Shown here piece after piece: positions 1 to 64,000 of a DNA stretch of 64,000 nucleotides. The notes beneath the pieces are model-generated. The model searched no databases, was not told the DNA's origin, and saw only the letters and a program-made list of their open reading frames with translations. The translations under genes and the position numbers were made by a program. The stretch comes from Arbacia lixula (taxonomy: Eukaryota > Echinodermata > Echinoidea > Arbacioida > Arbaciidae), in contig OZ022594.1 in the NCBI GenBank assembly GCA_963669155.1, forward strand, positions 18,465,585 through 18,529,584, given 5' to 3'. Position 1 is the stretch's first letter, and every line of letters starts with the position of its first letter.

Positions 1-592
1 GCAGGGTTAATTTACCTTCACTTGTTGACTAACTTCCGTGTCACATTAATCCACTCAGTCATGCATGAGTGAGCACACATTAAATGAAAAATTGTCACTT
101 TTTAAAAGTCACAAGGGTAACTTTGGGATTCTGTCATGAATTTTTAATGAATTCCATTTCTGGTGCATGATTTATATGCCTCTTCATTGTTTATCATCCA
201 TCTCTCGACGCACTAATACCTATCCCGACACTTAACCCATTGTTCTGGTTATGTGAGCACATTTTAGAAAATATTCATCCCTCTTGAGTTTGAAACTTTT
301 GAAAACCATTTATTTTTGTGAAAAACAAAACACTGGATACTTTGACAAAGATGTAATATGACCTGTAATGTGAACATAATAAGTCATTTTCATGTCAGAG
401 TTGAGTGAATACACTTTAGAGATCGCACACGAAATGCTAAAATGTACTGTTAAAACGGCATAAAAATTATTACCTTGTTACATTTGTAAAGTGACAACTT
501 TGACTTGAATGTGTGCTCACTCATGCATGACTGAGTGGATTAATGTGATTTCACATGGAAGCTAGTGAATAAGTGAAGGTACAATCCTGCCA
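1..592. mobile_element. Non-autonomous DNA element with ~105-bp terminal inverted repeats
   Basis: Bases 1-108 and about 483-592 are imperfect inverted copies of each other. Both arms carry ACCTTCACTT near the outer edge, then CATTAATCCACTCAGTCATG, then GAGTGAGCACACATT and TTGTCACTTT. The right edge falls near CAATCCTGCC (about 592) and the left edge is at or just before the window start. The roughly 375-bp core has no coding potential. Long arms around a short core are typical of a foldback or MITE-like element. The superfamily is not assigned because the left flank, and so any target duplication, is outside the window. Confidence 0.75.
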
Positions 593-1500
593 AGTTATGT
601 TTCTCAAAACCTCTGCGGTAAAAAGTTATGTTATTTTGCTTCAGGGGGGGGGGGGGCTTACTTGTTTTGTTGTGTTTAGATCTATTTTAGATTCATTTAA
701 TTGAGCAACTCATCCAAGCAAATGCACAACAGAAACAAGCACTTCACATGTACTGGACCCTATCAGGTTGAATTGATCTCTTATTCTCAACCAGCGACAA
801 ATCTTAAAAACTCGACTGATCATTGAATACAATCGTGTACAATGAGGTGAGGGTAAATTTAACTCTTATTATAATTAAGTATTAAAATTCAAGGCGTGGT
901 CATGGTCATGAATGAGTTACCTCATGCATATGGTCAGCCTTCCTAATAATTAGGGCACTTCTCAAAAACAAATCCCAAAGGTCATACATACACTATACAA
1001 GTAGTTGTTATGCTTCTCATGAAATGAGGATGGTTGAATACATTTGTATCAAAATGGAGAGAATAGGGAGGGTTAATCAAACTTGACCATTTAGGTTGGG
1101 ATGAAAAAGATGGTACTGAATGGTTCATCTACAAATAGATAAGTAGGCGTCACTATATATCATTTACTAAAAAAGGAAACAAAAATAAAAGTTACTCTAA
1201 TTTGTTTGAGTTATAGGGCATCAAGGGAGTTATCAAGCAAGATCTGTAATGATTTGAGTCCACTATCTTATCAAAAGTTTCCTTCTTTCATAATTTCATA
1301 GCACAGCAACCCATGTCACATGAGCATGTTTGGACATGTTCTATACTTGGTGGACATTGCCGACTACAGAGATCATAGCAGTGACTTTTGAAAGTACATG
1401 TACTAGTACTAGCCTGTTATAAGACCAGCAAACCTCACTCGATCAATTTCGCTTAAAACCAGAAGCCTGCATGAAGTTGTATTTTGTGACACCCATTGAG
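593..1500. other. Non-coding AT-rich stretch
   Basis: No gene, RNA or complete repeat is recognised. It holds a run of 13 G at 644-656. Confidence 0.5.
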
Positions 1501-2725
1501 TAAGATTCAAGATTCAAGATAATTTATTGTCAGGTATAAAAATAAACAAAATTTACATTCGGGCATAAAGTTACAAACATGAATACATCTAACAATGGCA
1601 TAAATGATACATTGACAATCATAACTGTTAAGATATGTATTGCACAACTGTTTCAGAAGAAAGAGAAAGAAAGGGGAGAATGATACAGAGGGTAGAAGAG
1701 GAAAAAATAAAAGCTAAGAAGAGGAAAAAATAAAATTAGCTAAGAAGAGGTGAGAGGTCAGAGAGAACAGGACAATGCGATTGTGCAACCTACTTGTAGA
1801 GCATCAATGACTGGCACTGTACCTCCACCCCGCAACCCCCACACCAGAATACCCTTCTGTTGTGACCGCGATCACCTCACACCCTACACACAAGCCCCCC
1901 CCCCCTCCCCTCCACATCCATGTCAGTCATACGCTCAGACAGCTCAGACACAGGCTCACACAGCACATCCATCCAAACATGAGTCAATATGAAGGGCACC
2001 CTGGTGTGAGGATGCTAAGATGGAGACATGGAGACAATAAATCATCCATTGTTTAACAATAAAAACAGGTGTAATAGAAAAAGCAGACTGCACGACTGAG
2101 GTAGGATAACAAGGAAGTCAGAGAGAGAGGGTATTTATGGCACTGTAACTTCCTATACTTCATAATAATAATAAGTAACAGATAACATATATAAATAAGT
2201 AAATCGATTGTGTGCACGCATACAAATAAATATACATTAAAGTATTATATTGGTATTTATAAATATGGTGGACCATGCCATACGTACAGTGTACGTGTGC
2301 AATAATCTATACCAGGGGGCAATATATGCCTCTGCGGTTCACAGCCGTGATGCACCACGGGACGGAGACCAGAGCGCTAAGGCAAATCCGGCCCGCAAAG
2401 CACAGCGTCCGACAGCCTACCCCGACCACCACCTCCACCAGACCAGCACTGCACCCCCAACCGACAGAACCCCTAAGCAACGACACACTCCCGGACCCCA
2501 CCGACAATCGTAGGTGTACATTGCCCACAGCCCACAGCAAGCATCAGGACTCCGAAAGTGAGTCATCGCCATGGGGAACCCTGCAAAACCGGACGGGAGG
2601 GTGACGCCGAACCAACTTAAGACAGTGTCCAGCGAAACACAGCACTTCAACGTCCGAGCCCAGCCGCACATGAACTCCGTCCCATGGCGCTTACATGCGA
2701 GGAACCGCAGAAGCATAAAGCCTGA
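1501..2725 (-). mobile_element. Probable LINE/SINE 3' portion, minus strand
   Basis: On the minus strand the segment ends with TGACAATAAATTATCTTGAA followed by further ATCTTGA-type copies (about 1503-1532). Short microsatellite tails of this kind end many metazoan CR1/L2-like retroelements. Upstream of the tail (higher coordinates) the DNA turns GC-rich (about 2280-2700), unlike its surroundings. Open frames there look like chance frames and show no reverse-transcriptase motif. The right edge is placed near 2725 only by the drop in GC. Confidence 0.4.
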
Positions 2726-3400
2726 AAAATAATTTTAAAATACATGTCATGAAATCTCTTAAAGGTTGAAAATACTGAGGTAATTCAGATCCATATCAAA
2801 GTGTACAATTTACACAAATGCACTTTGATTATGTGCAGGGGGGGGGGGGGGTATTGCAAGAAAATATCTGCAACCAAATGCAAATAACAGTTGTAAAATT
2901 CGCAAGTGACAGATAAACGTCTAACAAGGCGAATCCATTTACTTCTGTTAACACAAGAAGCAGGCCAATAGTCAATCAATCGCAAACTTACAATTAATAA
3001 AAGATTTATGAATGATTGACGTTAAGACCTCAAATTGACATTCAATCGATTGTGACTCTCCTGCAGCATCCTATTAGATCATATTGCAAATTTGAGGAAT
3101 TGAACGTACAAAAACATACCATAGAAAGACACGCACATGTATCAAGTAGTACATGTAGGTCACATGCATGTCTCGAATACATGCATGTGCATGTGCACAT
3201 AATATTTAAGTATATGGAACATTTAATGAAATGCATACACATGTAGTTACATGATTACATTTCAATTAACTGCTTAGGTTATATTGCCAGTTTAAGGTAT
3301 GTGTAGTGCATGCGTGTGCACATACTATTGATACACACCAAACATTTAATTTGCTAGTGATAGAAGATGCAAATACAAGGAAAAAATCGCCTTATTGTTC
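2726..3400. other. Non-coding stretch with poly-G and alternating purine-pyrimidine runs
   Basis: No gene is seen. There is a run of 14 G at 2838-2851. A CATGCATGTGCATGTGCACA-type alternating stretch lies around 3160-3200, of the kind that can adopt Z-DNA. Confidence 0.45.
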
Positions 3401-3404
3401 TTCA

Positions 3405-3745
3405 TCATCTGACCAATTTGCTATTGAAGGTTTTACTTGCTGTGATCAATAAGGACCGTCTGTATCTCTCAGTCTTCACCTTTGGCAGTTTAATTCTACC
3501 AGACCTGTTTAGAATAACTTCATCATGTAGTGGATGTGATTTGTCGTTCATTATTATATTAAGCCTAGACAGGAGAGCTGATTTAACAATGTCTTCTAGC
3601 TACTGCATGGGTATACCAATAACCTTACTAGCTTGGGACACAATCTTGGTTAGTTTAACCCTATTCTTTTCTGTCAAACCACTAAACCATGCAACTGAAG
3701 AGAAAGATAAGACAGACTGGATGACACTCTGATAAAAGAGAGTAC
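3405..3745 (-). pseudogene. C-terminal remnant of a non-LTR retrotransposon reverse transcriptase
   Basis: Read on the minus strand from about 3742 down to a stop at 3405-3407, the frame gives a segment with FYQSVIQSVLSF, then AWFSGLTEKNRVKL, then KIVSQASKVIG. After one in-frame TAG near 3600 it continues with KLPKVKTERYRRSL and ASKTFN. This series (a hydrophobic SVLSF block, a KN..KL..IV..ASK.IG block and a basic KT.R....L.TA...FN tail) is typical of the end of ORF2 in CR1/L2-like LINEs. Only about 110 codons survive, so it is a dead 5'-truncated copy. A plus-strand open frame over the same bases is its shadow. The family is confident; the clade is not. Confidence 0.7.
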
Positions 3746-3943
3746 TTTACTAGTACCTTACTAGGCCTGTTTGATGATTCCACTGAGAATAATAAATTAT
3801 CCACTTATATTGATTTTGATTGTAATTTTGATTCTGTGGGTATGCTATATAACATCAATGTGGAAGAGGTTTCTCAGAAATATTAGATGAGGATCCTACA
3901 TGTGGGCGAGATAATGAATAAATGTTCTTTGCTGGAGACATAT
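3746..3943. other. Short non-coding stretch
   Basis: AT-rich DNA between the LINE remnant and a weak decayed frame. Nothing is recognised. Confidence 0.4.
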
Positions 3944-4216
3944 ATGAAGGTGCCTTTTGCTAAATTATTTAAATATCATTTGGAGTGGGAGGAGCAGCTC
4001 TACTCATGAAACAAGCCCAAAGGCAAAGGTCTCAGTAACAGACTAAATGGGGTGATTGATGACATTTTCCAGGATAGTGTCACCATTCATGCTCGTATTC
4101 ACAGATGTATCGGTCGATCATCGATCACTGAGCAATGGGCACTCACTGCAAAGATTCCTGGACTGGAGAGGCCATGGTCCATAATTCCCTCATCCATTCC
4201 TGAAAGAAAAAGATAG
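3944..4216 (+). pseudogene. Possible decayed coding fragment of unknown origin
   Basis: From an ATG at 3944 the frame runs 90 codons to TAG at 4214-4216 with one internal TGA after about 21 codons. The composition is protein-like (KLFKYHLEWEEQ, then LNGVIDDIFQDS, then ITEQWALTAK). I do not recognise a family. It may be part of a retroelement or chance. Its value is only that it is less repetitive and more codon-like than its surroundings. Confidence 0.2.
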
Positions 4217-4439
4217 GTTGTGGTAATGATCTCTTATGTATTTAATTGTTTTTAATTTTCTTATGTATTTCTTTGTTTTTCATCGCGTTTTTTTTTTTTT
4301 TTTGCTTTTTGGGTGTAGGTGTGTGTAAATAAGGGTGTGTATGTGTGTGGTAACTAATTACACTATTTGAAACAATGATACTTACTAGAATAGTATTTAC
4401 ATAAAATGGAAAAGTTCCTGATTTTGTCCATAGCATTAT

Positions 4440-4669
4440 ACACAGTCATATAAAGAAATAGTGAAATTTAATTGACATGTGTTCGGTAAACATAATATGA
4501 CGTCCGCACAGTACCGATCACCATAAATTTGGTATCAAAATGTGCGAGAAGTATCAACGAAAAAAGTCATAAATTTCGTTCTGAAATAATGAGGCGTTCG
4601 GAAGTACCGACAAAAATTGGACAGGAGGGGGGGGCGGGCGGCATAATGCCCCCACCCGGAGTATTAGGG
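4440..4669 (+). mobile_element. Partial copy of the TTAA-type element found at 7227-7674
   Basis: This segment matches the right half of the element at 7227-7674 in order: TTTGGTATCAAAATGTGCG, then AAAAAGTCAT, TTCGTTCTGA, ACCGACAAAAATT, then a G-rich tract and GAGTATTAGGGTT at the right end. The expected left end is not found upstream, so it is 5'-truncated. At the right edge the sequence is GGGTTCAATT, not a clean GGGTTAA, so the target duplication is degraded. Confidence 0.7.
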
Positions 4670-5123
4670 TTCAATTAACAGTGGATAAATCTAACAATTG
4701 AAGTGCATTGAAACAATGCTATCAATCTTGTTTCAATATACTGAAACAACGCTTTGAAATGTCAACATTAAGCTTTGTGATAAATTTTGATAAAATCAAC
4801 ATGACAGTTGCAAATATCAAAACAAAAACAACAATTTACATTACTAGTAGTTGAATGACTTAAGAACATTGTCAACTTGAATTACCCTCTCTTGTACTTC
4901 TTTTGCTGGTCAAAAGGATAACATTTTGCACAAAAAAAACCCACAGGAAATGGAAGGAGTTTGTCATGATGTTTGTTAACATGATACAAGGTCAAGAGGT
5001 CAAATACGGCATGTTCGCCAGAATACGCTGTGTGCTGCAAGCATGGAATAAATACCCAGAGACTCAGTTATATGAGTTTGAATTCCATTTATTTATCTAC
5101 AAATCCGATGTTCGGATTTGACA
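4670..5123 (+). other. AT-rich stretch; may contain the 5' LTR of the gypsy element
   Basis: Directly before the gypsy primer-binding site the sequence ends in TTTGACA, as an LTR end might. It is preceded by GGAATAAATACCCAG and by a short perfect hairpin, AAATCCGA-TGT-TCGGATTT (5101-5119). No matching second LTR was recognised downstream of 10951, so LTR boundaries cannot be set. Confidence 0.3.
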
Positions 5124-5124
5124 T

Positions 5125-5142
5125 TGGCGACGAGGATGAACA
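5125..5142 (+). other. Candidate gypsy primer-binding site
   Basis: TGGCGACGAGGATGAAC follows an LTR-like CA end (5122-5123) by one base and lies about 50 bases before the first gag codon. It starts with TGG, complementary to a tRNA 3' CCA. The tRNA is not assigned. Confidence 0.45.
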
Positions 5143-5175
5143 TCATGGGACTTTTATAAATCCCTGTGACTGAAA

Positions 5176-5655
5176 ATGGCGTTTGGAGGTGCAGATATCA
5201 GGGGACTTTGTCAGTTTGATCCGGCCGGAGATGCCAGTGCTGTCAGTGAACAATGGCAGCGCTGGCATGAGGAGTTCAAGCCGCTTACGCGGATAGCCAG
5301 TTGATTCAACGGAGAGCCTTGTTGATGTACTCGGCTGGACCGGCTTTGCGGAAGGTTTTCAAGACCTTTGACTATACTGTAATCAAAGTAGATTATGACA
5401 AGGCTGTAAAGGCTTTGGAGAAGCATTTTGTGGTGTGGACGAATTCTACCTTTCAACGTCATAAATTTAGGCAGATTTCTCGAAAGGCAGATGGTGACAC
5501 GGCTTAGGAAGGCAGCAGAAGGCTGTGTTTTCGGAACTGATTTGGAGAACCAGATCCGTGATCAAGTCGTCCAAGGACTGCAACGGAAGCTAAGTTCAAG
5601 AAGCTGTCATCAGTAGACAGGTCTCCTACTTCTAGCTCCGAAGTGTGTAAGGTCG
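5176..5655 (+). pseudogene. Gag remnant of the gypsy element
   Basis: The ATG at 5176 opens MAFGGADIRGL and continues through QWQRWHEEFK. It then stops near 5304 and resumes in another frame (about 5301-5505) with ALRKVFKTFDYTVIK and ALEKHF. A third frame carries LENQIRDQVVQGL to about 5616. These blocks fit the capsid-like part of Mag/SURL-type metazoan gypsy gags: a hydrophobic helix, then EN.IRD...G. At least two frameshifts separate the blocks. The family call rests on these short motifs and on the pol genes that follow. Confidence 0.65.
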
Positions 5656-5671
5656 GTACAGATACTAGTAA

Positions 5672-7192
5672 ATGCTAGAACTGTGGGAGAACTGGGCATC
5701 ACTACAAAGACTCTGCATGTCCAGCTAGGGTCGTGAATGCCGCCTGTGTGGTAAGAAGGGACACTTTGCCACTAAGAGAAAGCAGAGCCACAAACACAAG
5801 ATGCGACGGGTGGATGAGTCAGGAGAGGGATGAGAGTCATGATGAGACAGGGTACGCATTTGCCATGGACGCTGACAAGTGTACGAAGGTTCCTGTTGTG
5901 GTTGGAGGGATACCAGTCCAGATCATCATAGATTCTGGAAGTAACGCAAATATTATTGACAGAGCACTATGGGAGTTCCTGAAAACGGAGGGAGTTGCAT
6001 GTTCTTCCAGGAAGTGCAACAAGAACCTCTACCCAGACACATTTGTGAAACCACTCCAGATGATCGGATGTTTTACAGCGGTGGCCCAGGCTGGTGCTAG
6101 AAGTGCAGAGGCTGAATTTGTCGTCATTGCAGAGAAGGGTGAACCTCTGATGTGTAGAGAGACTGCATTGACCCTAGGTGTGCTACACATTGGAATAGAT
6201 GTGAGCACGGTGAAATCCTACGACGAACTGAGAGAAGAGTTCAAGCCTGTCTTCCAAGGTGTTGGAAAGCTGCACGACCGCCAGATCAAGCTGAACGTTG
6301 ATCCAGATGTAAGGCCGGTAGCCCAGCTAGTGCGACGAACACCATTTGGATTGAGGGACAGAGTGCAGGAGAAGATTCAGGAGCTTGTCGACCAGGACAT
6401 TATCGAGCCTACTCCGTGGGTTAGTACGGTGGTCATCGTCCCGTAGCCCAATGGAGACATCCACTAATGCATTGACATGAGGTGTGTCAATGAGGCAATT
6501 GTCAGGGAGAGACACCTGATACCAACAGTGGATGAAATACTCCAAGAGCTGTGTACGAGTAAGGTGTTCTCCAAACTGGATCTGAAGTGGGGCTTTCATC
6601 AGTTGAAGTTGGATCCTGAGTCACGAAGGCTGACCACGTTCGTGACACACTGCGGACTCTACAGTTAAAAGAGGCTGTTATTCGATGTGAATCCAGCTCC
6701 AGAGATTTACCAGCACAAGATTCATAGAGTGCTGCAAGGACTGCCTGGTGTCGCAAACATCTCAAATGACATCATCATCCATGGTGCGACGCAAGAAGAG
6801 CATGTTGACAGGCTACGACAGATGCAGGGTTGACTGTCAATGCAGACAAGTGCCTGCTTGGAGTGTCAGAGTTGGTGTTCATTGGACACAAGCTATCGAA
6901 AGACGGCATCAATCCTACCAAGGCCAAGATCGAGGCTGTAGCAGATGCATGTGAGCCGAAGAATGCAGGTGAGGTGCGCAGTTTCTTGGGACTAGAGAAC
7001 TTCTGTGCATGGTTCATCCCAAACTTGGCAACGGTGGTAGAACCCCTTCGAAGACTGAACAGGAAGGACCAGAGATTCGAGTTTGGCCCAGATCAGAATC
7101 AGGCTTTTCAGAAACTGAAGGACAGTCTGAGTAGTGCCTCCACACAAGAGATTGCAGATGCCAGCTTGCTAGTGCAGAAACAACATGGCTAG
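5672..7192 (+). pseudogene. Gypsy zinc knuckles, protease and reverse transcriptase (broken)
   Basis: Two CCHC-like knuckles lie at about 5672-5795: C.NCGRTGHH with an in-frame stop at the x position, and, in another frame, CRLCGKKGHF with its last cysteine lost. The aspartic protease active-site triplet DSG is at 5931-5939, within VQIIIDSGSN. Reverse transcriptase begins around 6190 with LHDRQIKLNVD and VQEKIQELVDQDIIEP. It breaks near 6446, then shows FSKLDLKWGFHQLKL (about 6570-6615). The expected YVDD catalytic box reads as NDII (about 6766), so the essential aspartate pair is damaged. The connection domain continues to 7192 (FIGHKLSKDGI, then VRSFLGLENF). Several frames are needed, so there is no enzyme activity. 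Confidence 0.85.
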
Positions 7193-8199
7193 TCCCGGAT
7201 TATTGCCTATGCAAGCCATTCCTTAACCCCAATACTCGCGGGGTATTTCAAAGCGTGTTATTACGGGGGGAGGGGCATTATGGCCCCCATTGAGATCTCC
7301 GCCACAGGTCGCCCGATTGCCTCAAAATTTTGCAAAAGGGTCAAGAATTATGTAATCTACAAACTTGTAAAACTAAATTTACGAAAAGTCCTTTTTATTT
7401 TTTTAAATTTATGTGAGAAATCATAGATTTTGGTCATATAGAGGTAGAGAAATAGCAAAAGTTTTGTGACATGTGTTAGGTCAACGTAATCTGACACCCG
7501 CATGGTACAGTAGGTCCGCTTGCCATAGATTTGGTATCAAAATGTGCGGGAAGGGTCAGAGAAAAAGTCATGAAATTTTGTTCTGATATATTGAAACGTT
7601 TGGAAGCACCGACAAAAATTCAACAGGAGGGGGGCCATAATGGCCCCCCCCCCCCCCCCCCCCGAGTATTAGGGTTAACAGCAGTTGAGAGGAGGTATTC
7701 TCAGACAGAGAGGGAGGCTCTAGGACTCGTATGGGCATGTGAACACTTTCATGCATATCTGTACTGGAAGGACTTTGAACTGATGACGGATCGCAAGCCG
7801 CTGGAAGCGATCTACTCACCCAGATCCAAGCCATTTGCACGTATCGAACGATGGATGCTCAGACTTCAGCAGTACCGGTACAGAGTGGTGTACATAGCTG
7901 GGAAGACAAACATTGCAGACTCACTATCCAGGCTGCTGGATGTAGACATACAGAGAAGCTCAACACTGGAGGATGAAGCAGAGTCGTTTGTCAGATTTGT
8001 CGCTACAGACTCTACCCCAAGGGCGATGAGGAAGACAGAGATAGAGGAAGAATCTGAAAATGATTCAGAGTTGCTAGATGTCAGAGAAAGAATCCAGAAG
8101 GTTGATTGGAATTCATGTCCTTACAAGGTGTATTCAGCCATCAGGGATGAACTTTGCATCATTGGGAGATCATTGGTGTGTTGTGAGGGAGTCAACTAG
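7193..8199 (+). pseudogene. Gypsy RNase H and tether region, split by a transposon
   Basis: The left part ends in IIAYASHSL just before TTAA at 7223-7226. The right part starts at 7675 with AVERRYSQTEREALGL and continues with HFHAYLYWKDFEL and TDRKPLEAIY, then IERWMLRLQQYRY and KTNIADSLSRL, the usual end of gypsy RNase H. The part that should hold the first catalytic aspartate block, between the connection domain and IIAYAS, is shortened. The stretch 7227-7674 is foreign DNA. After about 7960 the frame runs through an acidic linker to a stop near 8199. Confidence 0.8.
7227..7674. mobile_element. piggyBac-like non-autonomous element with TTAA duplication
   Basis: The insert is flanked by TTAA at 7223-7226 and 7675-7678. 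Its ends are inverted repeats: left CCCCAATACTCG, right CGAGTATTAGGG. A CCCTAATACTCG-type end beside TTAA fits piggyBac-like elements. A 20-C run lies at 7644-7663 and a G-rich tract near 7265, so the ends can pair further. No transposase is present (448 bp). A partial relative sits at 4440-4669. It lies cleanly within the gypsy RNase H coding frame. Confidence 0.8.
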
Positions 8200-9239
8200 T
8201 AGTACCAACTCAGTTGAGACCAAGGATGATAGCATTGGCTCATGAAGGTCATCTGGGAGTTGTCACCACGAAGCAGAATCTCCGATCTAAAGTAGGCCTG
8301 GAATGGAGAAGGATGTTGAACGTCATGTGAAGTCACGTCATGGGTGCCAGATTGTAAGCAGACCCAGTCCACCTAAGCCAATACGAAGTACTCTCTCACC
8401 AGCTGGTCCATGGGAGGAAGTCGCAATAGATTTCTTGAAATTCTTGGGACCACTTCCATCTGGTGAATCAATTCTGGTGATCATCGACTACTACAGTAGA
8501 TACTACGAGTATGTAGTAATGCGATTTACGACAGCAGAGAAGACTGTAGGAGCTCTAGCAGAGGTCTTTGCAAGACATGGTTTGCCATGAACGCTGTTCT
8601 CAGACAACGGGCCCCAATTTGTCTTGCAGGTATTCGCAGACTACATGAGAATGATGGGTGTACACCACCTTTGGGTTACACCTAAGTGGCCTCAGGTGAA
8701 TGACGAAGTAGAGAGACAAAACCAATCCGTAGAGAAGAGAATGAGAATCACTCAGTCAGAAGGCAAGGAGTGGAAAGAGGCGCTTTTGGTGCATGTTGCA
8801 GCATGCAGAGCTACACCACATAGCACGACGGGGAAAAGCCCAGCAGAGCTACTCTTCGGATGGAAGATCACGACGCAGCTGCCAGCAATCCAGGAATCTC
8901 TAAACGACCAGGAGATTCGAGATCAGGGGCCATATTCATGAAACCTTACTAAGCCTAGTAAGTAACTGAAAGGCCCGACTTTGCATATTTATGCAATTAA
9001 AGTTCTTTTTGGTATTCATGAAACCTTACTAGCAGTAGTGACTTTCCCAGTTAGTTGCCAAAATCACTGTAGCTGCCTTCTAAAAGTGCTAGAATTGCTT
9101 ACTAAGGCTAGTTTGGTAAAATTGTTATTCATAAAAAACCTGAATAGTGCTATCTACACTTGAATTTCCTTGCTAAATTTAGAGTTGATTCAGGGCTTCT
9201 CTAAGTCAATAGTAAGCAACTCTGTCACTCTTTCATTGA

Positions 9240-9400
9240 CTGCCAACGTGTCAACAAGCGAGAAGAATTTTTGAATTAGAGGAGCTGAGGCGTGCCATAC
9301 AGAGAGAGCGAGTGTTTCATGATAGGCGGAACACACTGGACATCTTCAGTGATGAGGAATTAGTCAAGAGATACAGAGGTACCTGTCCAGGTACATGTAT
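9240..9400 (+). pseudogene. Harbinger transposase N-terminal remnant
   Basis: The plus-strand frame through 9312 reads QQARRIFELEELRRAIQRER, then VFHDRRNTLDIFSDEELVKR, then YR before it loses meaning. An Arg-rich start, then an R.R.NPLD..DDEEL..RYR-like block, marks the start of the DDE domain in Harbinger transposases; HARBI1 has a comparable position. The catalytic aspartates and glutamate are not found. The call is strengthened by the 3-bp target duplication and the Myb-like partner in the same element. The fragment is dead. Confidence 0.65.
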
Positions 9401-9429
9401 CATGTTTATCACCGACATAGTTGCACATG

Positions 9430-9718
9430 AGATTGCAACACCAATTGCCTTTTTGTCCTTTTTCATATTTGACATGCATTCCCTTGACTCAGATTTTAAT
9501 TTGGATAATTTTATTTTCAAATCATCCAATGATCTTTCAACATGTCCAAATCTTGCATGATGTTGGCACAGAATAGTTGCTCATGCACCCTTCTTTTTAT
9601 TGTTAGTGTTTGCATCCTTGTGTTTTGCATTGATGATGTCTTTGTATTCATCATACCCATCTGCCAAAAATAGGTTCTCTTCTGAAAAATTTGCCTTCCT
9701 TTGCATCTTGGTAGCCAT
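9430..9718 (-). pseudogene. Harbinger Myb/SANT-like accessory protein remnant
   Basis: On the minus strand an ATG at 9718 opens MATKMQRKANFSEENLFLAD, then GYDEYKDIINAKHKDANTNN and KKKGA, then a TGA at about 9583-9585. The same frame continues with ERSLDDLKIKLSKLKSESRE. The series KRKANFSE..., KDIIN.K..D..TN.KK and V...W..LKS is the trihelix/Myb-like domain of the second protein of Harbinger elements, and of its domesticated relative NAIF1. The domain works by binding DNA and helping the transposase enter the nucleus. Here it is broken by a stop and lacks part of its middle. Confidence 0.7.
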
Positions 9719-10951
9719 GTTGATCGAAACTTGGACAAAAATTTTGCTATGCAATATCTGCAGAACTTGCCTTTGAAGACCTTATATGCAGCACAATATA
9801 AGATGAATGTCTTGTTCTTCTCGTGCAAGCAATGATGAGCATGATGCTGTATGCATTGCCTACATGTGCATGTACATTACTGCACTGTTAAAGCATATGT
9901 TGTCACTAGCTTTTGTACGTAAAATTCACATAGCATGTACATAGGTAGAGAGGTTCTTAGTAAGGTTTCATGAATAACAATTTAGTAGTGTGCTCTATAG
10001 TAGGCAGTTTGGCATGTCAGCTTCCAATGCAGCCTTTGTTTCACAGAATTCATTTTTCATTATGTAACTTTTCTATTCATCCGTGCACTACCGGTGAATA
10101 ATGAATGAAGATGTGGCTTATGATATTGCAAAAAATGTTCCTGGGGAATGAAGCATATTCTTTTCACCTTATCGCCTGATGTTACAAATAGGTTAGGAAT
10201 GTCACTGCATGTTTCTCTCAGCTGCACCTTTGTGATTATTCTGCTTGCCAGCTGTATAATTGGTAGGTAGGCACTTTATCCACTCACTAAGACCTTGCTT
10301 GCTGCTACGTTAGAAAGGTTTGGAGGACTTGTCAGCTTCATGTTTGGTAACTAGGCCTTTTAAGAGTTCATTACTTAAGGCCTAGTTTGCTACTTACTTA
10401 GTAAGGTTTCATGAATATGGCCCCAGGATGCAGAGAGGAAAGGTGCATCAAAGCTGTATGCAGACTCTAAGAGAGGTTCCAAACAATCTGATGCGGTGCC
10501 AGGAGATGAAGGTTTGGGGAGAAGAGAAGTGACAAGCAAAATGGACACACCATTTCTACCAAAACCATACACAGTGGTATCCAGAGAGGGCAACAAGATG
10601 ACCATACACTCGCAAGAAGGAGTGATGTATGACAGAAACACATCACACGTACAGAAGTACTACCGTTAAGGTATTCCACCTGACACAGGAGTACTACAGC
10701 CTCAAGCTGAGTCAACAGGTGCCCAGGTTCCATGCTCCTACGATGGCAGCGCTAATGATGATGGAGGCGCTAAGATGATAACACCGCAGTCTGGTGAAAA
10801 GACTACTAGCGATCAGAGCCAAAACGAGTCGACTAAGCACCAGATGGGAATTCCACAGACGGTACCATCACCGATCCATACATCACCTGGGAACTGACCG
10901 AGACGCAAACCTCGCAAGACTAAGCGATTTTCTGATTATTTGTTAGAATGA

Positions 10952-11902
10952 TGTGCATCGTTATGATAATTCAGCAGAAATAACCATCTAGTTTGTGACA
11001 TGTTAAGCAGAAAAGCGACGCAAAATTTGTTCAGTCATTTTAAGTGTTTTATAATTAACATGTTTCACAAAGAGTTCAAGTGCTAGATTCAGTGGATAGT
11101 TTAGTACGTAGGGTGTATGCCTGTACGTTGCCCTATATTCAATGGAAAATATTAAGGGTGCATGCCTTATTGTGCTTTGAGCGAAAAGATCGAGAAATGC
11201 AAGGAGAAATGCAGAGCGATGCGCGGGCTGACTGAAGAGAGGACAATTATGCCAAATTAAGATGAGAACTCTTATATATCTCATGACAGATCTGATCAAC
11301 ATTAATTTCAGAGACAAAATATGCACAATTAAGATGAGAACTCTTAAAATATCTCATGACAGATCTGACCTACTTTCAACCATACATGTAGATGGTTGAG
11401 AACTCTAATGCATGTGTATAATGAAAACCCAAGTCAAACAACTCCATGTAGTTCATAAATATAGTTGAAGCAGCTTGATGCATGTGTATCAGTCAGTTAT
11501 ATGAAGTGATTTGATCATACAATGCATATTGAATATGTCTAGTGCATGAAAACTCACTTCCTAATGAGAATGATAAATTAACAAGATCTGAATTGAGGTT
11601 AAGTTTTTGAAGAAACAATGTGTTTGTTGTTAAAGTCAAAGTTGGATACTTTAAAGTCAAGAAGTGCAGGAGTCATTTATCTGAACGCAATATTTGAATT
11701 TAAGAAAGTGATTGATCAGGTCATTCATTTTGGAAATACAGAGCTGAAATGCAGTTGGATGGTCAGAAAATTAAAATGATACAATATATAAGTGTGATCG
11801 ATGGAAAGTTGTATTGATGCAAATTGTTTCAAAAGTCATTGCATGCTGAAAACAGGTTTAAAATCAAGGTTCATGTTCTTTCAATTATAATAATTGTGCA
11901 AT
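10952..11902. other. Non-coding DNA after the gypsy element, with a 72-bp tandem duplication
   Basis: No gene is seen. AATTAAGATGAGAACTCTTA followed by ATCTCATGACAGATCTGA occurs twice, at about 11255 and 11327, giving a 72-bp period. The 3' LTR of the gypsy element should lie here, but no copy of the 5' side was recognised. Confidence 0.5.
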
Positions 11903-11957
11903 TATTCCTGCTGAGTTTCATGACTTTTGCAAATGAGACACCCTGCCTTTAAGGCAA
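11903..11957 (+). repeat. Dispersed repeat end, family also at 18430, 35712 and 58470
   Basis: The motif TTCCTGCTGAGTTTCATGAC followed by TTTTGCAAATGAGACACCCTG recurs in the window. Copies lie at about 18560-18617 (plus), 35815-35872 (plus) and 58470-58530 (minus). The 18430 and 35712 copies share about 160-190 bp; this one shares only the end. Confidence 0.6.
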
Positions 11958-12065
11958 CCATAGACCAAACTTAAATGTGAAATAGCACAGCTCTTGATGA
12001 GGAGGACACACCCAATATATTTGATATCCTTCTTCCTGTTCCTGTATCTACAACAGAATAGTTAC

Positions 12066-12139
12066 CATGCATGCTCCAATGAACGTCCTCGTCACACGCT
12101 GCAGCTAGGAACAGTACTCCACCCAACTTGAGTCTGGCC
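12066..12139 (-). CDS. Candidate second exon of an unrecognised minus-strand gene
   Basis: On the minus strand a polypyrimidine tract and acceptor (TTTCATTTTCTTCATTCAG) precede a 74-base segment. It ends at a possible donor, CATG|GTAACT. In one frame it is open and protein-like, with a hydrophobic stretch (LKLGGVLFLAAAC) followed by DEDVHWSMH. If the donor is not used the frame stays open to a TAA about 33 codons further on. The acceptor phase matches the donor at 15253, so the two could form the start of a gene with a signal-peptide-like N-terminus reading leftward. I recognise no family. A 58-codon open frame can arise by chance, so confidence is low. Confidence 0.25.
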
Positions 12140-14311
12140 CTGAATGAAGAAAATGAAATTGCAGAGTGTTAAATCATTCATAAGAAGATAAACACTACCT
12201 GTAGATCAGCACTAGCAGCCAGTTGTAAACATAACTATCATCAAGTATGGAATGTAAGATCAACTTTGTCATCGCTCTTTAAAGAGCTTCATAATGAAAT
12301 AATTATTTATGTTTTGTAAACTTTATGTGTGTTTATGTGGGTTTGTTTGTCTGCGTTTGTGAGCGCATGTGACAAAATCACACAAAAGAATTCTTTAGTA
12401 CAGGGATAAACAATTCATATTGGCTATAATTTTACATCACATCAGTTAAACTGACAATTTGTTTTCCCATTTGAGGAGAATTATGATTTATATACCATCC
12501 CACCCTCCGTTGAAAAATTGATCAAATCCCGGGATTAAGGTATAGAGGGTTCCCACAAGCAGCCATATATTGTGGGACAAACAATAAAAACCTGTGCATT
12601 AGACTAGTCATTGTTTTCTTGATTGCTATTGTATTGTCCTAAATCATGACATCAAGAAACCTCAATTGTAATGACCTGAGATGAAGGGGGGGGGGGGGGG
12701 GGGGGGTGGTTGTCTGTCCTGAGATAGAAGGTTGGAATATGAGAGTTCACCTGAGATAGGGGGGGGGGGAGTACATAGAGCAGTGTTCCAGATTTAGCAG
12801 GGGTCTCCAAGGCAGGGAAAGCCTGCAAAAGGGGGTGTAGCTGAAGCATCGTTGAGTTTGAATTGGTCGTTGGTTTTATTGTTCCAATTATGCTCCAATT
12901 GCTCCATAAAAACTGTACAGAGGAGATATAAATGAACAAATCATGAATCAACTACTCATGATCACTGCTCAGAAATCAAGTGACTCATGACTAATGTGCA
13001 CTTAACATGCTACAATTAATCTGTGTTAACCCTTTCATAATGACACATACATACCCATGGATATAATGTCAGACTTCTGAATAACACCTTGATTTTGTTT
13101 CCGTATAATATGCTTACATCTTGATTCCTTTCATAATTACCTCATGACATGTATCTTATAACCTAAACTTGGATTATTCATGAAAATTAACAGTTCCAAA
13201 TACGTATTAACTTTCTCAAGAAACACAATCAAGTGACACGTCTTTGTCCACCAACTCAAGCAAGGTAAATCATTAAACATCTCACGCATGCATTTCACTC
13301 GTGTGTCACATTTAACATTACATAATGACTGATGATGTGTGTAGTTCTGTGTACCAACATTATCTTCGCCACATACATGCATTGACGTAGTATCATAACT
13401 GTGTAATGTACACACAGACTGGTGTGCTAATCAAACATATCAAATCATGAATAATTTCACCCATACAACATTTACAACATCAATGACAATGTGCATGTCT
13501 TAACATACCTCCTTTCTGCCTTCTCATGAGCGTAGAATGTACATGTACATAATTGTGAAGGATGTCTTCAAATAACCAGTTTTCATACGCTGAAAGTCAA
13601 ATGTGGTGCCATTCCTTCGTAGCACAAATTAGCAGCCTCTAGATGGCGCTAGAATAATTTTGATCTACATCAGTGATCGAAACAAACTGAATTTATATCG
13701 CTTTACAAACAACATTTATATCGATTGCTGTGATGTTTATATCAATTATTATAATATTTAAATCAATCACTGCACTGTAACAGGGGGGTTCAGCAATTTT
13801 GGCAGATCTGAGATAGGGGGTGCTTTTAAAGGGAGGAAACGAGCATAGGCATAACACTGAGTGTGTGTGTGTGTGTGGGGGGGGGGGGTGGGGGGGGTAT
13901 ACCATCCAACAAAGTAACTTATACAGCATATTCTGCACAAATTATACAAATTGGAAGAGTTGAAGTTTTGTTGCAAGATCTTCAACAATTCTATAATGAT
14001 AACAATAATACTGTTCTTATATAACATATCATTTTAAAGTTGCGTTCAACTCTCTACATGCTTTATATATGTATTTATCAAGAATATCCCACCCATTACT
14101 CTTCAAATTTGACTTGCACATCAAATGTGAAGCGGGAAAGGCAGTTTGGATGTACATTTATACAATATGATTTCAAATTAGTTCATTTATTTTCCTTATT
14201 TCTAATTAAATAAAATCCTTCTCACGAGCCCCACGTCGAAGGCGTACTTAGGGCTGAAGGCGTGGAGTTCCTCGTAGGCCTACCTCCTGGCCTCAGTCAT
14301 AGACGGGAATA
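12140..14311. other. Non-coding stretch with long G runs
   Basis: No gene is seen. It includes a 21-G run at 12686-12706, a shorter G run near 12762 and a (GT)n-(G)n tract around 13860-13890. Confidence 0.5.
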
Positions 14312-14610
14312 ACCGTCTCATTCGGGGCATTCTTTAATGGAAATGACAATTTGGACATCCCCCGAATAGGGCGTTCAGAGGAGCCAGATGCAATCTCAGC
14401 AGATCCAACGTCCTACAAACTTACAAAGACTGATTTTTAGGTCTAACCTCCTCATTTATCTGTACGTGTACATACAACCCTAGACCGAAAAATCAGTCTC
14501 TATAGGACGTTGGATCCGCTGAGATTGCATCTGGCTCCTCTGAACGCCCTATCTTCTCGGGTATGTCCAAAATATTGCGATTAAAGAATGCCCCGAATGA
14601 GACGTTATAT
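14312..14610. repeat. Long inverted repeat able to form a ~130-bp hairpin
   Basis: Arms 14312-14445 and 14481-14610 are inverted copies around a spacer of about 35 bases. Matching blocks in order are GTCTCATTCGGGGCATTCTT, then TTTGGACAT, GGCGTTCAGAGGAGCCAGAT, GCAATCTCAGC, GATCCAACGTCCTA and GACTGATTTTT. Small indels separate the arms, so they have diverged. It may be a foldback transposon. No clear target duplication was found. Confidence 0.8.
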
Positions 14611-14949
14611 TCCGGCCTGTCTAATACAACCCTTTTTCAATTTTGAGATAATTTCACAATCTGCATACACACGTTTTCATTGCCCTGGGGTACAACTGAA
14701 CCTACTCAAAAACGAGTGCATGGGCCTGAAATGAGGTTCGTTTACCTCAGTCACAAACACAGCTATAGGGAGCTATTAAATTGCAAAACAAACATGCATC
14801 TAAATGCGCGGAAATGCTTAGCCTAAACACAAGGACATGACCGCAGGCTGGTTGCCTCCAGTGATTGATATTCCAGAAAATCAGTTTCTTTCAGTCAATA
14901 TTTCTCGAAACTTCTATTTTTTAGCCCAATCCATGCAATGAATTAGGCA

Positions 14950-15360
14950 ATATTTACATGTACTCAGCTCAGGTCTCAGTCTGCCTCAGTGTTGTTACTG
15001 TCAGTAGTCGACTAGCGGCTAGCCCCGGCTCCCGGCCGCGTGAGCGGGCTGGTCGCAGTGTAAACAGCAGTAGTGGCAGAACTGGCTGGAATTTAAATGT
15101 TCAACTACCTAGATCACACTTGTCCCGGCCCGAGGCATACATGTAAAGTCTAGGGGGAAATGATGTCTTGATGAACCTTATTTCTAGTCATGTGGCTTAA
15201 CTAGCATGGCAAATTTGTAAAATTTCATTCAATATGTGTAGACTTTACTCACCGTCCCTCCACCGTCGCGCCTGGCATACTCGATCGGCGACCCTGGCTG
15301 GCCTGTACGGCGTGCTGCGTGGAACAGATGCAGAGCGGAGCGGCTAGCGGCATGTCATGG
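14950..15360. promoter_or_regulatory. GC/CpG-rich island, possible promoter region
   Basis: Against AT-rich surroundings this segment is rich in GC and CpG (CGACTAGCGGCTAGCCCCGG, then CCGGCCGCGTGAGCGGG; and at 15260-15345 many CG steps). On the minus strand it holds a candidate first coding exon with a strong donor (15253). On the plus strand an open frame from 14958 meets a GTGAGC donor-like site at 15040 in a phase compatible with the exon at 18729. It could be a divergent promoter, but no TATA or initiator element decides this. Confidence 0.3.
15253..15278 (-). CDS. Candidate first coding exon of a minus-strand gene
   Basis: On the minus strand an ATG (15276-15278) is followed by 26 bases (MPGATVEG plus two bases) to a near-consensus donor, GACG|GTGAGTAAAG, with the GT at 15252-15251. 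The donor phase fits the acceptor at 12139. The surrounding island is CpG-rich, as expected of a promoter and first exon. The peptide is too short to identify. It is supported only by splice-site quality, phase and base composition. Confidence 0.25.
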
Positions 15361-15665
15361 ATCGAAATCCGAATTTGTTGACACTACGCTTGTGATCAAA
15401 ATTCACCCTTCAACTTCGTAGAAGAATAACATAACTTACACAGAAATAAAGCATAATTCAACTTGGCATGATCCTTGGTATTGATTTCATTGATACGGCA
15501 CGTTGGAAGTCAAATACAGCTTTTATTAATATTAGCATACTGCATATGTTACCGTCGTCCGAAAATCGTTGTTCGAGATTATACACGTACACGCGCGAGC
15601 AGCACCGATTCATGAATATTCATATTGTGGGCGGTACCACCATTGCCACATTTGCATATACAACC

Positions 15666-16215
15666 CATTATTTATATATAATGGTTTTGCGCTCGCCATT
15701 ATATATAAATAAAATGGCAATGTATGAGACGCCGTGTTTCTTTATTTATAAATAATGAAACGCAATTTGTCATTATTTATAAATAATGGAGTATGAATTG
15801 TTATTATTTATAAATAACGAAACTGTGAGATGTCATTATTTCTAAATAATGAAGTAAGAATTGTCATTATATATAAATAATGTGAATGTGAAATGTCATT
15901 ATATATAAATAATGAAGTATGAATTGTCATTATAAATAAATAATAGAAGTGTGAATTGTCATTATTTATAAATAATGAAGTATGAATTGTCATTATATAT
16001 AAATAATAAAAGTAAGAATTGCCATTATTTATAAATAATGATGTATGAATTGTCATTATTTATAAATAATGGAGATGTGAACTGTCATTGTTTATAAATA
16101 ATGAAGTATGAATTGTCATTATTTATAAAGAACAAAAAGTTGGAGACGAATTATTTGCAAATAAAAATGTATATTCACTTGCATTATATGTAAATAATGA
16201 TGATTATTAGTTAAA
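15666..16215. repeat. Higher-order tandem array of 18-bp palindromes, 63-bp dimer period
   Basis: About 16 copies of a near-perfect palindrome, CATTATTTATAAATAATG, are separated by about 13-base spacers. The starts of twelve consecutive copies are 15771, 15802, 15834, 15865, 15897, 15928, 15960, 15991, 16023, 16054, 16086 and 16117. The steps alternate strictly 31, 32, 31, 32. Two spacer types, AAGTATGAATTG-like and GTGAAATG/GTGAGATG-like, tend to alternate, so the true unit is a 63-bp dimer. Looser copies extend to 15666 on the left and about 16182-16215 on the right. Some palindromes carry compensating changes (TATATA centres). This is a satellite-type array, not coding. Confidence 0.9.
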
Positions 16216-16318
16216 TAATGATTATATAACATATAATTTGGCTATATAATTGATGGACACAGCGCGCTTCATAAGAGCCAACATAAATATTTAGGTGAAT
16301 TTTGAGGGAAAGAGGAGT

Positions 16319-16319
<1 letters not shown>

Positions 16320-16358
<39 letters not shown>
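16320..16358. repeat. (GA)n microsatellite
   Basis: An uninterrupted GAGA tract of about 38 bases follows GTGAGTGAGA. Confidence 0.9.
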
Positions 16359-16361
<3 letters not shown>

Positions 16362-17283
16362 TCCTGGCCACCTTGACCCCTGACCCCTGGGAGGAGGAAT
16401 TCCCCTGAACCTAGCCACTCAGCACAAAGCATGCTGGGCTTGTTGATCATAGCTGGTTAGTCTGGCTTCAAGGAAGGGCCAGCAATACTTTACTTTACCA
16501 CCACTCGCAATCATTCCAGTTCGAATCCAATTTCCATATGTAACCTGGCATACAGACATTTTTAATCTAAATTACAATATTCAATAACCTGGTCCCTGCT
16601 TTGACTAAAGGAAGTAAGTGACAAATCACTGAAGTTTGAGTCGTTGATGGTTTTACATTGTACCCATGTTGTACATAGGTTGTACATAGATTTTGACGTG
16701 AGACATTCAATCTAACATGTTGTGGTACTGCAAGGAAGAAAATGCACATGACTTACACATTTTGCCCATTTACAAGAATAGTTAACTTTGTTACTTGCTT
16801 CATTTTTTGTCAAAGTAGGGCAGTACTGTTTATGGGAACTTGGGAAGTCTTTGATATTCAGACTTATTGACAAAAATGATGCAGGCATGTCAGTTTTCAA
16901 TCCGTAGCCTAAATTCAGGCTCTGCTGCATTTTATTTCAACAAGTCATCAGACTGCTTGCATGGGAGCCAAGTTCCATTTATTTGTTTCTTGACTTGTGA
17001 TGGATCAAAGCCAAAAGATGTGTTACCTTATTTAGATTTAGGACAAGAATTGTGTTCCATCAATGTTCTTTATTGTATAACCAACCCCCTAAGGCATGTA
17101 GCTCCGTGCTACTGCTAGGTCTGAGTATCATTAGCTGGGTTTCGGTACTGAAGTGTCGAGTGAAATTATCAATGGGAAAAAACAGAGGAAGGAAAGTGGC
17201 TATTGGCATATAGGCGAGTCACTATGCTGTCTCAAATCTTCCTCATTAACATCAACAAACATAATGAGCTCCTAAAACAACAT
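16359..17283. other. Non-coding stretch
   Basis: No gene or repeat is recognised. Short open frames on both strands show no family motif. Confidence 0.45.
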
Positions 17284-17770
17284 GCAGCGTGTCCACACGC
17301 TAACAATTCATTGTATAGATATACAATGTATCTGCGTGTGGACGCTGACTAACCATATATGTTGAATAACAAAACGTGTACCGGTATAACGAAACATGGG
17401 TCCGGGCATCGTTTCGAACTAGAATGGTATAAAGAATCATGGTGCACCGTGTGTGTGGACATGACTAACAATACGTTGTATAAGTAGGTGGAGCTTAGTG
17501 TCGCGCGAAAGACCCAATCAACTCAAAGTACTGCATGCTCACCAACGACAGGCAGGACCCTATTCGAAATATGACGTTTCTTTATTGAGTATCGGTATAG
17601 ATATTTATGTATATGGTCTTAATAGCTATACGGTGATTCTTTATTAAGTTTCGGGCTATTTTTTTTTTGCATGTGGACACCCTGTTCACTATATGACGAT
17701 TCTATCATATGACGTATAGCTTTACCGTTTCAGTATAATCTATATGATTAATTTTTTGCGTGTGAACATA
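17284..17770. mobile_element. Non-autonomous element with GTGTCCACA-type ends
   Basis: The left end is CAGCGTGTCCACACGC and the right end is an imperfect inverse, GCGTGTGAACAT. An internal GCATGTGGACACCCTG near 17680 suggests a compound structure. The middle (ACGAAACATGGGTCCGGGCA, then GGTATAAAGAATCATG, then GTGTGTGTGGACATGA) matches a second copy at 33913-34237 almost base for base. A shorter relative lies at 35604-35711. There is no coding capacity. The superfamily is not decided. Confidence 0.65.
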
Positions 17771-18429
17771 AGGAGAGAGACCTAGGTACACTGCAAACAA
17801 AATACAAGTACAAGAGAAAGATATCTAAACCAGATTAAAGACATGATTGTTTAAACTTTAATGTGTTGATTCTGTCTTACAATGTAAACATGTTTGTGTG
17901 TTAACAACATTTAGTAAAGATACTTTGTCGATGTACGACGTTCATGTTCCTGGTACATGGAAATCAGATAAGAACTTGATATGACTACCGGTACTAAAAC
18001 TTCAAGTGACTCAGGGGATTTTTTTTTTCCTTCCTGTGTGGGCTACTTTTTAAGCCTGGTGTTGGGGGAAAAAACACCCTGGACTATATTTTACATAATA
18101 GGAAAAATAATTTTTCACTGCAGGCTTCTTTATGCATTTTGAGGGGCTAAAGTGCTCCAAGGCCTAGTGTGATATTTAAATTGAAGTTGCTTGTATCTTT
18201 AAGGTTGTCCCTTTGCAGGTCAAGAAAATAAACAAACAAAAAAACACAGAAAATGGAAGGAGAAACTGTCTCAGAACTTTCCTCCCAATAATAAAATTGG
18301 AAACTGATGTACAAAGTGAAATCATACATAGATTTTGAGGAGGTTTTGGGCTGGTTGTCCGAAACATAAAGCCTAGAGACCGGAAACTGCTGTGCGCTAT
18401 GGGAGCAATCTTGCGCTAACTAACAGTGA
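17771..18429. other. Non-coding stretch
   Basis: No gene or clear repeat is recognised here. Confidence 0.4.
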
Positions 18430-18617
18430 CAATATGATTATGAATGAAGACTATGGTTGGTGCATTTCAAATGTAAACAAGGATAGTTGTTCACTTTTCC
18501 TGACAATGTTGGTGAAGCTATGACTATGGGATTTCATATTATTATTGTGGTGTACAGTGTACTGCTGATTCCTGCTGCGTTTTATGACTTTTGCCAATGG
18601 ACACCCTGTTTTTAATC
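18430..18617 (+). repeat. Dispersed repeat, family also at 11903, 35712 and 58470
   Basis: The segment shares, in order, GTAAACAAGGATA, TTCACTTTTCCTGA, GAAGCTATGACT and TGATTCCTGC with 35712-35872. It ends, like that copy, in an ACACCCTG motif. Such a terminal motif suggests a MITE. Confidence 0.65.
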
Positions 18618-18728
18618 CTTCTTATGCCATGGCAATGTATGTACTGCCCTCGATGTCAGAGGAGCATACAGTTTCTATGATGTTAAAATCTCATGTCTTT
18701 GCTCTCTCTTTTTTTTCTTTTGCTGCAG

Positions 18729-18785
18729 AAGTGGATGAAGTTGCTGAGACAAGAAAAGATGGACCAGTAGAACCAGCTTCTCAAG
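18729..18785 (+). CDS. Candidate upstream coding exon of the HIVEP/Schnurri-like gene
   Basis: A strong acceptor (CTCTTTTTTTTCTTTTGCTGCAG across 18706-18728) precedes 57 bases that end at a good donor, CAAG|GTGGGT (GT at 18786-18787). The frame is open: two bases, then VDEVAETRKDGPVEPASQ, then one base. It therefore enters and leaves in phase 1. The main exon at 44303 also needs exactly one base from its upstream neighbour, and the joined codon would be GAT (Asp). The acidic, Pro/Ser-containing peptide suits a disordered N-terminus. The intron in between would be about 25.5 kb. The length is a multiple of three, so the exon could be skipped without a frameshift. Phase agreement has a one-in-three chance of being accidental. 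Confidence 0.45.
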
Positions 18786-19859
18786 GTGGGTGTAATAAGA
18801 TTCTCATAAGCCCCATTCATATACCATAATCATGATACTGCTGTATTACCAATGCACATCGTCGGTAAGCAAGTTTCTAGTGAGCCTCTAAAAACACTGT
18901 TCATATGCACCGAAAAGGCCGTAATATTGCGCTGTTTTGGACAGGTGGACTCTCTCCACACCCCTAGCTAGAGCAAACACTGGCGATGGTGACATGTTCT
19001 GGTAGGCCATACAAGTTCTGCGATTACCAAATCACATGGCAGAGCACGATGCATAAGCAGCAATGTTAACGGCTATTTTGCGGACTTCGTTATGAGTAAA
19101 GTATCAGCCTGGAAGATCTGGGCTAAATGTAGCTAGACCTGATTGGAGGGAAGGATTGTAAGGATAGAGAAAGTCTGCTCTAGACCAACCCGCAAACATC
19201 CCCTCAGAGACTGATAACCGACTGCTGAGGATGCCCTGATAGCTCAGGTTTGCTCTCTACAGAGGTGCATCTACACTATCCCGAAGCTGACAGAAAATAG
19301 CTACTGGAGCTTATTTCTAATCCGGGAAAATTAGCCCGAAGTTGTCCGGAGCTCCCCACATTTTCGGCTCCTCCTGCTCTATCCTTGCCTTGGTCTTGTT
19401 CTGTTTAAAAATCTTAAACTGCCCTCCTCACTTTCCGTTCTTTCTCTATTTGTTCTGCCAGATCGTCCATCACACTCTCCTGATAAATCTTGATATGACA
19501 GAGCAGTCATGTAGACACCGTCTTGATATTTTCTTCAGCTACTAATACTGTATCCACTAACTTTATAAAGCCTGCATATTGTCTGGATAATTTGATATTT
19601 TCTCTCCCGGGCAAATGTCCAAGTCTGCTGCATATTTCCATGTCCCCTTAGTGGCAGACATCAAATCATCCGGTTTACGCCTTTTACAGGGAGAAGGCAT
19701 CCCTCAACGGATACGACTTGGAAGTAGTAGAGGTTCAGTTTGAGACGGATCAAGCCAAAACCAAGCCAGGTTGAGCATAGACTGACCGGCCCTGTTTATG
19801 ATCTAAGCCAGTGGAAAGACCTGTCTGAATTGGCCTGCTTCCACCCCCCCCTCCACCCC

Positions 19860-20078
19860 GCATACATATTTTCTTTGGAGAAAATGCACATTTACGAAAA
19901 AAAATTGTTCTCAACATATGGGAGAGCACCTCGCATGTGACATCACAAAATCAAAACTTGTAAAGGTCATAACTTTCTTATACTTTGACGGATTTTCATC
20001 AAACCTTCACTAATATTTTTCTTTCATGTGTCTGCTTTTATTGACTGAAAAATAATTTCAGGGTGAACTATCCCTTTA
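19860..20078. repeat. Half of a T2/Kolobok-like TTAA element
   Basis: The right end reads GGGTGAACTATCCCTTTAA (about 20060-20079), i.e. TTAAAGGGATAG on the other strand. This is the typical end of T2-type TTAA MITEs. No matching left end was found, so this is a truncated copy and its left limit is a guess. Confidence 0.35.
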
Positions 20079-20699
20079 ATGTTCTTGTGGATTTGATAAA
20101 TGTTTAACAGCCTGGAAACCAGGCTATGTCTTATCTGGACTGCCAAGTAGATTTACACTGATGAGGGGAAACCCCAGAAAGGATGCATTAAGCCCTCACC
20201 TGATTGTTCTAATGAAGGCTCTGGGGAGGAGGAGGTGACCGAGGGGGCCAGGGGGGAAGCTCTTGGTGAGAGCCAGTCCCGAACGGGGAAGGATGCGGTG
20301 ACAGAGAAGAGGGGTCAAACCAGAGTGAGAACCGAGAAAATCTTCCTATTATCTGCGGCGTCTTACTCTTGTTTCGAGTCATTATCCGTTTCTTAACCAG
20401 AGAAAGGTCATGATACCGTAGAAAATAACCGCAAATCTGCACCAATCTGATTACGGTTCTCTTCATATTTGTCCAGAGTCTTTTGTTCAGAATGTCTTGA
20501 AGAACCTGATCGTCCCATGTGACTGTAATCATGCTCAAAGGCCTTTGTTTTCCTCCACTTTATCTTGATATGAGTTGATATGTCGCAAAATTTATTTTTA
20601 GTTTATTTTTGTTGCCTTGCATGAATTGCTATGCTATAATAGTTTTATTATATCTGACAAGTCATTCTCTCTCCGCACAATATTTTTGTATTGGTAAGT

Positions 20700-21140
20700 T
20701 TGCATCTCAAGCTTCTCCCTATCTCTCATACTTTCTTTATTTATCTTTCTTTCTCTCTCTCTTTCTTTCTATTTTTTTCAGTCTCACTTTCTCTATTTAT
20801 CAATCCTTTTCTCCCTCAGTCCTCTGTCTCTCTGTTTCTCTGTCTATCACTCTCACCTCCCTTTCCCCCATCTCCATCCCCTCTATTCTTAACCCAATTA
20901 TATGTCTCATCTTGTCTGTCTCTCTGTCTGTCTGTCTGTCTTAATCCTCCTCTTGTCTCTTTTATCTCGTCTGCCTTCTGTTCAATTCTCCCATTCTGTC
21001 CTTCTCTCTCATTCTCTCTCTTCATATTTATATACCTCAACTTATGCAATTCTTTCCCCAAGACATAATGATTTTCATCTCTTTTCTCTCCTTCTGTCTG
21101 CTATCTCATCTTCTCCTTCTCTCTCAAGTCTGCGCTCATT
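20700..21140. repeat. Pyrimidine-rich low-complexity tract (CTCT, CTGT, CTTT)
   Basis: A nearly continuous C/T-rich strand with irregular TCTC, TCTG and TTTC repeats. Open frames across it are Leu/Ser-rich artefacts. Confidence 0.85.
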
Positions 21141-22789
21141 TCCTCACCGCCCCCTGAGATGCTAAACTCATTTCACAACAACAGGCAGCGGCCTAATAGT
21201 TGTGATTAGCCCCAATTTAGGCAGCACAGTGACACATTTTTAATGCCGTGCCTAGTGCGGGGAACCAGACAAAAGCGCTCTCACGGTTTGCGACACCACT
21301 GAGCGAGGGTGACTACGAGTAATTGGAACGCGGGGACGACACACTGCTCACGCGATGGCTCTGCGTGTAAGCAAATTTTGAGTTTTTTTTAAGACAGCAT
21401 TTCCGCAAGTCGTGTCGAAAAGCGCTAATTATGTTACAAAGAAGCTATCAATCAAAATTCTGATTGAAAGGGTGTACACATAGAGGCAAAGGAACTGCAC
21501 TGATGCATCTTTGGGATAATTGTGCAAATAATATCACAAACAAGTTAAAAATACAAATTCTGAGTGATAGTAGTGGTTATTTTGTTAAGTCATAGGAATC
21601 GCGCTGTTATGTTTTTTGAAAGTGTAGACCAGTTGACATATTTCAGCTTTCATGTTGTAGTAGACATCGTGACGTGAAAAAATGTGAAAACTGCCAGACG
21701 CCTGTTGTATGATTGCGGACACTACGACCGCTTGGAGTAGTACATCTCGATCTTGGCGGCACATTGGAAGCTCACTTTTAGCTACTGTAAAACTACTTGT
21801 AAGATGCACACATCTGTATTGGCTGGCCAATGGATGTGAAATATGGAGATTAGTCTCTATACGGGTTATATTGGGCAACAGACCCAGACGCAGACTGTAA
21901 TCTGTTGTTCAGGACATCACAAACCCTGGTCAATTAGCTACCAATCTGACTAATACCATAGTCTATAACTGCAGAGGCCAACTATCATAATGTTTTATAT
22001 GATACAACATGCCAGTCAGACTGTAGTCTGTTGTTTCAGACATCACACGCCCTAGTCAATAAGCCGTCAGTCGGTCGTTCCGGGCTGTGTGTACCGGGCG
22101 CGTGCTAGTGCTGAGCCCTGCATATGAGCAAACATGTAGAGAAAAACAAAACCAGGCTATGGTGTGAAACCAGTTTTCTACTGCCTAACAGACAGCAATA
22201 TTCGCATCAGGGTACCACTGGCTTTTACCAATACCAGGAAAAAGGTTCACAAAAAAACCATATCTTACCTTGAAAGTTTGGCCACTAGAATTGACTCATT
22301 ACAAGAGCCCCATTTTCACTGAAATGCATAATGAGTATGCCCAAATATGGATGGCTTTGATACATTCTCCAGAGTAATTTGTGTACCACGGTAATCTGAA
22401 TATCCCATGCAGTTTACATTGAAACCGACCAGTGTTTTCATGGAAAGTGTTTTTTTTTTCTCAACACAGTGTACATGATATATCCAGGGATATCTTATTG
22501 ATTATATACAAGTAGATGTATTCGGAAATATTTCATTTTTGCAAGAGGATCATGCTATATTCTTTCAGTATTGTCTTGAAAAAAAAAGTGGATTGAAATA
22601 AGTCCAAAATGGTATAAGAATCATCTAAAAAATACTTTCAAACTACTTTTAACTGACCTACATTTTAGTTTTGCCTGTAATGTACAGTAATGAATTGATA
22701 ACCATGAGAATATCTTTAATTTGTGCAAATTACACCTGGCTAGAATACTGCAAATAAAATAGTGAATAAAAAAAAAGTTTAATTGGCAG

Positions 22790-23110
22790 ACATGACCTCA
22801 GCATGCCATCAAATACTCACAAAAAAAATTGTAGCGCTCCTGTGGAAATTAGTACAGCATGCACTCAAACTATCATAATGAATATAATCGGGATAATTGT
22901 CCATAGTGGAAGTGATCTCAGTATGGCCTGGACCAACTTGCATAAGAATAATCGGAGTACTCTTTCAGGAGAGGAAATTACCATAGCATGCCCTGAGCCC
23001 GTGACAGATAACATGATCCTCATAATTTTTCAAGACTGAAGGAGGTATCCGCATGGCCCCCCCAGGATAATCACGAGAAAAATAATCGCGATCATTTTCT
23101 TGAGTGGAAG
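22790..23110. repeat. Degenerate short-repeat region
   Basis: Loosely repeated phrases occur: CAGCATGC, CAGTATGGCC, ATAGCATGCC; GGATAATTG, GGATAATCAC, AATAATCG; and AGTGGAAGTG twice. Spacing is irregular, roughly 60-70 bases. It may be an old tandem repeat or a cluster of TAATC-like sites. Confidence 0.35.
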
Positions 23111-23436
23111 TGGCCCTGGTGTGTACCGGACGGACGTGACGAGGGGTTCCCTCGTGGTCACGTTTCCCTCAGCGCCATCCATCGCTTCGTTCTTCCTTCC
23201 TGGTCACAGTGTGACAGCAAGCACTGTCCCCCCTGGGGAAGACAGTCCCTCGCTGCCATACATTCTGGACACTCACAGAGGTGTTTTTCAGTATAAATGG
23301 TCTCCTCGGTTTGATCTAGAAATCTACTGTATAGTGCAGTTAGTAGGGGTCTTTATTTCTATCACCTTTACCTTTAGCAGTGAGGAGTAGTCGTGGAAAA
23401 AGACTACGGGACAGGGGAAATATTAGTTTAATATTC

Positions 23437-23593
23437 TCGGGAACTTCTTTTTGAGCACATTGGCTGATTTGGCTACATTTTTACCTTGTGTCAATTGGAA
23501 TTTGGGGGGCTCTTTTAACATTTTCCAGGGCTCTTTAAAGCATTTGGGGGGCAAAAGCATCCGGAGCCCCTGTTTACTTTTTTCCCTGACCTG
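23437..23593 (+). repeat. Dispersed repeat, inverted copy at 31727-31905
   Basis: The segment with TTTTTGAGCACATTGGCTG, then GGGGGGCTCTTTTAACATTT and CCAGGGCTCTTTAAAGCATTT matches the minus strand of 31727-31905 over about 150 bases. Confidence 0.7.
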
Positions 23594-23642
23594 CTATGGG
23601 ACATGTGAAGCAATAGAGTGTCATTCTGTCATGACGTGGGGT

Positions 23643-24973
23643 GTTACACCAAGATACATAATGTGCGTAAGTTACGCATGACTTCATGCACAATCAGATT
23701 CTCAGTGAGTTTGATTCCCATCAGGTAAAGTTGAAATCTGATTTTTGTAGATTACCATTCTTGTTGCTAATATTCATCTGGATTAAGCCTGAGTCATATC
23801 GATTTTTTCAGAAACCGGTGTTCGATGGCTTTGCGCCGATCGAACATCGATGCATCGATACATGACGTCACCCAGCCACTGCCAAGAGCCAATTTATGAA
23901 TGAAAATATAGTAAGCATACGCAGTGCAATCCTTCCATTTCCCCACATAAACAAGCATGCAATTCTCTATCACCTCGTACCAAAATTGACCTAGAATTTC
24001 ACTTTCCTATATTTTATATGAATTATGATAGGTAACCTCGGAGAATCTATTTTCTCACCGATACTGCACATGTAAGCGAATTTCGATTACTTCTTGTTTT
24101 TCCGTCAAAATCTTACAAATTAGCGTCAATATGGCATCGTATACATGTATGTAGGTTGGAATCTGGAGAGTCTATATGCAACGGGCAGAAAGTCAATCAG
24201 CTTCCGGGTTGCGATTTTTTTTTTTCGTAACCCTAATGCGTCGAAAAATCGCTTCCGGGTTTCGGACAACGTGACTGGATATTGTATCACTGTTTTGGCG
24301 ACCACATGGTTATGACGTGATCTACGCGATGCACCAATCAGTGGTCTCCGAATCGCTGTACGGAGACGCTCTATTAGTCTGTACGTCGGCAGCGTGTATG
24401 CAAATGAGCCTTACGCACGATTGCCACTGTATTTCCGGGTTTTCACAACACACGATGCTATCCGTTGTACAAAGTCTATGGACAATTGTTTGTTGTGGCG
24501 TTGCGCTGTATATAGTAGTGAACGAATCAAATCCAAGTAGTATGTAGTAGCTGCTTGATCATCGAGCGACCTGTTCATTCTCTTGATGCGTTACCTGCAA
24601 AACTCACAAAAGAGAGTAGGAACCAAGTAAGCAAATTAAAATTGTGAAAATATGAAGATAAATTGTGTATAACAGGACTATCAAACAAAAGATTTTGTGT
24701 TTTCTAGTCAATTTGGTAATTTCGTCGATGCATCGAATTCATCAAAACGAAATCGGAGTTCGACTTCTTCGATCGAACACCGGCTTAATAATCGATTCGA
24801 CTCAGGCCTAATCTGGATACAACGTTTTCAAATTTGTCAAATTCGATTAGGATTGGAGGAAATTCACTCCCACCATGTTAAAACATGAAGACTTGGGGCA
24901 TCTCATTTAGTGCAAGAATAGGTCACCAGTCGGGCGTAAAGTCATGTGTAACTTACGCACATCTTGGTGAAAC
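23643..24973. mobile_element. Outer TIR element carrying a nested hAT-like insertion
   Basis: Left arm 23643-23684 (TTACACCAAGAT, a 7-base insertion, then GTGCGTAAGTTACGCATGAC) is inverted at 24940-24973 (GTCATGTGTAACTTACGCAC, then ATCTTGGTGAAAC). The bases between, outside the hAT copy at 23784-24810, add only about 300 bp, so the original element was small and non-autonomous. No target duplication was established. Confidence 0.6.
23784..24810. mobile_element. hAT-like non-autonomous transposon with 8-bp duplication
   Basis: The duplication ATCTGGAT sits at 23776-23783 and 24811-24818. The ends are inverted: left TAAGCCTGAGTCATATCGATT, shortened here to its start TAAGCCTGAGTC; right GACTCAGGCCTA. 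They continue with ACCGGTGTTCGAT on the left and ATCGAACACCGG on the right. An 8-bp duplication with TA(A/G)GCC-type ends fits hAT. The 1.03 kb interior shows no BED finger or RNase-H-like transposase. The interior CpG content is higher than in the flanks. Confidence 0.75.
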
Positions 24974-25175
24974 AGGCCTGGCCCAGGAGAGGAATAGAGT
25001 ACTGTTCTGCTATGACCATGGGCCCGTTCTGAATAACAGGGTTTCAGGAAGGAATCGCCGCAAAACTCTCTGGAAATAAACTACTTTTAGGACCGGTAAT
25101 GGCGGAAGAAAGGTCCTGCCATGTGTGCGGCTCGGAATCGTTACCATGGCTACCACTTTCCTTTCACCTGTTGCT

Positions 25176-25409
25176 CGCAGTTAGAATTTTGGGTTTTGTG
25201 AACCCTGGTCCAGTTAGGATGTCAGAACTTGCCGAGGAACTGCAGTAACCAAAAGGGTTTGGCTTAATTGCGGCCTGTAAGTAATTTAAAGTTCATTCAT
25301 ACCCTGTCGTACCTTGTCTGTAAAGCAGATTATGCAGGAATCACACTGCCCAGTATCTGAGTGGAGAAAAGCCAGCCTGATACATTATATATACAGGCTC
25401 AGTAAAGCA
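25176..25409 (+). repeat. Dispersed repeat, second copy at 26950-27217
   Basis: Shared blocks in order: GTTGCTC(G/A)C(A/G)GTTAGA, TTTGTGAACCC, GACTTTAAAGTT-like, CAGATTATGCAGG, CAGTATCTGAGT and GGCTCAGTAAAG. Spacers differ in length. There is no coding capacity and the family is unknown. Confidence 0.65.
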
Positions 25410-25412
25410 CTG

Positions 25413-25525
25413 GGGCCATATTCATGAAACCTTACTAAGCCTAGTTAGTTCCTAAGATGCATCAAAATGCATGCATTATAGTACTGGTAATCAATGAGGC
25501 TAGTAAGCTTTAATGAATATGGCCC
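25413..25525. mobile_element. Harbinger-type MITE with CTG duplication
   Basis: A 113-bp element has the same ends as the 8927-10423 transposon: left GGGCCATATTCATGAAACCT, right ATGAATATGGCCC. It is flanked by CTG at 25410-25412 and 25526-25528. CTG is the reverse complement of the CAG duplication of the larger copy. It retains only the terminal parts and is a deletion derivative or relative of the same family. Confidence 0.85.
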
Positions 25526-25974
25526 CTGGTTAATTAAGGGAAATGATGTGAGTAGTGTAACAAAGGTAGGAAAGCTCATCAAAAGACAAAAGACATGTGT
25601 GTGTTTCCTTCTTGCCACTTCGTGGGGTTGGACAGTTCATTGCTTTGATGGCTCTCCTCCATACTCTCCTGTCATCTGGTTCAATGTGGGTAATCTTCAA
25701 CACTTTCCTATCTTCTTTTCTGTCTTCCATGGCATGGAATACTTTCTGCATAATGTCAAACACAACTGGCATTCAACGCTTGTCACATTAAAAAAAGAAG
25801 GAGATTCTGAAGAATGTGCGAAGTCATAATGGAGTTCTTGACTTGAGAAGTTGATGGTATGATATGAGAGGTTCAGGGATTAATCGTGTCAATTCGGTGA
25901 AGTAATTTAATTGGTCACATGGGGGCATTGACCAGTCACGATTGGACGCCTCCGCAGGTCTTTCAGCCCCCCTC

Positions 25975-26026
25975 ACCCCACCCCCTCTCTCTCTCACTCT
26001 CTCTCTCTCTCTCTCTCTCCCTCTCG

Positions 26027-26095
<69 letters not shown>

Positions 26096-26104
26096 TCCCT
26101 CTCG

Positions 26105-26149
<45 letters not shown>

Positions 26150-26176
26150 TCCCTCTCGCCCTCTCTCTCTCTCACA

Positions 26177-26243
<67 letters not shown>

Positions 26244-26313
26244 TCTCTCCCCCCTCTCCCACCCCCCTCTCTCTCTCTCTGTCTCTCTCTGTCTCTCTCT
26301 GTCTCTCTCTGTC

Positions 26314-26347
<34 letters not shown>

Positions 26348-26348
26348 A
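25975..26348. repeat. Long (CT)n microsatellite with CTCTCTGT and CTCGCCCT variants
   Basis: About 370 bases of almost pure C/T on the plus strand: (CT)n broken by CTCGCC blocks, then a regular CTGTCTCT array at about 26279-26330. Polypurine-polypyrimidine DNA of this length can form triplex. Leu/Ser or Arg/Glu open frames here are artefacts. Confidence 0.95.
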
Positions 26349-26949
26349 GGGAGGGAAGAAGAAATGGATGGACAGAAACCCATGGCAGCACTGGCCCGAC
26401 GTGACTCAACACTAAACTGTTAGATGGGGCTAATTGGCCGATTATTTGAATTTCCAAAGTGCGGCATGGGGCGAGTGATTAAGGGGAGCAAATTGAATTA
26501 GTGGGAGGTAGCCAGCAGAGATAATCCACTCTTCCGTGACTTCCAGAGAGGGGGAAATTAGGCGGTGTGTGGGGTGCAATGCTTGCCCCTCTCGCGTGGG
26601 CGGAGGAGGACCTGTTGCTCTAAAGATATGAACCGGTAGACTGGCATCAATGTTGAGCCGTTCTCTTGTGCCTGTACTTATTGTACCGTTGCATGTCATA
26701 GAATGTCATTTCTAGGGAAAATGGTGAGCAATTGCATATATCTCTACTTGGATAGATTCAGAGCTGCCAAGTCTCCCTGATTTCACAGGAGACTCCCTGA
26801 AAATAGACCACTATTACTGCGTTGAACTTCATCACATCACACAATCTCCCTGATTATTGATAGATTATTGTTATTAGGTTGTATACATTTGATGAATATC
26901 TCCCTGATTTCTGATGACATTTCCCCCAAATCTCCCATTCCATTTTTAC
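26349..26949. other. Non-repetitive intron segment, possible regulatory DNA
   Basis: The segment at 26410-26620 (GGGGCTAATTGGCCGATTAT, GAGTGATTAAGGGGAGC, CAGAGATAATCCACTC) is not simple or repeated in the window and carries several homeodomain-like ATTA/TAAT cores. This is only a suggestion. Confidence 0.2.
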
Positions 26950-27217
26950 TTGCTTTTAACCCGTTGCTCACGGTTAGATTTTTGGGCTTTGTGAACCCCT
27001 TGTCTAAGGATTTCACCTCTGGCCATGGTACTGCACCACACAGGACAGGAGTATGGCTGAATTACGTCCCCACCCCCCTCCCCCCTGTAAGGACTTTAAA
27101 GTTAATGCACAGCCTGTCGTCCATTGTTCATACAGCAGATTATGCAGGTGTCGTGCTACTCAGTATCTGAGTCGAGAAAAACTAGCCCGCACGTACATGG
27201 GCTCAGTAAAGAACAGG
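26950..27217 (+). repeat. Dispersed repeat, second copy of 25176-25409
   Basis: Matches 25176-25409 in block order, with an extra CCCCACCCCCCTCCCCCC tract in the middle. It ends with GGGCTCAGTAAAG. Confidence 0.65.
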
Positions 27218-27299
27218 TTAACATACCCATGTGGGAACCTTTGCCAGAAGGAAAGGGTTCCCCATACACTGCATTAGGAAACCACTCCCAACCTGTAAT

Positions 27300-30200
27300 T
27301 TGAGTTCTCGGAATATCGCCACCAAAAAACTCTTGAAATGTATGGTAAAGAGATTAAAAAAATCCTAATGAAAGGTATTGCGTGCTTAGTTATTCTCTAT
27401 ATCTGGCCGCCCCTGAGTTTGGAGGACAGGAAATTTTGGGAACATTTCTGAGTGATGGCTGCAGCGTCGCTAACAAGCCTTTCCGTAGGTTGGGCTGTTA
27501 GATACGAGAAGGAACGCTTTATTTATAGATGGACTTCCCTCTCTGGTACATTGATGCAGATATCAGCATTACGTAGATGTTGGCCCGTTCTAGATCACAT
27601 TCTGGAATGAATTAGCCGCTGAGTGCTTGACAGATGCCAGGCATGCGGCATTCTGTCAGCTTAAAGGTACAGGCAACTGGGCGATACTGTAACGTGCGCA
27701 ATTCCGTAAACCCATTTCAATCGTACACAAACCTTGTACGTCATGCATGTTCGTGGGACTAGTCCAGCAATCTCCGAATGTGTCCGAAAACGTCTGAAAG
27801 TGACCCGAAGGCCGAAGTCAGAGGCTACATGTTCGTAAAATCATTATTCGCAGCCTGTGCTAGTGCTTTCACTGGATGCATGCATGCTGGACTGCTCACC
27901 GAGCTAGACGAAGCATCGCACTGAACATCTAGTCTAGCTAGCTAGCCTGCCACGCGCAGGCCGGGGGCGAATTGCTCGCGAATACATGAATTACCAGTGG
28001 CTGGCCGCTTTAATTACCATTTGGTCGACTCCCGTTACGTTTCTTAACAACAACCCATACACTTCGGTGCAGTGAAATTGGCTGTAACGAATCCGACCAC
28101 CTGTTAAGAGAGTCCACCTGCTTGTAAAGTTCACATTTAGTTCTTACACTGTATGTAGTAAATGAAACTTAACAAAATTTTATCGTAACCCTTTCATTTT
28201 TGCCTAATTCGCGAATCGTTGAAGGGTTGCGCATTAAACAATACACAAAAAAGTTATCTCTGTGTATACCGTTGGGTTGACTGTTGACTCAGTGGATGTA
28301 TGTTTTCTCCTACATGTCATGTGTGCATATTAGTGCAGTTCGGAGTGGGCAGGGGGTGCTATTGGATAATGTACGGAAGTTCCCAGGGTGTCAAATGCAA
28401 GAAAACAACTTGAGAATCAGTTTGTAACGCTGTCATTCACAAACATATCTGTACGCAAAAATATGGCTTTTAAAAGAAGTACATTTTCATGTACTGACTA
28501 AATTACACAGAACCACTGCACTGTTTTACACACTGATACTGGTATACTGAACGTACAAAGACTTAAACTGCATGGATGAAACTACATTGATTTCTAGTTG
28601 TGAGTTCTGCATGAATATTGCACTTGTTTTCTTAAAAACCTACAAGAGTTGAAGGGATAGATTTGACAGTTCCCTTCTGACCGTAATGCAACACATTTCT
28701 TAAAAATTGTCCCCAACTTTCCGGAAACTAATCCGCAGAAAAGGTTCCTAATTGGATTAACACCATGGACCTGTACCCGTAGTGGATTGTGTAGGACACA
28801 TACGCATGCCTCATCTCCCTTCAAACTTTGGATGGTCGGGCTTCCCCTTTGGTCAGGGTAATGGTCATATTATGCCCACGACAGGTGGACAAAATGCCAA
28901 AATCCATTGGTGTGACTTTTGGCAGGTCGGCGCTAATCGAGTTATTTGTGAAGGGGGGAATTTCATTGGGGGCTCAACACGAACCATTAATGAAGGTTCT
29001 CACATTGTAATCAGCTACAATTAGGAAGGGACAGGAGTGAATTATAGGTCATTATGCGGTAAATTTGTTTGAAGATGCCTTCCTCACGTATCGCTAATCA
29101 AGATGGGGGGGGGGGGGTGCTCTCTGTTGCTGGTCAAATGAAATGTGCCATCGAAGCATGTACATGTGCATGCATGCACCTGTATCTTAAGACTTTAACC
29201 CTATCAGTCCTGTGGACTCATATAAAGTGTGTTATTTTCATGGCTTCGTACTGAGATGGTTAAACTGGAGCTGATGTGATGTCTTGGGTCAGATCGTTTT
29301 CACCGGGGATGTGGCTGCTTGAAATTGTAACCACATTTGGCTTCTTTGAATAAGAAGGAGGATTTATATTTGACCGATGTTTTGCCCATGAATATTGGTA
29401 ATGTATAGGGTTTGAGTGCTGCAAATGCTTTTTTATAATGTTAACAGTTAAGCATATCATATGCATAAAAAAATACTTTATGTCATATTTAATTGTATAT
29501 ATATGTTTGATAATTTAAAGCTTGCCCCTTAGACATTTTTTTTTTCTCACCGAGTGTAATGCACAACATGCATAAGATCTGTAAATTTTATCTATTTTGT
29601 TCCCTGATTGCTATTTGAAATTTGTGGCGCTCGCAAATTTCAACTTGAAGCATAAAGGCATTTATATGACGTCATATAAACATCTTTATAAGTGATGTTG
29701 TGTTAATGCTCCTCCGTGAATTGTGTTTCGGGTGAAACTCGATCTGAAATGCAATTTTTTGTGTGCTTTAGATCAGCGTTCAAATGAAAGTAAGCATAGA
29801 TGCAAACCTGGTTTGCATCCATTTAAACATGATTTAAACTTTGTTTACAATACCTGATTCTGGCTAGAATCTCCTAGAAGAGTTTGATCCTACTTGAAGC
29901 ACCACAGCGTACATTCACTGTGTTTCCTACCATTGCCACGAATGATTATTCTGCCATATTTAGGCATTACTAATCACTTGTGACGTCACGAATGATGTCA
30001 CGAGACCCCCTCTTTTGGGGGAGGTACGGAAATTCATAAAACTCTGTAGGGTAGTGAGGTATTTTTATTGAGCTTCTTGTTGCATTTTAAAAATAATCAA
30101 AAGATGATTGTCAGGGTGGCCTTGTTTCCATCTGGGGTCGAGTCAAGGAAGTAAGTTAAATTTTCTCGAGTCTCCTTGTCCCGTGTCTAGAAGGATGAGA

Positions 30201-31726
30201 TAAGGTTTTATGTCTTTCTTGATAAGTTGCTTGCCGTGGCTCAGCCATTGCTAGAATTGGTTTTTGCATTGGCAGCACCACTCGTTATTAAAAAAAACCC
30301 AGCCAGGCAGGAAAATATCAAACTATTTATGATGGCTGATTTTCAAGCCAGAGTCCTTGCTGAACAAATGTTGCATTTATTTTTACTTGTGCAATTCTAT
30401 TTATGCGTGTCAATCACTTGTCACAATCACAAGGTGTACATTGTAAGATGTCATTCTCCTGTCATAATGCATATCTTTTTAAGATAAATGCGCCTTGCAA
30501 TTGCATTAAAAAACTTATTATTATTTTTTTTTTTAGTACAAACCACCAAAGGAATCACAGCTTTTAAGTGTAATGTGGATGTTCTTTGACAATAAATAGT
30601 AAATTTTACTCAGTTATGGGTGAAATTGCCCTAAGCAGTGTGTATTTTTTAAATTGTTGTATTTACATGTTAGTGGATAATGTGATAATATATCTCCAAA
30701 CTATGCTCAAAAAACGCTGTAGAGTTATTTCGGGATGGAAGTAAATTTTTCATTTCCAGTGTAGAATCGTGCAGCTCGCTAGTTTTCAGTATTTTTCCCC
30801 CTTTATCATGAATACATCAAATGGGACTATGGATAATGCCAAAATTTGGTGATGATTCATATTTCTGTTGTCATGTTAAACATTGTTACTCATCCTATCT
30901 TGTGCAAGGACTCCCATCCTATCTAGTCTCTGTCATCACAGCCACAATTGATGGTTTCCTGTTTCTCCATGTTTCGTTTTGATCCAATCCTGCGACCCCT
31001 ACTCAGGCCCAAACCAGTAATCAGCATAGCATTTAAGTTTACAATAAAAATAATGTGTGATATCTCTTCATCCTTTAAGACATACATGAATCTGTAGGAT
31101 TTATCACGATATTATGTAGAGCAGTTATCCTGTTTGTTGAGTGTTTTTCTGAAGGGGTAAATAGACAAGACTATCAGTCTTAAGTTTTTTATTGTACTTT
31201 TGAATAAAATGTGAGAATACAATTGAAGTCTTTTATGTGGGGATATTACATGTTAAGAGGAAAACATGAATTTTCTTTTGGTACATTCTTTGAAATGCAA
31301 TTATAAAGCAACCTACACAATTTTAAAAAAATATTTTTTTATTATTATTTGTTATTTTTTTTTTAATGCAATGTAGCCCTTTTCAGATTTTTTTTTTGCA
31401 TTAAATACCACAAAATATGGATGAAGCTATCCTCCCAAACTGAATTGAAGCATAATCAGATTTTGAGTTGAGCATTGTACTGGTTGTCCAAAGTTGGGTG
31501 TTGGACTGTTGTTTAGAGACTTGTGTTCTATATGGGCTCGTTTGTTAGTCATAGGGGCACTTTTTTTTTTTGCATTGTAGGGGCTTATTTTCCCTGAGCC
31601 CCTTTGTAAAATTTTCACTGGTTGTGTCTTTGCTGGGCAAAATGTGGAGTCATCATTAGTTTCTAATGAAGAAAAATTTCAATTAAATACAACAATCCAA
31701 TAATTGATAATATAACTGTACATCAT
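27300..31726. other. Non-coding intron stretch
   Basis: No gene, RNA or complete element is recognised. It holds a T2-like end TTAAAGGTACAGG at 27662, a 13-G run around 29105-29117 and several T-rich runs. Short open frames (for example 28782-29024) match no family. Confidence 0.45.
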
Positions 31727-31905
31727 GGGAAAAATACATAGGGGCTCGGTGTGAATTCGCCCTCAAAATGCTTAAAAGAGCCCTGGAAAATGTTAAAAGA
31801 CCCCCCCCCCCCCCCCCAATTCCCAACAATGTAAAATTGTAGACAAACAGCCAATGTGCTCAAAAAGTATCCCCCCCAAAAATTCTGAATTAATTTTTCC
31901 CTGCT
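31727..31905 (-). repeat. Dispersed repeat, inverted copy of 23437-23593
   Basis: The minus strand repeats the TTTTTGAGCACATTGGCTG and TTTAACATTTTCCAGGGCTC series. It contains a 17-C run at 31801-31817 where the other copy has six G. Confidence 0.7.
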
Positions 31906-32715
31906 GTTCATACGCATAGTCAACTGGCCCATTGTGATGCAATTCAGGAAGAGTATTCAGCCACTGGATTGCTGCCATTCAGGTAATTGCAGAGAATCAC
32001 AGAAGTGATAGGGCTAATTAACATTCATTATCAGTTTAGCCTTTGCACAAGGGTAACAGAAGGAACCTTTGATAATATTAGCATGACAGGTTATCAGCTA
32101 GTAGGCAATTCGCCTTGGAGTGAGGCTAAGATAAGCAATAATGGGTATTCCGCCTGGTGGTGTGTAGCTTTTCTTCCAGGTTGTGTGATATTTTTATTTC
32201 CATACCTTAAAATCACAGGTCCAGTTGGGTTATGATACAAGTGAGTCTGAATGGAGAAGACTAACAGCTGTTTAGTACTTCGGCTGTTTGTTCCAGCAAA
32301 GAATGAAATGGTCATTACCAGTAGTCTTGTTAGTACCAGACCACGTTGTAGCTGTGCTGGTATAGCTTGTTAAAAATATCCAACAGCCTGGTAGGCAAGC
32401 TATGCGTAGGTGTTGTGTTCAGCATACTGTCGTCAGGGATATGTTTGGCATTGTTTGCGTATACATGTAGTTATGTAATGTCTAAAATGAGACCGCCTCC
32501 CATCCGTCCGTCTTTCCGTCCGTCCGTCCTGCCAACAAAGATGACTTGCATGAGATGTCTGCAGGTTTCCTGATCTGATTGAAGCAAGGCCCAGGGGGGG
32601 CCTTTCGGAGTTCAGCCGCAAGGAAACATTTCCATATGCAATGACATTCGATAACGACTTTGTGAATTCAAACTGCCCCTCCCCCACTCTACCATCAAAA
32701 TGTGTAGTGACCATA

Positions 32716-33330
32716 TTTTTGTTATAAATAGTCCCATTCCATTTAAATGTATCATGGCTTACTTTTTGTATTTGATAGTCCCATACCATCAAAATGTGTT
32801 GTGGCCAACTTTTTTTTTTTTTTATAATAGTCCCTTAAAGGGCATATACTGTACTGGGAAGGCAAAAAAAACCTTCAAAAGGTAATTGTTAGCAATCTTC
32901 GTGCCAATGGTCTTAAATTCATGTATTGTCAATTTTAGAAGCTTGCTAAAAGATATTTGCCCTCAAATGATGTACATTTGGAGCAATGAGTGATTAAATC
33001 ACAAATCCTCAAAATGTCCGGGCCGATCATTTTGAGGATTTAATCATTAATCATTAATTACTCCAAATGGGGATCACTTTCAGCAAGCTTCTAAAATGGA
33101 CAATCCATGAATTTAAGACCATTGGCAAGATGAATGCTTACAATCACCTTTTGAAGGCTTTTTTGCCTTCCCAGTACAGTCTATGCCCTTTAACACTGAA
33201 ATGTGTACCGGTAGTTGCCTTCTTTTTTCATAATAGTCCCATTCCATTGAAATGTGTTGTGGCCATATTTTTGTATAATAGTGCCATACCATCAAAATGT
33301 GTGGGGACTATCTTTGTAAAATAAAAAATC
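32716..33330. repeat. Minisatellite interrupted by a TTAA element
   Basis: The phrase ATAGTCCCATTCCAT(T/C)(G/A)AAATGTGTTGTGGCCA, followed by a T-rich stretch, recurs at about 32728, 32776, 33233 and 33279 with a period near 50-57 bases. Bases 32839-33189 are an insertion in this array. Confidence 0.7.
32839..33189. mobile_element. T2/Kolobok-like TTAA MITE with snap-back arms
   Basis: TTAA flanks it at 32835-32838 and 33190-33193. Ends: AGGGCATATACTGTACTGGG and its inverse, CCCAGTACAGTCTATGCCCT. The inverted arms continue nearly to the centre (CTTTTGAAGG, CATTGGCA, AAGCTTGCT, TCCAAATG, ATTTTGAGGATTT), so the whole 351 bp is a hairpin. A 5'-truncated relative lies at 37143-37420. The TTAAAGG end resembles T2/Kolobok MITEs. 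Confidence 0.8.
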
Positions 33331-33379
33331 AAATAACATGTATAAATTCGGTGTGTGTCACCATTCAGACGTGGATCTG

Positions 33380-33480
33380 TAAATAATTTGCTGTGTGTCT
33401 GAAGGGGTGGGGGTTGGGGTTGGGAAGTGGAGGGGGAGTGGAGGGTAGGTTGGGGGGGGGCGGGGGTGGAGAGATAATTG
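33380..33480. repeat. G-rich low-complexity tract
   Basis: GGGGTTGGGGTTGGG-type sequence followed by GGAGGGGGAGTGG and a G run is able to form G-quadruplexes on the plus strand. Confidence 0.6.
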
Positions 33481-33912
33481 AAATAAGACTCTGTTTTTTA
33501 GATTCTAAGAAGCTGTGTCATTGCCTTGCTTGGTTGTTTATCAAGAGTATTTTAGATGCAGGTGAGGGTTACCAAATGTACGTGTAAGGAAGTACCCATC
33601 CTGGCTTTTAGACTTATGAGCATTTCTTATCCAATTTATACCATGAATAGGTCTGGCTGCAGTAGACTAATCACTTTTCAGTTTTTTCTCCCCTCACCCC
33701 AACAGACTGGAGCAGAGTATGACTAGTCTTGTCAGATCCAGACCCAAGTGTATATTTCTTTGTAGTTTGGATTTACCGTAAAGCCTGGGAGAAGGGCTAT
33801 GGACTCCTCGAAATGGATGATTCTATCCAGAAAAATGATGAAGCAGGTTTCTGCCACTATTAGCTTGGCCTGGCCTCCGGAGTATTGGACATTGCTGACC
33901 CCAACTCACAAA

Positions 33913-34237
33913 TAGATAGCGCGTGCACATGCTAAAACATCATTGTTAAACGGTATAGCTATACAACAACATTTTAATGATACGTCGTATAAAGAAACAT
34001 GGGTCTGGGCATCGTTTCAAACTGGAGCGGTATAAAGAATCATGCTTATTCAAGGTGCACTGTGTGTGTGGACATGATTAACGATATGTTGTATAACTGG
34101 GCGGGGCTTAGCGTGACCGCGAGTGCAAAAGACCCATTCAACTCAATAGTAATGCGTACTCAACGAAGGCAGACAGGACCCTGTTCTCTATACAATGATT
34201 CTTTATACGACCGATGGCTATACCCTTTAGGTATAGC
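33913..34237. mobile_element. Second copy of the 17284-17770 element
   Basis: Shares GAAACATGGGTC(C/T)GGGCATCGTTTC, GGTATAAAGAATCATG and GTGTGTGTGGACATGA with 17284-17770, as well as CAGGACCCT. It begins GCGTGCACATGC. Its right part is cut or displaced by the hairpin element. Confidence 0.65.
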
Positions 34238-34475
34238 TACACTCCAGCTCAAAGGAATTGGCATAGGGAAAGGGAAAGGGAAGAAAGGGAAGGAGCCGCA
34301 GTTTTAAACTGCGGTATAGTTAGTCCAGTTCAGCATGAAACACGATGCTTTTTACGCTCAAGCATCATGTTTCATGCTGAACTGGACAAAATATATGGCA
34401 GTTTCAAACTGCGGCTCCTTCCCTTTCTTCCCTTTCCCTTTCCCTATGCTAATTCATTTGAGCTGTAGTGTATAC
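34238..34475. mobile_element. Foldback element: near-perfect 238-bp palindrome
   Basis: The left half runs TACACTCCAGCTCAAA, GGCATAGGGAAAGGGAAAGG, GAAGGAGCCGCAGTTT, then CCAGTTCAGCATGAAACA. The right half gives the inverse of each block in reverse order, ending CATTTGAGCTGTAGTGTA. Mismatches are few and the loop near 34345-34352 is only a few bases. The central stem alone pairs AAGCATCATGTTTCATGCTG with its partner. It could be a foldback transposon; the RNA would be one long hairpin. Confidence 0.85.
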
Positions 34476-34586
34476 AATGAAATAGTATTTTAAGATTAAT
34501 CACTCTATCACTCTTTTCTGTTCTCAGTGTGTCTGAGAATGATTAGTCTACTGCAGCCAGACCCCTTTAATGAATAGTTTGGTTTG

Positions 34587-35106
34587 ACGACAGCCCGTCC
34601 CTTTTTCAGATCACCACAAAACCATCGAAACATTGGCAAAACATATAGAGAAGTGTTAGCAAGCTCTATATTCACAATTTGAAATTGATACGTAGTGTAC
34701 AATTCAAATAAAGCACGTAAACAATGTCTGATTAATAGTCTTTACCTCAGGCTCTTAGCAGTTTGTGTTGAAATATCTGCTTTATTGATTCATCTGTTTA
34801 TCAAATTATAAAACGCATTATGAAAAAAATTGCTCTATAGAAGGAATCATCTCCAAAGTTTGGTAATTACTCATAAAATTAGGATTTTACACGTGCATAA
34901 TAACCACATAGATACTGTAACAAAGACTAATACTTTTTTCGTAGTACGAAAAAAGTCGGTTTGAAATTTAACGGCTGAAATTTTTACACATACAGAAAGC
35001 TTCAACATGCTATATTCTTAGGAATGGTCTTGAATCACACTTTCTTCAATTTACGATCGTGATAGACGATTTCAAATTTTAAGCTTGCAAAAGGGACGGC
35101 CAATCT
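34587..35106 (+). mobile_element. TTAA element, GACAGCCCGTCCC family, copy 1
   Basis: Ends: GACAGCCCGTCCCTTTTTCA and its inverse, TGCAAAAGGGACGGCCAATC, followed by TTAA at 35107-35110. The left TTAA is not clean here. Other copies lie at 41893-43082 (minus) and 56984-57502 (plus). Core marks: CACAAAACCATCGAAACATT, AACAATG(T/C)CTGATTAAT and TTTTTTCGTAGTACGAAAAA (a perfect palindrome). Confidence 0.85.
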
Positions 35107-35603
35107 TTAAAATACAGCCTGGCAGGCAGGCTAACGTTTAATGTGTGTATGTAATCATTGTGGTTTGACAGAGAGGTTTAGGTATCGAAGGCTGTGAGAA
35201 ATACAGCTTCTGCATGCACCATCAGAATGGAGTTTTTTTTATACCTATCTCTATTTAATCAGCATTCGGAAATCTTGGCAAGGCAATAGATAGCTATGGT
35301 GACATTGCTACCGTTGTATGAAGCTATTAATAGGCGCTTAGCTTGGACTTTGGGAAGTCATTGAATACTGATGGGTCTGGCAAATGTCATGAACATTGTT
35401 TAGGGGATATGTGTAGAGAAGATGGCAGATTGATCTCCTTCAATTTTCTTGTTCTTTTCTTGTTTTTCTATTCTTCATGTTTTTCTGCCTTTTTCTTCTA
35501 CATTGAAATGTGTTGTTAGTGACCACTTATCTATAGAGACCATGTTTGGTGTTTCATTTAAACAATGTTTCTTGAAATCTGTATCAAAGTAACCTGTGCT
35601 TTT

Positions 35604-35711
35604 ACAGCGTGTCCACATGCAAAAAAATCATTGTATATTGTATAGCTATACTGAAATGGTATAGCTTAATGTATACCATTTTCATATAGATTTAATACAA
35701 AAATCTTCAGT
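35604..35711. repeat. Short relative of the 17284 element end
   Basis: CAGCGTGTCCACATGC, then AAAAAAATCATTGTATA and TATAGCTATACTGAAA match the inverted right end of 17284-17770. Confidence 0.5.
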
Positions 35712-35872
35712 TCACTGCGGTCCAAACGTAAACAAGGATATTTTTTCACTTTTCCTGAATTGATCATGAAGCTATGACTGAAATTTTATACACATTATTG
35801 TTAGGGTGTACTACTGATTCCTGCCGAGTTTCATGACTTTTGCAAATGGGACACCCTGTATTTAAGTGGTAA
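35712..35872 (+). repeat. Dispersed repeat, family also at 18430, 11903 and 58470
   Basis: Contains AACGTAAACAAGGATA, CACTTTTCCTGAATTG, GAAGCTATGACTG, TACTGATTCCTGCCGAGTTT and ends GGGACACCCTG. Confidence 0.65.
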
Positions 35873-37142
35873 CTTGATCAACTTAGAAGACTGAATTGAG
35901 CATCCATATATCTTAAAGGAAAATACATGCCAGAAGCGAGCTACACCCTGAGCATATTACTAAGATATTCTTGAGCCAAGCGATCCCGTTAGCTGAGCCA
36001 AGCAAGGCCATGTGTGTATCCAACTTGGCTCTTCAAAAACCGTCATATTCACCAGATCACAATCTGAACTTGATATGCCAGAGATTGATTAGAGGGACAG
36101 ATTTAGAGGACAGATAAATAGCTTTCCAGAAGATTTACAGTAGACCCATATTGAAATGATAAAGCTTGGTTTTGTTGGGTGTAAACAGGGAGGTGTTACG
36201 AAGGAGTAGAAACTCGAGCATAATATATTCAAACATCTGTATGGGTTCTAAAGCGTGCTCATGAATGCCAAAAGCATTCCATAATCATGACAATGCTTTG
36301 ATGTTCCATGTGCCGTGCCGACATTTAGCTGATGTCAACTTGAAAAGAAATTTCTTTAATTTCCCATTTGTCTGTAGACGTTTTGTTTTTGACAAATTTG
36401 TTTGCAAACTTTAAGGAAGTTAACGGCAGATAATGACAGATCCTTTACTCTGCTTTTGTTTCGAAAAGTATTGAGGAATCATTAAAAATCGGACATATAA
36501 GCTATTTTTATTACTTACAAAATTGGCCAATTTCTTCACTTTCTGACAACTTGTGCATCTGGGGGATTCAACCACTCTCAAAATGATATATTAAGCTGTG
36601 TATTATCATTAACGGCGTTTGTGTGTGTTTGCGTGAAACAGAGATATTTCACTTGAAAAACTTGTTTATTTGTGTTTGCTGGTACCTGTTATGCTCATGG
36701 AAGTATTAACAGAACGGGACAAGCGAAATGAGACTGTAAATTTCTTATGTCCTCTCCGAGAAGCCGTTGCCACACAATCATATTCATAATTGTTCAAACA
36801 CCTGAACAGCACCTGTTGAGAACACCATAACTTTTCAGCGGCTTGGCACATGGGTTCAAAGGAAGAAAGTTGCTTCATATCCTTCCATAACACATCCCTG
36901 GTGTAAACTAGGTCTATGGATTGGTGGATTGATTCGATCAACTCCTATTTGGTAATATTCCAATTTTTAGCGAGTATGAGCCCTGATTCAGGGTTTAGGG
37001 TTAGCTTTAAAAGGCTAGTATTTCTGGTGCATGAAAGGGTTTTGGTTAAGCTTTATCTGATTTTGTATGGGTGTGCTGTTAAAAGAATTGGGACTTAATT
37101 AATTTGCAGTATATAGACTTCTTCTCTATCCACATAGACAGC

Positions 37143-37420
37143 AAGTTAGAAACCTGCTGAAAGTTATTTGCCCTAAAATAATCCACATCTAGTGTTAAGT
37201 GATTAAATCACAAATCCTCAAAATATTTGGGCTGAACATTTAAAGGATTTGTGATTTAATCAGTCATTCCTCAAAATGTGGATCATTTTAGGGCAAATAA
37301 GCTTCAGCAAGTTTCTAAAACGGACAATACGTGAGTGTAAGATCATTGGCAAGAAGATTGCTCATGATCACCCGTTTGAAGTTTTTTTGGTCTTCCCATT
37401 ACAGTATATTCCCTTTAAGG
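37143..37420. mobile_element. Truncated copy of the 32839-33189 TTAA MITE
   Basis: Shares GATTAAATCACAAATCCTCA, AGTTATTTGCCCT, TTCAGCAAGTTTCTAAAA, ACCATTGGCA-like and the right end ACAGTATATTCCCTTTAA. The left end is missing or too diverged to see. Confidence 0.7.
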
Positions 37421-37839
37421 AATCAATCCACATCGTAGGACCCACATTGGCTGCTGGAACCTTCCATGGGGTTGGGGCAAAGTTTTCATGCAATGACCAT
37501 GTAATGGAGGTATCAAACTTTGCAGTTCACCATGAAGATCAATTCAGATGTGGTTAAGTTTTGAGCTGTCAATGAAAAAATGCTCTCTATTCTCAGTAAA
37601 AGAATTTAAAATTGGCAATCTTTTATCGATTTGAAGCAAGAGGCATGCAAAAATCTACCACAGTTACATGGACATCATATTGTTTTCACATGGACAAGAA
37701 ATGTTTATAAGTCAAATTGCAATATGCCATGGTCTTTGAGAAGTAATACTGGATGGGATCCCATTTTTTTGCTCATGCCATTATTGGACTATATTTACCT
37801 GGTTTGAAAAAATAGAAATTTGGAGGTGTGGTATGTCAC

Positions 37840-38050
37840 AAAAATCACCCTGCTTCTAATCTCCTAATTGCTCCTCATTAATCACTATCCACCCCAGATG
37901 GGAAGTTTGACGATTTTCAGAGGACGTGCTCAGACAGAAGTGGAGCCCAAAGTAATTAGGTGAAAATGTCACGAGATGCTCTGACTGGATCTGTGACTGT
38001 GACACCCTACTGTCGGGATGGCTCTTTCATTAATCTTTGCGTGGAATCAG
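37840..38050. promoter_or_regulatory. Possible conserved regulatory segment in the intron
   Basis: Unlike its neighbours this stretch is neither low-complexity nor repeated in the window. It contains several homeodomain-like cores (CCTAATTGCTCCTCATTAAT, AAGTAATTAGGTG, TCATTAATC). It is a guess based on texture only. Confidence 0.2.
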
Positions 38051-38094
38051 CTTTATTGGGACTCATCTGTGTCCTAGTATGTTAGTTTTTGTGT

Positions 38095-38146
38095 GTGAGT
38101 GAAAAGAGAGAGAGGGGGAGTTGGGAGGGGGAGAGAGATGGGGGGT

Positions 38147-38179
<33 letters not shown>

Positions 38180-38292
38180 GGGTGGAGGGTGTGAAATGAG
38201 TGAAAGAGAGGGAAAAGGAGATGGGGGGGGGGTAGAGAGAGGTAAAGGGGGGGGGGGGTGAATGGGTGAGGGGAAGAGAGAGGAAAGGGAGG
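38095..38292. repeat. Purine-rich GA/GGGG tract
   Basis: GAGAGAGAGGGGGAGTTGGG-type sequence with (GA)n at about 38150-38176 and two G runs near 38226 and 38248. Confidence 0.85.
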
Positions 38293-39239
38293 AACCCTGA
38301 TATTTGTTTACCTTCTCTCTTTAAACAGAAAGCACTGATATGAATCAAAGGGAAATTACTTATATGAAGCAGACCTGTATTGATAACATTTCAATTTGTT
38401 TTCAGGGCAAGTTTTCTTAGATCTCTTTTTTTATCGGTGGCACTCAATTTCGTAACATCTGATACAAACCGCGCATATCAAACCCTTAAGTAATTTGGTG
38501 AAAGAAGAGCAATCAGAACTAATACAGTAACACAGTTTGCGGAAAATAAATCACTTCCACCGAGCTGCACTATTTTTAAGGAAAGCGACGTGCGAAAAGC
38601 TGAGAAAGGAAAATTCCTCACTTCGTCTTTAAGGTGGTCCCCTCTCTCTTCACCCTTCAATGATTGTGACCCCAGAAGGCCAGTTGCCATGGAAACTGGA
38701 CAATTCAGGAAGTGTAAACTTAACCTTGCTGGCACAACCAGAGAGGAGGGATGAAAACATGTTATGTTGGTGGTTAAAGGCGAACAGTAGCTCTGCCAAA
38801 AAGCATTGTGGATTTTTTAAGATGCTAGTGTTCACCTTGAGACAACATATGGGTAGCATTTAAGTGTCCATTTTCATGAAAATGGTAATATTGCTATCAA
38901 AGATAATCCATTGAAGTGGATTGAACTCTCATGGCCTCTAGACAAATTGATTTGTACAGAGCAGATATGAGAACCAGATAAGCGAATATTTGAGGCTTGT
39001 GTCAACTAATTGCAAAATATGAGTGATTTTCTCCAAAATGTTACAAATATGCTTCTCTCGGTAGTCTGATATTTCCAGAAAAATTTAAATAAACTTTTTA
39101 TAGGGTTACACTCTCTTTGAAGGCAGAATAGTTTTCTCTGAAATGTTGTCCCTAACAAAATAGATTTTCACTGACTCCTCAAGAATGTGGAAGAAATATT
39201 TGAATGAATATAGAAGTAAAAGTGCTGTCCCTAAAAGTC

Positions 39240-39670
39240 CTTTTTTATTATGACTACTGGCTCTGTATTATAAAGTCTTGAAATGCTGACGCCACTTTCA
39301 CAAACTCTTGAATCTTCATCTTTTAGATTGAAAGAATGTTCTCTTTATTGCTAGCACTGGCTCTGTATTTTTAAGTCCTGAAACACTGATTGCACTTCAA
39401 CAAACTTTTGGATCTGTGTCTCGTAGATACAAATAAATGCTTTCACATTGCTATGACTGGCTCCGTATCATTAAGTCCTGATGCACTGATTGCACTTTCA
39501 CAACTTTTGCATCTTTGTCTCATGTATTAAAATGAATGCTTTCACATTGCTACGACTGGCTCTGTTTCATTAAGTCCTGATGCACTGGTGGCACTTCAAC
39601 AAACTTTTGGATCTGTGTCTCATGTATTAAAATGACTGCTTTCACATTGCTACGACTGGCTCTGTCTCAC
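39240..39670. repeat. Tandem repeat, 100-bp period, about four copies
   Basis: TACGACTGGCTCTG or a close variant occurs at about 39452, 39551 and 39651, with an older copy near 39355. The units share TTAAGTCCTGA(T/A)(G/A)CACTG, CTTCAACAAACTTTTGGATC and TGCTTTCACATTGC. The right-hand units are most alike, which suggests recent expansion there. Confidence 0.85.
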
Positions 39671-39899
39671 GAAGTTGAGAAGCCCTGACGAAACTTCCAC
39701 AGAGGACAGACTCACGTTCTTCACCACGGAGATTAGAAGGTGGGCACGTTGGGTGTTTCTCTGCCGTCGAAGGTCGCTCGTATCCATTATAGATCGAGAG
39801 AGACGAGTGGGACTCACGGCGAAGGTTTAAAATAACTAGCGCTGTCATCCACACCTGGTTTTCTCCATGTACTATCTAATGACACTGGCCATGTGCATA

Positions 39900-40055
39900 C
39901 AGAAGGGGGACTTAAAGAGAAACCCTGATAGTAAGTTCAATTCTCCATACAGTAGGGCAACTTAAAGAGAAACTTTGATAGTAAGTTCAATTCTCCATAC
40001 AGTAGGGCAAGTTAAAGAGGAACCCTAATAGTAAGTTCAATTCTCCAAACTACAA
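39900..40055. repeat. Tandem repeat, 50-bp period, three copies
   Basis: The unit AGTAGGGCAACTTAAAGAGA, then AAC..TGATAGTAAGTTCAA and TTCTCCATAC is present three times with few changes. Confidence 0.9.
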
Positions 40056-40609
40056 TGGAAAAGTCAACCCATAATGCACTTTGCAGCGTTTTTTACAGTC
40101 ACATAATACACTGTGCAGCATTTTTGCAGTCCACTAACTTCTAAAACTCACCATTGATATTGACTTTGCTGCCAATGGCAACTTCTATAAAAACCTTGAA
40201 TTGATTGGTTGTCGAGCGGTGCTACGACATTTGTTACCACTGATGGCAGCGTTACCATTAGTGTGAGTTAGTGTAATACATTAGATCCGAAATGGGTAGG
40301 ACTTCAAAATTTTTCCAGCTGTTCTGAGCAATATTGGACGACTTTACCCTGTATGCAGTATGCATTTAACTTATCAATCAATTTATGTTATTACTATGGA
40401 AAATAACAGCAAAGTAAAGGTGATATCATAAGGGTTTTGTTGCTCTTTAACATCACTTGGTCCGTGTTTGTCACATGGTGTGTTAGGGAAGGTAAATGCA
40501 TGACTCCTATTCATACAAGGTATGTTCGCACCAGACTGGTATTAGAAAAACAGGACGATGACATCTGGTCAAGGAAATTCGGGCCATGTTGTATATAGGT
40601 TTTCGATTA

Positions 40610-40695
40610 TGGTAACTTACCATCAATGGCAACTACCATGGTAACAGGTGTTATGATGGTTGTTAATAGCATGGTAGGTACCATTGATGGGAGGT
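40610..40695. repeat. Short inverted repeat around GGCAACTACCATGG
   Basis: ACCATCAATGGCAACTACCA (about 40619) is roughly inverted by GGTAGGTACCATTGATGG (40674), with ATGGT repeats between them. It is a small hairpin. Confidence 0.55.
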
Positions 40696-41892
40696 TGCAA
40701 TAAAGTTGAAAACATATAATGCAACATGGCCGAGACCGGTTGAAATCGTGCCTGTCTTCGCCACCAGACACAAGTAATGGGCACACTACAGTGAGAGCTG
40801 ATAAGACTGCCACGCCCTCCCCCTCTCTCAGCCACCCCCTCCCCTTCCCCCTCTCCTGCCCCCCTCTCCCCCTAGCTCTTGCTATTATGTATTGCAGGTA
40901 GATGTCTCTCTATGTTCTTTGTGTTGCAAGATCCGCAAGCTCTTAAAATCTTCCTGGGTGACTCTTGGTCTATAACAGACCTGTAGGCCACAAAATAGGA
41001 CATTATTCAGCGAACTAGCCCATGTTTTTCCCTGAAAGTATTCCCCCAACCCCACTACATCTGTCTCATGTAATTTTCTTGGATTGGTTTTGAAACGTGG
41101 GTCGGAATGCAGATGTGGCTGTTGGGTGTTAGGAGCGTTGGAGGGAGGGACTGTTGTTTGTTGGAGTAGGAGGAGGAGGAGGAGAAGGAGGTGAGTGTTG
41201 TGCAGAGATACTAGGCTTCGTGTGTGTATCTGACAGTGACTCACGGACGTGCTCTAAATAGATTGTTTCCCTTTCTACTTGTCATCATGTTTTCCGTGGC
41301 TTCCTGGATCGTCTACTGCCTTCTCCTCAAGGAAAACCTGCCCCCGTATGGCAGCGTTCACACAAGGCTTTCAGAACATTGACACATGAACGTGGAGTCG
41401 TAAAGAGACTGCGTTCACACAAGGGTTTAACCCTCACATTACCGGGCCTTGAAAACCCTATTGGCTTATGACGCATCTTTATGCCAATGATAATGAGAGA
41501 GTTAAAGAGTATTTAAATACAGGGGGAGTCGTCTAGAGACTGCATTCACACAAGGGTTTAAAGAGCATGGACATACAATGGGAGTTGTGTGGAGGCTGCA
41601 TTCACACGAGGGTCTAAAGAGCATGGACATACAATGGGAGTTGTGTGGAGGCTGCATTCACACGAGGGTCTAAAGAGCATGGACATACAATGGGAGTTGT
41701 GTGGAGGCTGCATTCACACAAGGCATTCAGATCATGTACACATATATATCGGGAATTGTGTAGGCAAGGCTGTAATTCGCGCAATGCTTTAAAGAGAATG
41801 TACATACAGGGGGAGTCATTTAGAGGCTGCATTCACACAAGGGTTTTAGAACATGTACTGTACACATAAATGGGAGTTATATAGGGGTTTAA

Positions 41893-43082
41893 AGATTGTC
41901 CGTCCCTTTTGAAAGCTTAAAGGGTCCCTGCAATCAGAATGCATGTTGACTTATGTTGATGGAACTTAATATGTATATCACAAAATCAGTAACGGCTTAA
42001 TGGAAATATGTGTCCTTTATTTTAAAATAATTTTTCTATATTTTTTCTCAGCACTGATAAGCCCCGCCTCCAAAAATATCCTCCAACTCAAGATTCTTGT
42101 TGTGACATCATCACAGGTATAAATTAGCAAGATAAAAGACATAATTTATGCACAAACTAAACATTGCAATGACTACCTGCAAGTGTTTATAATGTCATCG
42201 CATGTTTATACAATGTATTTTCCCCCTTGTCATAGCTAGCACATTTCTGACATAAGGAAACGATTATTCCCACATGAAAGGTTGTTAGGTTGTATTGTGT
42301 GAAGACATGTGATGCTCTTGTGGGCAGGTGGGGGTAGTCATTGCAATGTGTAATTTGTGCATAATTCTGTCTATTATCCTGCTAATTTTTAACTTTGATG
42401 ACGTCACAACAAGAATCTTGAGTTGGAGGAAATTTTTGGAGGCGGGGCTTATCAGTGCTGAGAAATATATAGAAAAAATTATTTTAAAATATAGGACACA
42501 TAATTCCATTGAACAGTTAGTGATTTTGTCAAATACATGATAAGTTGCATCAACAGACGTCAACTTACATTTTGATTACAGGGGACCTTTAAAATTTGAA
42601 ATCGTCTATCATGATCGTAAATTGAAGAAAGTGTGATTCAAGACCATTTCTAAGATCATAGCATGTTGAAGCTTTCTGTATTTGTAAAAATTTCAGCCAT
42701 TAAATTTCAAACCGACTTTTTTGGTACTATGAAAAAAGTATTAGTCTTTGTTACAGTATCTATGTGGTTATTATGCATGTGTGAATCCTAATTTTATGAG
42801 TAATTACCAAATTTTGGAGATGATTCCTTCTATAGAACAATTGTTTTAATAATTCGTTTTATAATTTAATAAACAGATTAATCAATAAAGCAGATATTTC
42901 AACACAAACTGCTAGGGGCCTGAGGTAAAGACTATTAATCAGACGTTGTTTACGTGCATTATTTGAATTTTACACTACGTATCAGTTTCAAATTATGAAT
43001 AAACAGCTTGCTAACATTTCTCTACATGTTTTGCCAATGTTTCGATGGTTTTGTGGTGATCTGAAAAAGGGACGGGCTGTCT
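41893..43082 (-). mobile_element. TTAA element, GACAGCCCGTCCC family, copy 3 (with nested insert)
   Basis: Flanked by TTAA at 41889-41892 and 43083-43086. Ends: AGATTGTCCGTCCCTTTTG and CTGAAAAAGGGACGGGCTGT. Without the nested element at 41921-42588 it is about 520 bp, like the other two copies, and in the opposite orientation. It sits in the 56-bp minisatellite. Confidence 0.85.
41921..42588. mobile_element. T2/Kolobok-like TTAA MITE nested in another TTAA element
   Basis: Flanked by TTAA at 41917-41920 and 42589-42592. Ends: AGGGTCCCTGCAATCAGAAT and its inverse, ATTTTGATTACAGGGGACCT. The arms stay complementary for over 200 bp each (CACTGATAAGCCCCGCCTCC, AACTCAAGATTCTTGTTGTG, CACAAACTAAACATTGCAAT-like), leaving a core of about 150 bp. 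There is no coding capacity. Confidence 0.85.
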
Positions 43083-43269
43083 TTAAAGAGCATGCGTAAT
43101 CAGAGGGAGTCGTATGGAGACTGCATTTTCACAAGGAGTCTTGCACGTGTATCTGAATTGCCGAAAAGGATACATTCACACAATCTGTTAAGTAAACGTA
43201 GATTGATGATATGTTGGACAGGAGTCGCATAGAGGCTATGTTCACATTTTAATGTCTCGCTTCTTAATG

Positions 43270-44279
43270 TTCATTGAATGTTATCAGCTGTTACCTTCTT
43301 CTATCAGCACATGTTTTACAATCAATAACTTATACAATGCAGGTACAGGTATTGTCCCTGTATGTAGTGAATATCTGCGCTAGCTCGGAGTGTGGAGAGA
43401 GAGAGTCTACCGTGTCTAAAATGCTTTAAAATTACATTTTTTGTGTGTATATGATCTGTGTTTTTAGAGGCTCGCTGGAAACTTATTCAATGACGTGCAT
43501 CGGTAATATAGCAGTATCATCATGATTATGGCAAATGAATGGGGCTTTTGTCATCATAACCTTGGTCTACTCACAACATGATCTACTTTCAATCAAGATG
43601 TATTGTGATGTACATGTACTCACAGTACCATGTAACATGTCAGTGCATACCAGAGGCTCTTCTATTCATATGAAGACGCACTTTATCACAAGGGGATGTG
43701 ATGTTGACTGTTTTGCAACTGTTATCAGGATTGTATACAATGATAGAGCCAGTATTGTGTGGTCACGGCTGGCTTGTATCCCAAATGCAGTAACTAGTGA
43801 TTACTGTACATTTTCAGATTATTTTTGGAAAGTCAAAATGTTATTTGATTTTTTATCCAATCAATGGTTTGATTTTCTCAGGATTTGCTAGCATCATGCA
43901 TTATTTGAAAACATTTGATCGAGTATTTGATTATATGTTATAAATCCTTCTTATTCTTATTGATGTCATTGAATTAAATGGAATTGATAATATATATGGT
44001 TTATTCAAATAGAAATAACAGTACACAAAAGTGACACTCTGTGGTTCATAGGCCAAATTGAGTGTGACTTACCATTTTTACATCATAAAAATGATTCATA
44101 CAATGTAATGAAAAGTAAACAAAATATAATTGTCAATACAGTTTAGTATAAATATGCCAAAGGATTGGCTAATTTGTTTTTTTTTTTATTGCACTTGGTA
44201 TTTATCCATATTGTCATACTTGTTGTATGAACAAATGTACATGTGATACAATACTAATGGTAATCTCATGTCTTGTTTT
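43270..44279. other. AT-rich DNA upstream of the main HIVEP exon
   Basis: No gene is seen. An open frame at 43535-43891 has no recognisable family and lies in intron-like sequence. Confidence 0.45.
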
Positions 44280-44302
44280 CACCCGTTTGTTCTTTGCTGC
44301 AG
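44280..44302 (+). other. 3' splice acceptor of the main HIVEP exon
   Basis: CACCCGTTTGTTCTTTGCTG followed by CAG gives a pyrimidine tract and AG at 44301-44302. The peptide in frame before it is hydrophobic, low-complexity and unlike the basic N-terminal sequence that follows, so the exon starts at 44303. Confidence 0.8.
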
Positions 44303-47300
44303 ATGACATCTCAGACCTTGCCAAGAACCCTCCGTCCAGCAGGAAGAGGCATCATGGCAAGAACAAGGCCAAGTACAAGAGTGCCATGAAAGTCAAGATC
44401 ACCGACAGAGTGCGGCAAAAGAGAGAGGCCAAAGCCCAGAGAGAGAAGCAGAGCCAGCTCCTCCCAGAGACCCTGGGAGCTCTTCAGGTGGAGTACACCC
44501 CTATCCCCAAGCAACCGCAGGAGGTACAACCCCCTCAGGTGCAGGAGATCGTCAAAGAGGCACTCGTCATCGTGCCCGAGGTCTACAAGGACAAGTACGA
44601 TATCATCAAGGAGAGGCGAGCGCGCATGTCCAGGATATCGCAGGAGCAGCGGTCGTCATCGCCTAGTAAAACAGCCAAAGAGGGTGTCGCAAGTAGCCCA
44701 AAGAAGCAGCAGCGTCAGCGGCATGCGTCATCGGGGAGCCAGGTCTCAGACACCGGTGTATCAGTACTGAGGAACTCGGAGAGCGAGGAGGAAGGTGCCT
44801 TGAAGCAGCAGGCGCTTGAAGCGCTGTTGGAGATCACAGGGAAGGAGTTCAAGAGCATGAACAATACCAGTCCAGAGCAGCTCAGTCAGCCAATCTCTGG
44901 AGACGCAGTGGTCACTCCGCGCACCCCTCCCGTAGCGACAAAACAAAAGAGCACAAATCTGAAGAGTGATGTGGAGGATTCGCGTTTATTACAGTTTACT
45001 AACAATCCTCAGGTAGTCCAGGCTGCCTGTGTGCAACTCTCGCAGCAGAATCCCATCCCAAAGACTGAGGACATCATTGGTCACAAAGAAGACCAGCAAC
45101 AAAAAGTGGACCATTCGAAAAGTGTGTCGTGTGCGAAAGATCATAGCGATTTGGATTCCAGCAATAAACAAGGGAAGCATGTTTGTGAGTATTGTGGGAG
45201 GAGATGTTCCAAGCCTAGCGTGCTGAAGAAACACATCCGCTCTCACACAGGGGAACGTCCCTACCCCTGTCCTCCTTGTGGGATTTCCTTCAAGACGAAG
45301 AGCAACCTGTACAAGCACTGCAAGTCTCATGCCCATGCAGCAAAGGCAGGGACCTCAGGAACCCTCCCAGACTTAAAAGTACTGGACTCGGAGAATGAGA
45401 GCGGGTCGGATGAGACCGACACCGACGAAGAAGGAAAAAGCGTAACAGAAGAGCAGCGGAATCCGCAGACCCATATCCCCGCACAAACCTCTGCCTCAAA
45501 GCATCTACCAGCTCATGATAATATTCCGAAGATGACGCAAGCCAGTATGCAGGCGTATGTAAACGGAGGAAGGACGCTGATACCGGAGAGCCATCCCACC
45601 TTCGCGCCATCTAGTAAATCACAGTCCTCTCCCATCGCCAGTCAGACCGGTAAGGCACCGTGGGAGGCGTCAGCAGCGGCGTTCTCCAACTCCGCCCGTC
45701 TCGCGGCAGCGGCGGCGGCGGCTGGCACCAGCCACCCACCAGACCTGCAGATGCTGTCCCACCTCTCCACAGACATTCTCAGTGTGAAGAAAGGGAAGGA
45801 GCAGAGGGGTCATTTACCGGGAGGAAGTAATACCAAGAGTGCTGAGAGTGGCGGTCTCTTGCACACTAACCATTTAAGTGAAGGGAGGAGGAGACCGATG
45901 GAACAGGCATCGCCAAGGCAACAAGAAAGCCAGCAGCCATCACCACACTCAAGTCAGTCACAGTCTGATGACCAGATAATGATACCACTAAAGAACTTCA
46001 ATATTGTGAAATCTGGGGGCCAGTATCATTTCCAGATTCCAGTCGAGGGAATTCCCGGCTTATCAGAGGAAGTCCTCAAACAGCAGAGAATGTGCATGGA
46101 GGGCGGGAAAGAAGTTCAAAAGGAAAAAGGAGAGAAATCTCGGCCCACGTTGAATTCACCGTCAACACAAATAAAGCTGCAGCAGCACATTCAAAAACTG
46201 ATCACACAAAACGAAGCAATAGTGGATGACTCAGATTTGGAGTCTGTGAAACCAAGAAGACCGAGTTTTTCATACAGAGAGAGCATGACGAGCACCCCAC
46301 CCCACGTCGCTGCAAGCAGCACTCCAGAGCTGCTCAGTGAGTCAAGGAATGCAGCAGAAAGCAATGCAGTCACCATGGAGATGAGGAGAAGGTCAGAGTT
46401 GGCTGAGCAAACTAATTTAGACAGCAAGCAGGAAGTCAGAGGAAATCATGATAGACAGCGGGAAGCAGAGACTCTTAAGGGCAGCCAATACACCGCACAT
46501 CTGCACACGGGTCAGCCAAGACCCGACCCCCCCTCCAAGGCAGCGGAAGCAGGCATCAGTGCAGGTCATAAGCTGCCAGCTTCCTCGCCAGTTATTCTGC
46601 AGCAAGCCATGCCAGGGGACAGTAATACGATTAGAAATATTCTACTCCAGCACAAGCTGACACAGCAAGCGCCTCCTGCCAGTATGCTGGGCCAGAGTTT
46701 GCCCATGGATCGCCAACAGTACTCACCCCTGTGGTCTCCCGCACAAATGGTGGCGCCGTGGATGTTGAAGGAGGCGCTGCAGGGGGGCTTGAAGTACCCC
46801 ATGCCGGCCATGTACCACCCCGCCATGATGCAGCACGTACCCCCTGAACACTTACACCCGCACCCTCACTCACCCGGTGCTCAATACATGAAGGAAAGCC
46901 CCCAAAGCAGCCAGCAGCAGCATGCAGAGAAATCCGGTCACAAGCGGAAAAAGGGCAAATCCGAGAGCGAGCCGTCTGGATCACGCGATGGGCACCACTC
47001 GCGCAAAAGGGCCCGCAAACAACACAACCACCATTCTACTCCTCAAGAGGAAGAAGCTGCAAAGGGCTTACCGTTTCATAATGCTGCTCACAGTCATTCC
47101 ATGCTGCCAATGTTTTCTCCGCCGTTCCCGGGACCCGACGCAAACCAAGCTGCCTCTCAACTCCCGTGGTTTCATGCGTCTTTGCCAAAAGGTACGTCCA
47201 CCCCCCTCAGAAGCCCCTACTCTCCCAAGCCGTTTGTTAAGGCACCTGAAGCATCGTTCCCTGGAGTCTCCGTCATCCAGCATACCCCAACGACCCCGCA

Positions 47301-50300
47301 CGCACCATCTCAGTTCCCCATCGCCGGCCCCAGCTCCTATGCACCTGACAAGCCTGAAGAGAAAGTTCACCGGACCAAGGACATCAAGAGCCCGATGCCG
47401 CGCTATCACGGCCCGCCTGGGAACAGTAGGGGCGATGTGCACCTTGCCAGTCCGTCTCTTCCCCATACAACTCACTCCGATGGACTTCTCAAAGTGGCAC
47501 CCCCTCAGTCCCCGCTCACACCGAACACATTCAGTCAAGGGAGCCCCATGATACCAAGCGCGCCATCGGTTGAGAAACAGGTTAAACCAAAAGACCTGCA
47601 GGATATGCCGCAGATGTCTGTGAACGAAGCGCTGGCAAGGAAGAAAAAGAGCTTCACTTTGGCTCTGGATGAAAGCAGTGCTCGTGCTAGTCTGCAGAAA
47701 CGGAGAAATCTTCCTGCAATTCCTGGATTGAACATGAGCCCTAGTCGGTCAGTGCCAAGTAGGAGAACACCCAATGAGCAAACTCGTGCATTGGACCTCA
47801 CTGCGAAAATCCAATCCATGGGATCACCAATGTCTGCCAAAGTTCCTCGAGGTGATCTTTCTGCACGCTCCCCTGCTTACACTCCGACTGAAGGAGGGAA
47901 GAAATTTCCGAAGTCCCCGATGAAATATGGAGCTGGAGCAGCCGCTAGACACCGTCTGAGTCTCGATCTGCAGCAACCTTTGACAGCAGCCGTAAAGGGG
48001 TTATCGACTCCTGATGGAGCAAAACCATCACCCAAGATTGATCCACGGGTTCTGCTCTCCCCTGAAGCACTGTCTATAGCTGAGTCAGTGATGAAGATGT
48101 CGCAATCTCCTATGAAGGCCAAAACTCCAAGTACACCGGTGGATGCTGCACGAGAGCTAGGACGGCTGGTCGCCCATGCCTTTCATAATGCTGGTGGGAG
48201 CATCAAGAGTGTGTTGACTACGTCGGATGAGGGGGTGATTGTTGGACCCATTGCCACGCCCACGGCTGAAGGTAAACCGCAGTCTAAATATTTCATCTTG
48301 CCATCACCATCCTCCTCCCATGCGCCCAGCTTCCCTTCAAGCTCCTCTCCCAGATCAGAGAAGTCACCGCTGACCCCAAGCGACTCCCTCAGCCCATCGC
48401 AGGGGAGACCACAATCTGGCAAACGAGATGTCTCCTTCGACTTCCTCAAGACCGATGCTCCTGCTAAAGAAGAGCAAAGTGCAGAAAACGTGGAGCACCC
48501 ACCGAGTAAGATGCGTAATGGAGATGATCCAAGCCCAGTAAAACAAAAGCCAGAAGAGCCGGCATCCAGCGGGGGACTTTTTACTGGTACTGATGAAATT
48601 CTTAAAATCTTGACGCCGGTGATGAAGCAGAGTCTGCCCAAGGCTGCGCCGAAGAAGCTGGACAAGAGCCTTGCTGATTGGTTTGCCAGCGTGAAGACCA
48701 ACAAAGCTGGGAGTGGCCCTGCGCTGGCTCCTACATTCTTATATGCTAACATCTCGTCCAGAATGAAGGGAGTGGCGCAGGTGACCGACTGCACCTCCCG
48801 GCGGCTGCAGCCCATGTATGTGCCGCAGGGATCCAGCAACAAGATCTCCATGTACTCCAACTGGCGGCCAGGAGGAAACACCAAGAACCCACTGGGCATC
48901 TCCTGGAGGAAACATCTTGGTCTGTACAACTCAGGACTGAACAAAGACGACATCAAGGATGTTGTTTCCAGTATCTGTCCACCAGGGAGTGGTATCCTGA
49001 CTCATTCTTCTGCGTGGAATATGTCAGAGGAGAGAATCAAAGTGGTCAGCGAGGGCCTACAGAAGCCGGTGACGAGCAAGACTTGTGCTGTGACACCCAC
49101 CGAGAGCTGCAGTGAGGCTGGAACTCCTGTGTCCTGTCCAGACTCGGAGATGGCCATAGACAGACCTGCAAAGGGGAAAGAACCAAAGAGGATAGCAATC
49201 TTTGAGGGAGGCTTCAAGTCGAACGAGGAGTATGTCTACGTCCGAGGCAGAGGCCGGGGGAAATACGTCTGCCAGGAGTGTGGGATCAGGTGCAAAAAAC
49301 CAAGCATGCTGAAGAAGCACATCCGCACCCACACAGACGTCCGGCCTTTCCAGTGCAGCGTGTGCAGCTTTGCGTTCAAGACAAAGGGCAACCTGACGAA
49401 ACACATGAAGTCCAAAGCGCACACCAAGAAGTGTCTGGAGAGCGGCATTAACCCGTCGGATCTGGAGCAGGAGCATGGCATCGATTCTAGTGCCTATGAG
49501 GACGGGGACGACCATCAGTACTCGGATGCTGATGATAACGAAGACACCGACTCTGCCGATGAAGACTCTGAGGAGGAGGAGATGGACGATGGGATGGATG
49601 AAGACATGGAGGTCGATGATTCCCCTCAAGTCCTGCATGAGCACCATGACACTCGGCCGTGCTCAGATGGAGAAGGCGTCCACCCTCATCCCAAGCTCAA
49701 GAGGAGCAACAGCGAGATCCTGAAGCCTTGGGATCCAACTAAAGATGATCCAACGCAGGGTGGCAAACTCTCCAGGTCAGAAGTGGTGTGCAAACTGTCT
49801 CAGCACCTCAGCAACAGACAGCGTGCTCATGGTGACCAGGACAGGAGCGACACACACTTGACAAAGTCCAAGAGCCTGTCTGTCCTCCCTACCTCCAGTG
49901 ATTTCTTCCTCCCCAAACGATCATCAAAGAAGTCACAGCCACTTCCGGTCCTAGACAAGTATGGTCACATTGTTGCAATGGATTCGTTTGTACCATGCAC
50001 CCACCAGTATCGGCTTGCCACAGGAAACTCATTGCCATCAGAGAAGAAAACTGACATTGCCATGGATACCGACGATGCACCCTTATCTGGTGGTTTGTCT
50101 CCATCAGGTGCTCCTGATGATAATAAGAAGGTGGACAATGATGATGAAAAAAAGGAAGGGCATGATGCTGTGAGGTTACCAACAGAAAGTATAGCATCGA
50201 GTAGCCAGAATCCTAACAGGAAACGGAAAGCATCTCTAACTGAGAGCAAAATATCAGAGCCACGACCATCCGTCCACTCGATGCTGTTTCCTGGGAGTGC

Positions 50301-51489
50301 GGCAGTCAAACCTCATGAAAGCTTGATGAGAAGACAAGATAAGTCAGACTCCAGGATGAGATACTACTCTGCCAGTTCTCATGAAATGAGATCTAAAACG
50401 CCACCCGTCATTGAGCCGGTGTCAGATGATGATGAGGACACCAAGATGACCAAGTCTGATGTACCAGCTCTCGCCTCGCCCCAGACCAGGACGATGGAAG
50501 CCTCAGGGAATGCCATTAAACAGCTGCTGCTCTCCAAGCCCCCTGTCTGGCCCGCCCAGGTAGAACATCCCTCCCTTCAGAGCTTCATCTCACCGTTCCT
50601 CCCGCCCTCTCCTTCACTGCACACTGCCCCGCTTCCATCACCAACCCACCTGTCACCTTTCTCCCCCGGTCCGTACACCCGTCTCGTGTCTCCGATGCTT
50701 CCTTCGAAGATGTTCCAGCTGCCTCCCACTATCCTCCCGATGCACCTTCCGCCGAGCTCCACCCAAGTTAAATCAGCTCCACTGCCAGCGGATGTAGAGG
50801 CTGCATCGTCATTGGGCAGTAAGGATGACGCTGGCTCCCCTGCCCCCTCCTCTCCTCCTCTACCCCATCCAGAGAGTCCGCTGAAGGAGAAACCGATGGA
50901 TACGGGCGTGGAGGATGCGGTGCAGAGGACACCGGAAGAGGAGCGGCTACCACTGTCGCCTACCGGCAGCCTTGGCCACCACCGCTGCCCTCTGTGTGGG
51001 GAGACCTTCATCAAGCCCAGCCAGCTGCGGATCCATGCCAGGGTCCACACCTCTGAGGGCACCTACACCTGCCACGACTGCTCCCTGTCCTTCCCCACTA
51101 AGTACGTCCTCTCCAAGCATGAGCGGTCCGAGGAGCACTTCCTGCGAGTGGAGGGGGTGGAGCTGGCCACCACCACGGGCATGGACTCCAATCCCCGCCC
51201 CTTCAAGTGCAAGGAGTGCGCTATCGCCTTCCGCATCCCCGGCCACCTGGCCAAGCACCTGCGGTCCAAGGGCCACCTGATGACGCTGGAGCGCCAGGGG
51301 AAGCTCCCTGCGCACAAGCAGGAGCTGCTGCACCTGCACCCAGATCACCAGGACGGTGGGGAGGACGGATCAACCGTGGGGTTAGCGGAGGGATCAACGG
51401 TGGGGTTAGCCGAGTCCAAGACTCCGGTCAGCCCCACATCGTCCGAGAAGACGGATAGTGCCAGCGAGGCAGAGGAGGGCAAGTCATGA
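44303..51489 (+). CDS. HIVEP/Schnurri-family zinc-finger transcription factor, main coding exon
   Basis: A nuclear DNA-binding regulator. Family members bind kappaB-like sites and act with Smads in BMP/Dpp signalling. The exon encodes about 2,394 residues and its first two bases complete an Asp codon. Residue numbers count from the open frame's first codon at 44227. ZAS-N: two C2H2 fingers at 320-370 (C320, C323, H336, H340; C348, C351, H364, H368/370), then an acidic Ser/Thr stretch. NLS-like basic clusters lie at 905-938. A block at 1503-1597, ending TKNPLGISW and LTHSSAW, resembles the vertebrate HIVEP region before ZAS-C. IFEGGFKSNEEYVYVRGRGR then leads into ZAS-C (C1682 to H1732), followed by an Asp/Glu-rich tract (about 1750-1800). 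A third cluster of three fingers is at 2254-2350 (C2254...H2274, C2282...H2304, C2328...H2350). Vertebrate HIVEPs lack such a triplet and Drosophila Schnurri has one. No middle CCHC finger is seen. The stop TGA is at 51487-51489. Confidence 0.93.
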
Positions 51490-54160
51490 GATTAGCTCTC
51501 TTTCTCCTCCAACAAGTCCTCCTCAGTGTAATGTATCGTGGCCATGTTGCATAGCTAATAGCTTTTCAATCATTGTAACCTAGCATGGATTACATCTTTC
51601 ACAAGCATCGTTGTGTGGTGCGCCTATAATCCAATGGCCTGTGGAGGTTTAGCTGTTTCCATGGTAATTACAATTAGTTCCAAATATTAAAAATCTACAG
51701 TGGAGCTCAACTTAATCTTTCAAAATATCAAGCTGGTGCATTGCATGAAAGTGCTATGGTACTGCTTCGATCTAGATCAGACAATACCTAGCATTACATG
51801 AACATGTAACGTCTTGGTTTGATCAAGATCAGACAAGTTTTAGTTAGACTCCACTTAATATGCAGCATGATTCTTCTGTGTTGAACTGAAATGTCATCCT
51901 TCATCATCCAGGGAAATCCTTAACATACCACACCCTAACAGCTTGTGGTTCTTTTGAACTTACAGATAGACCATGCTGTTCATTATTATGTGAATGAATG
52001 AATGAACAAACTATTCAAAGCTCTCCTAGGTCAATCAAATCGATCATCATTTCTGTGTCTCTACAGTCTAGTCAAGCTCTTGTTTTGTCCAGCTTAACCA
52101 ATGTGTCGCTACTATTACATTGGTGTCACGCGCCAGTATGCGACACACAACCTTCACCCTGTATTCAAGTGAGAAGAACTTTTGCCTGAAATGACTGAGA
52201 TTACTCCAAAATTATGTCAGGATCTCATCAAAATGAGATAAAATTGATGGAAAGAAGACGACCATTCAAGCTTTATGACTGTCACCCAGTGACAAAATGT
52301 AGTGAAAAATTGGCAGTTTTCATATTCATGGAAGTTTTCAATCTTGTACTTAAATCCATTTGATTGTAATGGATGGTAAAGACGCGTATGCGTAGACAAT
52401 TTCTCTTTGTTTGATTTTTCACTGAAATCATGTTGTTTTATACTGTGTGATGTAACAAAGAGGAAACATTAACATCGCCATGTTTATATCTATAAGCAGG
52501 ATATGAACATGCATGTTGATTTTCCTCTTCAAGTATTTATCGTACACAAATCATGTATTTTTGAACTTTTGTTAGTTTTCTGATCTCATTGATTTTGGTC
52601 AGGTCTTAGTGACCTTAATCAAAATCAGTTTGAATGTTAAAAGACTATGTTGCTTTATTTCATTTACCAATGAATTTTTAATCATACATGCGCTTGTGAA
52701 GCTATGACAAACTTTCATGGAAATATAGTAATAGTCATATATGTTTTTAAAGATAATCATTTGCCAAAACAAAATGGAATAGAAAGAAATGAGAGTGGAA
52801 AAACTCCTTTTCAAAAGTGTTGTCATAAAGTTTAATTCTGTGAGTTTTTGATGATTAACAATTTGTGTGCACGAAGCCTGTGCCAATATTTCAGTGTCCA
52901 AAGTTGAAAGAGTTGTCATAGCGCTGTATTTGAATTGTTGGTACTGTGCCTATGCAATGCCGTGCAGCATGACATTGTTTAGAACGTATCAAAATACTGT
53001 GCCAAAGTTCTTGCGTGATCAGACTGTATACCCCGTCGCGTTGCTAAGGTGTTGCTACTTCACATGAATAACAAATATGTGATGTCTTAATTACATAGGA
53101 CAGTAGCATGACTCTCAATCTGTCCAATAGGCCAGCAAGAATGGTGATGTTCTTGTTTGTCTGTATGCGTCTGGCTCAGTTAGAAAGATGTGATTTTCCT
53201 GATCACTCCCAGCAGGACATTTGGACATATAGCTGTGTATGAGGCTGTAAAGGAAGGGGAAAATGAGAAGATACAAAAGATGTGATTTTATATAAAAACT
53301 AATGAAAATCATAGCTTTCAAGATGAATCTATGGAAAAAAGTTGATTTTTACAACTTGTGATAAAAATAGTGATTTTAGAAATTTATAGGTCTTCAGTGT
53401 ATCGTTTTGAATCATAAAAAGTATACCCTATTGGTCTCAGGTATATAGTAATATGATGTACATTGTTTTGTCAAACATGGACATACATTCTAAAGATTGT
53501 AAACACGAACATATTGTATTTAGATCATGTGTAATGGAGAGGTTGGAATAGTTTCAGCATTTTTTTTAGAAATTGGCAAAGGAATATGGATGGATAGCAT
53601 AATTGGTCTTCAATGTCACACAAAAAGAAATCCAGTTATGTGTTTCTGTTGCGTAACAAGTACATGAATGTACATATAGGCAGTATCATGTCAACTTTAA
53701 AGGATTGCAGGATTCATATTTTTCTCTTTGAATATGACACTTTTTAAAACCTGTATTCTTTACAGGATTCAATTATGTGTGAAAGTTCTTGCAAGATCTT
53801 TCATATTGGAAACAAAAAAACGTTTTTTGTTATCAGATTTATAATTGAAGTTTACACAAAATCAAACTTCTGTGATTGTTTTGTGTAGCAAACTAATATC
53901 ACAGTGAGGGTGATGATGAGATGTATTTCTGTGGCATTCATTATGCTGTTCATCTAATGCATGGGTGGAATGGAAAAGGCGGGGGTGTCGTTTAGCTACC
54001 GATGTGGGTTCAGTTTGGCTAGGCACCATTCACACGGACCTCCACCCGTTTGGTCTTTTGCTACTTACATGTATGTTCAGATGCAGAAGCTAAGACAGGG
54101 TTGACCAATTTCAGACTCAAAAAGAAAGAAAAAAAAATTGAAATAAAAAAAGTGTGTATT
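51490..54160 (+). other. Probable 3' UTR of the HIVEP-like gene
   Basis: AT-rich sequence with no transposon and no coding frame follows the stop codon. A first A-rich AATAAA is at 54142-54147, with GT-rich sequence after it (GTGTGTATTTTC). Another AATAAA is at 60117-60122 followed by a T run, so the UTR end is unknown. Confidence 0.4.
54142..54147 (+). promoter_or_regulatory. Candidate polyadenylation signal
   Basis: AATAAA inside an A-rich tract, followed by GTGTGTATTTTC. A-rich context makes chance likely. Confidence 0.25.
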
Positions 54161-56030
54161 TTCATACTCGATGTATACATTGTTGTCTTGCATAGTTATA
54201 TATGTAGAAAACTAATGACCTAGCTCACAAAATCTGTTGCCTTAGTATGTGTGTAGAAATGCAAAAACTAAACAAAATATATACAGAATATATATGAATG
54301 AATGACAGAACCTACCGACTTTAAAAGTAGTATATTAGCCAATGTAGAAATATAATACAGTATTGGAAATTTATCTGTAACAGTGTTGCTATGCAGCGAA
54401 TGCAAAGTCATAGATTATATCGTATATGTATATTATATATATCTCAGATAGCACTATTTTTGCACCTACAATAGATCCGTCATATTTGTCTATGTGGTAA
54501 TTGTGTAGATTGTAGTAAGTGGCTTGACATTATGCTACTGTGTAAGGCACGTTCCCATAGCCTGAGCTTTCAAACCTCAACCCTCAGGCTGCACATAGTG
54601 TCTGTGCGCAGCCCCTCTCTTGTCTTCTTCTGCACGTGTGATAGAAAGGGTAAAATCTAGGATCGTATACTGTACTTTGTGGTGTGTTTGCACTGCCAGC
54701 GCTTTCAAGCAACACTTGCACTTTCTGTCGATGCACAACCCCTCAGTCCTCAAACTACCCAGTGAATGGAACATTGAAAGAACATGCATTGAAGTCTAGA
54801 GGCCTATTCACATTGTACATATACATGTATTTGTGCTAGAACAGACTTCTATCTTCTATATGCTACGTGCGCATCATGCAAATGTTTTTAATCCTATTGG
54901 TCCGCAATCCGAATTGGCAAAGGAAAATATCAGTGACTACTTGAAACCTAAACATTAAATGATTCTCTTTGTTTAATTTTCATTAAAAAAAAATGCTTTT
55001 TTGATATGTCTGCTGTGATAGAAATCAATGTGGTTTTTTTTCCAGGATCTGTTCAATCTTTAAGGCTCTTAGTCCCAAAGACAGAAAATTGTGTTGTAAT
55101 TGACATGGGACCATTATTGATACGTACTGAGAGAGTTAGAGGACACCATGCTCCAGCCTGTCTCCACTGTTCCGCACATTGAGATTGAAGACTGGTTCAT
55201 GTGACGTTCATGGCATCAAGATTGTGTCACTGCTCAACTTTCTACTATTGTATTATAAAGTGATACACAGTTTTGAGTACAACTGTGTGCTTTTTTTTTT
55301 GCTGTTCAAGTTTGTTTCAGAGTTCATAGCACCATTTTGTAGATCCTGTGTAACTTTCACTGGTAATCAAGGAGAGTAAGTGTTTGTTTGTTGGAGCAGG
55401 AAAACAAATATTCGGCCATGTTGAAGACAGCTGCCAGAAAATGAAACCAAGACAAATTAGTGCTATCAGAACTAACTGGATTATACTGGGCTTTTGTTTT
55501 CCCCTTGTCCCAAAAGCATGAGAAAGCCTGCAGAGTGTTAAAACAGTTTCCTTTATGAAACCATGCGCGGGGCCGATCTCGTGGCAATCTCGCTGGAAAA
55601 TCTGCAGACGTGACGAGGAGAATTCGACGATGGGAATTATTGATAGTGGAATTTGATTTCCCTGTTTGTTGGCCGGCGTGTGGAGCCGAGAGTGGAGAGG
55701 GGCAGGCTGGGAAGACCTCGTTTGGGCGCTAATTTACACCATCGGTCGTCCAATGAATTTGAAAATTGCTTCGAGAGGTCTTACCTCCCTCCTTGGAAGT
55801 CAGGAGTATGCTGCTATTGGCCTGTCTGTCTCTACCCCCCCCCTCCCACCTTCCTGAACTTTGTTTGACTCGCAGATTCTTTGTTGGATATTTGTGTCTG
55901 CTAGGAAGGTGGGACAGTGTGTGTGTGTGGGGGGGGGGGGAGTGTGTACCCCCCCTTCCCCCCACTTTTCACTCTCTCCATCAGTCTCTGTAAATCCCCC
56001 TCCTTTCTCTTTCTCCACCATTCCCTCCCT
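54161..56030. other. Non-coding downstream DNA
   Basis: No gene is recognised. The segment 55560-55790 is more GC-rich and non-repetitive (GGGGCCGATCTCGTGGCAAT, GGCGCTAATTTACACCATCG) and could be regulatory. Poly-C/G tracts follow at about 55840 and 55930. Confidence 0.4.
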
Positions 56031-56983
56031 CTGTACTCCTACTCTTGGCCCCCCCTAACCCCCCCCCCCCCCTCCTCGAAAAAATATCTAAATGCACTAT
56101 CAATGTTATCACATAGCTTCTTTATCTTTTGAGGTTGGGAGAAATTTGGTGGTGCAGAACAATACCTAAACTGTAATAAAAATTGTTTTTAAGAACCAAA
56201 TTATCTTGAAGTCATGCACAGGATAAAAGGGGAGACAACATATACAACTTGTCTATCTGTTTAGAGTTTATTGACCTTGCTATGCATTTTGAGACTAAAT
56301 TCTGATTGTGATTAATAGAAATGTACTCGGGGGCTATGACGCTACCTTTACCTATTTTTGACATGCACTCCCCTTATTTATGGCTTTTATCTTATGTTGT
56401 GCAGGCACTGGGAAGGTAATTCTGAAATTAACTCTAACAGGGGCATTAATATTGCTGAATGCCACAACAGGCTCGGATTTACATTGCAAAGAGAGGGCGA
56501 AAAAAAATTCCCCTCACAACTTTTCCGTCATTTCCTTGTGAAGCAAGAACACGAGGTGCGTTCTGTTGTTTTTCTCTCCCAAAATAGACGGGGAGGGAGA
56601 GAGCTTTTTCAAAGAGTTAGGCAAGAGGGCGAGAGAGAGAGAGAGAGAAAGGGGTAATTGGTACTACCCCCATGGGATGGCTAGGGGGGAATTGATGGCT
56701 GAGAGAGGAAGGGGAATCACTCTGAGGTGAGCTAGGGATTCGACCCTTTGCCGGGGGGGGGGGGGGGGGGGTCGTCATGTGACCAGATAGCGAATTAAAA
56801 GGGGAGGGGGGGGGGGGTTCCTTTGCTCTCCTTCCGAACACGTCACGTGTCACCTTCACAATGTTGGCCACAAATAATTGCATGTAGCAGCATTTTATCT
56901 GGGACTTAAACACTTAACCCCCCCCCCCTCCCCTTATTTAATTTTCCCTATCCATTTTTCTTTGTGCCCGTCTTCACACTTAA
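56031..56983. other. Non-coding DNA with several homopolymer C/G tracts
   Basis: C-run near 56058-56070, (GA)n at about 56630-56650, a 19-G run at 56753-56771 and further G or C runs near 56808 and 56920. No gene is seen. Confidence 0.5.
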
Positions 56984-57502
56984 AGACAGCCAGTCCCTTT
57001 TTCAGATCACCACAAAACCATCGAAACATTGGCAAAACATACAGAGAAGTATTAGCAAGGTCTATATTCACAATTTGAAACTGATACGTAGTGTAAAATT
57101 CAAATAATGCACGTAAACAACGTATGATTAATAGTCTTTACCTCAGGCTCTTAGCAGTTTGTGTTGAAATATCTGCTTTATTGATTAGTCTGTTTATTAA
57201 ATTATAAAACGCATTATGAAAAAAATGTTCTATGGAAGGAACCATCTGCAAAGTTTGGCAGTTTCTCATAAAATTAGGATTTCACACACGCATAATAACC
57301 ACATAAATACTGTAACAAAGACTAATACTTTTTTCGTAGTACGAAAAAAGTCGGTTTGAAATTTAACGGCTGAAATTTTTTACATATACAGAAAGCTTCA
57401 ACATGCTATATTCTTAGAAATGGTCTTGAATCACACTTTCTTCAATTTACGATCGTGATAGACGATTTCAAATTTTAAGCTTGCAAAAGGGACGGACAAT
57501 CT
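56984..57502 (+). mobile_element. TTAA element, GACAGCCCGTCCC family, copy 2
   Basis: Clean TTAA at 56980-56983 and 57503-57506. Ends: AGACAGCCAGTCCCTTTTTC and AAAAGGGACGGACAATCT. It is 519 bp and nearly identical in order to 34587-35106, with the palindrome TTTTTTCGTAGTACGAAAAA near 57329. Confidence 0.9.
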
Positions 57503-58429
57503 TTAAGCTCTGATTTCCTCCTTTTTTATGTGTCATTTATTGTGCATTTCTTCTGTTTTTGCCATCTCTTCTCCTTACTCCCTTCTCTTTTTTTTTTACC
57601 TCCCCCCTTCCATCCATCTCTTTCACTCTCTTCTTTCTATCTTTCTTTTTTCTCTTTCACCCTCTTGTGCTATCAAACTGCTGCCATAACTTTCACCCTT
57701 TCCCCGGCTGCATTCACGCTTTGCCAGTCATCCTCAGGGCTAAATTCTAAGGTAAAAATGAAAATAGCTTGGGCCTGTTCATCGCTAGACATATGGAGAA
57801 AATCACCCTGTGCTATCTACAGTGACCTAACCTCATGATCTTCATCAGTGTCACTCGTCTAATTTTATCCAAATCTGCTGCACAAAGTAATGATATTCCA
57901 CTACTAACCCGTTTCTAAATATACACAGCTACCCATATGTAACATGGAGCGAAATGAGGAAAGAATTACCATCAAGATTGCGTGCTTACTGCGTTAACTC
58001 GTAGTGTCTTACTGATGCCGTTTTGCGCCAGGAATGCACCCGAATCCTACAGAGTCATATCTTCTCTGGCATGGAATGGGGGAGCAGTCACTCATCTTGT
58101 TGCCATGACGACTCGTCGGTTTGTTTGAAGGTTACATAGTCACCCAGTCGCATCATCGAATGATTGGGCACTTATTCAGTCAGAATCATGATTTCAATTC
58201 GTGTGAAATATCTTTCTTGTACGTCGGTCATCTTCTCTACTGATCATATTTTATTGATGTCGTCATTGTCTTTCAAGACGTATAGAGGCCTTATCTATTG
58301 CGTTGATATATCAGTTGCCAATTTGGATTGAAGGACATAACCCCTGATATCAGTCTGCCATCTCAAAACAGCTTGAAACCAGATCCTCCCCCGCGAGTTT
58401 CACTCGGCTCCTTGGTATTGTCAGGCCCG
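57503..58429. other. Non-coding stretch, pyrimidine-rich at the start
   Basis: 57510-57680 is CT/TTTC-rich low-complexity sequence. The rest shows no gene or repeat. Confidence 0.45.
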
Positions 58430-58560
58430 GAATTGGCCGGTCAGTTTATTTCAAGACAGGTTAGCCCTTTAACACAATTCATGAAACTCGGCAGGAATCA
58501 GCAGTATTCCCTATTGATAATGGGTATGAAATCTCAGATATACTCGGACATGGTTTATTA
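58430..58560 (-). repeat. Dispersed repeat, minus copy of the 18430/35712 family
   Basis: The minus strand reads TACTGCTGATTCCTGCCGAG followed by TTTCATGAATTGTGTTAAAG. It matches the family core, but the ACACCCTG end is altered. Confidence 0.5.
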
Positions 58561-61500
58561 ATTATACCATTTTGAGATCACTTCATAAAGAGTGGGTCAG
58601 TATTTCGATCTTTACTAGCGTATAGCGTATATCGTGTTTATTCTCTCCGTCTCGTGTGATGTGATGCTCGCTCTGCAAGGCTTGCCTGATTATTGCCCAA
58701 CCTAGCAACACCCAATACACCCAAGCCGCTCTTTAGGTGAATTGCATAGGTCAGTTCTCCCATCATGCCTATAGCCCACTCGAAATACCGCATGCACACA
58801 TTGTTAGTTATTCTCTTGATTTTGAGCACCATTGCAAATAGCAGTAGCACATTTGATAAAAAACCAGCTTCCATTTTCTAGTTTCTTGCTATATGATGTC
58901 ACGGAAATGTATGATAAGTACCATATTTTCACTGTGGATTTTGAATGATATTCAATCTTTAGATGTAGTTGCACTTGTCACAAAATATTAAAATACATTT
59001 TAAGTACTTAATGAAGAAAAAACAGCTGCATATTAGACATCAGGTTTTCCTTTAATTTACATGGTTAGATATGTATTTTATAGAACATGAATAAGACATT
59101 TGGAATATTTAAGGCAGGACAACTCTAGAAAGCGCAGTAGTACTAGTTACGCATTGCAGTGCAGAGGATATGCAACATGTACACAATGCTTTCAAATTTG
59201 ATAAAAATATGTGGTGGGATAGCAGTTCTTTAATCTAGTAATTATTATAATTGGCAAATGACTATCATTGAGGGATTGTTGTGGGTTTTATTTCGTTTAA
59301 ATCACGGTGCCGTAGAAATTTTGAAATGTAGATTGGTCATTGACTGCTTTGAGCTATATGAAAGTAAGTTGTGTTAGAATGAAAAGAAAGCTATATTTTT
59401 AGACTTACATTAGACTGTTTTAAGCTTTTGTTGTCCGTACAAGAACACATATGGGATGAAATAAGAGATAGACGGGCAGTGGATAAATTAAGAACTAGGA
59501 GAGACTGAAAAGAAGAGAAGGTGTGCTGTTGTGTTTCAACAGCATCTTGGTTGCTTTTTTTTTATTTGACATGGGGAGTGTCTGTCCGCGTGTTCTGTAT
59601 TTAAGCAGCATCATTGTAGAAAAACACTCAAAAGGAAACTCGAACGTGCTGGCTATTTTAAGGTTTCGAGGGGAAGGGGATCTCATGTTTTCTAAACGTT
59701 GGATATGTTTCATCTGTAGTGCAGCATGGACTGATGTGGATTGAAACAACGTGATAATCATGCCGATGTTTGGCATTGTTTGTTGATGTTTCTGTCTGAA
59801 GTCAGTTCGTCTGTGCAGGTTAGATGGGGCTTTCGGGAAGGGTTGGGGCTCTAATTGTTTTCCTTTTTTTTTTGCATATTATTCAGAATGTATTTTAACC
59901 AAGAACAATGCAATTTTGTCAGTCAGCAGTGATCCACAATTGGTATTTTTACTTTGCGTATTTCATATCTATATATACTATATAAAACATTCTTTTTTAT
60001 CGTTATGCTGGCAACTCATTTAAGCTGTAGCATCTCCGGTTCCTTAGAATTTTTACTCATTTAAATGTAGATTGGACAGACGTGGTATGTGGGTGTTGTA
60101 AATTGAGAAAAAAGCAAATAAAATTATTTTTTTCATATAGTTACATGTTTTTTAATACCACTTTTCTTGCTGACCAATATGGATTTAGTTCAATTTAGAT
60201 ATGTTCTTGTATCGAGACAACTAATGCGTTAATTTGGATTTTTTTGTGAGAAACGTCGGATCTGTTAAAATATTGTGAGATAAGTTTCTACTCCGTTCTG
60301 CATACGTCACGTACTTTTTATTTGTGGGTTATGTAAAAATATATTCACAAAGAAAAATAGTCTAATTTCTCTGCGGTGCATTCGTTGATTCTGATGAGAA
60401 AATGACAAAGATGTCATACATAGAGAGAAGAATATTAAGACAAGTGTACTGTCAAATGATTATCAAGAGGATTTAAAAACACTAAAGCTATGGAATGTCA
60501 ACATGGCATGTAGAATATTTACTGTAAACACTTTCCGTAAATAAGTATGGAGGCCCATAATATATGTTGCATTATTATCTTTAGTTGTTGAATAAGAAGA
60601 ATAGAAATATGTTCTGCACTAATGCTTAAGACAGCGAACGTTTTAATTCAAGTGTTGGTATTAAAGTACACATTTGTGTGAAGATTTTTATATATACACA
60701 CAGATAAGTCGGGTTAAAACAAAATTTCGTTTTGCCGACTTATGCTGTCAAACCATCCAGTTTGAACTTATGATATGAATAATTTGGTTTTGTATGTGTA
60801 TACTGTGTAGAGAAACATAGCGGAGAAGAATATACATCATTATGTCAATACCGTTATTTTGTATTGGTATGATACGTGGGGAAACACACAACAGAACGCT
60901 GTACGTTTTTCTATCTCAGACATTGTAGTAGGAAAGAGCTGTGGAGATTTTCGAGAGTCATATTTGAGACGTAACTATATCGCAGTTGAATGTCATGTTT
61001 AAGGTTAAACTGAAGTTCTTTTTTTAAGACCTCACTCATGTTTTATTGAATGTTCCCTTTTTATGTGGCATGTGTTTCCTTTTAATACTCGAATCGATTC
61101 AGAACCATTCCATGATTAATTCGATGATGAAAAAGCCCTCTGGTCCTTTGTGACTTTTTTTTTGTAATTTGTATTTAAGATATTGGCCGTGTACTATATG
61201 TGTGTATTGAATGCATAGCGAGAAAATGAGGAGATGCAGGAATTTAATTTCTACGTGACTTTCACATGTGTGGTAGGCTTCATTCCAGTCTGAAATATAT
61301 TGTTTTTATGTCACTTTCACTGTAATGGTATGCATGTTGATGTGATACTATTCATACGTTTTATTTTGCTCGAGAGTCGTATACGTTTTCAATTCTGGAG
61401 ATTGGATAAGGTGTATTATATTTTATGTAGTGGCATTTCTTTATCTTCTTGGGTTTTCCAGTACTTTTCAGAATATGTGATTGTGAAGATGATGGCTTAG

Positions 61501-61847
61501 AAAATTAATATCTACTCTTCCTTTATAAATTGGCGTGTAGAGCGTAAATAGAAATGTGCTTTAAATGCTGAACCAAAGACTAGTGCAAGACTGCGTCTTT
61601 GGCGAGGCACAAGTACGATTTCTTGAGAAAAAAAATGAAGAAAACTATTGATAGTGTACGACTCTTCTAGGTGTCTTTGTATGTAGATCTATAAATGATG
61701 AATATGTTCTCCTTGTACATATCTATATGCCCAGACTATCGACTTTCATTACATTAAATACATTTGTGTATAAGTCTATCAAAACGATGACCGTTGTCTA
61801 TGTTGTTGAATATTGTGTGGGCCCGTCTGCTTCTTCATATATTTGCG
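58561..61847. other. AT-rich non-coding stretch
   Basis: No gene, transposon or tandem array is recognised. It could be distal 3' UTR or intergenic. AATAAA at 60117-60122 is followed by TTATTTTTTTCATATAG. Confidence 0.4.
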
Positions 61848-62510
61848 GTAGTGATGTTAATGGTGATGATGATAATGATGATGACGCTGATGGTGATGAT
61901 GATAATGTTGGTGATGGTGATGGCAATAATGTTGGTGATGGTGATGGCGATAATGATGATAGTGATGGCGATGTAAATGGTAATGATGATGATGATGGCG
62001 ATGTAAATGGTAATGATGATGATGATGGCGATGTAAATGGTAATGATGATAATGATGGTGATGTTAATGGTAATGATGATAATGATGGTGCTGATAGTGA
62101 TAGGCCTACTGATGGTGATGATGATAGGGCTGATAATGATACTGATGGTGATGATGATAATGATGGTGCTGATAATGATACTGACGGAGATGATGTTGAT
62201 GATTGCTGATAATGATAGTGACGGTGATGACATTGATGATACTGATTGTGATGATGATAGTGCTGATGATACTTATGGTGATGATGATATTGATGATAGT
62301 GCTGATACTGATGATGATACTGATGGTGATGATGATAGTGCTGATAATGATGATGATATTGCTGCTGTTGATGATGGTGATCATTGATCATCATGATAAT
62401 GATGAAGATGATGGTAAATGTGATGATGAATGAGCTGTTGAATAAAGCGAAGACGATGGTGATGACAACGTTGATACTGAAGAAGATGGTGATGATGACG
62501 ACGATAATAA
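61848..62510. repeat. (GAT)n-type microsatellite with an internal 30-bp unit
   Basis: Over 600 bases are built from GAT, GGT, AAT and GCT triplets. Between about 61965 and 62085 the unit GATGGCGATGTAAATGGTAA plus TGATGATGAT repeats with a 30-bp period. All six frames are open for long stretches (Asp-rich, Met/Val-rich, Ser/Pro-rich or Ile/Thr-rich), as expected for a triplet repeat with few TAG/TGA in phase. Confidence 0.95.
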
Positions 62511-62519
62511 ATCGATATT

Positions 62520-62566
62520 TCTCCTCTCTGTTTCCTTCTCACTCACCCTCTCTCTCTCGCACTATC

Positions 62567-62615
<49 letters not shown>

Positions 62616-62650
62616 GTACTTCCTCTCTCAATTTTTTTTCTTCATTTTTT
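62520..62650. repeat. (CT)n microsatellite with C run
   Basis: CTCTCTCTCTC tract at about 62578-62608 after a C run near 62567, then T-rich sequence. Confidence 0.9.
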
Positions 62651-64000
62651 TTTTAAAAATTGATTTCATTCATACAATGAAACAAAAAAGTTCACTTTAT
62701 AACAGAATTACAAATACATAAACGTAATATTTCTATTGACTCGATAAACACAATAAAGCATGATATACCACAATATATATGTGCCATATTATACCTGAAT
62801 ATTACGCGCACACACTTCTTCTATCTGTCTCTCTCACACCATCTTCAAACACACACCTTTTGTCCACGCTCTTCTCTCTTTCTCCTTTCTCTTTCCCTGT
62901 CTCTCCGTCTCTCCCTCTATCTTATACATTCGTACAGTCACTAGCTCTGCCTCTCCTCTTTCATTGTCTAAAAGTACAGATATATCTCTCTCTAAAGAGA
63001 GAATCCGAAAAGGGGAGACTTGAAAGCCTTCTATGCTGACGGTAAATGTTCGCAGCAAGATGTTAACACCAGATATGGCCAACTTTCCTTGCTCTTCGTG
63101 CCGCTGTTTCTGTTCATTTCCTTAAATGGCATGAATATTCCCCCCAAAACTTGTCACATGACAACAAACGGCAACATTTCGTGCAGAACCTAAGAGATGG
63201 AATTCCTTCTGATCACATTTGATCAAGACTTTGCAAGATCATGGAAGATAGCATTGACTCCATGACATTTAAAAAAGAAACCCACACATTTCAGAGTTCC
63301 TGATGAAAAAGTGGAAATTCATAATCCTGCAGGAAAATAACACGGTAGTATCGCAAAATACGAAAAGACAAGAAGAAACACAAAGAAAACGTTAACGCCA
63401 AGATACGGACTAGCCCATAAGTCTGTGTCTTGTGGTAAAATGTGAATGTGATTTCCCAGCATGTCTGAAGACATGTGCATGTGAGAAAATATGGACCCGT
63501 TTGAAAATCAGCTTTTGCTGAAACGGCTATCAACCCCCTAGTGTGGAAATAAATAAAAATCTAAAAAAATATATATACAATACATTAATATGTGGAAATG
63601 GAATTATGTTTGAGCAGGATGAATAAAAAGCTTTAAGTTAATACTGTAGTTGCGTCCCAAGTTTTTATCAATTTTTCTTGAAAATATTTAAAAAGGAGTG
63701 AACGCATGCTAAGATAGCCATGATAGGATCTTCTACATATTATGCACATAGATAGATAAAAAAAAAAGATATATCAATATGAATACAAATATAGTAACTC
63801 TTTGTGTGACAGGGAAAACGAAACTCTATGTGATTTTCGCGTATTTGGGGAAAAACGTTTAAATGACACATTACGAGTCTTTTGGGAACCAGAAGGGCGC
63901 CAACGCTTATATTTATGGTAACGTCTTTCTTGCTCAAAAGACAATATAAATTATGTAACCCTGGTAATTATAAAATAAAATATAATAGATTATGAATAAA
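62651..64000. other. Non-coding AT-rich end of the window
   Basis: Pyrimidine-rich at 62815-63000 (TCTCTCTTTCTCC), with a small perfect hairpin CTCTCTCTAAAGAGAGA near 62985. Nothing else is recognised. Confidence 0.45.

Follow-up and report, generated by a model that had tools for sequence, protein, structure and literature searches.

An array of AT-rich palindromes with a 63-bp dimeric repeat unit in the sea urchin Arbacia lixula: a probable minisatellite

Background

Tandem arrays of short palindromes can be read as the product of repeat growth or as the sites of dimeric DNA-binding proteins, and the array reported here, from a 64,000-nucleotide stretch of the Arbacia lixula genome (hereafter the 64-kb window), invites both readings. 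We find that its 17 palindromic monomers are arranged around a 63-bp dimer, and consider that it is probably a local AT-rich minisatellite built of dimeric units, grown by slippage and/or unequal exchange and without a selected function. As a minisatellite the array is ordinary and of a known kind.

The history that we propose begins with a monomer of 31-32 bp, carrying an 18-bp palindromic core, which would have been duplicated; the two copies would then have come to differ in the sequence of the spacer and, by one base, in its length, and the resulting 63-bp pair would have been amplified via replication slippage and/or unequal exchange. The palindromes may have aided this growth as hairpins on single-stranded DNA, and the expected outcome would be an array whose central copies are alike and whose edge copies are degenerate.

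One feature, the uneven conservation of the segments of the dimer, is left unexplained by plain decay. If this uneven change were the work of selection, the array would represent a clean natural test of whether it matters, near an animal gene, that dimer sites are in phase on the helix, since the sequence of the spacer would be free while its length is fixed.

Organisation of the array

The monomers, of around 31 bases each, are non-coding and share the consensus CATTATTTATAAATAATG, in a tract with an A+T content of 79% (Table 1). At up to 3 mismatches CATTATTTATAAATAATG is matched 16 times, in comparison to a mean of 0.15 and a maximum of 2 in 100 dinucleotide shuffles; the 17th monomer (16149), which is less well preserved, was located visually from its palindrome of 7/9 pairs. 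Twelve monomers, starting at 15771, 15802, 15834, 15865, 15897, 15928, 15960, 15991, 16023, 16054, 16086 and 16117, form a core in which the steps alternate between 31 and 32 bases without exception. An earlier note on this DNA had described just such an alternation over twelve consecutive palindromes, which stands when counted from 15771 but not for a start at 15666: the steps to the 5'- side of the core are 31 (15666 to 15697), 43 (15697 to 15740) and 31 (15740 to 15771), and those beyond 16117 are 32 and then 33.

The 63-bp dimer period given in the same note is borne out by these twelve starts and by the autocorrelation that it had proposed as a check, which over the core takes values of 0.867 at 63, 0.861 at 126, 0.556 at 31 and 0.536 at 32, with a baseline mean of 0.354 over lags 5-199. 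Tandem Repeats Finder returns a 63-bp unit in 6.2 copies with 86% matches at 15742-16129. Head-to-tail tandem units of period 63 lie within the range of about 10-100 bp that is taken to define a minisatellite, and other minisatellites, with units of 50, 56 and 100 bp, are present in the 64-kb window. It is the edge copies that are degenerate and that bear the length changes, which is consistent with minisatellite growth.

Table 1. Coordinates of the array, its parts and the adjoining CpG-rich stretch within the 64-kb window
Feature	Position	Strand	Remarks
Whole array, 17 AT-rich palindromic monomers	15666..16199	.	Degenerate at both edges
Core, 12 monomers with strict 31/32 alternation, 63-bp dimer	15771..16134	.	
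49-bp module with less variation (two palindromes around the 13-bp A spacer), example	15771..15819	.	Per-segment identity and parsimony changes
Variable 14-bp B spacer, example	15820..15833	.	13/23 inferred changes in five dimers, 20/33 in six
5' edge, two monomers	15666..15739	.	Steps 31 and 43; second monomer with 6/9 pairs
3' edge, two degenerate monomers	16149..16199	.	Each with 7/9 pairs; step between them 33
CpG-rich stretch	15201..15800	.	Observed/expected 1.4 and 1.6 (two 400-base windows) vs 0.56 window-wide

Symmetry and folding of the palindromes

Most of the palindromes are imperfect, with all 9 of their 9 pairs kept in 4 of the 17, 8 pairs in 6, 7 in 4 and 6 in 3. The earlier note had suggested that symmetry is maintained, pointing to variants with a TATATA centre as still palindromic. 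These variants, at 15697, 15865, 15897 and 15991 with a mirror form at 15666, carry a T to A change at position 7 which breaks the palindrome, losing pair 7 on one side, and their recurrence is as expected of inherited variants. Maintenance of symmetry by compensation was rejected: 24 of 153 pairs are altered, both sides are altered in 2 of these and a single one, the TTTGCAAA centre at 16149, is compensated. Maintenance of pairing between neighbouring palindromes through paired changes was rejected likewise, with 1 both-sided and 0 compensated changes across 6 A-to-B and 5 B-to-A pairings. The scarcity of compensated changes agrees with a minisatellite, and paired changes would have been a supporting, though not a strictly defining, sign of a phased array of dimer sites.

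Extrusion of each monomer as a cruciform, another suggestion of that note, would be weak, as DNA hairpins of single palindromes are predicted at -2.2 to -3.8 kcal/mol (3 of the 17 monomers folded). Neighbouring palindromes pair with one another as predicted DNA hairpins of -11.2 and -8.8 kcal/mol, with z of -6.9 and -4.4, in the two stretches folded. Such folding would be better suited to slippage on single-stranded DNA than to the extrusion of cruciforms monomer by monomer.

Helical phasing

A mean step close to three helical turns had been read as placing all of the palindromes on one face of the helix. The arithmetic of this proposal fits: for the 12 core centres the Rayleigh R is 0.989 at 10.5 bp per turn, falling to 0.817 at 10.4 and 0.802 at 10.6, and for all 17 centres it is 0.957 at 10.5 bp, where the centre of the second monomer is set at 15706.5. 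The palindromic sites of the core thus lie a whole number of turns apart, but because the alternation is one 63-bp dimer copied several times the independent evidence amounts to a pair of spacer lengths (13 and 14 bp) and not to eleven concordant steps. Moreover, a mean step of about 31.5 bp is also what plain duplication of a 31-bp unit would yield, and until there is evidence to the contrary helical phasing is to be regarded as following from the length of the unit.

Uneven change within the dimer

The four segments of the dimer, namely the first palindrome, the A spacer, the second palindrome and the B spacer, occupy 18, 13, 18 and 14 columns of the alignment and show identities to the six-dimer consensus of 0.972, 0.962, 0.898 and 0.738, respectively. 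Under maximum parsimony, the tree for five dimers assigns them 2, 3, 5 and 13 changes, which places 10 inferred changes in the 49-bp block of palindrome, 13 bp and palindrome against 13 in the 14-bp B spacer; the terminal dimer (16086) was excluded from these counts because it is the most diverged, and with it included the six dimers give 3, 3, 7 and 20. Besides the examples in Table 1, copies of the 49-bp module start at 15834, 15897, 15960, 16023 and 16086, and other B spacers at 15883, 15946, 16009, 16072 and 16135.

For the largest 14-column window of changes, whose length was picked to match the B spacer, five dimers give P=0.002, and with six dimers none of 3000 permutations attained it. 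Three control arrays from the same 64-kb window, under the same treatment, show no unevenness (P=0.61, 0.78 and 0.91), although these are weak controls: they have 4, 6 and 3 units, the period at which they were cut was fixed, gapped columns were dropped, and the shortest has 8 changes only. When unequal exchange was simulated under neutrality, 609 of 3600 runs had 19-27 changes and a window of 14 arose in 7 of these 609 (5/361, 0/157 and 2/91 for the three mutation rates), or in 4 of 609 when judged by share of changes. The counts of change may be inflated by gene conversion, as one tree is assumed yet two B spacers, those after 15928 and 15991, are partly A-like.

Likeness between monomers, taken over the palindrome and the last 10 spacer bases, is 0.95 for A-A, 0.82 for A-B and 0.76 for B-B comparisons, and a B-B value below that of A-B runs counter to a simple two-type dimer history. 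Mean dimer identity drops with distance, from 0.84 to 0.78, in keeping with the minisatellite reading. Counting against it, the 11 core steps pass without a length change despite 33 inferred changes in the six dimers; going by the 100-bp control array, where three comparisons of adjacent units show 6 gap events and 51 mismatches, a few length changes would be expected in the core, though the core run was picked for having none.

Compared with the B spacer, the palindromes and the A spacer have changed much less, which speaks in favour of some constraint. Causes other than selection may be at work, for example imprecise junctions in the B spacer. Selection is invoked by the reading of the array as a phased cis-regulatory one, in which each palindrome would be bound by a homodimeric factor that prefers A/T and selection would act on the 49-bp module, whose two sites lie 31 bp or three turns apart, with the B spacer merely keeping the modules in phase. 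We hold this to be unlikely. It would account for changes that spare the palindromes and the A spacer and for a B spacer whose length is constant in five dimers despite 13 inferred changes, and it agrees with the R of 0.989 for the 12 centres, with the adjoining CpG-rich stretch and with motif matches, of which there are 20 of YTAWWWWTAR type and 21 of TATAWAWR type on the plus strand of 15661-16215, together with 9 matches to TGTCATTA in 15761-16140 that start 9 of the 12 core palindromes, all of these being raw counts. Such motifs, however, arise easily at 79% A+T, perfect palindromes number 4 of 17, one-sided changes to the pairs are tolerated and spacing is lost in the edge copies. A chromosomal phased operator, made up of selected modules, each with a pair of 18-bp A/T palindromes at a distance of three turns, and of B spacers fixed in length and free in sequence, is more doubtful again; if true, dimers would be stacked along a single face of the helix, next to a CpG-rich stretch that is promoter-like.

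An analogy for the working of this kind of layout, once a dimeric protein binds, is offered by the family of repeats (FR) of the Epstein-Barr virus (EBV) oriP, which in the excerpts of its description is given as 18-bp palindromic EBNA1 dimer sites in 30-bp repeats, 30 bp being, on our own arithmetic, about three turns. The EBV repeats are viral and have a known binder (EBNA1), whereas the array described here is chromosomal and its palindrome is itself A+T-rich.

Mobile elements, DNA unwinding and coding potential

The array might instead represent the central tandem repeats of a non-autonomous transposon, a Helentron-type HINE or a MITE, and have spread with the element. In the excerpts of the respective papers, short satDNA-like arrays of the oyster sit in HINEs (PMC7492417) and DINE-1-like elements are reported in sea urchin and molluscs (PMC4067079); as with our array, the HINE/DINE-1 (Helentron) arrays of these excerpts are short, lie in invertebrate euchromatin and have a microsatellite near, but their units are mostly of 140-180 bp and not 63 bp (PMC7492417, PMC4067079). 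The flanks offer an (AG)n microsatellite at 16311-16358 and an inverted pair at 15382-15407/16294-16319, a 26-base match of 77% with 12 exact bases at 15396-15407/16294-16305, the ungapped score of which was reached in 2 of 500 near-flank and 2 of 200 wider-flank shuffles. Against this, a match at the less strict HINE level (10 exact bases, or 11-15 bases with at most 1 mismatch) is contained in 12 of 40 shuffled flank pairs when the right limit is set at 16310, and in 15 of 40 when it is set at 16420.

This one possible subterminal pair has neither of the HINE companion features, an inverted repeat beside the 5' arm and a palindrome soon after the 3' arm, at the flanks of the array: the 25 bases that follow the left arm hold no complementary inverted repeat of at least 6 exact bases, and the 60 bases that follow the right arm (16306-16365) hold no stem of at least 6, the one 7-base stem lying farther off at 16359/16395. 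In the opposite orientation no pair was found and the microsatellite falls on the wrong side of the array. Nor do the array and its flanks have a second copy in the 64-kb window, a BLAST of 13901-17000 against which returned no further array or flank copy, the AG-tract and single matches of 18-25 bases aside. The flank pair speaks for a transposon and the absence of its companions against one, and overall we hold this reading to be improbable.

It is very unlikely that the array is best understood as unwinding or matrix-attachment DNA, that is, as an A+T-rich tract that opens under torsion and excludes nucleosomes, with one strand devoid of G over stretches of about 30 bases. Both the A+T content and nine C-less runs of 27-46 bases on the plus strand of the core would fit, but composition alone yields such behaviour, and neither the palindromes nor the dimer would be needed for it.

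A coding repeat, with 63 bp translated to 21 residues, was rejected on account of its short open frames. The longest inside the array, of 83 aa on the minus strand (15808-16059), runs across four dimers, and on the plus strand a frame of 101 aa (15450-15755) reaches into the 5' edge; both are judged to be due to chance. The 64-kb window gave no Rfam match at the gathering threshold and no tRNA.

Comparison with known repeats

In architecture the array resembles FRA16B (33-bp unit) and FRA10B (unit of about 42 bp), two AT-rich minisatellites of the human genome, which in the excerpts of their descriptions are A+T-rich tandem units of similar size. According to excerpts of two studies, FRA16B DNA forms secondary structure and stalls polymerase in vitro, and 14 copies are enough to make forks stall and regress in vitro (PMC2944998, PMC9714581). 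The FRA sites have expanded to kilobases, whereas the Arbacia array has 17 copies in about 0.5 kb. The 'mirage' minisatellites of amphioxus, an invertebrate chordate, are described in part of their report as showing concerted evolution inside the array and diverged boundary units, as well as duplicating exon-intron borders, which sets them apart (PMC3087553); the main text of that report contains no word beginning 'palindrom'.

Exact-pattern scans, of one pattern each, gave no match in viral contigs (two scans) or in GTDB genome contigs (one), and phage records gave 15 matches with E-values of 0.09-0.3. In the literature text searched, which lay mostly outside subscription papers, neither ATTATTTATAAATAAT nor descriptions related to phasing (5 of 6 terms required) were found.

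Genomic surroundings

The CpG-rich stretch adjoins and overlaps the 5' edge of the array and may be a promoter. An exact octamer-type ATTTGCAT lies within it at 15650-15657, directly before the array, and is one of six octamer-type sites, in both orientations, in the 64-kb window. The array had been placed near the 5' region of a HIVEP-like gene, a claim that is unproven: the frame concerned, of 2438 aa at 44173-51489 and with widely spaced groups of C2H2 zinc fingers, starts about 28 kb away, and a second CpG peak at 24001-24800 means that the stretch beside the array does not place its start. From its spaced zinc fingers we take this frame to be HIVEP/schnurri-like in layout.

Several other repeats share the 64-kb window. 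A MITE-like element at 14314-14604 has inverted ends of 31 nt (94% complementary), which enclose two nested sets of inverted arms, one 50 nt long (98%) and the other 24 nt (88%). Pieces of a retrotransposon, presumably Ty3-like, lie at 5679-8199, with an RNase H domain in 7495-8196 (PF17917, E 1.5e-17) and no Pfam match in the first piece (5679-6443). Three minisatellites are found close together at 39256-41846, with units of 100, 50 and 56 bp, in which the best 18-mer palindrome keeps 5-6 of 9 pairs (one unit examined each). Finally, a long TGATGA-type repeat at 61852-62429 is crossed by long open frames on both strands.
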